Below are positions 1-64,000 of a stretch of 64,000 bases of DNA, piece after piece. The notes under the pieces were generated by a model, which was not told where the DNA came from, did no database searches, and saw only the letters and a list, made by a program, of their open reading frames with translations. The translations under genes and the position numbers were made by a program. The stretch comes from Caldisphaera lagunensis DSM 15908 (GTDB lineage: Archaea > Thermoproteota > Thermoprotei_A > Sulfolobales > Acidilobaceae): the NCBI RefSeq assembly GCF_000317795.1, contig NC_019791.1, forward strand, positions 434,001-498,000, read 5' to 3'. The number at the start of each line of letters is the position of its first letter. Position 1 is the first letter of the stretch.

Positions 1-179
1 TTTTTAAAGTATTGCCAATTACTACACTATTATCAAATATAACAATATTATATAATTACGTCATTATAAGAAATGCAATTAATGATAACCTAACAAAATT
101 AGATGTAAACACAGCAATGCAAGCTTTACTTTTTGGAGTTATGTATACATTTAGCATAGGACTAACTAAATTTTTATAA
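1..179 (+). CDS. C-terminal fragment of a membrane protein (5' end outside window)
   Basis: An open frame enters from the left edge (codon phase begins at base 3) and stops at TAA 177-179, giving about 58 residues. It has two hydrophobic stretches separated by a short polar loop (NDNLTKLD), and it ends in IGLTKFL, which looks like the end of a multi-pass integral membrane protein. It converges on the Pcc1 gene. The family cannot be named from this fragment. Confidence 0.5.
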   Translation, partial: FKVLPITTLLSNITILYNYVIIRNAINDNLTKLDVNTAMQALLFGVMYTFSIGLTKFL

Positions 180-192
180 TATGAATTTATAT

Positions 193-423
193 TTAAACAG
201 ATAATGAATTAATTATTGCATAAATTAGATTAAGATATGAATTTGATATTGCTCTTAATCCTGATAATGTGTTGCTGCTAATAAATAAATTTATACAGTT
301 ATCATTTAATTCAACTCTTACCTTACCTTTTTTTGGTGATGATTGATTGACTTCAGCTAATAATGATTTATATAAAGGATCAATTTTATCGTTTGAACAT
401 ATTTTAAAATTTACTTCCATCAT
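193..423 (-). CDS. pcc1: Pcc1-family protein (KEOPS subunit), copy 1
   Basis: Small protein of 76 residues with the Pcc1/CTAG pattern: a beta-rich N-terminal half followed by the helix SNTLSGLRAISNSYLNLI. Pcc1 is the dimerising subunit of the KEOPS complex, which makes the t6A base at position 37 of ANN-decoding tRNAs. It is the last gene of the exosome superoperon and overlaps the end of the Brix gene by 20 bases; a GGTGATGAT motif precedes ATG 423. This position after a Brix gene is usual for archaeal pcc1. A second Pcc1-like gene lies at 15793-16056. The family call rests on motif and synteny. Confidence 0.7.
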   Translation of the reverse strand: MMEVNFKICSNDKIDPLYKSLLAEVNQSSPKKGKVRVELNDNCINLFISSNTLSGLRAISNSYLNLIYAIINSLSV

Positions 424-1012
424 TTATATCATCACCAAACTTTAATTTAAAATTAGGGCCTATATTCACATTTCTATTAAAAACTTTGATATCAATATAA
501 GGAAAATCAAATTTTACTAAAAAATAAGCAATATTATTTTCATCAATTAATCTATCATTTACATTTAGATCTAGCATGGTTGATAGTTTATTTATATAAT
601 CATATTTTACATTATCTTGTTTTTCATCAATTAACTTTATTGCAGCATCTCTTACGCTTATTTTTTTATTAAATCCTAGTTCTTTTCTCAAAGAAACCCC
701 ATAAATTATTGCATATAAAATCAAATCAGGTCTTTTACTATTTTCATTTGGTTTAAATAACTGAATTTTACCCGGATTACCTTTATATTCATTAATTACA
801 ATCAATTTTGGAATATTATACCTTAAAATGATCTGATTTAGTTCTTCTAATGATAGTTTACCTCTCCCAATCTTAATGCTTTTAGGTAAAACGCTGGATA
901 GCTCATTTATAAATGTCCTAGTTCTTGTACTTGGATCTCTACTGCTCGTTAATAAAATCGAAGACTTATTTTTATTATATATCTTTTCAAATCTTAAAGG
1001 AACACTAGGCAA
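404..1012 (-). CDS. Brix domain rRNA-processing protein (Imp4-like)
   Basis: A protein of about 202 residues. It opens with ILLTSSRDPSTRTRTFINEL, the typical start of archaeal Brix proteins related to eukaryotic Imp4/Rpf, which act in ribosomal RNA maturation and subunit assembly. Length matches the archaeal single-domain family. It starts at TTG 1012 and lies between eL43 (14 bases upstream) and pcc1 (overlapping). Expected to be cytoplasmic and RNA-binding. Confidence 0.85.
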   Translation of the reverse strand: MPSVPLRFEKIYNKNKSSILLTSSRDPSTRTRTFINELSSVLPKSIKIGRGKLSLEELNQIILRYNIPKLIVINEYKGNPGKIQLFKPNENSKRPDLILYAIIYGVSLRKELGFNKKISVRDAAIKLIDEKQDNVKYDYINKLSTMLDLNVNDRLIDENNIAYFLVKFDFPYIDIKVFNRNVNIGPNFKLKFGDDINDGSKF

Positions 1013-1026
1013 AATACATCACAAAA

Positions 1027-1293
1027 TTAATCTGATTTAAAATATCTAGGCAGATATATTGATAACTCTGATCTTGGAGTATATGAAGCGCCTGCCCACT
1101 TATGACCGCATTTCTTACATATCCAAATTCCAACACTTTCCCTCTTAACTGTGCCTATGCTTCCGCAAAATGGGCATTGATGATCTTGATACATTTTTTC
1201 CATTACTGCCTTTGTTCTTTTCCTTAGAGTAGATCCATATCTAGGACCATATCTACCTGCTGGACCGACTATTTTTGTATGGCTATATACCAT
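1027..1293 (-). CDS. rpl37ae: Large-subunit ribosomal protein eL43 (L37Ae)
   Basis: This 88-residue protein carries the eL43 zinc ribbon: C40-x2-C43 and C59-x2-C62 (CPFCG and CKKCG), preceded by the basic segment GRYGPRYGSTLRKRTK that contacts 23S rRNA. Its ATG shares one base with the stop of rrp42, so the two are translationally coupled within the exosome operon, where this gene is normally found in archaea. Confidence 0.97.
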   Translation of the reverse strand: MVYSHTKIVGPAGRYGPRYGSTLRKRTKAVMEKMYQDHQCPFCGSIGTVKRESVGIWICKKCGHKWAGASYTPRSELSIYLPRYFKSD

Positions 1294-2147
1294 TATTTAC
1301 CACCTTCCTCCTTCTTTTCACTTACTAATGCATTATTTAGCAATTTAAAATATACTTGCGCCGCCTGACTTGATATGTTTACTATATTATCTAATTCTTC
1401 TTGAGAAACTGAGCCCATACCGGTTTTTTGAACTCCGACTATATTTCCATTTTCGTCGAATGAAATAACAGACCTTGTATCTGATATTATTTCTTCATCA
1501 AGATTAGGATCAACTATTATATAATTTTCAATTTTTGCTGTTGTAACAGTTACTATCCTTTTATTTAACTTAATTGGTATATCTGAGATTTTATTGGTTA
1601 GCTTAATTTCTCCGGTTTCCATTTCCTCAAACTCAGGCATTCTTGCTGTAGATAACGCAGCCATTGATGCAAGCATGCTCGCATCAAATAAATTACCATC
1701 ATAGTCTAATATATATAGGTCAAGCCATAGCATCCAAACCTTATCCCCTGGTCTTATTACAAGTGATTTTAAATCAACTGCTTTAGGATCTCTAAGACTT
1801 CTATCAATAACTCTTGCCAATTCTATTGCATTTTCATCAGGAGGACCTGGCTCAAATTGTGGAGAAGCTAATGGTACAAGTTCTGCATGAACTTGCAATA
1901 CACCTTCATCTGGCATATCAGCAAATGGTTCTCCTGGTTCTATTTTTATTCCTGCCAAAACTTGGGTATTGCCTAGCTTAACAAGAGCAGATCCATTTGC
2001 TTTTTCCAGCACATTTGTTTGTATGCTAATTTTTCTTGGTGAATAGAAATCCCTTTCATCAGCTCTTTGACCTTTCCTATATAAGTTCAAATAAACATCT
2101 CTTTTTATTTTGGGAATTATCTGAGTCCTATATGGTGTAGTGCTCAT
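1293..2147 (-). CDS. rrp42: Exosome complex subunit Rrp42
   Basis: A 284-residue RNase PH-fold protein, the non-catalytic partner that alternates with Rrp41 in the hexameric archaeal exosome ring. Family signatures include the N-terminal [33 protein letters not shown], and the central [19 protein letters not shown] region. Archaeal Rrp42 lacks the phosphorolytic active site but helps bind RNA. The start overlaps the rrp41 stop by 4 bases. Confidence 0.96.
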
Positions 2148-2875
2148 TCTTCACCAACCTCCATGTATGAACTCCTTAGAGTTTCCTTTTCCATATCAAC
2201 TATTTTTGTGATAACCTTCATAGCCATATCAATTGCGTTATGGAATTCTTCTTTAGTTAGAACTCCATTTAATTGGTATAAGGTTATTTGACCAATATCT
2301 GGAGCAGCTACAACGGGCATATCCGCATCACCATACATATCTTCCACCTCATTTAAATCAACTATCAATACATTATCAACTTTTCCAATTGCTACACCTG
2401 CTACCAATGCTCTCATTGGTATACCTGCATCTGCTAATGCAAGAGAGGCAGCAGTTGCCCCAACGGTTCTAGTTCCTCCATCAGATTGTAAAACTTCTAT
2501 AAATACATCTATTGAAGTTCTAGGAAAATATTCAGTTATAACAACAGGCTCTAATGATTCTCTTAAAACTTTAGAAAGTTCTAATTCTCTTCTTGTTGGC
2601 GCAGGATTCTTCCTTTCTTCTGTAGAAAATGGAGCCATATGGTACCTAACTCTTAAAGTTGCTCTATCTGGCAATAGCATTGATTTTTGAGATTCTTTTG
2701 GGCCGTATACTGCTGCTAGCACCCTTGTTAAACCATATTCTACTAGTGCTGAGCCATCCGCATTAGTTAAAACTCCTACTTGCATCTTTATTGGTCTTAC
2801 TTCATCAGGTTTTCTTCCATCTAATCTTTTTCCATCATCATCAATAAATCTTTGAGGTCTAGCCAATATTATCAC
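2144..2875 (-). CDS. rrp41: Exosome complex exonuclease subunit Rrp41
   Basis: A 243-residue RNase PH-family catalytic subunit that degrades RNA 3' to 5' by phosphorolysis and adds heteropolymeric tails. Visible signatures: [13 protein letters not shown] at the N terminus, the [15 protein letters not shown] arginine-rich segment that binds phosphate and RNA, and [11 protein letters not shown] containing the catalytic aspartates. It overlaps Rrp4 upstream and Rrp42 downstream by 4 bases each, the usual coupled order. Confidence 0.97.
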
Positions 2876-3564
2876 ACTCCCCTAATTTTTCTCTCCTCTT
2901 CTATGAACTTCTTAACTCTCTCTGTTAACCCAGATATATGTGCTTGTGTTTCTATTATTTTAATTGCATTTGATGCTATACTTTCCAACTGTTCATTTTG
3001 GCATTTAATATTTATCATACCATTGACTGCAACAAAAAATTCACATCCCGTTTCATTTTTTAACATCTCTATCATTGATCCTTTTTTACCAATTATTCTA
3101 GGCACTCTTGTTGGATGTACTGAAACAACAATCCCTTCAGCAATCTTACCTAGTCCTTTATCTTGAACTGTTAATAGAGGGTTTCTAATCCTATCAAATG
3201 CTGCTATCTTAGCCTTTATGTATTCACCAACTTGAAGGTACTTAAATGGATCTTCTGGAAACTGACTACTCTGCTTTGTACCAAAGAAGTCTTGCACGCT
3301 AAGTATTGCTTGATATGGTGAATTTATGTCAACAAACCAATTAGCAACACCATGTGATGTTACTAAACCTATTACTATATCCCCTTCTTTTGGTATATAG
3401 ATACCATTCAATGGAGAATAAGATATCCCTTCTTGTTTATAATCGACAACTCCTATGATTGCAACTCTCTTCTCATTTTTATAATCATAAATATAATAGT
3501 CTGAGATATTAATTGTTCCTTCAATTTTTTCTCCTGGAACCAATACTTTTCTTATCGCACTCAT
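2872..3564 (-). CDS. rrp4: Exosome RNA-binding cap subunit Rrp4
   Basis: A 230-residue cap protein that sits on the Rrp41/42 ring and feeds substrate RNA into it. Three domains are recognisable: an N-terminal domain (about 1-60), an S1 domain (about 60-140; [15 protein letters not shown] and the GEYIKAKI strands) and a C-terminal KH domain with the GxxG loop in [16 protein letters not shown]. It ends 4 bases into rrp41 and begins 3 bases after the SBDS stop. Confidence 0.96.
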
Positions 3565-3567
3565 ATT

Positions 3568-4275
3568 TTACACCACCTTTACTGATATGTTTGCTTGCCC
3601 TTTTGCAAGGGACTGAACCTTATCTATCACCTCTATCTGTGCTCCCGCAGGTATTTCAAGCTCTACTTTTAAGCTACCATCAGATCCCCAATTGGCTTTC
3701 TTAACTTCACCAATCCTTTGAATTTCTTTATATGCCCTAGAGGCATATTCTGATGGAATAGTTATTTCAAGTAAAGCCTTTGCTACTTTAATTGGCATTA
3801 ATATTGATAATTTTTTTACGGCTTCTAATGCTTGAGCTTCTGCACCTTTAAATGGATCTATGTTGAACCTTACCTGGTCTAATGCATTTTCAATTCTTTG
3901 TTCAGGAATTGGTTTTCCAGATTTAGGGTCGATTGTATTCTTAACTATATAATTTATAATTTGCTTTCGCTTGGCCTCTATCATCTTTTTCCTTTCTTCT
4001 TCTGTAAGTTGTATTTGCCCCTCTTTTAATATCTTCTCAGCAATCTTTTCTATATCTTCTGTGCCAAATGCCTTCCTCAAAGAATCTGGACTTGCCTTTA
4101 GTCCTTTTTTTACATCTTTAAATATGGTATCAGCCCACAAAACTTCTGATATGCTAACTTTTTCACCTTCTCTAAATTTAAAAGCAAGATCAGGCTTTAC
4201 TGGTATCTCAAATTTTTGTCCTTTTAGTTCAATCCATGCTATAATAAATTCTTGTTTTTTTGTCAAACTAACCAC
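3568..4275 (-). CDS. sdo1: Ribosome maturation protein SBDS (SDO1)
   Basis: A protein of about 235 residues with the archaeal Shwachman-Bodian-Diamond family layout: an N-terminal FYSH domain (about 1-95; VKPDLAFKFREGEKVSI) followed by two helical and ferredoxin-like domains (PEQRIENALDQVRFNIDPFK; LLEITIPSEYASRAYKEIQR). The family acts in 60S maturation and anti-association factor release. A GGTGG motif overlaps the most upstream GTG (4275), so TTG 4266 is an alternative start that would remove three residues. Confidence 0.95.
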   Translation of the reverse strand: MVSLTKKQEFIIAWIELKGQKFEIPVKPDLAFKFREGEKVSISEVLWADTIFKDVKKGLKASPDSLRKAFGTEDIEKIAEKILKEGQIQLTEEERKKMIEAKRKQIINYIVKNTIDPKSGKPIPEQRIENALDQVRFNIDPFKGAEAQALEAVKKLSILMPIKVAKALLEITIPSEYASRAYKEIQRIGEVKKANWGSDGSLKVELEIPAGAQIEVIDKVQSLAKGQANISVKVV

Positions 4276-4328
4276 CGCACACTTAATTATATTTAAGAAT
4301 TGGTATAGAAAATTTTATCTCTTTAAGT

Positions 4329-5099
4329 TTAGCTTAACAATTCTCCTTTATTATCAGCGACTATATCGTTTATTTCCTTTTCACTAACCCTAGAAAACAT
4401 TTTTTGTTTCACATCAATATATGCTATTTCAACATATTGACCGAAATTGTTTATTAAATCATTTTTGTTTTCATCACTAGTAGATACCCTGCTCTTGAAT
4501 AATGCTTTAACTGCTAGTTCTATTGCATCGCTTAAGCTCATGTTCTTATTATATTGTTTTTCCATGTAATTATTTGCAACGTCTCCTCCTAACCCTATTG
4601 CAACAGCGTAATAGCTAAAGTATTGTCCCCCAGGTTCTGTTCTATAGAGCCTTGGTATGTTATCATTATTAACACCGCCAAATATTAATGCAACTCCAAA
4701 TGGTCTAAAACCGCCATGTTGAGTATAAGCCTGTTTTATATCTGCAACAGATTTTGTTATATATTCAACTGTTGGTGCTTCCCCATAAGTTAATCTATGC
4801 CTTATAGAAACTTGTCTTGCATAATCAATTAAAACTCTGCCATCACTTCCCATGCCAGCAAATGTTACTCCAATATGATCATCTACTTTATATATTTTCT
4901 CAATTCCTTCTAGATCTAAAAGAGGTAACATTCTTCTTTTTTCGGCAGCTAAAATTACTCCTTGATCTGTTATTATTCCTAAACTTGTCCAACCTTTCTT
5001 GACAGCCTCAAATGCGTATCTTACCTGATACAATTCACCATCTGGTGAAAATATAGTTATTGCCCTATCATATGCAGATGGAGGTGCAGCCATTGCCAA
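4329..5099 (-). CDS. psmA: Proteasome subunit alpha
   Basis: A protein of about 256 residues forming the outer rings of the 20S proteasome. The alpha-type N-terminal signature is present: SAYDRAITIFSPDGELYQVRY, where the gate-forming residues precede the H0 helix, then GVTFAGMGSDGRVLIDYAR. It is the first gene of the exosome superoperon, a common archaeal arrangement. A GGTGAG motif allows TTG 5099; ATG 5093 is a close alternative. On the minus strand a TTTAAAT near 5134-5142 is a plausible TATA box. Confidence 0.97.
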   Translation of the reverse strand: MAMAAPPSAYDRAITIFSPDGELYQVRYAFEAVKKGWTSLGIITDQGVILAAEKRRMLPLLDLEGIEKIYKVDDHIGVTFAGMGSDGRVLIDYARQVSIRHRLTYGEAPTVEYITKSVADIKQAYTQHGGFRPFGVALIFGGVNNDNIPRLYRTEPGGQYFSYYAVAIGLGGDVANNYMEKQYNKNMSLSDAIELAVKALFKSRVSTSDENKNDLINNFGQYVEIAYIDVKQKMFSRVSEKEINDIVADNKGELLS

Positions 5100-5255
5100 G
5101 TATCTCTCACCAAAACTTAAAGTTTATCTGAGAATTTAAATATGCTTATATTACATTTCTAGCAACCTAGATTTTTAATCTATTTAATTTGCATTTACCT
5201 AGTCACTACACAGCAAATTATTATATTTTAGAAAACCTTTCCCAAAACATATTTA

Positions 5256-5444
5256 TTAAATCAATTTCTTAGAAAGCTTTGTTACCCATTTTAGTTTCCT
5301 AGATTTTCTACCCAGCTTTATTGAATTTTTGTAACATTTACTACTACAAAACCACATTATTTCTCCTCTTGGCCCAATATACATTTTGCCTGTACCTGGC
5401 TCTACTATGCCACCGCAAAAGCTGCATATCATTTCTTTTGGCAT
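5256..5444 (-). CDS. rpl24e: Large-subunit ribosomal protein eL24
   Basis: A 62-residue protein with the eL24 zinc finger: MICSFCGGIVEPGTG near the start and WFCSSKCYKNS about 25 residues later, followed by a basic tail rich in lysine and arginine. I chose ATG 5444: the codons upstream (GTG GTT) form a GGTGGT Shine-Dalgarno rather than coding sequence, so a longer frame from TTG 5456 is less likely. Confidence 0.95.
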   Translation of the reverse strand: MPKEMICSFCGGIVEPGTGKMYIGPRGEIMWFCSSKCYKNSIKLGRKSRKLKWVTKLSKKLI

Positions 5445-5553
5445 TCCAACCACCAAATATAAAACTATAATAACCTCTTTTTAAATACATATGACTAAAA
5501 TTACATTACTTCATTGACATTAAATGAGAAAAATTTAATTAAAAAAATTAAAA

Positions 5554-6744
5554 TTATTTTTTAAAGAATATAACATATATAAACACTGCTAATATGACTA
5601 TCATTATGGCCATCATAATTGATGTGAAGAAAGTTGCAAACGGGGCGGCTGCTAATGGATTATAGTCAGTTAAATTTAATGCTGTTGAAAGAGTTTCATT
5701 CCAAGGATATGGCAATGCAGCTATTTGTTGATTTCCTAAGGAGGCTATAAATCTTGGGAACTGACTAAAGGCATTTAGCATTTCCATGCTTTCTATTGTA
5801 CCAATAGCAGATGCTGCAGCTATAACTGAAGAATATGCTGTTGATCTTGATATCAAAGACCCTTTAATGCCCTTATAAAATATATATATTACAGCTAATA
5901 CCTGAATAGCAGTTAGTATCATGCTAAGAGCAAAGAGCCAACTATAATTATACGATATTCCTAAATTTCCAATAACCCAACCAAAACCTCCCATAATATT
6001 GTTAAATTTATATGGAATATTACTAAGTGACATTAAATACCAAAAACCTAAGGGAATCATTAGCAATAAACCTATAAGGGAAGGTAATAACAGCATATTT
6101 ACTGATTTTTCGAAATATTTTTTATTTTCATTATTAATTAAATATAAAAGTCCGAATCCTCCCATAGTAGCTAGCATTCCAGCGGTTATTGCACCATCTA
6201 AACTTTTTAGATATATTGGCCAAAATGTTGGATTTGTATATGCCTTAACAACATTTAAGTATGGTTGATTTGAGGCAGAAAAAGTTAATCCAACGGGTTC
6301 ATTTAAAAACGCAAAAACTTGTCTAAAACCAAATGGTATCATAACAGCTGAAGCTCCCATGAGAATTCCAATTATATTATGAGTAGTTGAGCTCCAATGA
6401 TCCCATCCATACCAATAAGCTATTAGGCTAAAGAAGTTAAGAGCTATGAAGACTATTGATATGCCGAATGGGACTAATAATAAATTACCTATTACATCTG
6501 TAAAAAATGGATAAAATGAAAACAAAAATACCGTAAAGGCTGTTCCAAATACGCCAGCTATACCATATGTTACTGCGTACCATTTCATCATTTTTCTAGA
6601 TAAAGTTATCAAATCTGTATCATTCCTTTTTATCCCAAGATATTTAAATAGTGGAACTAATATGGCCAGTCCTATTATTATGTTGACTAATACTATGTGG
6701 ATTCCAAAGTTAAAAGCTAGCCAAAAAACCGATACCATAACCAT
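5554..6744 (-). CDS. CydA' : cytochrome bd-family subunit I paralogue
   Basis: A 396-residue membrane protein with about nine hydrophobic segments, homologous to the N-terminal two thirds of CydA. H16 matches the conserved N-terminal heme-ligand His (E. coli H19). Compared with the CydA next door, the helix that carries the conserved Glu residues reads SLIAYWYGWDHW with no Glu, and the position of the second heme ligand His (E. coli H186) falls in SLDGAITAGML without His. That is the expected profile of CydA', the partner in CydAA' bd-type oxidases described in archaea. It starts 2 bases after the cydA stop. There is no cydB nearby. Confidence 0.8.
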   Translation of the reverse strand: MVMVSVFWLAFNFGIHIVLVNIIIGLAILVPLFKYLGIKRNDTDLITLSRKMMKWYAVTYGIAGVFGTAFTVFLFSFYPFFTDVIGNLLLVPFGISIVFIALNFFSLIAYWYGWDHWSSTTHNIIGILMGASAVMIPFGFRQVFAFLNEPVGLTFSASNQPYLNVVKAYTNPTFWPIYLKSLDGAITAGMLATMGGFGLLYLINNENKKYFEKSVNMLLLPSLIGLLLMIPLGFWYLMSLSNIPYKFNNIMGGFGWVIGNLGISYNYSWLFALSMILTAIQVLAVIYIFYKGIKGSLISRSTAYSSVIAAASAIGTIESMEMLNAFSQFPRFIASLGNQQIAALPYPWNETLSTALNLTDYNPLAAAPFATFFTSIMMAIMIVILAVFIYVIFFKK

Positions 6745-6746
6745 TT

Positions 6747-8408
6747 CTACTTCACCTCTTCTAAAATCTCTTTTTTACTTGGAACCCATAGAAATCTATA
6801 AACCGCATAGACTAATCCTATAACAATTGCTATATAGAATAAACTAACAACAACATCTTCCCAAATAGTAGGTTGATTTAATGTACTCCCAACATTTAAT
6901 GTCATTACTCCATATACTATCCATGGTAATCTTCCTATTTCCCTTGTACCCCATCCCATTAGGCTTGCAAATTGAGCCAAAATAGCACCCGGTATTGCTA
7001 AATAAAGCCAGAATTTGTGTATTTTACTAACACCTCTGAATATCAAATAACCTGTTAATATTAGTGCATATATACCAAGCAATACTCCAACAAATACCAT
7101 AGCATAATAAGTATAATCAACAATTAGCGGGGGTAGATAGCTTGTTATGCCAACACCAAAGCTTCCTAATTGACCCCACAATTGAGGTATTTGTGAATAA
7201 TTAGGCAATTTAGCTGAGAAGGAACCATAGGCTAAAAATGCTTCTATTTTATCTAAATGGAATAGGCTTGCTATAGATGTAAAGCCTGGCATTGTTCCTT
7301 CTATAGCTGCAAATTTTTCTGGGTTATATTTTGCAACAGTTTTTCCCATCATATCTCCAGCTATTAAGCCTTCATATATTATTACAATCAATGAAAATAC
7401 TATTGAAAACTTCAATGCTTTTTCTAGGTATTTCTTGTATTTTTCATCCTTAACTTTCAAATATCTTGTTCCAAAACCTGCAATCATTGTAAAACCTGTA
7501 ACCACTAATCCTGCTCCTATGCTATGCAGCAAAGCTGGGATAAAGTCTGGAGTATCAAATAAATAGGTATATATACCATAATAATTTACTGTTGAATCCA
7601 TTATATTATTTACTATGTTTAAAACAGGAGTCTGCAAAACAGCCTGGTTTGTTAATACATTATTATTTAAAACAGCCTTTAATATGCTTTGATTAACAAT
7701 ATAACTATTAAAAGATTCGTATACAAGCCTATTTACAATCGAGACAGGCATATATACCAATACTCCATTACTGGTTGTGCCTTGTATAGTCATGCCTAAT
7801 GATTCTAATTTAGAAACATTTAATAAAGAAACATACGCAGAAGGAACATCTAATAAAATTTTTGGATATCCTAATGAATAAAGCCATTGGCCAGTTGTAG
7901 CATTATAATCAGGCAATAGGCCTGTAGGCACATTCATATAAGCGTTTGCTGAAAGAATCATTGCACCAGAATACCAAGGGCCAATAAATGCAAAAAATGT
8001 CAGTATTGTTCTAGTAACATCTGAGAACTTATCCCATCCATAATACAGTAAATAAGTTATCATTGCTTCCATTATGAAGGCAAAAACTTCTGCGTACATA
8101 GGGAAATATAGCCATTTTCCAACTGCTGTCAAAACATTTGGCCAAACAACAATCAGTCCAAATTCAACTAATGTACCAGTTGCAGCTCCTACAGCAAAAA
8201 CTATTGCCATACCCTTGACCAAGGTTTTTGCTATTCTTAAATAATCTTTATCTTTATTTTTTAGATAAATCAATTGTAATATAAAAGCGGCAAAAGGCAA
8301 CCCTAAAACATATTGTAATATACCCCAATGAATTCCTATACCTACCATGGAAAGAACTCTTTCTCCCCAATATCCAAATTCAACCCAGGATGCTATGGCG
8401 TTAACCAA
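6747..8408 (-). CDS. cydA: CydA : cytochrome bd-type quinol oxidase subunit I
   Basis: A 553-residue multi-pass membrane protein with the catalytic CydA pattern: H27 in GIGIHWGIL (heme b595-type ligand), Glu in ATGTLVEFGL and in AFIMEAMITYLLYYGWD, His in ALLHSIGAGL (heme b558-type ligand), and the signature GWGTREIGRLPWIVYG close to the C terminus, equivalent to the GR(Q)PW motif with its Glu heme ligand. The periplasmic Q-loop region contains GDMMGKTVAKYNPEK and AAIEG. An extra loop around residues 155-260 is long and asparagine-rich. It probably accepts electrons from quinol and reduces O2 as a complex with CydA'. Confidence 0.88.
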   Translation of the reverse strand: MVNAIASWVEFGYWGERVLSMVGIGIHWGILQYVLGLPFAAFILQLIYLKNKDKDYLRIAKTLVKGMAIVFAVGAATGTLVEFGLIVVWPNVLTAVGKWLYFPMYAEVFAFIMEAMITYLLYYGWDKFSDVTRTILTFFAFIGPWYSGAMILSANAYMNVPTGLLPDYNATTGQWLYSLGYPKILLDVPSAYVSLLNVSKLESLGMTIQGTTSNGVLVYMPVSIVNRLVYESFNSYIVNQSILKAVLNNNVLTNQAVLQTPVLNIVNNIMDSTVNYYGIYTYLFDTPDFIPALLHSIGAGLVVTGFTMIAGFGTRYLKVKDEKYKKYLEKALKFSIVFSLIVIIYEGLIAGDMMGKTVAKYNPEKFAAIEGTMPGFTSIASLFHLDKIEAFLAYGSFSAKLPNYSQIPQLWGQLGSFGVGITSYLPPLIVDYTYYAMVFVGVLLGIYALILTGYLIFRGVSKIHKFWLYLAIPGAILAQFASLMGWGTREIGRLPWIVYGVMTLNVGSTLNQPTIWEDVVVSLFYIAIVIGLVYAVYRFLWVPSKKEILEEVK

Positions 8409-8521
8409 GGTTTATCCTAGAGTTTTTATAGTTATAATCTTATATATAAACTTTTTAAATTATTCAAATATTTAATTTAAATTAAAATTTAGGTAAAACT
8501 AAAATCTATTTGAAAATTGTT

Positions 8522-9013
8522 TTAAGCTGTACCTAAAGAATTAAGCCATTTATTTAATGCCCCAGTGAATGAGACAAATATTGCAATTGATATAGTTTCT
8601 TTGTCCAGTTCTGATGGTTTTTTATCCCAACCTAAACAATCTGAATATATATCTAATACTTCTTGATCAAATTCTGCATTTTCGTTACTTAATATCTTTG
8701 CAGCGCTTAACAATAACTCTTTAATCGCACTTTCCCCAAGACAATCTATTAGTTCTACTGAATCTGCGAGTGGATAACCTATTACTTTAAGCGCTTTTTG
8801 GGCATATAATCTTAAGTTTATCTTTGTTATAAGTTCATCATATATCATCCCAGCATATGTTGAGAACTGAACTTTAATATCAGCATTTTGATTTCCTGCT
8901 ATGCTGAGCAGATTAACTATTTCACTTATTAGATTCTCAGCTTCACTATCTGATAATTGACCCAACGGAAGTATTAAATTATCTATATTTTTTATTTCAT
9001 CAACACTTGACAA
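8522..9013 (-). CDS. Hypothetical helical protein
   Basis: An acidic 163-residue protein predicted to be almost entirely helical (NLILPLGQLSDSEAENLISEIVNLL; ALKVIGYPLADSVELIDCLG). No signal peptide, membrane segment or metal motif is visible, and I do not recognise the family. The start is TTG 9013 preceded by a weak GAG motif. It lies upstream of cydA on the same strand with a 113-base gap, so co-transcription with the oxidase is possible but unproven. Confidence 0.65.
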   Translation of the reverse strand: MSSVDEIKNIDNLILPLGQLSDSEAENLISEIVNLLSIAGNQNADIKVQFSTYAGMIYDELITKINLRLYAQKALKVIGYPLADSVELIDCLGESAIKELLLSAAKILSNENAEFDQEVLDIYSDCLGWDKKPSELDKETISIAIFVSFTGALNKWLNSLGTA

Positions 9014-9730
9014 CTCTATGCACCAAACGTTTATATTAAAGGCGACTTGTATAAGGATAATAGGTTGTTTTCGGGCCTTAACCCTTATTAAATCCTACTT
9101 TAACTATCATTAGATATTTACTTATATTATTTAAAATAAATTTAAAATAATTAATTTATTTGCTTCAAGCAAAAGTCTACTCTTTTGTAGGATTGAACCA
9201 AGTCAGATTTGATATATTCTTTTAGTAAGACTTTTTAATTGATTTAATCGATAACAATCATGCATATATTTTGTATTTATGATTTTATTGATGTTATCTC
9301 CATTATGCTAAATGATTTTATTATTAGCTAAATTGATTAAGAAATCTGATTTAATTAATTTGAAAATCTAAATGTTGATACTTATGATTTAAGCAAAATA
9401 TTAAAAATCTTTTTATCATTAAATAATTAAATTAATTCATAAAAATTAAAAATAAAACATTTATGATTTATTATTCATTAAAACAAAATGCGAAAAGATT
9501 TTAATTTCAAAAATCTATAATGATTGTGATGTAATACAAAAAGTAGGTTTCAGAAAAGCAACATAAAGTAAGATGATGTGAAGAACCCGGACTTCCGAGG
9601 TTTATACAACCTATGAGGAGTCCTAATCCAGCTGATTATGATTTTCCCTTAAATTGTGGGTTTATTTGTTCCAGCATAAAAATTTAATTGTTTCTTTCTA
9701 AAAATTAAGTATTTGAGGATTGTAAAAATA
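9014..9730. other. Long AT-rich intergenic region with inverted repeats
   Basis: About 0.7 kb without a credible gene, the largest gap in the window. It holds a small palindrome TTGCTT-C-AAGCAA (9160-9172), a CTAC/GTAG hairpin next to it, and imperfect inverted arms GATAACAATCA (9250-9260) and TGATGTTATC (9299-9308). A GC-richer structured segment at 9566-9642 is listed separately as a candidate RNA. The rest is AT-rich and featureless to me; no repeat array and no cdc6/orc neighbour were seen. Confidence 0.6.
9566..9642 (+). ncRNA. Candidate C/D box guide sRNA
   Basis: A GC-rich island in AT-rich non-coding DNA. On the plus strand it reads as a C/D box RNA: C box ATGATGT (9573-9579, 6/7 to RUGAUGA), D' CCGA (9595-9598), C' ATGAGGA (9613-9619, 6/7) and D CTGA (9632-9635). 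The C'-to-D guide is 12 bases and the C-to-D' guide about 15. The D'-C' linker forms the hairpin AGGTT/AACCT, and an outer helix GGACT..AGTCC also pairs. The first guide contains GAACCCGG, complementary to a tRNA T-arm. This is pattern-based only; the boxes are imperfect. Confidence 0.4.
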
Positions 9731-10069
9731 ATGAACCAATCAAGATCTATATGTGACATCTGTGGTATCAATGAAGCAATATATAAATGCAAAATTTGTA
9801 AAAGAAACGTCTGCTATGATGATTTTGATGAAGAAAGAGGAGTTTGTAAAATATGTGCAGCTTCTTTATGCCAAATATGTAACTCTAGGCTTTCAGTTAC
9901 ATATTGTCCATATTGTGGAAGACTAGTATGCATAGAGGATTCTATTCAATTGGATAATGTAAGAAGAGTTTGCATTGATTGCTATAAAAAAGGTGCAATA
10001 AAACTTTCAAAAAATTTAAAATATGTAGATGGTGCAATAAAACTTTCAAAAAGAGTTAAAACCCTTTAA
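9731..10069 (+). CDS. Small multi-zinc-finger protein (B-box/HIT-like), unknown role
   Basis: A protein of about 112 residues rich in CxxC pairs: CDICG, CKICK, CKICA, CQIC, CPYCG and CIDC, compatible with several zinc sites of the B-box/zf-HIT kind used in protein-protein contacts. ATG 9731 follows a TGAGGAT motif; a TTG at 9713 would add six residues. The C-terminal tail contains a duplicated GAIKLSK block from an in-frame 39-base tandem duplication (see the repeat entry). No catalytic motif is visible. Confidence 0.7.
   Translation: MNQSRSICDICGINEAIYKCKICKRNVCYDDFDEERGVCKICAASLCQICNSRLSVTYCPYCGRLVCIEDSIQLDNVRRVCIDCYKKGAIKLSKNLKYVDGAIKLSKRVKTL
9992..10052 (+). repeat. 39-base in-frame tandem duplication
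   Basis: The 22-base block beginning GGTGCAATAAAACTTTC occurs at 9992 and again at 10031, a period of exactly 39 bases (13 codons). It duplicates GAIKLSK in the tail of the zinc-finger protein. The perfect identity of the 22 bases suggests a recent duplication. Confidence 0.85.
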
Positions 10070-10238
10070 AAACAAAAGGTCATATAGCTTTAAAAAGCAG
10101 ATTTTCAATCTTTTATTTTAAAGTTATGCTTAAATTTTAATTATATTTGAAAAGTGCTAATTATATTTAGTAAAGACTAAATAAATAGATATAGATAATA
10201 CCTTCCAACTAAAATAAAAACACGGGGGCTTAGGATTA

Positions 10239-10817
10239 ATGAAATCAAAAGAACCAATAAAGGTTGAGATTGATAGTAGTAAGTTGAGTGTTGATGGGAG
10301 AAGTTATGATACAACTCATGTTCTGATACAAGGAGCTCAAGAGATATCAGGAGAAATAACAAGTACTCAAGTAAAAATAACAGCGCTTTTTGCAGATTTA
10401 CCTCAAGTAGAACCAACGATGGAAGAGGCAACAAAAGTTGTTGCTAACGGATCCGAATTTATAGTAGACGTTCTAGGAGAAAAAATTCAAAATGCATTAG
10501 AAACAGAGGAAGGTTACATACTATCTGGGGATATAATAACCATAAAATTTGAATCAGATGAAAATGGAGAAGATATAATAATAAAAATACCAAAAGTTGG
10601 TAATATAAAAACCAATAAATTATCTCTTCAACTTGATGGCGAGCTTTCATCAAACATAATGATGCAGCCATTTATTATTGGAGCTATAAGCATTAAAGGA
10701 CCAACTAAAGTTAAAATCCTAGTTTCTGGAGAATCTATAAATATATTAAAAGATGATTCAAAAATTAGCAATGAAGGAAAGAAAATAGTTAGTGAATCTA
10801 CAGCACAAAATACTTAA
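10239..10817 (+). CDS. Hypothetical beta-rich protein
   Basis: A 192-residue acidic protein dominated by alternating beta-strand segments (VEIDSSKLSVDG, QVKITALFADL, DIITIKFESDENGEDIIIKI, AISIKGPTKVKILV), with a low-complexity Ser/Lys tail. There is no signal peptide or membrane segment, so it is probably cytoplasmic. It is preceded by a GGGGGCTTAGG stretch near 10224 and is transcribed alone. I do not recognise the family. Confidence 0.7.
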   Translation: MKSKEPIKVEIDSSKLSVDGRSYDTTHVLIQGAQEISGEITSTQVKITALFADLPQVEPTMEEATKVVANGSEFIVDVLGEKIQNALETEEGYILSGDIITIKFESDENGEDIIIKIPKVGNIKTNKLSLQLDGELSSNIMMQPFIIGAISIKGPTKVKILVSGESINILKDDSKISNEGKKIVSESTAQNT

Positions 10818-10887
10818 TTTTAAAAATAAATATAAATTTTATTTATTATATATCATTAGAAAATTTGTTATTTTTAATAAAAATATT

Positions 10888-11304
10888 TTAATTTGTATCT
10901 TCCTCAGAGGATTCTTCAAACTTTCTCATAACAACAGGATTCTTTACCTTATTTAATTCGTCTTGTGGGACATATTTTGGTAAACTATACCTTGTATGGG
11001 TTAACTCAGCAATTTCATTTTTTGCCTTAAGACCACTTAATATTCTCCTTAATCTATCTTCTCCTACTATTCCTTGGAATATTACTTTTAAATCCCTCCA
11101 ACTAATTGGCGATTTAGCTTCCTCCAAAACATCTAATACTAGTTTTTCTATGTCAAAGTCATCTAATGCTGTGGTAACGCTTAGACCTGATTCATCTACT
11201 AGAGATGATTGAATGTCCTCATATTCTTTGAAAATCTTTGCCCTTATATTATCTATTAGTTTTTTCCTAGATTGGTCTTCAGTAGATATTGGCATTTCTC
11301 TCAC
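10888..11304 (-). CDS. Hypothetical winged-helix-like protein
   Basis: A 138-residue protein. Its middle (about 52-110; DFDIEKLVLDVLEEAKSPIS then WRDLKVIFQGIVGEDRLRRI and a wing-like ELTHTRYSLP) has the helix-turn-helix-wing pattern of archaeal winged-helix proteins. The N terminus is a charged helix and the C terminus an acidic tail. It could be a DNA-binding regulator or a protein-interaction module. There is no operon partner: it is convergent with the gene at 10239 and divergent from the one at 11518. Confidence 0.65.
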   Translation of the reverse strand: MREMPISTEDQSRKKLIDNIRAKIFKEYEDIQSSLVDESGLSVTTALDDFDIEKLVLDVLEEAKSPISWRDLKVIFQGIVGEDRLRRILSGLKAKNEIAELTHTRYSLPKYVPQDELNKVKNPVVMRKFEESSEEDTN

Positions 11305-11517
11305 CCCTATATCCTATATATATAATAAAACTAAAGTATATAAGCTATTATATATGTCAAAAATTTTTTATTAATAAAAATTTTACTTAAATAATTAATT
11401 TTTATTAAAATAAAATACAAAATTTCTTCTCTTAAATTAAATTTATATAAGCTATTTATCAGGAACAAAATTAAAATTAACAATTTATATTTTTAACCCT
11501 AAACGAAATTATATCTC

Positions 11518-12426
11518 ATGGGAATAATAATGGAAATAATTAGATTAGAAAGCTATAATTTCCCCTTAGATAGACCTGCAAATAATTATTTAATAAAGCA
11601 TGACAAATATAACATACTAATAGATGCCGGAGCAACTAAAGAAAATCTTATGGCATATGAAAGCAAAATTGATTATATATTGATTACACATGGTCATTGG
11701 GACCATACTTATGGAATAACCGGCATTAAAAATAAGAAAATATGCGCAAGTCAAGATACTTACAATAGTTTAATTAACGGAGAATTTAAATACAGCGCGA
11801 ATAGAATTGCCGAGATCTTTGGCTATAATGGCAAAGAATTTAATATAAATAATGAAATAAAAACTATAATAGATAAAACTTTAAGTTATTACGATGATAT
11901 TGCTAATGCATTAAAATTTAATGAATATATTCCATTAGATGAATGCGACCCAATTAAACAAAATATAATAGAATATATTCCATGTCCAGGACATAGTAAC
12001 GATCATGTATGCTATTTTATTTCTAATAATCTCTTTGCAGGAGATAACATTTTACCAGGAGGAGGACTTACGTTATTAGACTTTTTAAAATATCAAGAAT
12101 CTATAATTAAACTGTTTACTCTAAACAATTGGGATTTGATACGTCCAGGTCATGGACCAGATACAAAGAGAATTGATATACAACAATGGATAAAAGATAC
12201 GTTAACTGGTAAAGAAAAGAAGATGATGCAACTAAGTTCCATTTTAAATAGTGATTGGGTTTCAATAAATGATTTATTGCCTAAGCTTTATCCAAATCTT
12301 AACGGTCCATTATTATATATTGCAGCAAGGAGTATGATAGGGTATCTAGGATCCCTTGAAAATATGAAGATAATAGAAGTCGATAGAAATCACAAGCCAT
12401 GGAGAGCTAGAAAATTAATGAGGTGA
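11518..12426 (+). CDS. Metallo-beta-lactamase-fold hydrolase
   Basis: A 302-residue protein with the canonical metal motif H58-x-H60-x-D62-H63 (THGHWDHTYG), a later His in CPGHSNDH, an Asp in FAGDNILPGG and a final His in RPGHGP. The layout (MBL domain about 1-215, then a helical/winged C-terminal segment) resembles the LACTB2/glyoxalase II-like branch, which includes thioester hydrolases and RNases. The substrate cannot be told. ATG 11530 is an alternative start. It is followed 6 bases later by the GlmU-like gene, probably one transcript. Confidence 0.85.
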   Translation: MGIIMEIIRLESYNFPLDRPANNYLIKHDKYNILIDAGATKENLMAYESKIDYILITHGHWDHTYGITGIKNKKICASQDTYNSLINGEFKYSANRIAEIFGYNGKEFNINNEIKTIIDKTLSYYDDIANALKFNEYIPLDECDPIKQNIIEYIPCPGHSNDHVCYFISNNLFAGDNILPGGGLTLLDFLKYQESIIKLFTLNNWDLIRPGHGPDTKRIDIQQWIKDTLTGKEKKMMQLSSILNSDWVSINDLLPKLYPNLNGPLLYIAARSMIGYLGSLENMKIIEVDRNHKPWRARKLMR

Positions 12427-12432
12427 ATAATC

Positions 12433-13680
12433 ATGAAATTAGTCCTGTTAGCTGGAGGTAAAGGGGAAAGACTTAGACCATTGACTGATAATAAACAAAA
12501 GGCACTAATGCCAATACTGGGAGAACCATTAATATGCAGACATCTTAAAGAATTATCTAAATTAAACCCAGAAAAAATTATTATCATATTATCATATAAA
12601 AAGGAACAGGTTGTTGAAGAAGTAAAAAAGTGTTTTCCAAATGAAAATAAGATTGTTTATGTAGATCAAAAAGAGGAAAAAGGAACAGGCCATGCAATAA
12701 AAATGGCTATGGATTATGGAGGAGAAGGAGATTATCTTATCATATATTCTGATTTATATTTATCAAAAAATGTCTATAAAAATTTAATTAAACTAAAATC
12801 CCCAGGTATAGTTGTTACTGAGGTAAGTAAACCTTGGAATTATGGTGTGGTTAAAATTGAAAATGAAATTATAAAAGATATAAAAGAAAAACCTAAAATA
12901 GATGAGCCTGTTTCAAATACGATTTTCGCCGGGATTTTGAGACTACCTTTTGATTCTAAGGAATATATTGATAACATTAAATTATCATCAAGAAATGAAT
13001 ATGAGGTTACTGATGCAATAAAAGAAATGATTAAAAGCTTTGATATTTTTACATTAAATATACCTAAAAATCAATGGCTAGATATAGGAAGACCTTGGGA
13101 CCTATTAATTGCTAATAGATTAGCGTTAGATGAAGAAATTAAAGGGCAAGTAATTAAAGGTGATGTTCATAATTCAGTAGTAATTAAAGGTGATGTTATA
13201 ATAGAAGAAGGTGCTGAGATAAAACCATATACAGTTATTGAAGGACCTGTATTTATATCAAAGAATTCTATAATTGGTCCAACATCACATTTGAGGCCAT
13301 ATACAATATTTTTAAAGAATTCATCAGCTGGTTATTCTGTAGAAGTTAAAGGTTCTATAGTAATGGAATTTTCTAAATTGCCTCATTTTAATTATGTTGG
13401 TGATAGCATTATTGGAGAGCATGTTAATCTAGGAGCTGGTACAATAACAGCGAATTTGAGATTTGATCATAAATCAATAAAAATGAAAGTTAAAGAGGAC
13501 ATTATAGATACAGAAATGGAAAAACTAGGTTCAATAATAGGAGATTATGCTCAAACTGGCATTAATGTTTCAATTTTGCCTGGTAAAAAAATAGGTTCAC
13601 ATGCGATAATATATCCAGGTTGTATTGTAGATAGAGATGTAAATTCTTATGAGATTTTTAAATGTAAAAATGCTCTTTAG
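12433..13680 (+). CDS. Bifunctional sugar-1-phosphate nucleotidylyltransferase/acyltransferase (GlmU-like)
   Basis: A 415-residue protein. The N-terminal nucleotidyltransferase domain (about 1-230) has the LLAGGKGERLRPLT motif and the K-A-L-M-P-I lysine region. The C-terminal part (about 235-410) has hexapeptide repeats of a left-handed beta helix (IIGPTSHLRPYTIF, VNLGAGTITANLRF, GDYAQTGINVSILPG). This architecture matches archaeal GlmU-like enzymes that make NDP-sugars and N-acetylated sugar phosphates for glycosylation. The exact sugar is uncertain. It follows the MBL hydrolase in one likely operon. Confidence 0.88.
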   Translation: MKLVLLAGGKGERLRPLTDNKQKALMPILGEPLICRHLKELSKLNPEKIIIILSYKKEQVVEEVKKCFPNENKIVYVDQKEEKGTGHAIKMAMDYGGEGDYLIIYSDLYLSKNVYKNLIKLKSPGIVVTEVSKPWNYGVVKIENEIIKDIKEKPKIDEPVSNTIFAGILRLPFDSKEYIDNIKLSSRNEYEVTDAIKEMIKSFDIFTLNIPKNQWLDIGRPWDLLIANRLALDEEIKGQVIKGDVHNSVVIKGDVIIEEGAEIKPYTVIEGPVFISKNSIIGPTSHLRPYTIFLKNSSAGYSVEVKGSIVMEFSKLPHFNYVGDSIIGEHVNLGAGTITANLRFDHKSIKMKVKEDIIDTEMEKLGSIIGDYAQTGINVSILPGKKIGSHAIIYPGCIVDRDVNSYEIFKCKNAL

Positions 13681-13773
13681 TAAAATGGTGATATTAGCCC
13701 ATAAATTATTTTATGGAATAGATGCTTAAATATGATTTTAATTTTGTTTTCTAACATCACTTTTTATTAAAAA

Positions 13774-14648
13774 TTAACCCCACATTCTTTTCAAAGCAAT
13801 ATAAACTTTGCCATATAGTTTGTTTAGATAGTTCTCTATTTCACTTGGAGATTGATTAAAGGCATTAAGAAATCCACAATCTATTTCAAATCTTATCTGA
13901 TCTATGTTTTCAGGATTAAACTGCTCAGGAATTTCTTTGAGAACTTTTTTGCTAACCCTATCAAAAAGATCTGATAATTTTTCGATTGTTTCCTTATTAA
14001 GCTTATAAAAATCTATTATAGGTAATAATCTCCATTGAGACATCTTTAAGCTTGTCCAAGCCCCTCCTGTTTCTTCTCTATTTATTAGTACTGTTAGCAT
14101 AACCCCATGTAGTATTAAGCCATAAGGTAAAAGCTTTCTCAAGTATCTTTTCTTTGATTTTCTTCACATATTTATCTATTTCATGACTTCCAACTAAGAA
14201 CTCTATAGACGCATCAATAACATCTTTTAGCTTTGGTATATCTAAATCAGCGAACCAGCTATTAGAAGGCTGTGATATTTTTTAACTTCCCAAATATATG
14301 ATTCTGGATTAAAATTCTCCACATAATTGGGAACAAAAATTCTTGCATCAAATTTGGATTCCTTTATCTCTTTGTAAAGATCCTTTTCAGGGACATCATG
14401 ATATTCTTTCTTAATCCAAAGAGCAATCGAAATATCAACCAATCCCTATTCTATTCTCATCTTAGCATCTTTTTCAGCATCTTCTTTATGATATGAAGCC
14501 TCTATTCCTATATTGAATCCATTATAAAAACATCTTATATCTGCCCTTTCCTTCCTTTTTGTATCTCAGATCTAGCATCTATACCAAATTCATTGCTTAA
14601 GATCTCAGCAAGCTTAACATTAATGACTTCTTCATGTACCTCAGGCAT
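13774..14648 (-). pseudogene. Decayed gene (nuclease-like N-terminus), several frameshifts
   Basis: On the minus strand, coding-like sequence runs from ATG 14648 through at least four frame changes or stops. The pieces are MPEVHEEVINVKLAEILSNE; then ADIRCFYNGFNIGIEASYHK in another frame; then an open piece at 14242-14442 (DARIFVPNYVENF); then WFADLDIPKLKDVIDASIEF; then an open piece at 13774-14142 (TGGAWTSLKMSQWRLLPI). Read together they form one protein of about 290 residues. The GRADIRC..GIEASY pattern resembles a PD-(D/E)XK-type fold, but the family is not certain. The order of pieces and matching reading direction make decay of a single gene the best explanation. Confidence 0.7.
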
Positions 14649-14712
14649 AAAAATTATTCCCAATTTATAAATTCTTAACATATATTATTTAAATTTATTT
14701 CTATTTCTAAGA

Positions 14713-14784
14713 TTATTTAACTAAATCATAGAACCTCTCATTATCGCACATTTTCAATTCTTTGATATTCGGGTGAGTATCCAT
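14713..14784 (-). other. Micro-ORF with strong ribosome-binding site
   Basis: A GGTGA motif 5 bases before ATG 14784 opens a 23-codon frame (MDTHPNIKELKMCDNE...) ending at TAA 14713-14715, upstream of the decayed gene and in the same direction. It may be a remnant of a former N-terminus or of another gene. On the plus strand the same DNA forms GGTGAG (14772-14777) / CTCACC (14789-14794) followed by six T, so it could also read as a terminator-like hairpin. The remainder of 14649-14946 shows nothing else. Confidence 0.3.
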
Positions 14785-14946
14785 TAAGCTCACCTTTTTT
14801 ATTTCTTAATAGCGTAAAATAAAAACAAGAAATAAATTTTTATTTTAGTTAACATATTTACTTATTCTATAAAATTATTGACATTAAATTAAATAAATCA
14901 AATGAATAATTATATTTTAAAGTTAAAAACAAGGTTAAGTTTAAAA

Positions 14947-15591
14947 TCAGGCTGCAACTGCCTCATGAGAACTAGCAACATTTTTAGGTAATTCTATAAC
15001 TTTTTGTTTTATAATTTCTACCTTTCTTACATTGCAAACTTTTTTAGCAGCTTTAGTTATCTCTTGAGCTAGGCTTCCATCTTGCTCACCAAATACAGCT
15101 AATCTAACAAATTCATCAAAGGTTAACTGATTTCCTTTGCTTTCAATTATATCTTTCATAATTTTTCTAATTGTTTGTTTTTGACTTGTTTTGCATCTAT
15201 ATTGCGTAAATACAGCTGAGGTAACCCTTATCTTAGCACCATCTTTTGTAGTAACATTTAAAATGATAGCTATTTTACTGCTTCTTCTCCTAGTTAAGCT
15301 CCTTAAATAATCCCTTAGCAATTCATGGCCTTTAAATATGGTATAGGCATTATCTTCGCTTACTGAATTTATTTGAAACTTTAATTTGGTATTAACATGG
15401 GAATAATTTCCAGTTATATCAAAAAGCGTTATTTCAACAGTTCTCTTGCTTAATTTTTCCTCAGAATCAGCCGGAGTTAAACCTATTTGTATTTTACCAA
15501 ACGTCTCTGGTGATATTATATTATACCATTTCTTTAACTTCCAAGCATCTCTAACTGAAGTTTTTGACTTTTGCCTTGGCAACTCAAGCAC
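14947..15591 (-). CDS. rps3ae: Small-subunit ribosomal protein eS1 (S3Ae)
   Basis: A protein of about 214 residues with eS1 signatures: RDAWKLKKWYNIISPETFGK at the N terminus, FKGHELLRDYLRSLTRRRSS, and TKDGAKIRVTSAVFTQYRCK. It belongs to the 30S platform near the 3' end of 16S rRNA. It starts at a TTG after a GGTG motif. It is the last gene of the block uS15 - Cdc45/RecJ-like - Pcc1-like - eS1, a gene order seen in other archaea. Confidence 0.96.
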   Translation of the reverse strand: MLELPRQKSKTSVRDAWKLKKWYNIISPETFGKIQIGLTPADSEEKLSKRTVEITLFDITGNYSHVNTKLKFQINSVSEDNAYTIFKGHELLRDYLRSLTRRRSSKIAIILNVTTKDGAKIRVTSAVFTQYRCKTSQKQTIRKIMKDIIESKGNQLTFDEFVRLAVFGEQDGSLAQEITKAAKKVCNVRKVEIIKQKVIELPKNVASSHEAVAA

Positions 15592-15792
15592 ACCTTATTC
15601 TTTTTCGCACATATAAAATTAAAAGTTTGAGGTTTTAAATCCTTCTAACCTAATTCTCTCTTGCTTATAATTATTCCATATTAATAAAAAGAGAATTTAT
15701 TTTTAATAATAAAAATTATTTTTAATATCCATTTAACAAAAATAAATATTAGACAATAAATAGTTATATTAAGGAAAATTTCAGACTCATGG

Positions 15793-16056
15793 TTAAATAT
15801 TCATTGAATCTATAATTGATCTTATATTGATTAACAGGTCATCTAGTGTATTCTTTAACGACATTATTCTTTTAGGGTCTTTACAGTCTTTAATTCTTAT
15901 TGTGCAAATTAGTTTATCATTTTCGTTTTTGCAACTAATATCTAAATAACTAGGTAAGTCTTTTATGTTATCTGGAGTTAATGATTTTGCTATAGCATTT
16001 GCGTCTTTATTTGGTATAACTAATTCTGCTGTGCACTCTACACTATCTTTATCCAT
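15793..16056 (-). CDS. Second Pcc1-family protein (probable KEOPS Pcc2)
   Basis: An 87-residue protein with the Pcc1 layout: a beta strand CTAELVIPNKDANAIAKSL, then TPDNIKDLPS, beta strands NDKLICTIRIK, and the long C-terminal helix LKNTLDDLLINIRSIID. It fits Pcc1 better than the copy at 193-423. Known archaeal KEOPS carries a Pcc1 paralogue (Pcc2) as a fifth subunit, and the neighbourhood here (uS15, RecJ-like, eS1) is the kind of place where it occurs. It overlaps the RecJ-like gene by 19 bases; GGTGA lies 5 bases before ATG 16056. Which copy is Pcc1 and which Pcc2 needs phylogeny. Confidence 0.75.
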   Translation of the reverse strand: MDKDSVECTAELVIPNKDANAIAKSLTPDNIKDLPSYLDISCKNENDKLICTIRIKDCKDPKRIMSLKNTLDDLLINIRSIIDSMNI

Positions 16057-17312
16057 ACCGATTCACCATCAAATTCTCCTTTAAATGTCTGAATAAATCT
16101 AGCTGCAGATCCATATCCTAATGAATCCTCTAATGATAATATGGGTATTTTTAGTTTATTTTTATCCAAGTAACCTAATATTGCATCATTGTCTATGTAA
16201 CCCATTATTTTTAGTTGTTTTTGTATTGCTGTAATAGGCAAGTTATCCTCATTTGTAACGTAAACTTTTGCAAAATTAATCTGAGATGCCCTATTAAATT
16301 TATTATTCAAGATAACATCTTCAGCAATTTTTACTGAAGACCTAAGATAATGAGGTATCTGAGGATATTCATTCTCATAATCAGCTATAAGACCTACAGC
16401 TGAATGGAATCCCATAGTTTCAATAAGCAGCATTATTGAATAAATTACCTCTCTTGGATCTTGCATAACAATTCTTGCCTTAGAAACTCCAACTCCTCCA
16501 ACATATTCTTGTATATCTATTTTATTTTTTATAATATTATCCTTCAAATATTTATATATAGATACGGTTATATTTTTATTCGTTTCATTATCTATTTTCC
16601 CAATGTTTGAATTGATTAGCATCTCAAACCCATTTTCTTTTAAAAACCTCTGGCAAGAATCTTCGTTAGTTAATGTTAGATATAATGGATTCAGTGTAAT
16701 CGATAAAGATTCACAGAAATTGAGCGAAGTGGGTCTAAATATCTTTAGACCTGTTACTATTTCCATATTAAGGCTGTCATCAGATGTTATCAATGTTTCT
16801 ATAACATCTTTATCAAAAGAACTAAACTCACCTGATTTGCTAACATATTTGCTCGCATATGTTGATGCCAATGATAATATAGCATATTCGGGTTTAACAT
16901 TAATTATATCAGATCCTTTTAAAGCAAAATAAATTCCTGATCCTATGCTACCATTTATTTCTACAAAAGTAGAGTTTCCTATTGGTATTTCGTTAATCTC
17001 ATGAGAAAGAGAAACCAAAACAGATTCTATATCGCTTACCTTATAATTTAAGTTAGAATAACCAATTAATATAGTGGGATCTGTAATCTTTGATGGAGCA
17101 TTTAATCTAGTTGATATGGATGCTTTTATATTTAGATTTAATGCAACATTAAATAACATTAAGCCTCCTATTATATTTTCTAAAGATGGATAAACAATAA
17201 TTCTAAGTATATTGTTATCTTTTGACTCTTGTAATACTTTATTTAATGCAGCTGAAATTTGTAACTTGAGCTTATCAATGTCCTTTCCTTTATCGAGCTT
17301 TATTTTAAGCAA
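16038..17312 (-). CDS. RecJ-like/Cdc45-like protein without DHH motif (RecJdbh)
   Basis: A 424-residue protein related to DHH-family RecJ/GAN proteins. The last third is the clearest: YVGGVGVSKARIVMQDPREVIYSI and an RSSVKIAEDVI region, ending in LGYGSAARFIQTFKGEFDGESVWI. The N-terminal catalytic signature (normally D-x-D and DHH) is absent; the matching segment reads RIIVYPSLENIIGGLMLFN. In crenarchaea an inactive RecJ homologue binds GINS and stands in for eukaryotic Cdc45 in the CMG helicase; that is the most likely role. Start TTG 17312 after GGTGA. It overlaps the Pcc1-like gene. Confidence 0.75.
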   Translation of the reverse strand: MLKIKLDKGKDIDKLKLQISAALNKVLQESKDNNILRIIVYPSLENIIGGLMLFNVALNLNIKASISTRLNAPSKITDPTILIGYSNLNYKVSDIESVLVSLSHEINEIPIGNSTFVEINGSIGSGIYFALKGSDIINVKPEYAILSLASTYASKYVSKSGEFSSFDKDVIETLITSDDSLNMEIVTGLKIFRPTSLNFCESLSITLNPLYLTLTNEDSCQRFLKENGFEMLINSNIGKIDNETNKNITVSIYKYLKDNIIKNKIDIQEYVGGVGVSKARIVMQDPREVIYSIMLLIETMGFHSAVGLIADYENEYPQIPHYLRSSVKIAEDVILNNKFNRASQINFAKVYVTNEDNLPITAIQKQLKIMGYIDNDAILGYLDKNKLKIPILSLEDSLGYGSAARFIQTFKGEFDGESVWIKIV

Positions 17313-17465
17313 TTGTTTTTCACCATATTATTTTTAGAATTTCTCCGTTATATGTCATTATTTTATATTATTTCATTTAATTAAAGTATAAAAAACTTAT
17401 TAAGGTTTTCGGTTTATTCAACGATTCTATATAATAAACATGAAGTGTAGGATTAGAATTAATTA

Positions 17466-17921
17466 TTAGCTACTCCCAGCAACCAAAAGCTTTGCAGCAT
17501 TTGGATCATATACCCAATCTTTATTCAATTTACCAACTTTTTTATAATAATTTGAAAGCCTTCTAATCTTGCTTTCAGTAAATATTAAACCTCTCATGCT
17601 TGTCTTATCTTTAGGATGTTCATTCAAATGCCTCCTCAAATTAACTGCTTTCCTTATTAAATTAAACAGATCTTCAGGTATTTTTGGTGATAAATTCTTT
17701 TCTTCTAAAACCTTACCTACCTTTTTTCCTATAATTGGTTTAACAAGGGGTATTCCAAATTGATCCCTTAAAACCAATCCTATTTGAGAAGGTGTGTATC
17801 CCTTCTTAGCAAGCTCTTCTATTATCATTTCTACTTCTTGCTGTGAATAAGTAATCCAATTTGCTGTAAACGTTGAAGGCCTTATGGAATGTGACTTACC
17901 TCTCCTGCTATTCTTATGCAT
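17466..17921 (-). CDS. rps15: Small-subunit ribosomal protein uS15
   Basis: A 151-residue protein of the archaeal/eukaryotic long uS15 form: an N-terminal extension ending in [24 protein letters not shown]-type helix, then the core with [20 protein letters not shown] and [16 protein letters not shown], which binds the 16S central domain. It is the first gene of the eS1 block, 150 bases upstream of the RecJ-like gene. Confidence 0.97.
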
Positions 17922-18111
17922 ATTAAATCACTCCATACTGTCTAATGCAATCTAGGAATTTATTTTTTATCATTGATATATCATTAAACTTATTTTATAA
18001 TTACCACATAATGAAAGTTTTGCCCTTTAATAAAGAAAGAAATCAGCATGATAAAGGTTATAATAAATGTTATAAACTAGCAAACAAAATCATAGCTTGG
18101 TGACAATAAGA

Positions 18112-18537
18112 ATGACAGAAAGAACTTTAGTATTGGTTAAACCTGATGGAGTCAAAAGGGGGTTAATTGGAGAAGTTATTTCTAGGTTTGAAAAGAAAGG
18201 ATTAAAACTAGTTGCTTTAAAAATGGTTAAATTTGATAGGACAAAAGGAGAAGAGTTCTATTCTGTGCATAAAGATAAAAGCTTCTTCTCGGATCTTGTA
18301 AATTTCATAACAAGTGGTCCAATAGTTGCAATGATATTAGAAGGGGATTCTGCTATATCTGTAGTTAGACTTATGATAGGAAGTACTGACGGAAGAAAAG
18401 CTCAACCAGGAACTATAAGAGGGGACTTTGCATTATCTATACAAGATAATGTGGTTCATGCAAGTGACTCTCAGGAAAGTTTTGAACGAGAATATAAGGT
18501 AATATTTAGAGATGAAGAGATAATCTCCAATTATTAA
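18112..18537 (+). CDS. ndk: Nucleoside diphosphate kinase
   Basis: A 141-residue enzyme that moves the gamma phosphate from ATP to NDPs. Evidence: N-terminal [17 protein letters not shown], and the active-site His 116 in NVVHASDS, preceded by [18 protein letters not shown] chose ATG 18112 because the upstream TTG GTG ACA (from 18097) contains the GGTGA Shine-Dalgarno. Length is normal. It stands alone, divergent from uS15. Confidence 0.96.
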
Positions 18538-18669
18538 ATCAACATAAATAATTTTTAATAATTTAATTTTTAAATTCATGATTATGCTAAGAAATGTGTT
18601 TCATATCTAAAAAAAGCTTATAGAAAGAATTTCATTGAAACTTATTAAAGGAAAAATTTTTAATAATTA

Positions 18670-20532
18670 TTAACTGTTAATTTTTTTATCCAAAATATCC
18701 TTTATTTTTGATAAAAGCAAATTATATTCCTTAAAGCCTGAATTTTTCTTTATTTCAGCTATTTCTTTCAAAGTTAATAGCTCATCATTACTAATAACAT
18801 TCTTAAATTGAGAAACTAGTTTCATTGCGTGTTCAAGAGGAACATCGGTATAAATTTCATCACCTTCATTTGCATGCCTACCTATTAATATTTTCCCTTC
18901 AATAGAAATAGCAACTGCCTGCCCTACTTTAGCAAATTCAAGACTCTTGTCTTTATCTTTTATAGCCATAATTCTTCCTAACTCCTTGCCCTTTTCATTT
19001 ATTAAAGGATATCCTGGTTTTATAATACCCCCATTTACCTCTACTCCTACAATAGCGGGATCACTTCTCCTGAAAACATATCCTGGCAATATTTTGAATT
19101 TTCCTGGCCTTATTAAAGAATCTAATTCTTTTTGTAACTCTTCCCTCTTTAGATTTTCACTCCAATTTTCATATTCTTCTATTAAATGATATATAATATT
19201 ATTTTGTATGACCTTAACATTACTATTTGCCAATTCAGCTTCTGCTTCTGGCAATATTTTAACATTAAAGGCAATTATAACTCCCAATGACCTATTCTTT
19301 TTGGCCGTTAATGAAGCTTCTAATACATCAGATTTACTTATATTTCCAATATCAGCAACCCTAATTGGAATATTCATGCGTTTAAATGCTTCTATTAAAG
19401 CCTCCAGGGTTCCCAAAGTATCAGCTTTAATTATTATCCCATCCTTATCCGCTTTAAAAATGAGCTCTTTAACTTCGCTTTGTAATGTCTTGCTTAATTC
19501 ATTAGCCTCTTCAACACTGTTTGCAACATATATAGATGATCCAGCTAATGCATTTTCAAGGTCTGGGGCTGCAATTCTTACTCCTGCAGCTGCATAAACT
19601 TCTGATACATTAACAAATCTTGTACCTTTAGCTCTTAAATCGCTTAGAGGAGCTGGCATTAATAATGATCTCACATTTGTTATTATAGGCCCATTTTTGC
19701 CGTTTAAAACTATAATATCCCCAACTCTAATAATACCATCATATATTATTGTATCAATAACGGTGCCTAATCCTTCAGCTTCCTTAACTTCTAAAACTGA
19801 TCCTTTAGCTGGCCCTTCAGCAAATATCAACCTGTTTTTTAAATATTGTTGTGTAAGACCAGCTAAAACGGCAAGCAAGTCAGGTATACCTTCACCTGTT
19901 TTTGCTGAAACTGGAACAATTGCAACAGTTTTCGTAAAATCTTTGATTTTTGTATATAGCTCTGTCTGAAATCCTAATTCAGAGAATTTTGTAACTATAA
20001 TTCCATAAATAACTCTTTCAAGTTCTTCTTTGGCCCTTCTTGATTGATTTTGATACGAAACTACAAATGGTTGATCAGGGTTACTTTCCCAACCAGGTAG
20101 TCTGTCTATCTTATTTGCAGCAATTAGAAAAGGAACCTTTCTTGATTTAAGTAAATCTATAGCCTCAAACGTTTGATCTTGTAAACCTTTTGTTACATCT
20201 ATAACCAATATAGCAAAATCTGCAATACTGCCTCCCCTTTTTCTTAGATTTGAAAAAAGTTCATGACCTGGCGTATCTATAAATAGCAAACCTGGAATAG
20301 CTAATTTTATTGGGACAATCTTTTTGAGAGGTTCGGATATTTTTTCAATAACTGCAGAAGGTACTATACTTGCTCCTATGTGCTGGGTTATACCTCCAGC
20401 TTCCCTTGCAGCAATAGCAGTGCTTCTAATTTTATCCAAGAGAGAAGTCTTTCCATGATCAACATGGCCTAATACTACAACAATTGGTTGCCTTAATTTT
20501 TTTGTCTGACCTTGAGGTTGTACTTGACTCAT
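18670..20532 (-). CDS. infB: Translation initiation factor aIF5B (IF-2)
   Basis: A 620-residue GTPase that promotes subunit joining. The G domain holds the P-loop GHVDHGKTS (22-30), switch I region around GGITQHIGAS, G3 DTPGHELF, and G4 AANKIDRLPG. The rest matches domains II-IV (FNVKILPEAEAELANSNVKV; FRRSDPAIVGVEVNGGIIKPGY). No intein is present. The length is typical of the archaeal form without the long eukaryotic N terminus. Confidence 0.97.
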   Translation of the reverse strand: MSQVQPQGQTKKLRQPIVVVLGHVDHGKTSLLDKIRSTAIAAREAGGITQHIGASIVPSAVIEKISEPLKKIVPIKLAIPGLLFIDTPGHELFSNLRKRGGSIADFAILVIDVTKGLQDQTFEAIDLLKSRKVPFLIAANKIDRLPGWESNPDQPFVVSYQNQSRRAKEELERVIYGIIVTKFSELGFQTELYTKIKDFTKTVAIVPVSAKTGEGIPDLLAVLAGLTQQYLKNRLIFAEGPAKGSVLEVKEAEGLGTVIDTIIYDGIIRVGDIIVLNGKNGPIITNVRSLLMPAPLSDLRAKGTRFVNVSEVYAAAGVRIAAPDLENALAGSSIYVANSVEEANELSKTLQSEVKELIFKADKDGIIIKADTLGTLEALIEAFKRMNIPIRVADIGNISKSDVLEASLTAKKNRSLGVIIAFNVKILPEAEAELANSNVKVIQNNIIYHLIEEYENWSENLKREELQKELDSLIRPGKFKILPGYVFRRSDPAIVGVEVNGGIIKPGYPLINEKGKELGRIMAIKDKDKSLEFAKVGQAVAISIEGKILIGRHANEGDEIYTDVPLEHAMKLVSQFKNVISNDELLTLKEIAEIKKNSGFKEYNLLLSKIKDILDKKINS

Positions 20533-20630
20533 TTTGATTCCCTCTTATACAGAAACCCTTAAAGGTTTAATATAAAAATGCTTATAAAATTATTATAGTT
20601 TTTCTAATAATAAAATTAATTAAAAAATTT

Positions 20631-20951
20631 TTAGCTTAAATCTGCATTAAAATTAACTTTTTTCATATATTCAAGTTTTTCTATAATCTTTTCTGCCAAA
20701 GTAGATTCATTCTCTTCTAGAATAAACAGCCCATTTGCTCCATATAAGGTTTCTTCGCACCCTCCTATAGTAACAGTAAGCTTCGTTATAATATAATTAC
20801 TATATTTTGGAATATAGAAAAATAACGCAAATATTTTATTTTTATATTCTGATACAGAATAAAAACAAGTATTTTTATCTTCTATTGATGATACCTTTAA
20901 ACCTTTTTGCCTTAATATAGAAATTAAGGATTCAATCTTCCTCTTCATCAT
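20631..20951 (-). CDS. Hypothetical protein
   Basis: A protein of about 106 residues with alternating beta and helical segments (CFYSVSEYKNKIFALFFYIP, YIITKLTVTIGGC) and a charged C-terminal helix. I placed the start at ATG 20951, preceded by AGAAGGAA; a start at 20984 would overlap the upstream gene by 53 bases. It lies just upstream of aIF5B on the same strand and downstream of another small unknown. The family is not recognised. Confidence 0.6.
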   Translation of the reverse strand: MMKRKIESLISILRQKGLKVSSIEDKNTCFYSVSEYKNKIFALFFYIPKYSNYIITKLTVTIGGCEETLYGANGLFILEENESTLAEKIIEKLEYMKKVNFNADLS

Positions 20952-21156
20952 TTCCTTCTGACTCAACATCGATATCAACCTCACCTTCTTTATTAAAGTT
21001 ATTTACACAATCTAACTTTTCATTCCCAACAATTTCAGGAATTAATTCAAATCTCCTTATTATGTTGCATATGTTATCCCAAGGTACTACAGCCTTTTGT
21101 CCTGCTTCAGTTTCAATAAATGCTAAACTTCCTCTTTTTGTTATTCTTGCTTTCAT
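20932..21156 (-). CDS. Hypothetical small acidic protein
   Basis: A 74-residue protein with a basic N-terminal beta segment (KARITKRGSLAFIETEAGQK) and a strongly acidic tail (about 12 Asp/Glu in the last 17). The acidic end is often seen in archaeal proteins that bind basic partners. The ATG at 21156 is preferred over an upstream TTG. It overlaps the next gene by about 20 bases, so the pair is probably coupled. No recognised family. Confidence 0.6.
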   Translation of the reverse strand: MKARITKRGSLAFIETEAGQKAVVPWDNICNIIRRFELIPEIVGNEKLDCVNNFNKEGEVDIDVESEGNDEEED

Positions 21157-21397
21157 AGTCAATTAAAATTCCCCCATCAATTTTATATTTAGTATTTATT
21201 TTTAAGGCCACCTTTTTAAAGCTAGCTTTCCAAATTATTTTTATAAATTTACTCCTTAAATTTATTTTGCTTAAAGCATATTACAATTTTAAAAATCTAA
21301 AGGTTGAGAGAACTCAGCTTATTCTATAAATCTATTGATAAATTATTTTTAAATTTAAAATTTTAATATAAATTCATAAGAAATACAATTTTTAAAT

Positions 21398-22099
21398 TTA
21401 TGAATAACTTATTTCTACATTTAATTGAGCTAATGCTGTTTTTCTTCTTTCAGCCCTTGGATCTGGAATCATACGTCCTCTTACCGTTTTCTTTCTCCTT
21501 TCTCCTTCTTTTTCAGGATGAAAACCTGGAGGTCCTGATAAAAGTACCTTTTTTCTCACTGCCCCCGGAATACCTGGATGCATTGGAAAACCAGTAGCAT
21601 CGCTTCCTCCCTTTATTTTGAGCTTAATATTATTAAAACCTAATAGTTCTCCATCAAACTCATCACCAATTTCTAAACCAGATAGCCTTATCATTATATC
21701 CTCTGGGACTGCTAATTGCCAAGCTTTAGCTCTAAATGCTATCGCATCTGCTTCATTTGATCCTGCAATTTCTCCTAAAAGCTCATTGCTAACCCATACC
21801 TCATTTTCAGGAACTTTATCATCTTGAATGGTTTTTAATGGTACATTTGATTTTCCTCCTTCTTTTTTAATGGTAAGCGTCAAAACTCCTACTTCGTTTA
21901 ATTTAAGATCTTCAATTAATTTTTTGTTAACCTTCGCTTTTGGCAACTCTTTTCTCTCTTGTTCCTTAGTTTTTTTCATAGATTCATTTAATTTCAACTC
22001 ATTATCATCTACTCCTTTAACCTTTACACTAACTGTCTTATCTCCTGCTTTGGGATCAGATATAACAACCCTTAGTGGCGGTCTTTCTTCAGCTGGCAT
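21398..22099 (-). CDS. rps6e: Small-subunit ribosomal protein eS6
   Basis: A 233-residue protein whose C-terminal half (about 105-233) is eS6: ELLGFNNIKLKIKGGSDATGFPMH, then PGIPGAVRKKVLLSGPPGFHP and the basic GERRKKTVRGRMIPDPRAER. The first 100 residues are an extension rich in Lys, Glu and Val (MKKTKEQERKELPKAKVNKK) that most euryarchaeal eS6 lack but crenarchaeal ones carry. A GAGGG motif lies further upstream of ATG 22099. The 235-base region upstream of 21398 holds nothing I can name. Confidence 0.92.
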   Translation of the reverse strand: MPAEERPPLRVVISDPKAGDKTVSVKVKGVDDNELKLNESMKKTKEQERKELPKAKVNKKLIEDLKLNEVGVLTLTIKKEGGKSNVPLKTIQDDKVPENEVWVSNELLGEIAGSNEADAIAFRAKAWQLAVPEDIMIRLSGLEIGDEFDGELLGFNNIKLKIKGGSDATGFPMHPGIPGAVRKKVLLSGPPGFHPEKEGERRKKTVRGRMIPDPRAERRKTALAQLNVEISYS

Positions 22100-22289
22100 G
22101 TTTTATACACCTTCTTGCTCCCTCTGAAAATCATTCTTCGGTAGTTTTAAATCCTTTTGCTATCATTATTCCATAAAAATATTATTTTAAAACTAGATAC
22201 CCATCTTTACGAATAAGTTTTCTAGTTTAAAGATAATTAATTTTTAATTATAAAAACAATATTTTGATCTTATTGATAAATTAACAAAA

Positions 22290-22616
22290 TTAATCCTCAT
22301 GCAGTGTGACCTTAACATCCGCCTTAACTTTCTCTGATGAAAATGGTGGGATAGAGTTTCCTAAATCAATTGCTATAGAAACTTGATTTCCAGTATCATC
22401 AGTTATCTTTACCTCTGCAATATATGTCGTTTCAGGTCCTCCTGATTCGAAGACTTTCATCAAAGATTCATACAACCTTGATATAGCCATTTGGAAAGTT
22501 ACAGGGCTTGACAAATCCTCTGGTTTTAGGGTCAAAGTTGCAAAATTCTTAAATACTCTGCCAATTTTGGCTTCTCCTTTAAACTCTTTGACCACAACAG
22601 GCTTTTCTTCTGACAT
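22290..22616 (-). CDS. Hypothetical conserved-looking protein
   Basis: A 108-residue protein starting at ATG 22616 (the longer frame to 22694 adds an unlikely hydrophobic leader). It has beta-strand segments KPVVVKEFKGEAKIGRVFKN and TTYIAEVKITDDTGNQVSIAIDL around a central helix FQMAISRLYESLMKVF, ending in an acidic tail. No metal or catalytic motif. It is divergent from LeuRS. The family is not recognised. Confidence 0.6.
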   Translation of the reverse strand: MSEEKPVVVKEFKGEAKIGRVFKNFATLTLKPEDLSSPVTFQMAISRLYESLMKVFESGGPETTYIAEVKITDDTGNQVSIAIDLGNSIPPFSSEKVKADVKVTLHED

Positions 22617-22923
22617 AATTTTCACCGGAATAACTATAGTTGTTAGATTTAATATGTTTATGTCTGCAAAGATGATGTCAAAAAGCAAAGTCATATAGAA
22701 AGGTAAGCTATATAATGTATCACCTATAATGAATTATTTCTATCTAATTATTTTAAGATTATTTGATATCCTAACTTAATGAACTTTTACCTTTTTTGAT
22801 CATATGAACAGCAATTATATGAAAAATTTTAAATCCAGGTTTAATACTTGAATACTTTACTAGGTTAAAAGCTGAGAAAACTTTTAGGCAACAACATTAA
22901 CCCAAAAGAACAGAGTGAAAAAA

Positions 22924-25794
22924 ATGGAAGACAAAAACGAAATAATAAATAATTTAAAAGAAATTGAAAGCAAATGGCAAAATAAATGGAGTGAAAGCAA
23001 AATATTTGAAGCTAATCCTGACGAAAACAAAAAGAAATTCTTTATTACATTTCCATTCCCTTACATGAACGGATTACCACATTTGGGAAGCGCTTTTACC
23101 ATACTAAGAGTTGATGTAATGGCTAGATACAAAAGAATGAGAGGATATAATGTTTTGTTTCCTCAGGGTTGGCATGCAACTGGTGGGCCAATAGTTGCAT
23201 CTGCGAGAAGAATTAAAGAAAATGACACAAAGAAAATCCAAGAACTTAAAAGCATGGGAGTTCCAGATGAATTAATCAAAAATTTTGAGGAACCATCATA
23301 TTGGGTTTATTATTTTACAAATGAATGGGAAAAAGATTTAAAAAGATATGGCCTAAGCATTGATTGGAGAAGAAAGTTCTTTACAACAAACCTTAATCCT
23401 TATTTTAGTAAATTTGTTGAATGGCAATATTATAAACTAAGAGAAAGAAATTATGTTACAAAAGGAAGCCACCCAGTAGTATGGTGCCCTAAGGAAAAGA
23501 AAGTTGTAGGAGATCATGATAGACCTGATGAATATGCTGGTATAGGCCCGATTGATGCAACAATTATAAAGTTTAAGATGGAAGATGGAAAAATCATTCC
23601 TACTTTGACTTATAGACCTGAAACGATATTTGGAGTAACAAATATATGGATAAATAAAGATTACATGTATAATATAGCTGAAATTGATGGGGAAATATGG
23701 ATAATAAACGACTATATGGCTGAAGAGTTAGCTGATCAGAAACATGAAGTTAAATTAATACAAAAAATAAATGGGAAAGAATTAATAGGAAAATATGCCA
23801 TAAATCCAATTAACAATAAAAAAGTATTAATCCTACCAGCGGAATTCGTTATCCCTGATGAAGGTACAGGCATAGTTATGAGCGTTCCAGCCCATGCACC
23901 ATATGACTATGTAGCGCTTGAAGATCTTAAAATCAATAAAAAATTAATCAAAGAACTTAATCTAAATGAAGAAGAAATTAACAAATTGACACCCATACAA
24001 ATCATAAAAACAGCAGAATTTAAAGATATACCTGCAAAGGAAATTACAAAAAAGCTTGGTATAAAGAATCAAAATAATGTAGAGCTATTAGAAAAAGCTA
24101 CAAAGGAGCTTTATGCGAAGGAGTTCTATAACGGAATTATGTACAATGTTGATAGTAAATATACAAATCTAAAGGTTAATGAAGCAAAAGAATTGATAGC
24201 AAGTGATTTAAGAAACGAAAATAAAGCGTTAAAAGTTTACACACTTCCTTCAAAAGTCTATTGTAGATGTGGAGCAAGGACTCATATAAAATTCGTAGAA
24301 AACCAATGGTTTTTGTTATATAGTAATGAAGAGTGGAAAAGCAAAGCAAGGGAAATTGTTAAAAATATGAATTTCTATCCAGAATCCGCAAAGGATGATT
24401 TCCTAAGACTAGTTGATTGGCTTAATGACTGGGCATGCACACATATGAATGAGCTTGGAACACCATTGCCCTGGGATAAAAATTGGGTAATAGAAAGCCT
24501 TAGCGATTCAACCATATATATGGCATATTATACAATTTCTCACTTTATTCAAAATAAAGTTGATCCATCAAATCTTATTCCAGAGCTTTTTGATTACATA
24601 TTTTTGGGTATAGGAGATTTAGATGAGATATCAAAAAAGACTCATTTAGATAAAAATTTCATAGAAAGCATGAGAAAAGAATTTTTGTATTGGTATCCAG
24701 TTGACTTAAGAATTAGTGGGAAAGATCTAATACAAAATCATTTGCTATTTTTCATCTACCATCATGCTGCAATATTTGATAAGGAAAGATGGCCTAAGGG
24801 AATTGGTATAAATGGCTGGGTTTTATTAAATGGAGAAAAGATGGCAAAAAGCAAAGGGAACTTCTTGCTTTTAAGAGATGCATTAAACAAATGGGGTGCA
24901 GATGTAACAAGATGGTCTGAAATAATGGCTGGGGCTGATCCTGGATATGATGATGCAAACTTTGAATCTTCTTTGGTTGAAAATGCAATAGAAGAGCTTA
25001 ACACATGGCTTAATTTTGTGAAAAATAATTACAATAAGGGAAGAGATTATAGACTCAGTTTAGATTATTGGTTTGAAAGCATAATTAATAGCACAATAAA
25101 AGAAGTTACAGAAGACATGGAAAAAACGAGATTTAAGAGCGCTCTTATAAAGTCATATTATTATCTTAAGAATAAATACAAATGGTATCTAACTAGATCA
25201 AATGTACCAAATAAAGAAGTTGTTAACAAATACTTAGAGACTGTTACTTTAATGATTGCCCCAATTGCACCCCATGTTGCTGAAGAAGCATGGCATTTAA
25301 TGGGACATAATGATTTTGTTTCTCTTCACTCATGGCCAGAAGCAGATGAAAGCAAAATTAACAAAGACTATGAAAAGAGTGAAGAGTTAATAGAAAAAAT
25401 AATCAACGATTCAAAAGAACTAATCAGCTTAATAGGCGATGCAAAGAAAGTCCATATAATAATAGCATCTCCATGGAAATATGAACTTTTCAATGATGCC
25501 AAAAGCAAAATGAAAAATAAATCATTAAAAGAATTAAGAAGTGAGCTGATTAAAAATGATTATAAAGTAGAAAAAGGCAAGGTAGCGAAAGTTATTGATA
25601 TGATATCTAAATATCCTGAGCTTTTAGAGAATTACATATCAAGAGATCTTGAAATAAAATCCATCCAAGAATCTAAGGACTTTCTTGAAAAAGAGCTTAA
25701 TAAGGAAATCAGTATAGCTTTAGAAGAAAATAGCAACTTACCGAGAAGCGATCTAGCATTACCTGGAAGACCTGCCCTTTATTTGGAAAAATAA
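22924..25794 (+). CDS. leuS: Leucyl-tRNA synthetase
   Basis: A class I synthetase of about 956 residues. It has the HIGH-like PHLGSA in FPFPYMNGLPHLGSAFT, the KMSKS-like KMAKSKGN (K639 onward), the RPETIFGVTNIW editing (CP1) region and the archaeal/eukaryotic insertion around DKQ..HPVVWCPKEKKV. The anticodon-binding helices end in PGRPALYLEK. I chose ATG 22924 over GTG 22915 because GAGTGA before it is the Shine-Dalgarno. Confidence 0.96.
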   Translation: MEDKNEIINNLKEIESKWQNKWSESKIFEANPDENKKKFFITFPFPYMNGLPHLGSAFTILRVDVMARYKRMRGYNVLFPQGWHATGGPIVASARRIKENDTKKIQELKSMGVPDELIKNFEEPSYWVYYFTNEWEKDLKRYGLSIDWRRKFFTTNLNPYFSKFVEWQYYKLRERNYVTKGSHPVVWCPKEKKVVGDHDRPDEYAGIGPIDATIIKFKMEDGKIIPTLTYRPETIFGVTNIWINKDYMYNIAEIDGEIWIINDYMAEELADQKHEVKLIQKINGKELIGKYAINPINNKKVLILPAEFVIPDEGTGIVMSVPAHAPYDYVALEDLKINKKLIKELNLNEEEINKLTPIQIIKTAEFKDIPAKEITKKLGIKNQNNVELLEKATKELYAKEFYNGIMYNVDSKYTNLKVNEAKELIASDLRNENKALKVYTLPSKVYCRCGARTHIKFVENQWFLLYSNEEWKSKAREIVKNMNFYPESAKDDFLRLVDWLNDWACTHMNELGTPLPWDKNWVIESLSDSTIYMAYYTISHFIQNKVDPSNLIPELFDYIFLGIGDLDEISKKTHLDKNFIESMRKEFLYWYPVDLRISGKDLIQNHLLFFIYHHAAIFDKERWPKGIGINGWVLLNGEKMAKSKGNFLLLRDALNKWGADVTRWSEIMAGADPGYDDANFESSLVENAIEELNTWLNFVKNNYNKGRDYRLSLDYWFESIINSTIKEVTEDMEKTRFKSALIKSYYYLKNKYKWYLTRSNVPNKEVVNKYLETVTLMIAPIAPHVAEEAWHLMGHNDFVSLHSWPEADESKINKDYEKSEELIEKIINDSKELISLIGDAKKVHIIIASPWKYELFNDAKSKMKNKSLKELRSELIKNDYKVEKGKVAKVIDMISKYPELLENYISRDLEIKSIQESKDFLEKELNKEISIALEENSNLPRSDLALPGRPALYLEK

Positions 25795-25811
25795 TTTTGT
25801 GCTTTTATTGA

Positions 25812-25848
25812 ATTTTCATGCCTAACTAAATTACAACGTAATGAAAAT
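25812..25848. repeat. Inverted repeat in the leuS 3' region
   Basis: Perfect arms ATTTTCAT (25812-25819) and ATGAAAAT (25841-25848), spaced by 21 bases, just after the leuS stop. They could form a weak hairpin in the mRNA. No T-tract follows, so calling it a terminator would be speculative. Confidence 0.4.
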
Positions 25849-25929
25849 CCACATCTTTTAGGTTCAGATATTATTATAAGATAATTTTATAAGTTATTTA
25901 AGTCTTCTATAAATTTAAAGGTCAGAAAA

Positions 25930-26460
25930 ATGAGTAAAATTGATGAATTAATATATTCTCTTAATAGCATTGCGAGAAGCGGATGGATGATAAAAGGAAT
26001 AGAACCATGCAAAGCTGAGACTGTTTCACAACATCTATTTGCATCCTCATTAATAGCATTAGAGATATCATCAAAACTAAATAATGTAGATAAATATAAA
26101 GCAGCATCAATTGCTTTGATACATGATATTGGTGAGGCAATAATTGGTGATATAAGTAAGACTGCCAACATAGATAAATCTAAATCAGAAAAAGATGCAA
26201 TAAATAGCTTAGATATAAACAATGAAATAAAGAAACTATACTACGAGTTTGAATCTAGTAATACTATAGAAGGCATTATTGCTAAGATTTCAGATTTATT
26301 ATCTACATACATCATTTCTCTTAAATATGAAAGAGAAGGCTATAATGTAAACAGCATTAAAGATAATGTTAAAGAAGAAATAATTAATCTATCAAAGAAA
26401 TACAACTTAGAAAATATTATAATAGATTTCTTAAAAGGATTAGACAAAACTAACAAATAA
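25930..26460 (+). CDS. HD-domain hydrolase (YfbR/HDDC2-like)
   Basis: A 176-residue protein with the HD phosphohydrolase signature: His in SQHLFASSLIALEI, HD in ALIHDIGEAIIGDI, and a late Asp in IAKISDLLSTYI. The N-terminal RSGWMIKGIEPCKAETV segment is typical of YfbR/HDDC2-type 5'-deoxynucleotidases, which trim dNMPs. Substrate is not provable here. It precedes a gene pair at 26492 with only 31 bases between. Confidence 0.82.
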   Translation: MSKIDELIYSLNSIARSGWMIKGIEPCKAETVSQHLFASSLIALEISSKLNNVDKYKAASIALIHDIGEAIIGDISKTANIDKSKSEKDAINSLDINNEIKKLYYEFESSNTIEGIIAKISDLLSTYIISLKYEREGYNVNSIKDNVKEEIINLSKKYNLENIIIDFLKGLDKTNK

Positions 26461-26491
26461 AATTAAGACTTTCAGAGTATACATTAAAAGG

Positions 26492-27364
26492 ATGGGCATA
26501 ATGAGTGACAAGAAAACATTAAATCTTCCAGTATCAGCGATAGGAATTAGCACTCCAGAAGCTTTATCCCTATATCATTATTTATCGGGGGGTAAAGTAA
26601 TGCATATTTTATTACCATCGACTAAACCTATAAGGTGTAAGGATTTCGATATATGCGAAATTTATAAATCTAACTTTGAGAATCTAAGAGAAATTAATAT
26701 TTCTAGTATAGATAATCTAATTAATAAGTGGGGGGCCGATGGGTTAATATTAGAAGGCTGTGATATAAAAAATCTAATTAATGATGAACTATTAGATAAT
26801 ATTAAAAAACAATTAAATATACCTATAGGAATCAGAATTGCTGAACCAATAAATTTATACAATATTGATTTTATAGTTTATGATCATTTTTTGGATTATT
26901 ATACAAATATTGATTTTATAAATTATATTAATAATTTTAACAAATATAATTCATGGATAGAAGTACAGTTATATTATAAAGAACCATTATTAGAAAAATT
27001 TTTACCTTTAGTAAAAGTTGTAGGCAAAAAGGAAATACCAGTTCACATCTATTTGCTTGATAATAAAGGAGGAGGTGCTGTAAGGGAGTTATATAATGAG
27101 CTCAAAAAAGTAAATCCATATGTTTATATCCATGTTAATCTATACGGCGAGTATATAACCTACTGTTATAACTGTAAAAAACCGGTAGCATATAGAGAAG
27201 AAGGTGTACTATTAGATTTGGAATTAAAAGGAAACCATTGTTGGAATTGTGGTGTTGAGCTACCATTTAATAAAGTAATATCTAAAAAAACTGATAAAAT
27301 GTTTGGTAGAATAAGCAATGGTGATATAATTTGGTACGACCCGAGAGCGATTCAGCTAGATTAA
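26492..27364 (+). CDS. AmrS-linked protein with C-terminal zinc ribbon
   Basis: A 290-residue protein of unrecognised name. Residues 1-215 look like an alpha/beta (TIM-barrel- or Rossmann-like) fold with repeated beta-strand/helix units (GADGLILEGCDIKNL, IPIGIRIAEPINLYNIDFIV). The C-terminal part has two Cys pairs, CYNC (about 225-228) and CWNC (about 248-251), a zinc ribbon. Its end overlaps the start of the radical SAM gene by 34 bases, which suggests the two act together. MEMO1-like motifs are not evident. Confidence 0.6.
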   Translation: MGIMSDKKTLNLPVSAIGISTPEALSLYHYLSGGKVMHILLPSTKPIRCKDFDICEIYKSNFENLREINISSIDNLINKWGADGLILEGCDIKNLINDELLDNIKKQLNIPIGIRIAEPINLYNIDFIVYDHFLDYYTNIDFINYINNFNKYNSWIEVQLYYKEPLLEKFLPLVKVVGKKEIPVHIYLLDNKGGGAVRELYNELKKVNPYVYIHVNLYGEYITYCYNCKKPVAYREEGVLLDLELKGNHCWNCGVELPFNKVISKKTDKMFGRISNGDIIWYDPRAIQLD

Positions 27365-28434
27365 AGAGTCATATAAGAATTGCTAAGTTTTGGACAACAT
27401 TAAATGATAAACAAAACTGGGTTAAATGCAACCTATGCCATAGAAGATGCCTAATTGCACCCAATGCGTGGGGTGTTTGTGGAGTAAGAAAAAATATTGA
27501 TGGAAAACTATATACAATGGTTTATGGTTTATTGACTGCAGAAAATGCTGATCCTATAGAAAAGAAACCCTTAATGCATTTTAATCCAGGAAGCACAGTT
27601 TTAAGTATATCAACAGTTGGATGTGATTTCTTTTGTGCATTTTGCCAAAATTGGGAAATTAGTCAAAGCAGGCTAGAAAAAGGACTTTATGGCGAAAGAA
27701 AAGAACCAGAAGAAATAATAAGAGATGCAATAAACATTAAAGCTGATGGTATTTCCTATACATATAATGAACCTACCATAATGTATGAATTTATGTATGA
27801 TACAGCAAGCTTAGCAAAGAAAAATGACCTATTCAATACAATGGTCACCAATGGTTATATGACGCCCGAGGCTGTTGATGATATTGGAAATTTAATGGAT
27901 GCCGCTACAGTTGATTTTAAAGGGGGAGGAAATAAGGAATTTTACAGAAAATACATGGGAGTACCAAACCCAGAACCCATTTTAGAAACATTAAAAGCTA
28001 TGAAAGATAAGAAAATTTGGATTGAAATAACCAACTTAGTTGTTCCAAAAGTTGGAGATAAAGATGAAGATATTAAGAAATTAGCTAAATGGATTGTTGA
28101 AAATTTGGGTGATAATGTTCCATTCCATCTTCTCAGATTCCATCCAGATTATAAAATGCTTGACAGCGAAGATACGCCAGTTAAAACATTAGAAAGGCTT
28201 GCAAACATAGCAAAAAATGAAGGTCTTAAATATGTATATATTGGTAATGTACCCGGTCATCAAATGGAACACACATATTGCCCAAAATGCGGTTATCCTT
28301 TAATAGAAAGGTATGGATTCTATATAACTGCATGGAGACTTACAGACGATAATAGATGTCCAAGATGTGGAACAAAGATTGATATAGTGGGTAAGAAAAG
28401 AAGTTCAAGCCCATTTTCTTTATCTTTACTATAA
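27331..28434 (+). CDS. amrS: AmmeMemoRadiSam-type radical SAM enzyme (AmrS)
   Basis: A 367-residue protein of the AmrS branch (PflA-like). The radical SAM cluster motif is C98-x3-C102-x2-C105 (CDFFCAFC), followed by GISYTYNEPTIMYEF and GVP..PILETLKAM. Extra Cys at 33, 36, 40 and 50 and a C-terminal ribbon (CPKC, CPRC) add metal sites. TTG 27331 is supported by GGTGAT at 27320-27325. Its reaction is not established in archaea; the neighbour at 26492 is a likely partner. Confidence 0.88.
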   Translation: MVRPESDSARLKSHIRIAKFWTTLNDKQNWVKCNLCHRRCLIAPNAWGVCGVRKNIDGKLYTMVYGLLTAENADPIEKKPLMHFNPGSTVLSISTVGCDFFCAFCQNWEISQSRLEKGLYGERKEPEEIIRDAINIKADGISYTYNEPTIMYEFMYDTASLAKKNDLFNTMVTNGYMTPEAVDDIGNLMDAATVDFKGGGNKEFYRKYMGVPNPEPILETLKAMKDKKIWIEITNLVVPKVGDKDEDIKKLAKWIVENLGDNVPFHLLRFHPDYKMLDSEDTPVKTLERLANIAKNEGLKYVYIGNVPGHQMEHTYCPKCGYPLIERYGFYITAWRLTDDNRCPRCGTKIDIVGKKRSSSPFSLSLL

Positions 28435-28529
28435 ATAATTTATAATAATCATGTTTAAAACATAATTATAATACAAAAATTAGCAAGCATTATAAATTTT
28501 TATATAATAAATTACAAAAGGCTGATAGC

Positions 28530-28874
28530 CTTGTATACTCTTGAGCAAATATGGGACAAAGGTATTACTGACCAATGATACCATAGATGAAGCTAACAAC
28601 ACTATTTCTTACTTGATTAAAAGAAAACACTATGGAAGAGTGAGCATAGCAACTCCTATAGGATAACTACCAACAAGACGGATAAGAAGGCCAACAAATG
28701 GGAGTGCCCTCTGCACCTTTTGACTATCCTCATTAATTATATAATCAGAATCATGAAAGGAAAGAAGGATCTCTCTAAAAGACTTCAATGAAGAGAAAGC
28801 CTATATACAATAGAAATTAATATAAACTCTGTACGATAAAATACATAAGGCATTAAAACAACTGGTGTGTAAGT
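28530..28874 (+). pseudogene. Decayed ORF, possibly a transposase remnant
   Basis: This 440-base gap has no intact gene but carries coding-like pieces in the plus direction: KVLLTNDTIDEANNTISYLI, then DKKANKWECPLHLLTILINY, then TLYDKIHKALKQLVCKYDVL in changing frames. Such patches joined by stops are typical of a decaying insertion-sequence gene, but I cannot assign a transposase family. The last patch reads through into the first codons of the next gene in another frame. Confidence 0.45.
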
Positions 28875-29165
28875 ATGATGTTCTGTCCTAAATGTGGAGG
28901 CGTAATGGTGCCTATAAAGAAGAATGGAAAGGTCTTGTTGAGATGTACAAAGTGTGGATATGAGATGGAAGCAACAAGTAATGCAGTGAATGAATATAAG
29001 AGTGTATCGAAAACTGCAGAAAAGGAAAAAGTATTAACTACTAAAACTGTAGGTCAAGAAGAAAATGTTAATAGTGAAGAAAATAAGGAAGAATTAGAAC
29101 AGGCTAAAGAAGACTACTATGAATTAGTACTTGATCAGATGGGTGAATATGGAGATCAAATATGA
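28875..29165 (+). CDS. RpoM/TFS-like N-terminal zinc-ribbon protein
   Basis: A 96-residue protein whose first 30 residues match the N-terminal ribbon of archaeal transcript-cleavage factor TFS and RNA polymerase Rpb9 (FCPKCGGVMVPIKKNG then CTKCGYEME). The rest is a charged, coiled tail ending in DQMGEYGDQI. The second ribbon, which holds the cleavage hairpin in TFS (a CxxC-x-n-CxxC near the end), is absent, so it cannot act as a normal TFS. It may be a truncated paralogue. Confidence 0.65.
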   Translation: MMFCPKCGGVMVPIKKNGKVLLRCTKCGYEMEATSNAVNEYKSVSKTAEKEKVLTTKTVGQEENVNSEENKEELEQAKEDYYELVLDQMGEYGDQI

Positions 29166-29185
29166 AATACAAGGAATTCCTAAAA

Positions 29186-29896
29186 TTATTTAAATAGACC
29201 TCCCATACGATTTATTTCATCAGACGCTTCTTCTAAATCTTTATGGGTATCAATACTTCTCCAATAATATTTTGGAATTTCAAATTTTATGGCAATCATC
29301 TTACCCTCTGAAGATAATTTAGGAAATGTAGTCGTTTCTATATCTCCTTTATCAGGCAAATAGTTAATTATCTCTGGCTTAAAAGCATAAATACCAGCAT
29401 TAATCCAATAATCATAAAGTAATGGTTTTTCTTTAAATCCTTTTACATAGCCATTATTATCAATATCTAATACTCCATAAGGGCTTCTAAGCGGAACTAC
29501 AGCCATGGCCGCTATAATATTTCCCTTCAAAGATGAAAGTATGATATTAGGATCAATATTTGTTATAATATCACCATTTGTTACTAAAAACTTTTCATGA
29601 TTTTTATAAATATGGGCTGCCTTCTTCAATGCGCCACCAGTCCCTAAAGGTTCATCTTCTATAACATAAGAAATAGAAACTCCATATTTAGAACCACTTC
29701 CTAACTCTTCTATTAGCTTTTCTTTATGATATCCAGCTAATAAGGCGATTTCATCGATATCATAATGTTTTAACCATTCTAATTGATAAACTATTAGTGG
29801 TCTTTCATTAATTGGTACTAATGGTTTTGGCTTATCTAACGTAAGAGGTCTTAACCTTTTGCCATATCCACCAGCTAATATTAAAGCGAGACTCAT
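29186..29896 (-). CDS. Sugar-1-phosphate nucleotidyltransferase
   Basis: A 236-residue single-domain NTP-transferase with ALILAGGYGKRLRPLT and K-P-K-P-L-V-P-I, a second GTGGALKKA (EDEPLGTGG) site, and VTNGDIITNID for metal binding. It lacks the beta-helix domain found in the 12433 paralogue. The family includes GDP-mannose and dTDP/UDP-glucose pyrophosphorylases; the specific sugar is unclear. It ends just before a tRNA-Phe gene. Confidence 0.85.
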   Translation of the reverse strand: MSLALILAGGYGKRLRPLTLDKPKPLVPINERPLIVYQLEWLKHYDIDEIALLAGYHKEKLIEELGSGSKYGVSISYVIEDEPLGTGGALKKAAHIYKNHEKFLVTNGDIITNIDPNIILSSLKGNIIAAMAVVPLRSPYGVLDIDNNGYVKGFKEKPLLYDYWINAGIYAFKPEIINYLPDKGDIETTTFPKLSSEGKMIAIKFEIPKYYWRSIDTHKDLEEASDEINRMGGLFK

Positions 29897-29914
29897 TTTT
29901 TACACCCAGAAATT

Positions 29915-29986
29915 TGCCGCCGCGGGGACTTGAACCCCGGACCGCCCGGTCTTCAGCCGGGCGCTCTCCCACTGAGCTACGGCGGC
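29915..29986 (-). tRNA. tRNA-Phe (GAA)
   Basis: A complete cloverleaf of 72 bases on the minus strand: acceptor GCCGCCG/CGGCGGC, D stem GCTC/GAGC, anticodon stem CCCGG/CCGGG with loop CTGAAGA (anticodon GAA, G37), variable loop CGGTC, and T arm CGGGG-TTCAAGT-CCCCG. Discriminator A; CCA is not encoded. No intron. G37 is the substrate position for the Trm5/Taw22 and Taw3 wyosine genes at 49362-50721. Confidence 0.97.
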
Positions 29987-30012
29987 TCTCCTCTTAATAG
30001 ACACTTTACCAG

Positions 30013-30024
30013 AAAATATAAAAA
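30013..30024 (-). promoter_or_regulatory. Putative TATA box for tRNA-Phe
   Basis: On the minus strand the sequence reads TTTTTATATTTT about 33 bases upstream of the mature tRNA 5' end, the usual spacing for an archaeal TATA box. No clear BRE was scored. Confidence 0.45.
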
Positions 30025-30104
30025 TGTATGATCTCGCACAGAGCCTGTCCAAATTTAGGTATTAACCCATATAACAATTTAAAAATGATGCTTTATTTAA
30101 TTAC

Positions 30105-30563
30105 TTATTTATTAATAATTTTCTTAAGTTCCTCCAAAGATTGATCTGCATGCTTTTCAGCAGGCCTTATATTTTTGAGTATCTTAACAATGATCCCATT
30201 AGGATCAATAATAAAAGTAGTTCTTTCGGCTGCCAATGATGTTGAATCCTTTTTTACACCATATAAGCCTACAACATAGCCTTCGGCATCACTTAACAAC
30301 TTAAATTTAAATCCATATCTTTCAGAAAATTTCTTTATTTTATCTACGCTGTCTGTAGAAACGCCTAGAATTTCTACATTAAGTTTCTTAAAATCATCAT
30401 ATAGTTCATTGAATCTCAATCCTTCTCTTGTACATCCTGCTGTCATAGCTCTAGGATAAAAATACAATACAACAAACCTTCCCTTGAAATTAGATAATTT
30501 GACTTTTTCACCATTATTTGATGTTAATTCAAAGTCTGGCGCCAAATTTCCTTCTTTTAACAT
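30105..30563 (-). CDS. bcp: Peroxiredoxin (Bcp/PrxQ type)
   Basis: A 152-residue thioredoxin-fold peroxidase that reduces peroxides. It has the peroxidatic Cys in RAMTAGCTREGLRF and the substrate helix following it, with the Bcp-like pattern GNLAPDFELTSNNG and TTFIIDPNGIIVKIL. A resolving Cys in the usual PrxQ position is not obvious, so it may use an external thiol. It is a single-gene unit. Confidence 0.9.
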   Translation of the reverse strand: MLKEGNLAPDFELTSNNGEKVKLSNFKGRFVVLYFYPRAMTAGCTREGLRFNELYDDFKKLNVEILGVSTDSVDKIKKFSERYGFKFKLLSDAEGYVVGLYGVKKDSTSLAAERTTFIIDPNGIIVKILKNIRPAEKHADQSLEELKKIINK

Positions 30564-30760
30564 CTATTTCACCTACAATTTTTTTCTAAATAGAATGTAT
30601 ATCTAAAGAATTTAAATATTAATTAATATTTTTAAGGCAAGAGCGCTATTTCCTTTTTCAGTAACAGGTCTTAATCTCATTAGTTAAAATTTATCTTTTA
30701 TTTTCATATATTGTTTTTAAGCCTTTATCCGAACAAAATAAAAAGGGGTATGTAAATAAT

Positions 30761-32002
30761 ATGTCTGAAAACAAGCTAGAAAAAATACAACCTGAAGTCA
30801 ATATTGGAGTTATTGGCCATGTAGATCATGGAAAAACTACATTAGTTCAAGCACTTACAGGAACTTGGACTATGAGACATAGCGAAGAAATTAAGAGAGG
30901 AATGACCATAAAATTAGGATATGCAGATGGAGAAGTATGGGAATGTGAAGGTTGTGAATTTCCAGAAAATTATACCCCAGAACCTGTTTGTGAATGTTCA
31001 CCAAATTTAAAACCTAAACTTATAAGAAGAATATCATATGTTGATGCCCCTGGGCATGAAATATTAATGGCAACAATGTTGTCCGGGGCAGCATTGATAG
31101 ATGGGGCTATATTGGTAATAGCTGCAAACGAAGCGGCTCCACAACCTCAAACCCTTGAGCATTTTCTAGCGCTTGATATCTTGGGTATCAGAAACCTAGT
31201 TATAGTTCAGAATAAAATAGATGTAGTTTCTACAGAAAGAGCTAAGGAAAGCTATAATGAGATAAGGAAATTTATAAGTAATACATGGGCTGAAAAAGCA
31301 CCAATTATACCAGTTAGTTCCCTCAAAAGGGTAAATATTGATGCACTCCTTGCAGCAATAGAAAAATATATCCCTACGCCAAAAAAGGATTATAATAAAG
31401 ATCCATTAATGTTTGTTGTAAGAAGCTTTGATGTAAATAAGCCAGGTACAAAGCCTGAGGATTTAGTAGGAGGAGTATTAGGCGGTTCTATAATACAAGG
31501 TAAATTCAAAATAGGAGATGAAATTGAAATAAGTCCTGGTACGCAAATTAGCGAAAATAAATACGAACCTATATCAACTGAAATAACGAGTCTTAGATTT
31601 GGTAAATATGAAGTCGAAGAAGCTAAACCAGGGGGATTAGTTGCTATAGGAACTAAATTAGATCCTTCACTAACCAAATCAGATAATTTAGTTGGCAATA
31701 TAATAGGCAAACCTGGGTCAATACCACCAGCTATTAATGAATTAGAATTTGAATATCATCTATTTAAAAATGTCGTAGGATCAAAAGAAGAAATAAAAGT
31801 TGAACCATTAATGAAAAATGAAATCTTAATGCTTGCTGTTGGTACCAGTTTAACTATCGGTACAATAAACTCTATATCTAAAGAAGCGGTGTCAGTAAAA
31901 TTAAAGAGACCAGTTGTTGCATGGAAAGGATTAAGAGTTGCAATGAGCAGAAGGATTGCTGGTAGATGGAGATTAATAGGGTGGGGGCTTATAAATAATT
32001 GA
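30761..32002 (+). CDS. eif2g: Initiation factor aIF2 subunit gamma
   Basis: A 413-residue GTPase that carries Met-tRNAi to the ribosome with the alpha and beta subunits. Evidence: P-loop GHVDHGKTT (19-27), a zinc knuckle of four Cys in the stretch WECEGCEF...VCECSP, G3 DAPGHEILMATM, G4 NKIDVVS, and the C-terminal domains ending GRWRLIGWGLI. Its stop overlaps the PIN gene start in TTGA. Confidence 0.97.
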   Translation: MSENKLEKIQPEVNIGVIGHVDHGKTTLVQALTGTWTMRHSEEIKRGMTIKLGYADGEVWECEGCEFPENYTPEPVCECSPNLKPKLIRRISYVDAPGHEILMATMLSGAALIDGAILVIAANEAAPQPQTLEHFLALDILGIRNLVIVQNKIDVVSTERAKESYNEIRKFISNTWAEKAPIIPVSSLKRVNIDALLAAIEKYIPTPKKDYNKDPLMFVVRSFDVNKPGTKPEDLVGGVLGGSIIQGKFKIGDEIEISPGTQISENKYEPISTEITSLRFGKYEVEEAKPGGLVAIGTKLDPSLTKSDNLVGNIIGKPGSIPPAINELEFEYHLFKNVVGSKEEIKVEPLMKNEILMLAVGTSLTIGTINSISKEAVSVKLKRPVVAWKGLRVAMSRRIAGRWRLIGWGLINN

Positions 32003-32415
32003 CTAAGGTAATTTTGGATTCTAATATGATTATTATGCTTGGAAAAGGGATTATTACCATATCTATGTTTGAAGATTTGCTTGAACAAAAATTCAATTTA
32101 ATAACGACGTCCAGTGTAATTGATGAATTGAAAAAGATCTCTGAACAAAACAAAAATAGAATAATAAACATTAATATAAAGTTCGGTTTAAATATAATAA
32201 AAAATAAAGTTGAAATTATAGAGACCAAAAATGTCACTGATGCCGATGATTCCATATTCTATACTTCTTTAGATTTGAAAAATAAAGGTGAAGTTGTTTT
32301 TGTTGCAACAAACGATAGAGAGCTAAGAAGTAGGCTTAGGATTGCAAAAATCCCTACAATATATTATAGGGATTCTAAATCAAAACTTGAATTAGAATGG
32401 AAAGAATTAGATTAA
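31999..32415 (+). CDS. PIN-domain nuclease-like protein
   Basis: A 138-residue protein with the PIN pattern: VILDSNMIIML (first acidic residue), TSSVIDELKKI, DADDSI and VATNDRELRSRLR (conserved Asp pair). PIN domains are metal-dependent RNases; this single-domain form beside aIF2-gamma is common in archaea and resembles Fcf1/Nob1-type rRNA-processing PINs more than toxin VapC proteins, because no antitoxin gene is adjacent. The start TTG overlaps the aIF2-gamma stop. Confidence 0.85.
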   Translation: MTKVILDSNMIIMLGKGIITISMFEDLLEQKFNLITTSSVIDELKKISEQNKNRIININIKFGLNIIKNKVEIIETKNVTDADDSIFYTSLDLKNKGEVVFVATNDRELRSRLRIAKIPTIYYRDSKSKLELEWKELD

Positions 32416-32461
32416 ACAATTTATTCAATAATTATTTAAATTATTTAAATCCTAACATTTA

Positions 32462-33241
32462 TTATAAGAAATTATTTTTATAAAAAATAGAATATTTTTT
32501 TATTAAATCATCCCTAAACGCCCATCTATTCTTAACATAATTAAAATAATCATAATCTAAAATAATATCTATTGCTTCATCATCACTTCCCAATTCTATA
32601 ATTTTATCTCCATGAGGATTAAATACTATACTCCCTCCAGCTGTAATTCTATTATCAGGATAAACTGTGTTTGTATTATTAACGCCAATAGAATAAACAA
32701 CATTTTCAGCTGCTCTTGTTTGTAAAGTTGAATGCCATAATGCTAGGCTTTCATTGGATATACTAGCAGGATTATATAATATATCAGCATTATTCAATGC
32801 ATGAATTCTTGATATTTCTGGGTAAAAAATATCAACACAGGCTACACATCCTATATACCAACTATTAACCTTTATTGGTTTTACATATTTACCCTCAACC
32901 AGATAATTTCTTTCTCCAACAGCCTTAGATGGATTTATTTTTTCACAAATTTTAACCAATTTTCCATCTATATAACCCATTCCAACACTTTTTATATATC
33001 CATTATCATAAACATATTGAATTCCACCTAAAATATTTGCATCTAAAATATTTCCTATTTTTTCTAAGTAATAGCTATAATCATTTAAAGCAATCGGTTT
33101 ATTTGATAACCAATTTTCACTAAAAACAATTATATCCGTTTTGTTCTTAACTAAAGAAATTGCATTCCATAGATTTTCATCTATTAAAGGTCTTCTTCTA
33201 AATTGAACTATTGTTATTTTCAGCTTTTCCATTTTTTCCAC
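32462..33241 (-). CDS. Carbon-nitrogen hydrolase (nitrilase superfamily)
   Basis: A 259-residue protein with the Glu-Lys-Cys triad of the family: E42 in FSENW, the Lys in EKINPSKAV and the Cys in CVACVDIFYPEIS. The alpha-beta-beta-alpha layout and lack of a signal peptide point to a cytoplasmic amidase-type enzyme. Substrate unknown. The N-terminal start (ATG 33241) overlaps the GT39 gene end by 44 bases; ATG 33232 is a near alternative. Confidence 0.85.
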   Translation of the reverse strand: MEKMEKLKITIVQFRRRPLIDENLWNAISLVKNKTDIIVFSENWLSNKPIALNDYSYYLEKIGNILDANILGGIQYVYDNGYIKSVGMGYIDGKLVKICEKINPSKAVGERNYLVEGKYVKPIKVNSWYIGCVACVDIFYPEISRIHALNNADILYNPASISNESLALWHSTLQTRAAENVVYSIGVNNTNTVYPDNRITAGGSIVFNPHGDKIIELGSDDEAIDIILDYDYFNYVKNRWAFRDDLIKKYSIFYKNNFL

Positions 33242-34379
33242 CTATGATTAAATTAAGTGCTTCAATTAATGTAAATGCAGCCGCAGGTGTTAATATTACC
33301 GAATAAAAGCTATAAAGGGTACGATTTCCGGAAAGGTAAACTAACCAAAATCCTAGAAATATTGATACATAAAATACTGATCCAACATTACAGCAATATT
33401 CCCTCTTATAAAGGAGACAAGTAATGAAAATGCTTATAGCTGAAATCATAGCAGGAACCTCAATAACAGGAGTTGTTGATGCTTCTAATAAGGGAGAATA
33501 TGATAATATAAATGGATCTACATTAAATAACCATCCACTTGGTGAACTAGTTGGAGGTCCTGGAGGCCTACTTTGCAAATCCCATTTTAACCCCCCAATG
33601 GTTTGTTGTAATATATTTAATACACCAAAATGATAAAATAATGGAATATAAACAACTAAGATAACTGCCAAAATAATTAATATTACTTCTCCAATCTTCC
33701 TTAACGCTTCAGCTTTTTTACCATATAACGCAAAAATCAATATTATAAGAGCTAACACGCCAAACAATCCAGTTTCTTTTGATGCCGCAGAAAGTCCAAC
33801 AAAAACTGCAGATAACAAAAGCCTTTTTCTAAAGGCCATTACAATAGCTATCGTTAAAAAGAAAGCGGCATAAATATCTAATAAAGCTACTGATCCCATA
33901 ACTATTAGTATGTGATCTGATGAACTAATCATTGCAGCAATTGTGCCTAAAAAAATCCATTTTATATCATTTTTGATAGATATTCCCAAATATATTATTA
34001 ATGGTATTAATGATGCCATTAATATGCTAGGTATTCTCCAATTTATAGGTTTATCACCTAATAATGCCATTGACAATGCTATAATATATTTGGCCAATGG
34101 AGGGTGCTCAAAATTATAATATGTTGATAAAGTTTCACCACTATATGGATATGTTGCACCTTTATATCCAAATACATTAACTAATATCCTCCTTGCGCTA
34201 TCAACATAATAAATCTCATCACTTATATAGGAATTATTGTAACCACCTCCATTTGTTGTAGTGGCGATGTGATAGGCTGAAATTCCTACCATATAAGAGA
34301 AGCCTATAGTAATAATGAATCCTATTATAAAAGATATTCTCTTTAATTTTTCTGTGTTTAAATTCAAATCAAACCCCAA
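33198..34379 (-). CDS. GT39-like protein O-mannosyltransferase family membrane protein
   Basis: A 393-residue membrane protein with about ten hydrophobic helices. It shows the GT-C signature D54-E55 in SYISDEIYYVDSAR, and the EHPPLAKYIIALSMALLG motif typical of PMT/dolichyl-phosphate-mannose protein mannosyltransferases and their archaeal relatives. It probably transfers a sugar from a lipid carrier at the outer face of the membrane. Eukaryotic PMTs are longer and have MIR domains, which are absent here. Confidence 0.8.
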   Translation of the reverse strand: MGFDLNLNTEKLKRISFIIGFIITIGFSYMVGISAYHIATTTNGGGYNNSYISDEIYYVDSARRILVNVFGYKGATYPYSGETLSTYYNFEHPPLAKYIIALSMALLGDKPINWRIPSILMASLIPLIIYLGISIKNDIKWIFLGTIAAMISSSDHILIVMGSVALLDIYAAFFLTIAIVMAFRKRLLLSAVFVGLSAASKETGLFGVLALIILIFALYGKKAEALRKIGEVILIILAVILVVYIPLFYHFGVLNILQQTIGGLKWDLQSRPPGPPTSSPSGWLFNVDPFILSYSPLLEASTTPVIEVPAMISAISIFITCLLYKREYCCNVGSVFYVSIFLGFWLVYLSGNRTLYSFYSVILTPAAAFTLIEALNLIIGGKNGKAENNNSSI

Positions 34380-34494
34380 TAGCCAATAATCTACAAAAAT
34401 ATTTATTCTTTTTTAATCTCATAAGTAAACTAAAAACTATAAGAATAAATATTAATCTCTTAATTATATTCAATACAGTGTTAGGTGATAATAA

Positions 34495-36060
34495 TTGGAC
34501 AACATATTAATATCTATAACGCCAGAAATTGCATTAGATGAATTTTATTCTTATGCTGGAGGTTTAGGAATTTTAGAAGGAGATAAATTTTATGCTGCAT
34601 TGTCACGAAATCTAAAATACTATGTTTTAACTTTACTTTATAAACAAGGTTATGTTGATTATAGCTTTGATCAAAATGATAATCCAATTCCTCTCCCTCA
34701 ATCCCAACCCTTACCATTGGAGTCTTTATTAAAACCAGAAAAGGAATTTCAAATACTATTAAAATCTCAAAGTGTAATAGCAAGACCTTGGATATATGAA
34801 AAAGGGAAAAGCAAGGTAGTATTTTTTGAGGCTGAATGCCCTAAATGGGTTAGGGGTTTTTGTGATAGATTATATATAGAAAAGAGTTATGAAGAAAAGA
34901 TATATAAATACATCTTTCTAGCAAAGGCATCTGCATATTATATAAAAAACATTATTGGATTAGAAAATGTAAAATACATAGACTTACAAGAAGCATATAC
35001 AGCAATTACGATGCTAGCTTTGCCAGAATTCAAAAACTATAGGTTTACAACCCACACACCAGGACCTTGGGGTCATCCTGTTTATCCATCTTCAATATTA
35101 CATGAGGAATTTGGCTATGATTCAAGCGATGAATTCGTTACCTTAACAAAAATTGGTCTTGAAAAGTCTATTATTTCATACACTGTTTCGGCAAAACATG
35201 AAGAAATAACAAAAAATGTATTTAAAGATTATAAAGATAAAATAAATCATATTACCAATGGTGTTAATTTAGATAGATGGGTTGGAGATCATATTAAAGA
35301 TCTTATAAAATCTAAGGGCCTAGATAAAATAGAAAAAGAAGATATATGGGATGCACATCAAAAATCTAGAAATGAGCTAAGTATTTTCTTGAAAAATTAT
35401 AAACCTGATTTAAAGATTGATAATAAGCCTATAGTTATTTGGCTAAGAAGGATGACTCCGTATAAGAGACCATATTTTATAACAAGGTTTATTGAGGAAA
35501 ATAGCATTAGCAAAGATGCTATATTTGTTATAGGAGGGAAGGCACATCCTAATGATAAAGAAGGCTTAAATTATGTAGGATACTTCAGAAAATTGTCTAA
35601 AAAATATCCTAATGTAATTCATTTACATAATTATGATGTTTTTAATGCTAAAATGCTCTTATCTGGTAGTGATATACAAACATTTACTCCATTTTCAGGT
35701 TGGGAAGCATGTGGAACATCATATATGAAGTCTTTAGCTAATGGAGTTCCAGTAATTGGATCAAGAGATGGAGGTGCGCTAGAAGTTATAAAACATGGAG
35801 AAAATGGGTGGCTTTTTGGTCAGGATTTAAGAGAATTAATTGAATTCTATACAGACCCTAAGGCAAAGGAAATAGACGAAAAAGATTTTGAAGAATTTTC
35901 AAATTATCTAGAAAAAGCTATTAATATATTTGGAAGCGATGAATATAAACAAATGGAACTTAACGCATTAAAGACATACAAACTAGTTGACATTAATAAT
36001 GTATTAGATAAATTATATTTTAATGAAAAAATGGATAAAAATGTAGAAAATAACCAATAA
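34495..36060 (+). CDS. Alpha-glucan phosphorylase-like (GT35)
   Basis: A 521-residue protein of the short archaeal phosphorylase type: N-terminal FYSYAGGLGILEGD, then WLRRMTPYKRPYFITRF, and the cofactor segment CGTSYMKSLANGVPVIGS in which the Lys matches the PLP lysine (GTxxMK). It would release glucose 1-phosphate from glycogen or starch. It lacks about 300 residues of the bacterial/eukaryotic enzyme. Start: TTG 34495 after AGGTGATA. Confidence 0.85.
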   Translation: MDNILISITPEIALDEFYSYAGGLGILEGDKFYAALSRNLKYYVLTLLYKQGYVDYSFDQNDNPIPLPQSQPLPLESLLKPEKEFQILLKSQSVIARPWIYEKGKSKVVFFEAECPKWVRGFCDRLYIEKSYEEKIYKYIFLAKASAYYIKNIIGLENVKYIDLQEAYTAITMLALPEFKNYRFTTHTPGPWGHPVYPSSILHEEFGYDSSDEFVTLTKIGLEKSIISYTVSAKHEEITKNVFKDYKDKINHITNGVNLDRWVGDHIKDLIKSKGLDKIEKEDIWDAHQKSRNELSIFLKNYKPDLKIDNKPIVIWLRRMTPYKRPYFITRFIEENSISKDAIFVIGGKAHPNDKEGLNYVGYFRKLSKKYPNVIHLHNYDVFNAKMLLSGSDIQTFTPFSGWEACGTSYMKSLANGVPVIGSRDGGALEVIKHGENGWLFGQDLRELIEFYTDPKAKEIDEKDFEEFSNYLEKAINIFGSDEYKQMELNALKTYKLVDINNVLDKLYFNEKMDKNVENNQ

Positions 36061-36062
36061 AT

Positions 36063-36884
36063 TCATATTAAATTCTTTATTCTTTCTGCTAACCTCATTG
36101 CAGCATCAAAAAAGCTTGGGCCATAATGAGCTAAGCTATCATATTCCATGATTACAATTTTCTTTTTCTTAATAGCATCAATATCTTTAATATTTCTTTT
36201 TTCCAAATTCTTAATGTATTTTTCTACAGTAGCATTTTCATTCATTTTTTGTTCATAGACAATTATATCAGGATTATAATTAATTATGTAATTAGGATCA
36301 GGATTTATTACATAAGGGACTCTTTCTTTTTCAAATGCGTGAGATAAACCCATAAATTTAAATGCATCTCCTATATAGCTGTGAGATCCAACGCTAACAG
36401 GCCCTCCTAAATCTATTTCATAATATATTCTTATGCCTTTGAGAATATCTTTAAGTTTTAATATTTTTTCTGTAAGGTTAAATGCTAATTCTCTAGCCTT
36501 TTCTTGTTCATTTGCAATTATTCCTGTAATCATAACATTATCAAGTATGCCGTAAATATTTACTGGTAAAGGTATTGGATATACTTTATATCCTTTTGTT
36601 TCTAATTCGTTAATTCTATCTCTTTGAGCACCAGTTGTAACTAACAAGAGATCAGGATTTAGCTTTTCTAACAAATTATAATTTACATTTAAATATGCCC
36701 CAACTCTTGGCTTTTTACTTACTTCAGGAGGCTTATTACAGAAGAAACTAACCCCAACTACTCTATCCCCTGCACCAATTAAATAAAGGGTTTCAGTAAT
36801 TGCTGGAGCTAAACTAACAATTTTTTCAGGTCTATCAGGAATCTCAATTTCTTTACTTAATATTTCAGAGTAAAGCTTAACCAC
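36063..36884 (-). CDS. BtuF/FecB-like periplasmic-binding-protein-fold protein, no signal peptide
   Basis: A 273-residue protein with the helical-backbone metal receptor/BtuF pattern: RPEKIVSLAPAITETLYLIG, NKPPEVSKKPRVGAYLNVN and ILDNVMITGIIANEQEKARE. I chose GTG 36884, preceded by GGTG; the frame extends to 37088 but that part is AT-rich, unlike the family, and would overlap the mutase gene. There is no signal peptide or lipobox, so the protein is probably cytoplasmic. Its divergent neighbour is a B12-dependent mutase, so a role in cobalamin handling is attractive but inferred. Confidence 0.75.
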   Translation of the reverse strand: MVKLYSEILSKEIEIPDRPEKIVSLAPAITETLYLIGAGDRVVGVSFFCNKPPEVSKKPRVGAYLNVNYNLLEKLNPDLLLVTTGAQRDRINELETKGYKVYPIPLPVNIYGILDNVMITGIIANEQEKARELAFNLTEKILKLKDILKGIRIYYEIDLGGPVSVGSHSYIGDAFKFMGLSHAFEKERVPYVINPDPNYIINYNPDIIVYEQKMNENATVEKYIKNLEKRNIKDIDAIKKKKIVIMEYDSLAHYGPSFFDAAMRLAERIKNLI

Positions 36885-37060
36885 TATTTTACACCAATCA
36901 ATATTTTTTATTTTAAACCTTATATAAATACTCACGTGCTTATTTTCAATTTTTAAGATATCATATATGCTATGAGATAAAAATTCATAACAAATGTATA
37001 TATTAAGATTATGAATAATTATAAAACTCCTGTAATACCGTGTATCTAATGGGGTGTGCA

Positions 37061-38761
37061 ATGGGTAATTTATACGACAAAAACTCATTAAAAGAGATTA
37101 AAAAATCGTTGGAAAATTGGCAAAATAATGTCCTTCCACAATGGTTACAACAAGTTCCAGAAAGAGAAAAAGAGTTTACCAATTTAAGTAATATACAAAT
37201 CAAGAATCTATATACTCCATTAGATATAGAAGATTTTGACTATGATTCCAAATTAGGCTTTCCTGGTAGTTACCCATTTACAAGAGGAATCCATGCAACT
37301 ATGTATAGAGCCAGACTATGGACAATGAGAATGTTTAGTGGATTTGGAGGGCCTGAAGAAACTAATAAAAGATTAAAGTTCTTGATTGAACATGGAGAAA
37401 CAGGACTTAGCTTGGCTTTTGATTATCCTACATTAATAGGAATAGATCCAGATGACCCAATGGCCGAAGGAGAAGTGGGAATAGTAGGAGTAAGTGTGCC
37501 ATCAATTGAAGACATGAGAATAGTATTTGATGGAATAAATATGGGAGAAGTTACAACAAATATGACAATAAATCCGCCAGCACCTGTTTTATTAAGCTTT
37601 TATGTAGGAGTTGCTGAGATGCAAGGAGTTCCTTATTATAAAATAGGAGGAACAACGCAAAATGATCCTCTAAAAGAATTCATAGCTCAGAAAAGCTATG
37701 TATTTCCACCAGAACCTGCTGTTAGAGTTAGCATGGATCTAATAGAATGGAGTGTGAAGAATTTACCGAAATGGAATCCAATAAGTGTAAGCGGATATCA
37801 TATAAGAGAAGCTGGGTCTACAGCAGTTCAAGAATTAGCATTTACCATTGCAGATGGAATAGAATATGTAAGACAATTAATATCAAGAGGTCTAGATGTA
37901 GATGAGTTCGCACCTAGAATAAGTTTCTTCTGGGATTCGCATATAAACTTCTTTGAAGAAATTGCAAAGTTTAGAGCCGCAAGAAGGATGTGGGCAAAAA
38001 TTATGAAAGATTGGTTCCATGCAAAAAAGGAGAGAAGCATGTGGATGAGATTCCATACTCAAACAGCTGGAGTTTCCTTAACAGCTCAACAACCATGGAA
38101 TAATATAATAAGGACTGCAATAGAAGCTATGGCAGCCGTCTTAGGAGGAACCCAAAGCTTACATACTAATAGCTTTGATGAGCCATTTAGGGTACCTAGT
38201 GAATTTGCAGCAAAAATTGCATTAAGAACACAGCAAATAATTGCTTATGAATCTGGCATAGCTGATACAATAGATCCCTTAGCCGGTAGTTATTATGTTG
38301 AATGGCTCACTGATGAAATTGAAGAGCAAGCTTGGAAATATATTGATAAAATTGAAAAGCTTGGTGGTATGCTAGAGGCTGTTAAAAAAGGATTTCCACA
38401 AAGAGAAGTTACTGAAGCAAGCTATAATTATCAAAAGCAAGTTGATGAAAAGAAGAAATATATTGTTGGAGTAAATATATTTGAAGATAATCAAGTCGAT
38501 GAAATAAGAAATGTTCCATTATTGGAGTTCGATCAAGCAGAAATTGAAAAAAGACAAAAGGCAAGAATAAATAAAATAAAAAGTGAAAGAGATAAGGAAT
38601 TATGGGAAAGATCTTTAAATGAGTTAAGAAAGGCAGCAGAAGGGGATGTTAATCTTATGCCTTATATATTACAAGCCGCGAAAGCGAAGGCAACTCTAGG
38701 AGAAATTATGAGTACTTTAAAGGAGGTGTTTGGAGCATATGTTGAGCCCCCAATATACTAA
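37061..38761 (+). CDS. mcmA1: Methylmalonyl-CoA mutase, large (catalytic) subunit
   Basis: A protein of about 566 residues (archaeal split type) holding the TIM-barrel part of the mutase that converts methylmalonyl-CoA and succinyl-CoA into each other. Signatures: [34 protein letters not shown], and [18 protein letters not shown]; the tail is [15 protein letters not shown] chose ATG 37061 because GGGGTG at 37051-37056 is the Shine-Dalgarno. It is followed by the B12-binding subunit (22-base overlap) and MeaB. Confidence 0.95.
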
Positions 38762-39179
38762 AACAGAACAATTTAAGGTATTAGTTGCAAAGCTAGGAAT
38801 AGATGGACATGACAGAGGAGCTAAAGTAATAGCTAGAGCTCTAAAAGATGCTGGATTTGAAGTTATATATACAGGAATTAGACAAACTCCTCAGCAAATT
38901 GTTTCTTCTGCATTGCAAGAAGATGTAGATGTAATAGGAATAAGCATTTTGAGCGGGGCCCATATACATCATATGAAGATGCTCATGGAAGAATTAAAAA
39001 ATGCTGGAGCTAGTGATATACCTGTGGTTATTGGGGGTACAATACCAATAATTGATGTAGATGAATTAAAGAAAATAGGAGTTAGAGAGGTTTTCTTGCC
39101 TGGTGAAAGCTTGAGGAAAATTGTTGAAATAATTAGAAAACTAGCAGAAGAAAAAAGGAAATTAGAATTAAGAGGTTGA
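38739..39179 (+). CDS. mcmA2: Methylmalonyl-CoA mutase, small (cobalamin-binding) subunit
   Basis: A protein of about 146 residues with the base-off cobalamin motif D22-x-H24-xx-G27 (GIDGHDRG), then [15 protein letters not shown] and [15 protein letters not shown] of the Rossmann B12 domain. ATG 38739 sits 10 bases after GGAGGTG; TTG 38730 would leave only one base. It completes the split mutase and its stop overlaps the MeaB start. Confidence 0.95.
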
Positions 39180-40171
39180 ACTGTTTGTCAATTACAGAAA
39201 CTATGCTTGATGATCTGTTAAATAAAGCCTCTAATGGCAATATGAGGGCTATAGGAAGAATTTTGAGTTACCTAGAAAATCCATATACTATGCCTGAGGA
39301 TCTCCTAGAAAAACTTGCAAAGAGGTCTGGAAAAGCGCAAATAATAGGTATAACAGGCATACCTGGATCTGGGAAAAGTACATTAATTTCAAAGCTTATA
39401 ACTTCGTTAAGAAAAAAAGGGTATAAAGTAGCTATAATAGCAATAGATCCTAGCAGCCCAATAAGTGGGGGTGCTCTTCTTGGAGATAGATTAAGAATGC
39501 AAGAACATGCAACAGATCCTGGAGTTTTCATTAGAAGCGTATCATCAAAAGGACTTAAGGGAGGGCTTAGCCTGGCTGCATTAGCCATGATAGAAGCATT
39601 TGATGCATTAGGCTATGAAAAAATTATCATAGAAACTGTTGGAGTTGGTCAATCAGAAGTTGATATAATGAGTGCAGCCGATACAATAGTTGTTGTAACA
39701 ATGCCTGGGGCTGGAGATGATATACAGGCATTAAAAGCTGGTGTAATGGAAATAGGGGATATTTACGTATTAAATAAGATGGATAAAGAAGAGGCTAACA
39801 AAACTTATGAATACCTCTCATTTGCTTTGGAGAAAGGCGATTTAGGAGGCAATGATTCTAATTGGCAGCCTAGATTAATTAAAACTAGTGCAATTATGGG
39901 TAAAGGTATTGAAGAATTAGTTCAAGCTATAGAAGATCATTTTAGTTTTATAAAGGAATCCAATAAATTACAAGAAAAACTCGTTTCAAGAAGGATGTTA
40001 ATGATAAATTTATTGGCAGAACAATTTTTATCTGAAGGGTTGAAACTTGCTTCAAAAGAGCTATATGATGAGCTTAAATCATCTGCCATAAATGCTAACA
40101 ATATATTTAATACTTCTCTAAAGCTTGCTAAAAAAGCTGTAGATTTTTTACCGCAAAATAAAAAAGATTAA
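39176..40171 (+). CDS. meaB: MeaB/ArgK-type GTPase (methylmalonyl-CoA mutase chaperone)
   Basis: A 331-residue G3E-family GTPase with P-loop GIPGSGKST (61-69), [33 protein letters not shown] and [11 protein letters not shown]. The family protects and reactivates the B12-dependent mutase. It follows the two mutase subunits directly and overlaps the second by 4 bases, so they are one operon. TTG start. Confidence 0.95.
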
Positions 40172-40234
40172 ATTTAAAGAATTTTATAAAAATTAAGCTA
40201 TACTTATTAAGGGTTCTATTTAGTCTATTATAAG

Positions 40235-40504
40235 GTGAAAAAATTGAGCGAGCAGAAAAAGGAAAAGAATACTTCGCAAGATGCTCAAATAATAGAAGAA
40301 CTTGGATATCCAGCAGAAGTAATACAACTAATAGGGAGAACTGGGGTTGCAGGAGAGGTTACACAGGTTAGAGTAAGAATTCTAGAAGGTAAAGATAAAG
40401 GGAGAATAATTACTAGAAACGTTATGGGCGCTGTAAGAGTTGGAGATATAATAATTCTGAGAGAAACTGAGAGAGAAGCAAGAAAACTAACAAGGAAGAG
40501 GTAA
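40235..40504 (+). CDS. rps28e: Small-subunit ribosomal protein eS28
   Basis: An 86-89-residue OB-fold protein with [20 protein letters not shown] and [20 protein letters not shown], the eS28 pattern. The N-terminal [12 protein letters not shown] extension is longer than in many archaea. GGTGA sits before TTG 40244, which may be the true start; GTG 40235 would overlap that motif. Confidence 0.95.
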
Positions 40505-40513
40505 ACCTAAGTA

Positions 40514-40957
40514 ATGGATCTTTATCTTTTATATTTCATAATAGTATCTATTCTAGTATCTTTATTAACTACTTATTTACTTAATATGTATTTTATTAAA
40601 AAAATTGAAAATAAATTTTTATTAATACCTAGAAAAATGAAAATTAAGAAACCTAGAAGGAGATATTTAATATTCGAAATAGCCTCAATAAAAGATATTG
40701 ATCCAGGATTATTAGAGAATTCCATAAAAGAAGAATTTAAGAATTTATTTGGCATTACAAGTCTAGCTGATTCATATCTTAAGTTGATATATTTTGATAA
40801 CAAAACAAAAAGAGGAATTTTAAGAATTAAACACATTTATCTTAGTCATTTAATTACTGCTATTGCTTTAATAAGAAAAATTGATAATGATGAATTATTG
40901 ATAATACCTATAAGGACTAGTGGAACAATAAATAAGGCAAAGAAGCTGCTCTCTTAA
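40514..40957 (+). CDS. rnp2: RNase P protein component 2 (Pop5), with N-terminal hydrophobic segment
   Basis: A 147-residue protein. Residues from about 42 onward match Pop5: RRRYLIFEIASIKDIDPGLL, FGITSLADSYLKLIYF, RGILRIKHIYLSHLITAIAL and the closing RTSGTINKAKK. Pop5 pairs with Rpp30 in archaeal RNase P, which matures tRNA 5' ends. Residues 1-28 (YLLYFIIVSILVSLLTTYLL) look like a membrane helix, which is unusual. An internal ATG 40637 would give a conventional Pop5 but has only a weak ribosome site. It follows eS28 with a 9-base gap. Confidence 0.8.
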   Translation: MDLYLLYFIIVSILVSLLTTYLLNMYFIKKIENKFLLIPRKMKIKKPRRRYLIFEIASIKDIDPGLLENSIKEEFKNLFGITSLADSYLKLIYFDNKTKRGILRIKHIYLSHLITAIALIRKIDNDELLIIPIRTSGTINKAKKLLS

Positions 40958-42183
40958 CCTTTTCCGGATGCAGCAACTATTTTTATAACATCATTTTCAT
41001 TTAGCAAATAATTTGCCCCTATTCTTTGCTTGTTTTTTGCATTTATTGCATATAAAAAAGTATTAGCTAAATCTGTATGAATTTTCCCTGCTAAGTCCTT
41101 TGCGGTAGAACCTTTAGGTATTAGTATTACATCAGGCAAAACCCTATTTTTCTTATCTGTAAATTTATTTATATCTTCAACTGGATATACCGGAATTAGT
41201 TTTAATGAATTAAATAATGCTTCATTAATTGATTGAACAACACCTGTTCCTTTGAATTTATCCATAATATTATTTTTTATTAATTCTAAAATACCTTTTG
41301 TTTTACTATCAATTTCCCCAGCTTTTATTTTAAAATCATAATCTCCTGGTATATAGTCAATTGCATTCTTTTTCCCTAGTTTTCTTAAAAATAATTCAGC
41401 AGCAGCACTTGCTGGTACAACAGGGTATTCTTTAAAATAATTTCTGATTTTTTCTAAGTTTTTTTCACTTTCTGGTATATCTATTTTATTAGCAACTATT
41501 ACCATTGGTTTAGTTAGCCTTCTGATTTCTTTTAACAAATTTTTCAGGTCTTCTTTGCTTATTTTAAACAATTCATTATATGATATCTTTAGATTATTCA
41601 AAGCCATTTCAACCTGTTCTTTATTTATACCAAACCCAGATAATCTTTGCGAAAAAGATTCTAATGGATCTTTTATTGCTCCAATTGAATATTGTTTTAA
41701 AAACTTATCCCAATCCTTTTCTACAGATTGATAAATCCATTCATCAATTTCAGTTATAACAAATTTTATTTCTTCAATAGGATCATAGGTTCCAGGGCTT
41801 GATACAACTCCTTCAGGACTTGTTGAACCGCTTGCATCAACTATTAATAAAAATACATCAGCCCTTCTTAAGTCATCTAAAAATTTGTTTCCTAAGCCTC
41901 TTCCTTGATGAGCTCCCGGTACTAAACCTGCAACATCCATAAGCTTAACTGGAATAAATCTTTCGCCATTTCTACACACGCTATTTGCAGCATTGCATGA
42001 AGGCAATCCTAGTTCTACATGAACGCATTTCTTCCTTGCATATCCTATACCAACATTAGGTTCTATAGTGACAAAAGGTCTATTTTCTATTGGTACATCT
42101 ATTTCAGTTGCAGCACTAAAGAATGTTGATTTACCAACATTAGTTTTACCAACTACTCCAATTAAAGCATTTGTTGGTTCCAT
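40954..42183 (-). CDS. YchF/Obg-related GTPase with TGS domain
   Basis: A 409-residue GTPase: P-loop GVVGKTNVGKSTFF, switch ENRPFVTIEPNVGIGYA, G3 DVAGLVPGAHQGRGLGNKFL, G4 VANKIDIPE and G5-like VPASAAAE, ending in a TGS domain (KIHTDLANTFLYAI). This is the archaeal branch of the YchF/Ola1-type GTPases, which bind ribosomes. It converges on the Pop5 gene and overlaps its end by four bases. Confidence 0.92.
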   Translation of the reverse strand: MEPTNALIGVVGKTNVGKSTFFSAATEIDVPIENRPFVTIEPNVGIGYARKKCVHVELGLPSCNAANSVCRNGERFIPVKLMDVAGLVPGAHQGRGLGNKFLDDLRRADVFLLIVDASGSTSPEGVVSSPGTYDPIEEIKFVITEIDEWIYQSVEKDWDKFLKQYSIGAIKDPLESFSQRLSGFGINKEQVEMALNNLKISYNELFKISKEDLKNLLKEIRRLTKPMVIVANKIDIPESEKNLEKIRNYFKEYPVVPASAAAELFLRKLGKKNAIDYIPGDYDFKIKAGEIDSKTKGILELIKNNIMDKFKGTGVVQSINEALFNSLKLIPVYPVEDINKFTDKKNRVLPDVILIPKGSTAKDLAGKIHTDLANTFLYAINAKNKQRIGANYLLNENDVIKIVAASGKG

Positions 42184-42215
42184 TTTCCATCATATCTGTT
42201 AATATCTTAACTTAG

Positions 42216-42782
42216 TTATATCTCTTTTATTTTGTTTGTTCTTTGCATTATTGAATCTAAATTTTGCGCTTTTCCTTCTTTGCATATTGTATATGAGAGA
42301 GATCCATCGTTTAATAAAATCCTTACAGAAACATTACCATCTTTAAACATCACTTCTTTTTCCATCACTTCTGGTTGATACCCATATAGCTTTAATGAAT
42401 TCACTATAGATTCAAAGCTTATATTATCTTTTTTCTCTTGATTGCTATTAAGAGATTCTGATAAGTTTTTGGCAAATTCTGAAACTTCTTGGCAATTATT
42501 TTTATATTCATTATATAACCTTTCTAATATGGATTTTAACAAGTCTTCTACATGAATTGATTTAACATATGAAACTAAATCATTCCAGTCCTCGCTTTTT
42601 AAATAATCAATTATTTTTAATGGATTTCCTCCATAAATGCTAAATTTATACTTAGCCTCAGCATAACCTAACCTTTTTTTAATATCTTCAACTACATTTG
42701 ATGATATTTTTCCAGAATATTCAGAAACTACAATGTTTACAATATTTCTCATAAAATCTTTGTTGGGCTTACAATTATTCAA
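42216..42782 (-). CDS. Hypothetical helical protein
   Basis: A 188-residue protein, helical with a Lys/Glu/Asn-rich middle and a C-terminal beta segment (GNVSVRILLNDGSLSYTICKEGK). No metal or catalytic motif. Its ATG overlaps the stop of the TRAM gene by 4 bases, so the two are translationally coupled, and it lies 32 bases upstream of the GTPase. Family not recognised. Confidence 0.65.
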   Translation of the reverse strand: MNNCKPNKDFMRNIVNIVVSEYSGKISSNVVEDIKKRLGYAEAKYKFSIYGGNPLKIIDYLKSEDWNDLVSYVKSIHVEDLLKSILERLYNEYKNNCQEVSEFAKNLSESLNSNQEKKDNISFESIVNSLKLYGYQPEVMEKEVMFKDGNVSVRILLNDGSLSYTICKEGKAQNLDSIMQRTNKIKEI

Positions 42783-43090
42783 CTATTTCTCTCCTCCACT
42801 TTTTCAACGGTACCAACTATTGTATTACCTTTTATTGTTTCTATCCTAACGTTGACCCTATCTCCAGGAAATACCTCTCCTTTTACAAATACCTTGTAAT
42901 TTTTATAAGATGCAAGACCTCTACCATTTTCATCCATATTACCTATAACTACCTTTATTAAATCTCCTTGGTTTAATACTTCCCTATTATCATTGTTTCT
43001 ATATGTTGGATAAGAGCTAAGTCTATAAAAATCTGTTCTGTAGAGATCTTCTTTTTCTGATTGCTTACGTCTCCTGTTCACTATATACAC
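42779..43090 (-). CDS. TRAM-domain protein
   Basis: A 103-residue protein: a basic N-terminal tail (about 1-40) then one TRAM/OB domain (GDLIKVVIGNMDENGRGLAS, NYKVFVKGEVFPGDRVNVRI, VGTVEKVEERN). TRAM domains bind RNA, and small single-TRAM proteins in archaea act as RNA chaperones. It is first in a likely three-gene unit with the next gene and the GTPase. Confidence 0.85.
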   Translation of the reverse strand: MYIVNRRRKQSEKEDLYRTDFYRLSSYPTYRNNDNREVLNQGDLIKVVIGNMDENGRGLASYKNYKVFVKGEVFPGDRVNVRIETIKGNTIVGTVEKVEERNS

Positions 43091-43295
43091 CCATAGATTT
43101 CCATTTATAACCGTTAATTCTATTGCTTATATTCTTTTTTACTAATAATGACTTATGAATACACCATTAATGAGGCTATTAACGTATTTATTTTTAATTT
43201 TTTATTAAATTTATAATTTATGGATATCTTATTAACAAACGTTGCAAAAAGAATTTAATTTACTTTTATTTGCTTTTTAATTTTGGTGAAAATGG

Positions 43296-44429
43296 TTGAA
43301 ACTATTTGAATTCGAAGCAAAAGAAATAATAAAAAATTATGGGTTTGAAATCCCGCAAAGTGTATTAATTAAAAAGGGAGATGATATAGAAAAAAAGATA
43401 AGAGAATCAAAAATGGAACCACCATTTGCTGTTAAGGCCCAGGTTTTAGTTGCTGGAAGAGGAAAATCAGGTGGGATAAAAATAGTTAAAACTGTAGAAG
43501 ATGCTGTAAAAACAGCTCAAACATTATTTGAAACTTCAATTAAGGGCATAAAGCCTTCTTACATTTTAATTGAAAAAGCTATTCCACATGATAAAGAATT
43601 ATATGTTGGAATAGTAATTGATAGATCTCTAAGAAAGCCAGTTGTTTTAGCTTCTAAGTTCGGAGGAGTAGATATAGAAGAAATAGCAAGAAATAATCCA
43701 GAAAGTATAATTAGGTACCCAATTGATACATTTATAGGATTAAGAAATTATGAGGCAAGAATTATTGGTAAAAGCATTGGTGTTAGTGGAAAAGCCTTAG
43801 GAAGCTTTGAAAAATTCTTAACAACACTATACAAAGCATTTATTGAATATGATGCAGAACTAGCAGAAAGTAATCCGTTAGCGTATTTAGAAGATAAGGT
43901 TATACCATTAGACCTTAGAATAACAATCGATGATAATTCATTATATAGACATGAGAACTATGCAGCAAAGGAAGAAGAAAGGCTTGGTGAAAATACTGAA
44001 TATGAAATAAAAGCTCACGAATTAGATCTAGCCTTCGTTGAGCTTGATGGAGACATTGGAGTATTAGGAAATGGGGCTGGACTAACTATGACAACTATGG
44101 ATTTAATTTATGAATATGGAGGAAAACCTGCAAACTTCTTAGATATGGGAGGAGGAGCAGAAGCTGAGCATGTAAAGACTTGTGTTAAATTCTTATTGGA
44201 TTATCCGAAGGCAAAGAAAATCTTCATAAATATGTTTGGAGGAATAACAAGAGCTGATGAAGTAGCTAAAGGAGTAGTCATGGCATTAAATGAATCATCA
44301 GTTAAGAAACCTATAGTAATAAGATTAACTGGAACAAATGAAGAACAAGGAAAAGAAATATTAAAACAGGCTGGGATAGAAGCATATAATGATCCTATAG
44401 AAGCAGTTAAATCTGTAGTTGGTAAATAA
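43296..44429 (+). CDS. sucC: Succinyl-CoA synthetase subunit beta
   Basis: A 377-residue ATP-grasp subunit: KLFEFEAKEIIKNYGFEIPQ at the start, KAQVLVAGRGKSGGIKIVKT, NGAGLTMTTMDLI, and GGITRADEVAKGVVMAL. It forms CoA thioesters of succinate with NTP. It starts at TTG 43296; GGTGA lies upstream. It is followed by sucD after 11 bases and links to methylmalonyl-CoA mutase through succinyl-CoA. Confidence 0.95.
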   Translation: MKLFEFEAKEIIKNYGFEIPQSVLIKKGDDIEKKIRESKMEPPFAVKAQVLVAGRGKSGGIKIVKTVEDAVKTAQTLFETSIKGIKPSYILIEKAIPHDKELYVGIVIDRSLRKPVVLASKFGGVDIEEIARNNPESIIRYPIDTFIGLRNYEARIIGKSIGVSGKALGSFEKFLTTLYKAFIEYDAELAESNPLAYLEDKVIPLDLRITIDDNSLYRHENYAAKEEERLGENTEYEIKAHELDLAFVELDGDIGVLGNGAGLTMTTMDLIYEYGGKPANFLDMGGGAEAEHVKTCVKFLLDYPKAKKIFINMFGGITRADEVAKGVVMALNESSVKKPIVIRLTGTNEEQGKEILKQAGIEAYNDPIEAVKSVVGK

Positions 44430-44440
44430 GGTGATACAAG

Positions 44441-45322
44441 ATGGGTATATTAGTAGATAAAAATACGAGAGTCATCGTACAAGGTATTACTGGAAATGAA
44501 GGTTCTTTCCATACAAAGTTAATGCTAGACTATGGAACTAAGGTAGTTGCTGGAGTAACACCGGGTAAAGGAGGTATGAAAGTTCATGGCGTTCCCGTTT
44601 ACGATACAGTTTCTGAAGCAGTTAAAGAACACCCAGATGCAAATACCTCAATAATTTTTGTACCTGCAAAATTTGCTGCAGATGCAGTTTATGAATCTGT
44701 TGATGCAGGATTAAAATTAGTTGTTGTTATTACAGAACATATTCCTGTGCATGATTCGCTTGAATTCATAAATTATGCCAAATCTAAGGGAGTAAATGTA
44801 ATAGGTCCTAATTGCCCGGGAGCTATTACACCAGGGGAATCTAAAGTTGGTATAATGCCTGCTCACGTATTTATGCCCGGCCCAGTTGGTATCGCATCTA
44901 GAAGTGGAACATTAACCTATGAAGTCAGCTATGCATTATCAAGGGCAGGTATAGGTCAATCAACAGTTATAGGTATTGGAGGAGATCCTGTAATAGGCTT
45001 AACATTTACAGAAGTTATGGAATATTACGAAAAAGATAAACAAACAAAGGCATTAATAATAGTTGGAGAAATTGGAGGAGATGCAGAAGAAAGGGCTGCA
45101 AAAATGGTAGAAGAAAAAAGATTTACAAAGCCTGTTGTTGCTTTCATAGCTGGAAGAACAGCACCTGAAGGAAAAAGGATGGGTCATGCAGGTGCAATAA
45201 TAATGCTAGGTTCAGGTACATACAAGGATAAAGTGGAAAAACTGGAAAGTGTTGGAATAAAGGTTGCAAAAACACCATTTGAATTACCTAAGCTAATAAA
45301 CGATGCCTTAAAAGGAAAATGA
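44441..45322 (+). CDS. sucD: Succinyl-CoA synthetase subunit alpha
   Basis: A 293-residue Rossmann subunit with [44 protein letters not shown] and the phospho-histidine loop in [10 protein letters not shown]. Length is normal for the family. It lies 11 bases after sucC with AAGGTGA as ribosome site, so the heterodimer is encoded by one operon. Confidence 0.96.
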
Positions 45323-45329
45323 TTTTTAT

Positions 45330-46928
45330 TTAAATCCCACTTCTTCTTTTCTTAGATTGTGCTTCTTCACTTGTTCTACTTGCAACTATTTCATATAAAA
45401 TTGATTTCTTACCTGGCATTGGCCTTAAAAGTCTTCCTAGCCTTTGTACAAATTGCCTTCTAGATCCAGTTCCAGATACAAATATACCAACGTTAACATC
45501 AGGTATATCTAACCCCTCATCTCCAACAGTTGTTATAACAAGTATACCTGATGGAGAATTTTTAAAGTTGTATAAGGTTTCTAGTCTTTTTTTCTCTTCA
45601 ATCCCGCCATGAATTAAGTATGCATTTAATCTATTAGCAAGCTCTTCAGCTTGATCTCTGTATTGTGTAAATATTATTATCTTAGATCCTTTGCTTAATT
45701 CATTCTTTGCTATTTCTACAACCTTTTCTATTTTTGAATTGCTTTTTTGAATAATTTGTTGCATCTGTGATCTTATCCTTAATGCTTTTATAGCATTAAT
45801 TTCCCCCTTCTTTGCTGCATCTAATACTTCATTAAAACTTCTTCCTTTACTAAAATTTAAATAGATGTTCTTAAGTTCGTCATATCTTTTCATATCTTCA
45901 TTACTAAGCTCAACCCTAATTCTTCTTATTATAAATGGTGCTAGATATCCCTCTTTAGATAAATCGCTTGGTGATTTTTGATATATTATACCTCCAATTA
46001 ATGGAAAGATTTCCTCATGTTTACCATCTTCTCTTACAGCAGTAGCAGAAAGACCCATCCTAAATGGAGAAGGCATTTTGGTTGCTATTAATTTAAATTT
46101 CTCTGCTGGCAAATGATGAGCTTCATCGAATATCAACAACCCAAACTTCTTTGCAAATAATTCTATATTTCTAAAAGCGCTTTGATATGTTGTTATTGTT
46201 ATAGGAAGCATATTTTTTTCATCGCCATAAAAAGATCCTATCATGCCTCCCGCATCAGTGAATTTTTTTATAGAATCCTCCCATTGCTTTATATGTTCTT
46301 TAGTATAAACAACGACTAAGGTGTTTACACTTAACTTAGACATCGCATTTATAGCGATAACAGTTTTTCCAGAACCTGTCGGTAATACTATTACTCCTCT
46401 ATATTTATTATTTTCCCATGATCTTATAGCATCGATCTGATAATCTCTTAGTTCTCCATTAAATTTAATTTGCCTAGGTAGTTTATTATTAAGTATATCC
46501 GTTTTATCTTCAACCATAAGCCCCTTAGATATTAAATAATTTTTTAGATCATAATATAAATAAGGTTCGAATCGATAAAATTTATGCACGTTATCATACT
46601 TACCTTTAATTTGAAAATCTTCTAAATAGGGTTTTAAGAAAATCTTTGATTTTAAAATGATGAATTTTTTATCATATTCTATAGTTACTCCAATTTGATT
46701 CTTAAAATAGTTTTCAATATTAATTAAATCTTCTTTAACAATAACATCTTCTAGTTCTTTCAATTTTTCTATTATATCAATTGGACTATATTTATTATTT
46801 TTAATTTTTTCTTCATTTAATTCAAATATAGAAATACCTTGATTCCTAGAAATAAAATCTGAAAAGTTCAATAGTTCTTTATATAATTCTTTATTTAACC
46901 ATGACTTAATTCTAAATCTCATTGGCAT
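45330..46928 (-). CDS. Superfamily 2 DNA helicase (XPB-like)
   Basis: A 532-residue helicase with motifs I (PTGSGKT, 183-189), Ia, II (DEAHH), III (LSATAVRED) and VI (QRLGRLLRP). An RED-like element and an N-terminal damage-recognition-like region (1-150) fit archaeal XPB, a DNA repair/transcription helicase; archaeal XPB normally works with Bax1, which I do not see next to it. Its start overlaps the preceding gene by one base (TAATG), which suggests coupling. Confidence 0.82.
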   Translation of the reverse strand: MPMRFRIKSWLNKELYKELLNFSDFISRNQGISIFELNEEKIKNNKYSPIDIIEKLKELEDVIVKEDLINIENYFKNQIGVTIEYDKKFIILKSKIFLKPYLEDFQIKGKYDNVHKFYRFEPYLYYDLKNYLISKGLMVEDKTDILNNKLPRQIKFNGELRDYQIDAIRSWENNKYRGVIVLPTGSGKTVIAINAMSKLSVNTLVVVYTKEHIKQWEDSIKKFTDAGGMIGSFYGDEKNMLPITITTYQSAFRNIELFAKKFGLLIFDEAHHLPAEKFKLIATKMPSPFRMGLSATAVREDGKHEEIFPLIGGIIYQKSPSDLSKEGYLAPFIIRRIRVELSNEDMKRYDELKNIYLNFSKGRSFNEVLDAAKKGEINAIKALRIRSQMQQIIQKSNSKIEKVVEIAKNELSKGSKIIIFTQYRDQAEELANRLNAYLIHGGIEEKKRLETLYNFKNSPSGILVITTVGDEGLDIPDVNVGIFVSGTGSRRQFVQRLGRLLRPMPGKKSILYEIVASRTSEEAQSKKRRSGI

Positions 46929-47374
46929 TATTCGTTATCACCATTTTCTGAATAATCTGTGAATCTATACGAAAGGATTTGTTTAGAATTTATCTTTGCT
47001 TTTTCCATTATTTTTGTAATTCTTATTAATGGTAAAGATGGAATAATTAATTTAATACAATTTCCCTTTATTATAACTTTATATACCTCAGGTTCATCAG
47101 CCAATTTTAATAAAAAATCTTTTTCATTTTCATTACATGATTCAATAATAGCATACATTATATGCAAACATTCAATGTCATTAAATAACTTTAAATAAAA
47201 TGAAAATTTATCATCATAAATCAAAACATCAACGTAATCATATTCTCTATTTTGGGACACACTATATACTTCTTGAAGTTCCTCACTATTTCCAAGGAAT
47301 TCTTCTATGCAGGGCCCAGCTCTAGGCGTGGGTTCGAAATCATTTAAATTCTCTTCACTTAAAACCCTCTTCAT
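46928..47374 (-). CDS. Hypothetical acidic protein coupled to the helicase
   Basis: A protein of about 148 residues (start at ATG 47374; a start at 47410 adds 12 residues). Beta segments (YVDVLIYDDKFSFYLKLF; VYKVIIKGNCIKLIIPS) and an acidic helical tail. It looks like a mixed alpha/beta domain without a catalytic motif. The start of XPB is embedded in its stop codon, so it probably acts with the helicase. I do not recognise it; it is not Bax1-like in length. Confidence 0.6.
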   Translation of the reverse strand: MKRVLSEENLNDFEPTPRAGPCIEEFLGNSEELQEVYSVSQNREYDYVDVLIYDDKFSFYLKLFNDIECLHIMYAIIESCNENEKDFLLKLADEPEVYKVIIKGNCIKLIIPSLPLIRITKIMEKAKINSKQILSYRFTDYSENGDNE

Positions 47375-47419
47375 TGCTAGGCCCCAATAACATATTATAA
47401 ATAAACCCAATAAACCTTT

Positions 47420-47764
47420 CTAGCAAACCTTTGAGCCAGGCTCTACAGGTTCTTGAGGAGTTAACCAAACAGGTTTTTTATCATCTCCACAAGGGGCTGC
47501 AAGAATCATACCTTGGCTCTCCAAGCCTCCCATAATCTTGGATTTTAAGTTAGCTACCACAACAACAAATTTACCTACAAAGTCTTCTGGTTTATACCAT
47601 TTTTGAAGTCCTGCTAATATTTGCCTTTGTTCTGTACCAAGATCGACGATAAGCTTTATTAATTTTCTACTATTTGGAACTAATTCTGCACTTATAACTT
47701 TTCCAACCCTTAAATCAATTTTTGAAAATTCACTATAATCTATTTTTTCTTCCAAAATTCGCAC
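47420..47764 (-). CDS. MetG beta-subunit-like tRNA-binding domain
   Basis: A 114-residue OB-fold protein of the methionyl-tRNA synthetase C-terminal/Arc1/CsaA type: DLRVGKVISAELVPNSRKLI, GTEQRQILAGLQKWY, VANLKSKIMGGLESQGMILA and the closing EPVEPGSKV. It probably assists methionyl-tRNA synthetase in trans or binds tRNA. No synthetase gene is in this window. Confidence 0.9.
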   Translation of the reverse strand: MRILEEKIDYSEFSKIDLRVGKVISAELVPNSRKLIKLIVDLGTEQRQILAGLQKWYKPEDFVGKFVVVVANLKSKIMGGLESQGMILAAPCGDDKKPVWLTPQEPVEPGSKVC

Positions 47765-47798
47765 ACCTCAGAATATTTTATTAACTAGTAAATTTTAA

Positions 47799-48371
47799 TT
47801 ATTTTTGTTCGTTTTCTGTTTTTTGTTCCTTGTTTGCTTTATACCATTCTTCTTTTCCTAAATAAGGCTGCCTCATTGTTAAACCTATTCTATATAAGCC
47901 AGATTTCTTCGATGTCTTGCTTATTTGTGTTATCCTAACATTAACTATGTCTCCCGCTTCTATAAGCCTACCTGTTTCCTTACCTTTAAATCCCCTTCTT
48001 TCTTGAATATATTCAATATCCTCATCCATTATTTGACTTCTATGAACAAACCCATCTATCGGGCCTAAACTAACGAAAAGTCCAAAATCTCTTGCATCTC
48101 TAACTATTCCTTTACTTACCTCTAGTTGCATTGGTTCATAAGAAATTAACGTATATTTAACAGGAAAATATATGTTTGGGTCCTCAGATAATAATATTCC
48201 ATCGCCTTCAATTTCTGCATCTAATACAGCTATAATTATTCCTAAATCAGGATCAGCTTGTCCTTCAAGTTCACTTCTAAGCGTTTCTATAACTGCTTTT
48301 TTCAGATTTTCTGTAAATGCTACATCTGGTGAGACGCCAACCCATTCATGGAGCGTATATTGTGCATACAT
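47799..48371 (-). CDS. rpo7: DNA-directed RNA polymerase subunit Rpo7 (RpoE1)
   Basis: A 190-residue stalk subunit: N-terminal RNP-like domain ending in YTLISYEPMQLEV, then an S1 domain from KGIVRDARDFGLFVSLGPID to DIVNVRITQISKTSKKSG. It forms the stalk with Rpo4. In many archaea spt4 follows; here the next gene downstream on this strand is the MetG-like protein. Confidence 0.93.
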   Translation of the reverse strand: MYAQYTLHEWVGVSPDVAFTENLKKAVIETLRSELEGQADPDLGIIIAVLDAEIEGDGILLSEDPNIYFPVKYTLISYEPMQLEVSKGIVRDARDFGLFVSLGPIDGFVHRSQIMDEDIEYIQERRGFKGKETGRLIEAGDIVNVRITQISKTSKKSGLYRIGLTMRQPYLGKEEWYKANKEQKTENEQK

Positions 48372-48621
48372 CTTTTTCCCCTATCAGTTGGTATATTACT
48401 TAAATTATAAATTTATAAAAATTGCTCATATCGTTTTCAAATCATTACTAATTATAATACATTTTTCTTATATATTTATCAAATTATTTTTAAAATTAAT
48501 CTATTTAGAATTCTAAGATAATAATTACACAATTTTAGTCAATCAAACCTTTTAGAAATTCTATATAATTAACATAGAAACTTTAAATTTTTTTCCTACA
48601 GCTTTTAACTTTGTGAGAAAT

Positions 48622-49221
48622 ATGTATACAGAAAAAATAGTAAAAGTAAATGGTTTAAATATACATTATTATGACGATGGTAATGGTTATCCAGTATTAT
48701 TAGTTCCGGGTATAAGATATAATGCCAAGACGTGGATAGACGTTGGAACATATGATATTATATATAATGAAAAATTTAGAGTTATTTCTATAGATCCACC
48801 AGGTCAAGGAAAATCAGATAAGGGTATTTATGATGAAGATACGGAGTATATATTCGTCAAAGATTTTATGGATGCCCTAGGAATAAAAGATGCAGTAATT
48901 GTTGGAGCGAGTTCTGGAGGCTATGCTGCTGCAGGTGTTGCTGCAAACTTCCCAGAAAGAGTTAAAGGCGCAGTAATTGTTGGTGGAGTTAGAATAATAA
49001 ATTATAAAGAGAAGTTAAAAAATATGGAAGGAAAACCAATTTTATTAATATGGGGCACAAAGGATGATATAGCTCCTATAAGCAATGCTCATTTAATATT
49101 AAATAGTGTTAAAAGCTCTGAGCTTATTTATTTGGGTACTCAACATGCTTGTTATTTAGAAAAACCAAAGGAATTTAACGAATTAATAAGAAACTATCTC
49201 AAAAACAAAATTAAAATTTGA
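48622..49221 (+). CDS. Alpha/beta hydrolase
   Basis: A protein of about 199 residues with the alpha/beta hydrolase fold: VLLVPGIRYNAKTWI (oxyanion region), IDPPGQGKSDKG, nucleophile Ser in GASSGGYA, Asp in WGTKDDIAP and His in GTQHACYLEK. It is short because the lid region is small. Substrate unknown. ATG 48622 follows TTTGTGAGAA. It is a single-gene unit; a TTTAAATT near 48581 is a plausible TATA box. Confidence 0.85.
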   Translation: MYTEKIVKVNGLNIHYYDDGNGYPVLLVPGIRYNAKTWIDVGTYDIIYNEKFRVISIDPPGQGKSDKGIYDEDTEYIFVKDFMDALGIKDAVIVGASSGGYAAAGVAANFPERVKGAVIVGGVRIINYKEKLKNMEGKPILLIWGTKDDIAPISNAHLILNSVKSSELIYLGTQHACYLEKPKEFNELIRNYLKNKIKI

Positions 49222-49361
49222 TATTCGAAAACTCTAATAAAAATAATTTATTAATAATGTAATATTTTTAAAATAAATAATTATAAATAAGAAGTTAATA
49301 AGGATCCATTATTTTTATATTAGTATGATATAGATAGCGCATAAATAAAGGGCGGCAAAGG

Positions 49362-50177
49362 ATGATAAAAGCAGTTTGGAAGAAACCAAAAATAGAATAC
49401 ATTGGAGATATAGCAATTATAAAGCCTCCATTTAATTACAAAAATGAAGATGAACTTAAAAAATTAGCTAATGAAATTCTAGAAAAAAACAAATATATAA
49501 AAAGTGTTTGGTTAGCATCTTCACCAGTTGAAGGAGAATTCAAAACAAGAGAATATAAACATCTTGCCGGAGAATATAGATCAGAGACTATATATAAAGA
49601 ACATGGTTGTTCTTTTAAAGTTGATATTAGAAAGGTTTTCATTACTCCTAGATTGAGTTATGAGCATCTACGAATTGCAAACTTGGTAAAAAATGGAGAA
49701 ATTATAACAAATATGTTTGCTGGTGCTGGCTTATTTTCAATAATAATTGCAAAAAAATCAAAGCCAAAATTAGTTCATAGTATAGATATTAATCCTTATG
49801 CATATAAATATATGGTCAATAATATAGATATTAATAAGGTAAATGATATTGTTATTCCTTATTTGGGTGATTCAAAAGAAATAATCGAGGAAAAATTAAT
49901 TAATTCTTCTGATAGAGTCTTAATGCCATTACCAGAAAAAGCTCTTGAGTATATCAAATATGCAATATCAGCTATAAACAAGAAAGGATTTATTCACATT
50001 TACTTGCATATTAATTCAAAAAAAGATGAGGATTATTTAAATCTTGCAGAAAACATATCAAAAGAAGAACTAAATAAATACAACATTACATATAAAATCA
50101 TAAATTCAAAAGAGGTCAGACCAGTAGGACCTAGACTATATCAGGTGGTACTTGATGTCTATATCGAAAAAAATTGA
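49362..50177 (+). CDS. tRNA (guanine-37) methyltransferase, Trm5/Taw22 family
   Basis: A 271-residue class I SAM methyltransferase of the Trm5 family. Evidence: the N-terminal KPKIEYIGDIAIIKPP domain, ITPRLSYEHLRIANLVKNGE, SAM loop MFAGAGLFSIIIA, DINPYAYKYM, and the NLPx-like MPLPEKALEYI. It methylates G37 of tRNA-Phe and others; archaeal Trm5a forms (Taw22) also act on imG-14. The first D1 domain appears short. It overlaps the Taw3 gene, so both serve wyosine synthesis. Confidence 0.85.
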   Translation: MIKAVWKKPKIEYIGDIAIIKPPFNYKNEDELKKLANEILEKNKYIKSVWLASSPVEGEFKTREYKHLAGEYRSETIYKEHGCSFKVDIRKVFITPRLSYEHLRIANLVKNGEIITNMFAGAGLFSIIIAKKSKPKLVHSIDINPYAYKYMVNNIDINKVNDIVIPYLGDSKEIIEEKLINSSDRVLMPLPEKALEYIKYAISAINKKGFIHIYLHINSKKDEDYLNLAENISKEELNKYNITYKIINSKEVRPVGPRLYQVVLDVYIEKN

Positions 50178-50721
50178 AGACATTTTAAGGCAAGAAAGAA
50201 TTATAGGATATTTAGATCCTAATGCTGAAAATTACATACTTGCATTAAATAATGAAAACTTTAGTACATCAAGCAGTTGTATAGGAAGGATAACAATTAT
50301 TGAAGGAGATTGGCCTTGGGAAAGAGATAGGTCAAGAGTTGTGTATAAAACCCATAATCATTTATCAATATATGAGTTAGCTAATGTATTATCCAGGCCA
50401 TTTGATAATTTATGGCTTAAGATAACTGGACCTATAATTCATTTGAGAACAGAAAAAATTAATTGCGCATTAAATATATTAAACATAGCAAGAACATCAG
50501 GCTTTAAACATAGTGGAATTATATCAAGCTCAGACAATATCTTTACAGTAGAATTAATGAGTGCCGTAGAAATAACTCAACCCTTAAAAATAAATAATAC
50601 ATTTATTTTCAACATAAATTCTCTATCAAATATTATAAATAAATCTAATAAAGCTTTAGATGAAGGACATAGAAGGCTTGAAAAGCTAACTAATTTAATT
50701 AAGAAAAATCTTACTTGTTAG
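50155..50721 (+). CDS. taw3: Wyosine-synthesis methyltransferase Taw3 (TYW3-like)
   Basis: A protein of about 188 residues with TYW3 motifs: NFSTSSSCIGRITII, WLKITGPIIHLRT (residues about 85-97), and SGFKHSGIISSS. The enzyme adds the N4 methyl group in the wyosine pathway on tRNA-Phe. It starts at ATG 50155 inside the end of the Trm5-like gene with GGTGG upstream. Other wyosine genes (taw1, taw2) are not in the window. Confidence 0.9.
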   Translation: MSISKKIEDILRQERIIGYLDPNAENYILALNNENFSTSSSCIGRITIIEGDWPWERDRSRVVYKTHNHLSIYELANVLSRPFDNLWLKITGPIIHLRTEKINCALNILNIARTSGFKHSGIISSSDNIFTVELMSAVEITQPLKINNTFIFNINSLSNIINKSNKALDEGHRRLEKLTNLIKKNLTC

Positions 50722-51721
50722 ACATGTCTTGCAGATTCTTTTTATAGACAAGGACTGGATGCTTACCCCCGCAATCTTTAGGGCATAAGTTTTTCTTCTT
50801 CATTACATCGCATCTATAAGGGCTTAAATCCTCAATACTTAGAAAAGCTTTTGCGATCCTTTTTGATAAATTTGGAGAGATTCCTAAACCGTTAGCCAAT
50901 ATATCACTTAATTCTTCTTCATCAATTCCAATGGAAATCAAAAATGCTATATATTGATAAAGTCTTTCTTCATCAATTTTACCTTTATCTAATAGTTCTC
51001 TAAAGCTTGTCATACATGGAGGAAAAGCCTTATATTCAATTTTACTTGTAGGTATTTTGTTTTCAGCTAACTTTAAATATCTAAAAATTTCATTTGAAAA
51101 ATCTAAAACTAAATCATTTATTTCTAAATCTTTAGATATATTTTTTATTTTAACTATAATACCAACTTCTAATAGCCTTTTTAAAATTTTTATATCAAGA
51201 TAAACCTTTCCATTTAACAAAAATGAATTTACTAATCGAAATGCATTTTCTTGAGCATTTACTGCTATTTTTAAGTAATCTTCCATTTTTACATAATATG
51301 GCAGCATTCTATAAGTTATTTTTCCATTTGTGTTAATAATCCAAGGTATCTTTATTAACTCTTTTTCAATTTTTAATCCCATAGCATTACTTAAAGCAAT
51401 TAAATTTTCTTCATCTTCATAATCAATAAAATAGCTAGCCCTATTTGCTTCGGCCTTTGCGAATAAATCTAATGCAATAACAGAATTTGAAGCTTTAATA
51501 GCAGCTAATGAAACATAAAATGAATAAACCTCTTCATCTGTTGTATCTCCATTTTTTAATGGACTCACCTTTTTTGTTATTGCCTCTCCAAGCCTTTTTT
51601 TAGAAATTTTTACTATTTTTTCATTCTCAAGTAATGAGTTTATATCAATTCTATATCCGTAGTTCATTTTGCTATATTCTTCTAAAGATATAATAAACGG
51701 ATATTTGCTATATGTGAGCAT
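50711..51721 (-). CDS. priL: DNA primase large subunit PriL
   Basis: A 336-residue protein with the four Fe-S cysteines C236 (PPCMTSF), C304, C313 and C317 (YRCDVMKKKNLCPKDCGGKHP), the [4Fe-4S] site of archaeal/eukaryotic PriL. The N-terminal half is the usual helical scaffold. It forms the primase with PriS, which is not in this window. Its 3' end overlaps that of Taw3 by 11 bases, tail to tail. Confidence 0.93.
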   Translation of the reverse strand: MLTYSKYPFIISLEEYSKMNYGYRIDINSLLENEKIVKISKKRLGEAITKKVSPLKNGDTTDEEVYSFYVSLAAIKASNSVIALDLFAKAEANRASYFIDYEDEENLIALSNAMGLKIEKELIKIPWIINTNGKITYRMLPYYVKMEDYLKIAVNAQENAFRLVNSFLLNGKVYLDIKILKRLLEVGIIVKIKNISKDLEINDLVLDFSNEIFRYLKLAENKIPTSKIEYKAFPPCMTSFRELLDKGKIDEERLYQYIAFLISIGIDEEELSDILANGLGISPNLSKRIAKAFLSIEDLSPYRCDVMKKKNLCPKDCGGKHPVLVYKKNLQDMSNK

Positions 51722-51779
51722 TTTTTCCCCAGTTATAAATAGTTGATATCCACAAGTATTAATAATAGATAAGGTTACA

Positions 51780-53192
51780 ATGATTATGGTGAGAAAAGAG
51801 ATGTCTTCCTATAAGGATTTATCTGAAAGAATAGCAGACTGGGCATCTAATATTACTTATAAAAACATTCCAGACAATGTAATAGAAGAAGCTAAAAAGA
51901 GGATTCTTGATACCTTTGGTGTTGCTATTGGAGCATTTAATGAAGAACCTGTTAGTATTGCTAGATGGGTAGCTGAATCGTCATCAAGTTCAAGACTTTC
52001 TGCAACTATTTGGGGTACAGATAGGACTGGGCCAGCAGACCATGTAGATTTTGCAAATGGATGTGCATCAAGGTACTTCGATTTTATGGATACATATCTT
52101 TCTAAAGAAGCCCTTCACCCAAGCGATAACATACCAGCTATTATAGCTGCTGCAGAAATAGCAAAAGCTGATGGTAAAAAAATCTTAGAAGGATTAGTTA
52201 CTGCCTATGAGATTACTGCAAGATTAGCTGACGCATATAGTGTTAGGAGCAAAGGATGGGATCACGTTGTTTATATCGCAATAGCATCTGCTGTAGGAGC
52301 AGGAAAAGTTTTAGGATTAGATAAAGAGGGATTGCTGCAGGCAATTAATTTATCTACTGTAAATGCTGCAGCATTAAGGCAAACAAGAGCTGGAGAACTT
52401 AGCATGTGGAAAGGCTGTGCAGCTGCAAATGCATCTAGAAATGGTTTATTTGCTGCAATTCTCGCTTCCAGAGGCATGAAAGGTCCATCTCCAATATTTA
52501 GCGGGGAGTTTGGATTCTTTAGAGTTGCATTAAATGGAGATAAATTCGATATACCAAAAATGGGTGGAGAAGATAATGAACCTTTTAAGGTATTAGAAAC
52601 GAGCATAAAGTATTGGCCTGTAGAATATCATGCTATGAGCGCTGTTGATGCTGCATTAAAAATTAGGGAGAAAGCCGGTTCATTAAAGCCAGAAGATATC
52701 AAAGAAGTTAATGTAAAGACTTTTCAGGTTTCTTATAACATTATAGTGAAAGATCCAGAAAAGTGGGATCCAAAAACAAGAGAAACAGCAGATCATAGCT
52801 TACCATATATAGTTGCTGCTGCACTTCTTGATGGTAAAGTTTGGTTAGATACATTCCATGAAGAAAGATATTTAGCAAACGATGTCAGGGATGTATTAAA
52901 GAAAATGAAAGTTGAAGTTGATCCGGAACATGACAAATTATATCCCACTGGAATTAAAAATACAATTACTGTAAAATTATCTGATGGCAGAACATTTGAA
53001 GAAAGCAGCACATATCCTCCAGGTCACTTTAAGAATCCTCTTAGCAGAGAAGGTGTGGTTGATAAATTCTTAAGAGTAACTAATGGGAAATTATATAAGA
53101 GAAATGCAAAACAGTTCATAGATATTGTATGGAATATAGAGAAATGCATGAACATAAGTAAAGCGTTAAGTCTTTTAAAAATAAAAGAGTAA
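51780..53192 (+). CDS. MmgE/PrpD family protein (2-methylcitrate dehydratase-like)
   Basis: A 470-residue protein of the MmgE/PrpD family: WASNITYKNIPDNVIEEAKK, ADHVDFANGCASRYFDFMDT, EALHPSDNIPAIIAAAEIA, KYWPVEYHAMSAVDAAL and the closing YPPGHFKNPLSREGVVDKF. The family includes 2-methylcitrate dehydratase and cis-aconitate decarboxylase. A 2-methylcitrate role is suggested by the acyl-CoA genes around, but no methylcitrate synthase or lyase is visible. ATG 51786 and 51801 are alternatives to 51780. Confidence 0.9.
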   Translation: MIMVRKEMSSYKDLSERIADWASNITYKNIPDNVIEEAKKRILDTFGVAIGAFNEEPVSIARWVAESSSSSRLSATIWGTDRTGPADHVDFANGCASRYFDFMDTYLSKEALHPSDNIPAIIAAAEIAKADGKKILEGLVTAYEITARLADAYSVRSKGWDHVVYIAIASAVGAGKVLGLDKEGLLQAINLSTVNAAALRQTRAGELSMWKGCAAANASRNGLFAAILASRGMKGPSPIFSGEFGFFRVALNGDKFDIPKMGGEDNEPFKVLETSIKYWPVEYHAMSAVDAALKIREKAGSLKPEDIKEVNVKTFQVSYNIIVKDPEKWDPKTRETADHSLPYIVAAALLDGKVWLDTFHEERYLANDVRDVLKKMKVEVDPEHDKLYPTGIKNTITVKLSDGRTFEESSTYPPGHFKNPLSREGVVDKFLRVTNGKLYKRNAKQFIDIVWNIEKCMNISKALSLLKIKE

Positions 53193-53231
53193 TGAATCAT
53201 TTTAATAATTTATTTTAAATTTTATAAAATT

Positions 53232-54413
53232 TTATTTCTTTTTTGTTTCTTTCTTTTGCTGCCTACTTGGCACGGTCTCTAAGGGTTTTGGTTTTAAGAA
53301 ATACGCACCTCCTAATACACCTATAACTAAGCCAAGTATAAAGAGACCTATTGAAACTTCCCCGCTCTTATGCAATCTGGTAGAATAACTCCCTGCCAAT
53401 TGATTTGTTTCATTATATCTTACCTGCCAATAACTTACTAAACCTTGCAATTCCCCTACCTTAGTCTCTAAAGAGTTCACACTTTGATTTAAAGATGTTA
53501 TATTATTCAAATAACTCTTTATCATAGTTTGATAATTTACCAAATTAGTTATGTTACCATTTATATTATACACTTGCGAGGCCATATCAGTAGAATCTGT
53601 TAAGCTGATTAATTCTGGGTTAAATTGGGCATCATATAAATTAAAACTTATTTCATAACTATTCCCTCTTGATAACGTAATATTTTTAATATCTATAATT
53701 GTGTATGCAATATTAGACTCTAAGGTTCCATTAATGAAGCCTTTTAAGAATTGCAAATTAGCTTGAACAGGACTAATGAAATTTAAACCTATAATCGAAT
53801 TATAAGCTTTACTTGAATAGGAAAACATTGCAATCTTCATAATATTTCCCGAATAACTTCCAGAGGAATTTGTTACATAATAATTTGGTATGCCATTTTC
53901 TAAACTAGATACAACAAATGACCATGAATTATTATCGTAATTACCTCCAATAGCTATGTAAAGATCTTTTATATATGATTCGTTTGCAGTAGTATTTACT
54001 ATTATCTCATAATTAATATAAGGATAATAGTTGCTTGCTGTAATAAACTCATAAACAGAAACATTATTGATATTATTTACTGGAGTCATCACCACCTTTA
54101 CATAATTTGAATTTTTATTTATTAATGAAGCCTTCCAAGCTTTATTATATAAGTTTCCTGGTATTGATTCATTTAGAGAAACTACCATAGAGGGGATCTC
54201 TACGCTATTGAATTGATTGACCTGTGGGACTAAGGTTTTCCAGCTGGTTATAGTTGCACCATTACTTAAATTAAAATAAATCTGATAATATTGATTATTT
54301 ATTGTCACGCTTGTATTGGAAATGCTATAAGACAAGCTTTGAGCCATACCAGTTATAGATATGAATGGAATTAATAACATAATCAATGCCACAAATAATT
54401 TTTTCTTAATCAT
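53232..54413 (-). CDS. Secreted membrane-anchored protein
   Basis: A 393-residue protein with a signal peptide (1-25; KKKLFVALIMLLIPFISITG), an extracellular beta-rich domain (about 25-300) with many N-glycosylation sequons (NTS, NGS, NES, NST), a coiled-coil stretch (about 300-345; LNQSVNSLETKVGELQGLVS), a transmembrane helix (about 355-375; IGLFILGLVIGVLGGAYFL) and a Lys-rich cytoplasmic tail. A surface-layer stalk or receptor-like role is inferred. The family is not recognised. Confidence 0.75.
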   Translation of the reverse strand: MIKKKLFVALIMLLIPFISITGMAQSLSYSISNTSVTINNQYYQIYFNLSNGATITSWKTLVPQVNQFNSVEIPSMVVSLNESIPGNLYNKAWKASLINKNSNYVKVVMTPVNNINNVSVYEFITASNYYPYINYEIIVNTTANESYIKDLYIAIGGNYDNNSWSFVVSSLENGIPNYYVTNSSGSYSGNIMKIAMFSYSSKAYNSIIGLNFISPVQANLQFLKGFINGTLESNIAYTIIDIKNITLSRGNSYEISFNLYDAQFNPELISLTDSTDMASQVYNINGNITNLVNYQTMIKSYLNNITSLNQSVNSLETKVGELQGLVSYWQVRYNETNQLAGSYSTRLHKSGEVSIGLFILGLVIGVLGGAYFLKPKPLETVPSRQQKKETKKK

Positions 54414-54485
54414 ACCATTTAGCCCTCCTCCTAAGAAATTTTATAATTACTAATTTAAGCTTAATGGAGTAGAAAGGGGAAAAAC

Positions 54486-54884
54486 TTGTGCAAAAAGACC
54501 TTTAAAGCTAAGGTGTTTAGCGGAAAAAACGAAGGAGAATTCTTCGTTAGTCTATACTCAAAGAACATAAAAAACAAATTGGGATTCATTCCCTATCCAG
54601 GAACTCTAAATGCAAAACTAATATCTGATGTAGAAGAATTTAATCAATGTTTATTAAAATCAAAGATGATTATAATAGATCCTCCAAATATTCCAAATAC
54701 AAAATTTGGGAGAGTTTATGCATATCCAATTTTGATTTTTAATTCGTTGAATTCATATATTTTAAGGCCTGAAATAACAATATATAACAAAGAAGTTATA
54801 GAAATAATATCAGATAAAAAGCTGAGAGATTTGTTAAATATTAATGATGGATCTATAATAGAAATAAATATTTTAATAGAATAA
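54486..54884 (+). CDS. ribK: CTP-dependent riboflavin kinase
   Basis: A 132-residue protein of the archaeal RibK (DUF120) family: KAKVFSGKNEGEFFVSLYSK, LGFIPYPGTLNAKL and VYAYPILIFNS. It makes FMN from riboflavin using CTP. The HTH domain found in many archaeal homologues is absent. The start is TTG 54486 after GGGG. It lies 42 bases before an FAD-dependent acyl-CoA dehydrogenase, so flavin supply is consistent with the neighbour. Confidence 0.85.
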   Translation: MCKKTFKAKVFSGKNEGEFFVSLYSKNIKNKLGFIPYPGTLNAKLISDVEEFNQCLLKSKMIIIDPPNIPNTKFGRVYAYPILIFNSLNSYILRPEITIYNKEVIEIISDKKLRDLLNINDGSIIEINILIE

Positions 54885-54926
54885 AATATTTTAAGTAGTA
54901 TTATAATAATTTTCATGGTGATAAAT

Positions 54927-56159
54927 TTGGATTTTGATCTTTCCCAAGATGAAAAACTTTTCAAAGAATCTATACATGAGTTCTTATCTAAAGAACTCAG
55001 TCCAATATGGATAAAAATGGATAGCGAAAGGAAGATACCTACAGAAGTTATCCATAAAATGGGTGAACAGGGATTATTTGCAATAGCTGTACCAGAAGAA
55101 TATGGGGGTCAAGGAGGAAACTTTCTCTTAGCTGCGCTAGCTGTTGAAGAAGTAGCATATAATGATCCTGCTGTTGCAACAGCTGTATTTACTTTATTAA
55201 ATAATAGCTGGCCATATATATTGTATCTTTATGGTAAGGAAGAAGCAAAGCAAGAAATACTTCCCATAGTGGGAAAAGGAAGAGGGTTCTTCGGCATAGC
55301 CTCTACAGAAACTATAGGAGGAAGCGATGTTGCAGGAGAGAGAACAACTGCTAAAAAAGAAGGGAATTTGTATAAAATCAATGGAGAAAAAATATACATA
55401 AGCGGTGTAAGAGAAGCATTAGAACAATTAGATTTGGGTAGTTGGTTTCTAATTGCAAGAACTGGAAGACAAGAAGATAAGCATAGAGGATTATCTACGT
55501 TTGCCTTCATAGGTAATAAAAACGGGAAAATAACTGAAGGTCTTGAATATTCTATTTTAAACACTATTGGTAGGCATGCAATATCTACAGGATTATTACA
55601 TTTTAAAGATGCAACAATTGATTCAAATCATTTGATTGGAGAGGAAAATAAAGGTTTTTATTTGGCAATGCAAGGATTTTCAATAGCTAGAGTTTTAGTA
55701 AGTGCAGCAAATATAGGTGCAGCTCAATGGGCTTTAGAGCAGGCTGTTAAGTATTCTAGAGAAAGAAGGATGTTTGATGATAAACCAATAGCATCTTTCC
55801 AGGGTGTTAGTTTTCCAATTGCAGAGGTTGCAGCAAAAATAGAAGCAACTAGACTATTAATTTATAAATCAGCCCAACTTGCAGATAAAATATTCATTAA
55901 AAAGGAATCAGGATATAAACCGCAAGATCTTAATTATTGGGCATCAGCATCAAAAATTATGGCCATAGAAACGGCTTTCCAGGCAATAGAAACAACAATG
56001 AAAACCTATGGGGGATATTCTTATACAGAAGAGGCTAACGTATTTAGGAACCTGTTAGGAGTATTATCATATTTAGTTGGCGCGGAAGGCTCACAAAATA
56101 TCATGAGATATATAGTTGCTAGAGAATTGATCGGAAGAGAATACGTCAAAGGAGAATAA
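54927..56159 (+). CDS. Acyl-CoA dehydrogenase
   Basis: A protein of about 410 residues (TTG 54927, supported by GGTGAT at 54917-54922). Layout: N-terminal helices (LFKESIHEFLSKELSPIWI), the FAD/acyl site around GFFGIASTETIGGSDVAGER and SGVREA, and the C-terminal helices with a Glu in LVGAEGSQNIMRYIVAREL, matching the catalytic base region. It probably oxidises an acyl-CoA to the enoyl-CoA; chain-length preference is unknown. Confidence 0.92.
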   Translation: MDFDLSQDEKLFKESIHEFLSKELSPIWIKMDSERKIPTEVIHKMGEQGLFAIAVPEEYGGQGGNFLLAALAVEEVAYNDPAVATAVFTLLNNSWPYILYLYGKEEAKQEILPIVGKGRGFFGIASTETIGGSDVAGERTTAKKEGNLYKINGEKIYISGVREALEQLDLGSWFLIARTGRQEDKHRGLSTFAFIGNKNGKITEGLEYSILNTIGRHAISTGLLHFKDATIDSNHLIGEENKGFYLAMQGFSIARVLVSAANIGAAQWALEQAVKYSRERRMFDDKPIASFQGVSFPIAEVAAKIEATRLLIYKSAQLADKIFIKKESGYKPQDLNYWASASKIMAIETAFQAIETTMKTYGGYSYTEEANVFRNLLGVLSYLVGAEGSQNIMRYIVARELIGREYVKGE

Positions 56160-56286
56160 TCAATTTTATTTTATATATTTTTTTTTTATAAATTAAAATT
56201 TAATATAAAATTTATTTGCTTATATTAACGATAAAGATCATTGATATCATCAAAACATATTAATTATAATATTGTTATTTAAAAAA

Positions 56287-56664
56287 TCATTTAGAATCCT
56301 TACAATATTTTGATAATTCATCTATTAGTTCAGAACAACGCTCTACCTTTTCTTTAGCATAAATTGAGCCATGATTAGACGCATCTATTAAAGAATCTAT
56401 TGTTCTACATAAAAGATCTTTCATAGATAACTTAAACAGATCAATATCTTTTTCTTTTATCTTAACCTGCCTTGTTTGCATAAAAGGTAAGAAATCATCA
56501 AGAGAAAAAGATCTTACAAAAATCCCATCTGTATTTATTATAAGCTTTTTATTGCTTCCTAAATCAATTTGAACCTCATATTCTCCTGCTGGTGGGGCTA
56601 GACATAATACTAGGTCTATTTTTGATTTATCATCACAGCTACATTTCATCATATGAATACCCAA
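56287..56664 (-). CDS. Hypothetical Cys-containing protein
   Basis: A 125-residue protein. The N terminus has CSCDDKSK, the middle has strands (GEYEVQIDLGSNKKLIINTD) and a charged helical C-terminal half (KEKVERCSELIDELSKYCKD). It is divergent from the gene at 56752 with an 87-base shared upstream region. No family recognised. Confidence 0.6.
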   Translation of the reverse strand: MGIHMMKCSCDDKSKIDLVLCLAPPAGEYEVQIDLGSNKKLIINTDGIFVRSFSLDDFLPFMQTRQVKIKEKDIDLFKLSMKDLLCRTIDSLIDASNHGSIYAKEKVERCSELIDELSKYCKDSK

Positions 56665-56751
56665 CTCATTATATAGACATAGAACTTAAAAATAGAAGTA
56701 CTTATAAAACCCAATTTGCTTAGAAATTAAAACGGTAAGAAGAAATAAAAG

Positions 56752-57279
56752 GTGAAGAATGTGTCTGAAAGCCAATTAGTTAATAGACTAGAAACGCTAT
56801 CAAAATCCATGTCTAGAAAGAAAGGTTTAAGCTCAATAGCATCTGTATCTGTTATAAACATACTTAATATAATAAATAGAATTGAGGAGATAAATAAATA
56901 TGTAGAATGCTTAAGCTCAAATAAGAATTTATGCAACAAAACAGACAAAGGGGTTCTTTGCTCAAGCGATTGTTCAAATACCTATAGATTAGTTAATGGC
57001 AATGAGACAAAAATTTGGAAAACAGGTAGTAATGCGTTTGGATTTACATTATCTTCGGATTATATAGAATTAGGAATTAAAGATACAAAAATAGAAATTA
57101 CACAAGATAAAGTCAACATAAAAATATATAACAATTTGATATCCTTCCCCCTTGATGAAAGTGGTCTTTTAGATAATAATCCTGTTATAATGAATGCAAC
57201 AAACAAAATTGATGAAGTAATAAGGCATGCATATAATGGAATTTCTAGTTGTGCTAGAAACCTAGGTTTAAGATGCTAA
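56752..57279 (+). CDS. Hypothetical protein with Cys-rich segment
   Basis: A 175-residue protein with an N-terminal helical region (VINILNIINRIEEINKYVE), a Cys-rich loop (about 64-80; CNKTDKGVLCSSDCSNTYRL) that could bind metal, strands (DYIELGIKDTKIEITQDKVN) and a final helix. The start is GTG 56752 or 56761. It is divergent from 56287-56664 and has a somewhat similar strand-then-helix layout. Family not recognised. Confidence 0.6.
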   Translation: MKNVSESQLVNRLETLSKSMSRKKGLSSIASVSVINILNIINRIEEINKYVECLSSNKNLCNKTDKGVLCSSDCSNTYRLVNGNETKIWKTGSNAFGFTLSSDYIELGIKDTKIEITQDKVNIKIYNNLISFPLDESGLLDNNPVIMNATNKIDEVIRHAYNGISSCARNLGLRC

Positions 57280-57329
57280 AATAAATTTTCCTAATAATAA
57301 ATATTATGTTTAAAATTCTATTGACTTAA

Positions 57330-58565
57330 TTATTTTTTAACTCTTCCTAATTTTTCATGGGCAGATGCTAATTCTCCTGCAGCTTGAGCAGCTAATAAAT
57401 TAAGCTCCCCAGCTAATGCTGTTGATGCAATAATTTCTGCTAATTTTAATGAATTAGTTCCTGGAGGATTACCCCCACCTGATATACCTAACAATTGTAA
57501 AGATTCCTTTTGAGTTGGAAGCCATGTACCTCCTCCAACAGTACCGACTTCTAAACTAGTCAATGTAACTGATATGTAAAGATCCTCTCCTCTAGTTTCT
57601 GTCCATACATAACCTAGACTACTTTCGACAACCTGTGCTAAATCTTGCCCTGTTGCCAAAAATATCGCGGCTATTATATTTGCAAATTGAGCATTATAAC
57701 TTAAACTACCTGAAACTGCGTTTCCTAACAAATTTTTTGATTTATTAATATAATCTATTTCATAAGAGCTTAATTTCATAACATCTTTAAGTATTTCCTT
57801 CTTTATAATAGCTTCTGCTATAACATATTTTCCCCTTCCTAGTATTTTATCAAGGTAGCTTGGTTTTTTATCAACACATAAATTACCGCTTACGCTAATA
57901 CATTTATGAGTTCCTTCATATGTATCATCTATATATTTGCATATCCTATCGCTAGCTATGGTAGCAATATTCATTCCCATGGCATCAGCTGTATTAAAGA
58001 CAAACCGTGGCCAAATCATATTACCAACAATAAAAATCTGCATATCCTTGAGCTCTCCATGGCTAGTAACTTGCTTAGTTAACTCTTTAAATTTGTCTAT
58101 ATTATTTCTAAGCCATATAGATAATCTATGGGCTTCTTCAACACTTGGAGTCCAAATCAAAGGAGCCCTGGCCATTCCATCATATAATATCTTTGTTTTG
58201 ACCCCACCACTTAATGTTAATGTTTTCACACCCCTATTTACTCCTGCAACTAAGGCTCCTTCAGTTGTAGCCATTGGTACAAAAAATTCACCTTTTGCAT
58301 AATCTCCATTTATTTTAAGAGGTCCAACAACCCCAACAGGTATTTGAATTGCTCCTATGGGATTTTCTATATTATGGCCAACCAAGTCCTCAAAATCTAA
58401 TAAAGTAGAGGCGATTGCAGTAAGCTTTATGTTATATTTTTTCTCTAAATAATGTCTTCTAACTAATGTTGCCAAATTTGAGCTTTTTAAAAATTGATCT
58501 AGCCTACTTATGCTTAATTCTCCTTTCTCTAACTTATCCAATATTTCATCTATGTTACTACTCAT
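57330..58565 (-). CDS. hmgA: HMG-CoA reductase (class I)
   Basis: A 411-residue enzyme of the mevalonate pathway: Glu102 in PMATTEGALVAGV, Lys in KKPSYLDKILGRGKYV, GQDLAQVVESS with the catalytic Asp, GGGTWLPTQ, and the catalytic His 403 in ASAHEKLGR. Length and motifs match archaeal class I enzymes. It is the last gene of the HMG-CoA operon and its ATG abuts the DUF35 stop. Confidence 0.96.
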   Translation of the reverse strand: MSSNIDEILDKLEKGELSISRLDQFLKSSNLATLVRRHYLEKKYNIKLTAIASTLLDFEDLVGHNIENPIGAIQIPVGVVGPLKINGDYAKGEFFVPMATTEGALVAGVNRGVKTLTLSGGVKTKILYDGMARAPLIWTPSVEEAHRLSIWLRNNIDKFKELTKQVTSHGELKDMQIFIVGNMIWPRFVFNTADAMGMNIATIASDRICKYIDDTYEGTHKCISVSGNLCVDKKPSYLDKILGRGKYVIAEAIIKKEILKDVMKLSSYEIDYINKSKNLLGNAVSGSLSYNAQFANIIAAIFLATGQDLAQVVESSLGYVWTETRGEDLYISVTLTSLEVGTVGGGTWLPTQKESLQLLGISGGGNPPGTNSLKLAEIIASTALAGELNLLAAQAAGELASAHEKLGRVKK

Positions 58566-58979
58566 TTATTTATGCACCAATGATGGTCTGAATTTTAACA
58601 CATAATAAATAAGACCTGCATCCCTATCTTCTTGAGTTTTCCTTAAAGTTGCCTCAACCTCCATATCTTTTTTCAAGATGCTTGGATCAATTATATCTGT
58701 TAATTCAGCAGTGATTTTAGCAATACCCAAATCTATTAACCCAAAATATATTGGTGATTGAGGTCTTGCACCATCTGGTATTGCATATATTGTTGTATAT
58801 GATATTAGTTTACCTTTTCTAGGTAATTCTATGTATTCCAATTCTCTGCTTCCACAATAAGGACAAGCATTTTTTGGCGGGTAATGAACTTTACCGCAAG
58901 ATTTGCATTTTGCACCATTTAATTTATATAAGATCTCCTTCTTTCTCCAAAACCTAGATATGGATAAATCCATTGACAT
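58566..58979 (-). CDS. DUF35 OB/zinc-ribbon protein (thiolase-HMGCS partner)
   Basis: A protein of about 137 residues: N-terminal zinc ribbon (CKSCGKVHYPPKNACPYCGS), then an OB fold (LISYTTIYAIPDGARPQSPI). In archaea such proteins bridge thiolase and HMG-CoA synthase into one complex. I chose ATG 58979 because GGGGGTG and the thiolase stop codon lie directly before it; a longer start at 58997 would overlap the thiolase gene. Confidence 0.9.
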   Translation of the reverse strand: MSMDLSISRFWRKKEILYKLNGAKCKSCGKVHYPPKNACPYCGSRELEYIELPRKGKLISYTTIYAIPDGARPQSPIYFGLIDLGIAKITAELTDIIDPSILKKDMEVEATLRKTQEDRDAGLIYYVLKFRPSLVHK

Positions 58980-58983
58980 TATT

Positions 58984-60129
58984 TTACACCCCCTCAACCA
59001 AAGCTACATAAGCACTTGATCCTAAACCATTAAGAGATACTACCAAACCTTTCTTTGCATTGCTTATCTTTATACCAGGGAATTTTCCAGAAACCTGTAA
59101 TGATGATTCTGCTATTTGATATATACCAGTAGCACCTAAAGGATGACCTCTAGCTTTTAATCCACCGCTTGGATTTGCCACAGGACCTTTTCCTCCTGGA
59201 GAGAAATAACCAGTTGATACCAACTCTGCTGCCTTTCCGCGATTAGCAAATCCTAGGGTTTCCAATATTATCATAGCAGTTATTGTAAAAGAGTCGTGAA
59301 TCTCTATAAAATCTATATTTGATAAATCTGCAATATTAGATATCCTTCTATATGCATCTGATAAAGAATCAAACTGCAATGGATCATCACTCATTTCTAT
59401 AGAACCATAACCAGTTGATGATTCAATCGCAGAGATTTTAGCAATAGGAGATCTAGCTACGTCTCTATTAGATAAAACTACTGCTGCTGCACCATCACCC
59501 AATGGATATGAATCGAGAAGTGTAATTGGATCTGCCAAAATTTGGGATTTTGCTACTTTATCAGGTTTAATTGCAAAATTTAACATTGCATATGGATTTT
59601 CTTTAGCATTAGAATGCATTAATGCCGGCCAATAAGACATTGTATCCCTATTTATATTATATGTATCCATATATAGCCTCATTAATAAAGCAGCTTCTCC
59701 TGCAAATCCAATATTGTAAAAAGACTTTGTATCTCCATCATATAACATTTGCAATTGCTTATAAACTTTTGAACTTACAAATTCGTTTAATTTTTCAGCA
59801 CCAACAACTAATACCTTATCTGCTTGATGAGACTCCAACAACGATTTAGCAACAGAAATTGCTGCTAATCCGCTTGCTTCTCCTGCCTCAATATTTAATG
59901 CTCTTACCCCTTTTAATCCTAGAGATGTTGCTAAATAACTTGCTGAATCTAATTGAGAATCTTGCAAAGATGCTAGACTACTAGAAAATATGAGATAATC
60001 TATTCCATCAGCACCTCCTGATTGGTCTATTGCATTAAAAGCCGCCTTTGCTGCTAAATCCTTTAAGCTATAATCATAATGCCTATCTATTTTGGTCATT
60101 CCAACGCCTTCAACATAAACTACCATCAT
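58984..60129 (-). CDS. Thiolase-family protein lacking the nucleophile Cys
   Basis: A protein of about 381 residues, archaeal thiolase type, in the HMG-CoA operon. The usual active-site segment EAACASG reads EAGEASG: Glu84 (codon GAA) where the acyl-accepting Cys is expected. The other catalytic segments are present: HDSFTITAMII (thiolase HxxF-type His) and KARGHPLGATGIYQI. So it can bind CoA substrates but may not run the normal Cys-based Claisen chemistry. See the finding. Confidence 0.85.
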   Translation of the reverse strand: MMVVYVEGVGMTKIDRHYDYSLKDLAAKAAFNAIDQSGGADGIDYLIFSSSLASLQDSQLDSASYLATSLGLKGVRALNIEAGEASGLAAISVAKSLLESHQADKVLVVGAEKLNEFVSSKVYKQLQMLYDGDTKSFYNIGFAGEAALLMRLYMDTYNINRDTMSYWPALMHSNAKENPYAMLNFAIKPDKVAKSQILADPITLLDSYPLGDGAAAVVLSNRDVARSPIAKISAIESSTGYGSIEMSDDPLQFDSLSDAYRRISNIADLSNIDFIEIHDSFTITAMIILETLGFANRGKAAELVSTGYFSPGGKGPVANPSGGLKARGHPLGATGIYQIAESSLQVSGKFPGIKISNAKKGLVVSLNGLGSSAYVALVEGV

Positions 60130-60137
60130 ACTTCACC

Positions 60138-61193
60138 TCATTTAATCACATGAATAATAGATCTACTCTTTGCATAAGTTGCATAATTTATCAAAACTTT
60201 TCTATTTAGATAATCATCAACCATTGGGGCCAGATATTTTCTATTTTCCACCTCATCGGTAACTGTTATTAAATAAGCATCGCTTCCTGCACCACTTCCA
60301 AAAGGAGCTAATAATATTTTTTGTCCTGCCTTTGCTTTATCTAAAACTCTGGCTAAGCCCATTAATGCACTTGCATTATATGTATTTCCAATCATAGGTG
60401 TTACTAATCCATCTTTCATCTGATCCATATTAAATCCTAAATCTTGACCTACTTTTACTGGAAACTTTCCATTGGGTTGATGGAATATTGCATAATCAAA
60501 ATCACTTGGCCTTAGCCCTGTTTTCTCTAATAACGCCTTTACTGCATTTTCAATATGATAGAAATATGCAGGCTCTCCTGTAAATCCTTCACCATGAAGA
60601 GGGTATGGTTGCGAAGCCCTTCTCCAAAAATCAGGAGTATCGGTAACAAATGTTACTGAGTCCTCTATTATTGCTGATGCATTATTGGTTCTTCCTATTA
60701 CAAATGCAGCTGCCCCACTAGCAGCTGTGAATTCTAGCACATCCCCTGGATTTGCTTGAGCTGTATCGCTCCCTATTGCTAAACCAAAATCTATAAGCCC
60801 AGAGGCTGTCATACCAATTAAAGATCTCATACCTTCACTTGCTGCTCTACATGCAAACTCAAGATCACTTGCCATAGTATATGGAGTAATTCCTAGTGCC
60901 TCTCCAATAATTGTTGCACTTGGCTTTACAGCGTATGGCTTTGATTCTGTACCAAAAAAGATTGCACTAATTTTTTTAGGTTCTATTTTAGCTCTTTGAA
61001 TTGCATTATATGCTGCCTCATATCCCATTGTTAAAGAATCTTCGTCAGAACTTGCAATGGCTTTTTCCTCAACAGCTAATCCTTTATATTGGTCTGGATG
61101 CCAACCCCATACTTTGGCTATATCTGATAATGGCAATCTATATAAGGGTATGTAAACACCCCAACCGTGTATGCCTGCTTTCGGAGTTGCCAA
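60138..61193 (-). CDS. hmgS: HMG-CoA synthase
   Basis: A 351-residue thiolase-fold enzyme: nucleophile C115 in LEFACRAASEGMRSL, the Glu in the VEEKAIASSDEDSLTMGYEA region, and the HQPNGKFP histidine. It condenses acetyl-CoA with acetoacetyl-CoA. It is first in the operon HMGCS - thiolase - DUF35 - HMGR, the archaeal layout. Length is typical of archaeal HMGCS. Confidence 0.95.
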   Translation of the reverse strand: MATPKAGIHGWGVYIPLYRLPLSDIAKVWGWHPDQYKGLAVEEKAIASSDEDSLTMGYEAAYNAIQRAKIEPKKISAIFFGTESKPYAVKPSATIIGEALGITPYTMASDLEFACRAASEGMRSLIGMTASGLIDFGLAIGSDTAQANPGDVLEFTAASGAAAFVIGRTNNASAIIEDSVTFVTDTPDFWRRASQPYPLHGEGFTGEPAYFYHIENAVKALLEKTGLRPSDFDYAIFHQPNGKFPVKVGQDLGFNMDQMKDGLVTPMIGNTYNASALMGLARVLDKAKAGQKILLAPFGSGAGSDAYLITVTDEVENRKYLAPMVDDYLNRKVLINYATYAKSRSIIHVIK

Positions 61194-61438
61194 ATATTAA
61201 CACCTTATTTATTTTAAAGTTATCTTACCCCTATAAAAACTTTCGCCAAATGACTAACTAAATATAGACAAAAGACGATTCAAATAAAACCATAATTAAT
61301 GTCTCTAATCTAATAAAATTTTCAAATTTAATATTATAAAATTACCCTTTATATGTTTTAATACTATTATAATACTCAAAATATAATAAAAGCATAAAGT
61401 TATTAAGTGGATAAACATTCTAGAGATTAAATGCTGGA

Positions 61439-61551
<113 letters not shown>

Positions 61552-61606
61552 CACCCATAATGGGCTCCAATTTTTCAAACACAAACCATTTAATCATTTA
61601 GAGAGA

Positions 61607-61650
61607 ATCTGACTTCCTCCCAGCCATACCGAGAAGAGGTGAGGTTTGTT
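61607..61650. mobile_element. Possible IS200/IS605-type end remnant (downstream copy)
   Basis: The sequence contains GACTTCCTCCCAGCC, typical of the ends of IS200/IS605-family elements in archaea, and CCGAGAAGAGGTGAGGTT. A related stretch, CCGAGAAAGGGGGGAGGTT, occurs at 62489-62507 on the other side of the gene at 61668. Short and without a transposase, so low confidence. Confidence 0.35.
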
Positions 61651-61667
61651 TTCTCTTGTATAAATAA

Positions 61668-62396
61668 TCAACTTGTTTCATGTATAATTCTTTGCGTTAT
61701 ATCCCCTTTTATGGTTAATAACCATATACCTTTTTTCCTTGCTAATTCTATAGAATCTGGGGTAGCTATATCAAAATATATAACTTTAATCATTTTCTTT
61801 CTTATTAAATCAGGTCTATTTTTCTTAATCTTATCGATCTTTCTTTCTAGCTCATCTATTAAGCTAACTCCTAATCTAACTGTCGCCTCCCCTATAACAA
61901 ATAAATCATCTGTCACGCCATAGATGTTTATTTCTTCATCATCTATAAAAATTCTTTCTAAATTTATCTTTTCATTTAATTCATTAGCAATTCTATATGC
62001 AATAACTTCCTTACTTTCATCTTCTACAGTTAATGTTAATCTTTCAAGAGTTTTCTGCATATTTTTTGTAGTCTCTTTCAGTTCATTTACATCTTTTCTC
62101 AAATCTCCTACGGCTTGCCATAATTTTGCAATTTCTTTGAGTATTTCATTTTGTGTTGCTTTAAGTTCCTTTACTTCTTCCCATAACTTGTTTTGACCTT
62201 CTTTAAGTTCCTTTACTTCTTCCCATATTTTTTTTATTTCTGCCAAAATATTTTCCTGATTTTTCGCATGTGTATCAAGTCTATTTAGTATTTCAGTTAA
62301 ACCTAATGCCCCGAGTAATGAGTATCTGAACTCTTGATCTGTTTCAATAGATTTTAGTATTCTAAGTTTTTCTTCTTTAGACAATGTGTTTGACAA
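61668..62396 (-). CDS. Coiled-coil protein with C-terminal nuclease-like domain (DUF3782-like)
   Basis: A 242-residue protein: an N-terminal helix (KEEKLRILKSIETDQEF), a long coiled coil (about 45-125) with two copies of LWEEVKELK, and a C-terminal domain (about 130-240; YGVTDDLFVIGEATVRLG, KKMIKVIYFDIA, KKGIWLLTI) of the PD-(D/E)XK-like type seen in crenarchaeal DUF3782 proteins. Function unknown. It lies next to tRNA-Lys and between two related GC-rich repeats. Confidence 0.75.
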   Translation of the reverse strand: MSNTLSKEEKLRILKSIETDQEFRYSLLGALGLTEILNRLDTHAKNQENILAEIKKIWEEVKELKEGQNKLWEEVKELKATQNEILKEIAKLWQAVGDLRKDVNELKETTKNMQKTLERLTLTVEDESKEVIAYRIANELNEKINLERIFIDDEEINIYGVTDDLFVIGEATVRLGVSLIDELERKIDKIKKNRPDLIRKKMIKVIYFDIATPDSIELARKKGIWLLTIKGDITQRIIHETS

Positions 62397-62485
62397 CTTA
62401 TTTTCCCTTAATTTCTATAATTTTTCCCAAAACTTATATATTTAAAGTGTTTTTAATTTATTTTTAAGAAGTGAGATTTTTGGGT

Positions 62486-62516
62486 CTGCCGAGAAAGGGG
62501 GGAGGTTCGTCATTCA
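62486..62516. repeat. GC-rich repeat related to 61607-61650
   Basis: Carries CCGAGAA followed by a run of G and AGGTT, matching the plus-strand copy at 61629-61650 with about 18 of 22 aligned bases. The two copies are in the same orientation and flank the coiled-coil/nuclease-like gene. The rest of 62397-62666 shows no gene. Confidence 0.4.
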
Positions 62517-62666
62517 ATTTAACAAATCCCACAAATTTTGTAGGATTCCTTTAATATTACTTTTAAAGGTATTTAATGATAAACCATAAAAATTTCTAAA
62601 CTATGCCAATAACATTTAATAACTTAGATTCATATTATCAACCATAGAAATATGAGGTGAAATGTG

Positions 62667-62849
62667 ATGCCTGAAAAGTTCCCACCTGTTAAGGTAAAAG
62701 ATCCATCGTCTGGAAAGGAAGTTGAATTGTCTCCAATAAAAGTATGGACTCTGGCTCCAAAAAGCAGAAAAGGAGTTAAAATAGGCCTCTTTAAGAGCCC
62801 TGAAACAGGCAAGTTCTTTAGAGCCAAAGTTCCTGAAAACTATCCGTAA
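62667..62849 (+). CDS. cren7: Chromatin protein Cren7
   Basis: A 60-residue SH3-like DNA-binding protein that compacts and protects crenarchaeal DNA. Evidence: [38 protein letters not shown] and [18 protein letters not shown], the Cren7 pattern. ATG 62667 follows GAGGTGA. Its presence supports a crenarchaeal source. Confidence 0.95.
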
Positions 62850-63112
62850 ATAAAAACTAATTTTTTATTTTTTAAATAAATATTTATAAGTTTTTATGTT
62901 TAATATTTTTAAATTTTTAAAACAAAATAAGATCAAATTAATCACAAAAGCAAGAATATTAATTTCATAAATTAAACATTATTTGACATTAATGCTGTTA
63001 TTTTATGGAATTGAAGCTGTAATTAAAAACCAACACAATATAAATTCTTGAGAGCCTAAGAAATCTCTAAAATTATTTATAAAATGTAGTATGTATCGAT
63101 AAAATTTTAAGT

Positions 63113-63391
63113 TTATTTTCCTTCTGCTTGTTTATTAATCCCTAGTGCTGCATTCATTACATTTGTTATAACTTGAGCTAAATGCTGAGGCTTTGTATAG
63201 TATTTGTCGTATTGATATCTTTGACCTTTATAAGATATCTCTACTTGTTCATCTGAATCTCTAACAATCATAAAATCGGCTCCTTCCTTTGTTAAAGCAA
63301 ATGAATTCTTTCCCCTAGATTCTATCTTTAACCCATTCTTTGTGATTTCTGCTCTTATTGCATCCTTAACCTGGTCCAAATAGTCGCTCAT
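63113..63391 (-). CDS. Hypothetical small protein
   Basis: A 92-residue protein with a helix (LDQVKDAIRAEITKNGL), beta strands (NSFALTKEGADFMIVRDS, QVEISYKGQRYQYD) and a final helix (AQVITNVMNAALGI). It looks like a small alpha/beta domain. I do not recognise the family. The 263 bases between Cren7 and this gene hold nothing identifiable. Confidence 0.65.
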   Translation of the reverse strand: MSDYLDQVKDAIRAEITKNGLKIESRGKNSFALTKEGADFMIVRDSDEQVEISYKGQRYQYDKYYTKPQHLAQVITNVMNAALGINKQAEGK

Positions 63392-63713
63392 CTTTTACCA
63401 CCCTTTTCTATAGCGTTAAAAGAAACTTTTTAAATAAATTTGTTAATGAAAGTACAATATTTTCTTAATTGTGGGAATTTTACTCTATTTAACCTTACTT
63501 CTTTCTCTTTTAGAAGGTAAATCCTATTTGATGTAAAATCTTATTCTAAAATTTTATTATCTGCTATCAGAAATCTGATGTACCTTTATTAAAATTTTTG
63601 TGAACTTATTGACTTTAATTCTAAATATAAAGAAACCTTATCAAGTTTTATAAATACTTTCCTCAATAAATCTTTATTTTCACTTAAAAATATAAATAAA
63701 TGGGTGAAATAAA
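63392..63713. other. Intergenic region with one short hairpin
   Basis: A 322-base AT-rich gap between divergent genes. The only structure I see is ATCAG (63566-63570) / CTGAT (63575-63579) with a four-base loop. A GGGTGA Shine-Dalgarno for the next gene is at 63702-63707. Confidence 0.4.

Positions 63714-64000
<287 letters not shown>

Follow-up and report, generated by a model that had tools for sequence, protein, structure and literature searches.

The thiolase encoded in the HMG-CoA operon of Caldisphaera lagunensis DSM 15908 has lost its nucleophilic cysteine, and our comparison suggests that Cys-less operon thiolases of this kind are pseudoenzyme subunits of the thiolase superfamily that are kept beside HMG-CoA synthase (HMGCS) in many heat-loving archaea. 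The reading we favour, with a probability of roughly 60%, is that this pseudo-thiolase is a structural or CoA-docking subunit of a complex with HMGCS and a DUF35 protein, and that acetoacetyl-CoA is made elsewhere. Channelling of acetoacetyl-CoA into membrane-lipid synthesis, at an entry step whose thiolase equilibrium is unfavourable, has its textbook example in the archaeal thiolase/HMGCS/DUF35 complex. Should the operon thiolase be dead throughout Sulfolobaceae, Acidilobaceae and the other families, all of their lipids would be made without the channel, from a thiolase outside the operon, and the annotation as acetyl-CoA acetyltransferase would mislead both Sulfolobus models and metabolic engineering. 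Literature searches, which did not cover the original paper on the complex (PMC5879682), returned no mention of a Cys-less thiolase in an HMGCS operon.

The gene lies in a window of 64,000 nucleotides, the whole stretch of DNA analysed here, from a host genome assembled as one contig of 1,546,846 bases. It occupies positions 58984-60129 of the minus strand, begins with ATG and encodes 381 residues, which the open reading frame, domain profiles and an AlphaFold2 (AF2) model together identify as an SCP2-type thiolase fold. The four genes of the cluster are all on the minus strand and are separated by short gaps or overlap. Transcription runs from HMGCS (60138-61193; above cut-off for TIGR00748 and PRK04262, with the catalytic residues Glu83, Cys115 and His238 all present) through the thiolase to the DUF35 scaffold protein (58566-58997; zf-ChsH2 and OB_ChsH2_C domains with the four zinc cysteines in place), the annotated start of which shares 14 bases with the end of the thiolase gene. 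The last gene encodes HMG-CoA reductase (HMGR; 57330-58565; above cut-off for TIGR00533). Elsewhere in the window, a small plus-strand ORF (54486-54884) resembles by eye a CTP-dependent riboflavin kinase and directly precedes an acyl-CoA dehydrogenase-like ORF (54915-56159).

The initial annotation had read EAGEASG, with glutamate at residue 84, where a thiolase should carry its nucleophile, and both the reading frame and the codon bear this out. The segment spans residues 81-87 (59869-59889, minus strand) and replaces EAACxSG, with the GAA codon of Glu84 (59878-59880) at the position of the nucleophilic cysteine. In an alignment with operon thiolases from the order that keep the cysteine (EAACGSG), Glu84 takes exactly its position, and there is no cysteine anywhere in the Caldisphaera protein. 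The other catalytic segments are retained as had been described: HDSF at residues 278-281 (59287-59298, minus strand), containing His278, and GHPLGATG at residues 328-335, containing His329 (59143-59145, minus strand).

To establish how far the loss extends we compared 100 genomic stretches that surround HMGCS or its thiolase; the majority are HMGCS operons, and a few carry the unlinked thiolases of families f3, f4 and f9. The family of the window (f1) was taken as Acidilobaceae from the names of its metagenome-assembled genomes (MAGs), takes in MAGs named Aeropyrum, and includes a congener, Caldisphaera sp. KMA_Bin23. Every readable Acidilobaceae operon thiolase has an acidic residue at the cysteine position, 41 of 44 having Glu and three Asp. 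The loss that the initial annotation proposed to trace across HMGCS/DUF35 operons is therefore lineage-wide, and confining it to one operon or lineage did not hold, since most of the order shows it and it turns up again beyond the class; we thus reject the view of a family-only oddity. Within the order the operon thiolase has Glu in f2 and f5, Glu or Asp in f6, and Asp (ENGD) in f11, which we take to be Sulfolobaceae; the cysteine is also gone in f8 (Gly, Gln or Glu), part of f7 (Asp, Leu or His) and part of f10 (Asp). The operon thiolases that keep it are those of most of f7, of f13 and of a single f10 genome, and the unlinked thiolases of SCP2 type in f3, f4 and f9 also have it. In the rest of the phylum the HMGCS-adjacent thiolase lacks the cysteine in 6 of 16 families read (Glu, Glu, Asp, Gly, Gly and Thr). 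Two f24 genomes (G250 and G292; loci L217 and L220) have a Cys-less thiolase of the Asp type on the opposite side of HMGCS, a rearranged operon.

A quick tree joins all Cys-less members of the order, but the joining branch is of almost zero length and long branches are present. Trees in which f10 members with and without the cysteine were kept together as a clade, and likewise those of f7, reached a likelihood above that of the free search, with p-AU of 0.95 each. A single ancient Cys-less paralogue in the order thus gains no firm support, and the trees are in keeping with a cysteine that may have been lost in place several times. The presence of Gly and Asp as common alternatives would fit a stepwise Cys-Gly-Asp-Glu path through single base changes.

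The partners of the thiolase show no corresponding decay. Cys115, His238 and Glu83 of HMGCS are each kept in 96 of 96 sequences and the four zinc cysteines of DUF35 in 92 of 92, and the three genes are co-oriented in the window and at all 41 Acidilobaceae loci in which all three were found. The thiolase gene itself is under strong purifying selection, as dN/dS between close pairs is 0.04-0.085. The ratio of thiolase to HMGCS pairwise distance, both taken from the same genomes, is approximately 0.7-1.1 where the operon thiolase has its cysteine (1.11 in f7 and 0.73 in f13) and 1.6-2.7 where it does not (1.96 in f1, 1.93 in f5, 2.36 in f2, 2.49 in f11, 2.66 in f8, 2.31 in the Cys-less part of f7, and 1.63 in f6 from one pair). 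Relative to HMGCS, operon thiolases without the cysteine therefore evolve at about twice the rate of those with it. The control ratios, 1.6-2.6 for DUF35 to HMGCS and approximately 1.0-1.15 for HMGR to HMGCS, show no such split, so only the thiolase has lost part of its constraint where the cysteine is gone, and it is not a pseudogene. A lost catalytic residue in a protein whose fold and partners are kept under purifying selection is the pattern of a pseudoenzyme scaffold, and the scaffolding type of role that had been raised for this gene gains support from it.

The AF2 model is a confident thiolase fold (pLDDT 93.2, pTM 0.93), with its best structural matches to a Pyrococcus thiolase (7YVY) and to the thiolase of the Methanothermococcus thermolithotrophicus complex (6ET9/6ESQ). 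In the known archaeal complex DUF35 bridges thiolase and HMGCS, and a CoA site common to the two enzymes keeps acetoacetyl-CoA from being released, as described in PMC12329534 and PMC6996347. The M. thermolithotrophicus system has the same genes in the same order as Caldisphaera, with an intact HMGCS triad and a DUF35 zinc ribbon in both, and its thiolase superposes on the model with a TM-score of 0.94-0.95 at 29-30% identity. The Caldisphaera protein differs from it in having Glu for the nucleophilic cysteine and NG for the GG of the oxyanion loop, and scores 195.6 bits, far below the cut-off of 600, against NF053570 (AcCoTHIOL_METTL), the NCBIfam equivalog. The closest solved structure by both sequence (E 5e-64) and fold is PFC_04095 of Pyrococcus furiosus (7YVY), which differs in keeping its cysteine in EAACASG. 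A crenarchaeal SCP2-type thiolase-like protein, ST0096 of Sulfolobus (Sulfurisphaera) tokodaii (4YZO), also lacks the cysteine but has a Ser-type motif (NTSGSGG), the type seen in the second thiolase of f8 rather than in the HMGCS operon copy. Dead subunits are familiar in the thiolase superfamily from type II polyketide synthases, in which the chain-length factor (KS-beta) is the obligate partner of an active subunit; there, however, the partner is a paralogous ketosynthase, the replacing residue is usually Gln and the substrate is held on a carrier protein.

If the operon thiolase is inactive, acetoacetyl-CoA must come from another source, as the initial annotation had anticipated, and its proposal that the genome be searched for a second Cys-bearing thiolase turned up three outside the operon. 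These are L002, a stand-alone PhaA-like thiolase; L001, which adjoins an enoyl-CoA hydratase-like gene; and L003, an SCP2-type thiolase with a DUF35 of its own. Counterparts of L002, classical thiolases with a strong PF02803 match, are found in 44 of 48 Acidilobaceae genomes, in all Sulfolobaceae and f5 genomes listed, and in just one of many genomes of f9, the SCP2-type thiolase of which keeps its cysteine. By PF00108, the operon copy is the sole thiolase in 18 of the 22 genomes where it has its cysteine, while a further thiolase is present in all 24 where it is Cys-less (Fisher p 2.6e-9); correction for kinship leaves 3-7 independent pairs, of which nearly all informative ones agree, too few for significance. 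The Fervidicoccaceae-like genomes (f8) are the exception: all other genomes examined with a Cys-less operon copy have a Cys thiolase in addition, but in f8 the only second thiolase bears Ser (ENTSGSGG), so takeover by another Cys thiolase is not supported for f8, and a Cys-bearing thiolase seems to be missing from these genomes altogether. The Ser copies are SCP2-type and were read in G008, G029, G019, G040 and G048 (L188 at 1489-2649, L187, L196, L198 and L199). Outside the window the Caldisphaera genome also carries two adjacent thiolase-like genes (L195, 1376-3491, at approximately 126.9-129.0 kb of contig G000:C1), one PRK06066-like and one PRK06065-like, in which the Cys motif is absent (VYVGGGTGV and AGDGL); G106 (L202) has this pair too.

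Taken as a pseudo-thiolase subunit, the protein would be an intact SCP2-type fold in which the acetyl-Cys intermediate can no longer arise, and because the first thiolase half-reaction is impossible with no nucleophile, it should not yield acetoacetyl-CoA by the thiolase mechanism. We propose that the HMGCS-thiolase-DUF35 assembly depends on its physical presence, which would be why it is retained: it would join HMGCS to DUF35 and complete the shared CoA-binding site, and the old thiolase pocket might still take acetoacetyl-CoA as a docking site. Acetoacetyl-CoA would be supplied by a separate Cys-bearing thiolase, most likely L002, for condensation by the intact HMGCS. Orthologues with the cysteine, without it and in partial decay form a natural series in which the non-catalytic role of the thiolase in the complex is directly testable.

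Two features count against a purely inert subunit and speak for a neofunctionalised enzyme, in which the acidic residue and the two kept histidines catalyse another reaction on acetoacetyl-CoA or a different CoA ester (general base catalysis, hydrolysis or an aldol-type reaction). The first is the choice of replacement, which is Glu or Asp in all 24 Acidilobaceae representatives and in 30 of the 37 other Cys-less sequences of the order, mostly acidic and non-random, where plain relaxation would not predict it; an acidic residue turns up again in several lineages, and the Ala before it has become Gly in parallel. The second is that most Acidilobaceae retain HDSF and GHP: His278 is gone in 3 of 24 representatives and His329 in one of 24, which means that selection still acts on the pocket. 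Against new chemistry, His278 is missing in 14 and His329 in 15 of the 37 other Cys-less members of the order, and sister lineages keep the acidic residue yet lose the histidines piecemeal. The decay differs by lineage, with GHP becoming GYP, GNP or GEV and HDxF becoming TD, GD, YD, SD or RD; thus Sulfolobaceae have GYP, f8 has xSDDY, the Acidilobaceae groups f1g9 and f1g6 have GD and TD (His278 to Gly and to Thr, the latter also in g65), and part of f2 has YD. Columns that are fixed in Cys-bearing thiolases and lost in Acidilobaceae comprise A83, C84, G88, N50, M51, A129, D240 and the first Gly of GG367-368; this second GG pair, NG in Caldisphaera, probably belongs to the thiolase oxyanion-hole loop, and its loss, like the faster evolution and an operon with no extra pathway genes, argues against a new catalyst. 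H172, K113, D212-G213, D279, N319, GGxK and G328 are retained in all or nearly all.

Precedent for chemistry in such a fold comes from the aldolases Ltp2-ChsH2 and Sal-Shy (6OK1, 9MYR), DUF35-bound thiolase folds that act without the nucleophilic cysteine (PMC12329534). Caldisphaera shares with them the DUF35 partner gene alongside (zf-ChsH2 and OB_ChsH2_C), but they have a YDHF or YDCY motif with a catalytic Tyr and a hydratase partner, whereas Caldisphaera has HDSF and HMGCS; YDHF and YDCY are absent from its thiolase, and some relatives, from f2, f6 and elsewhere, have YDxY or YDxF. Among these, some Cys-less HMGCS-linked thiolases in which the HDxF histidine has become Tyr read YDTY, YDPF or YDDY (L139-L142 in f2, L157 in the f6 genome G006, and L226 in G330) and resemble the YDxF motif of the Ltp2 and SLP aldolases. 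The repeated acidic choice is not accounted for by a structural subunit, and we therefore keep, as a tentative minority view, a new function within the HMGCS complex that arose several times in Thermoproteota. It may be a gated docking of acetoacetyl-CoA that makes HMGCS depend on or sense outside supply, or new CoA-ester chemistry, and a neofunctionalised enzyme in the strict sense seems to us equally unlikely.

Considerably less probable is that the complex still makes acetoacetyl-CoA in the absence of the cysteine, either by direct non-covalent condensation or with the acetyl-enzyme step passing to Cys115 of HMGCS. In favour of this, the protein retains its fold and most residues of the pocket, and the Fervidicoccaceae-like genomes with no Cys thiolase still keep HMGCS; the separate Cys thiolase in the other Cys-less genomes and the altered oxyanion loop both weigh against it. 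We also know of no thiolase that works without its nucleophile.

The initial annotation drew an analogy with ketosynthases in which a Cys-to-Gln change gives a decarboxylating enzyme, and by this analogy the Cys-to-Glu protein might decarboxylate malonyl-CoA to feed acetyl or acetoacetyl units. A Cys-less thiolase fold from Trypanosoma brucei, the SCP2-thiolase-like protein (SLP; 5AB4-5AB7), has been solved with acetoacetyl-CoA and malonyl-CoA, and as reported in PMC12329534 it decarboxylates malonyl-CoA very slowly, at 0.005 per s; it differs in having a YDCF motif, no DUF35 partner and no link to HMGCS. The carboxyltransferase domain PF01039 was found in none of 14 Acidilobaceae genomes, Caldisphaera included, nor in the f5 and f6 genomes tested, with positive controls, and is present in Sulfolobaceae, f2, f7, f8 and f13 genomes; as far as the PF01039 route goes, Acidilobaceae thus have no acyl-CoA carboxylase as a source of malonyl-CoA. 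As the residue is also Glu rather than Gln (Glu, Asp or Gly in nearly all relatives) and the catalytic histidines are lost in relatives, the analogy is left unsupported and we regard decarboxylation as very improbable.

That the protein is an ordinary active thiolase, through a sequencing error or a nucleophile placed elsewhere, can be put close to nil: the 44 Glu- or Asp-bearing family members come from independently sequenced genomes, the change from TGY to GAR takes three bases and so is no single miscall, and 32 of 41 near-full-length Acidilobaceae operon thiolases have no cysteine at all, the other nine having one each at scattered, non-conserved positions. In one genome (G147) the operon thiolase is in frame for 235 residues only (L071), probably owing to a frameshift in the MAG assembly, and its full length is there as DNA (L243 matches residues 1-381).
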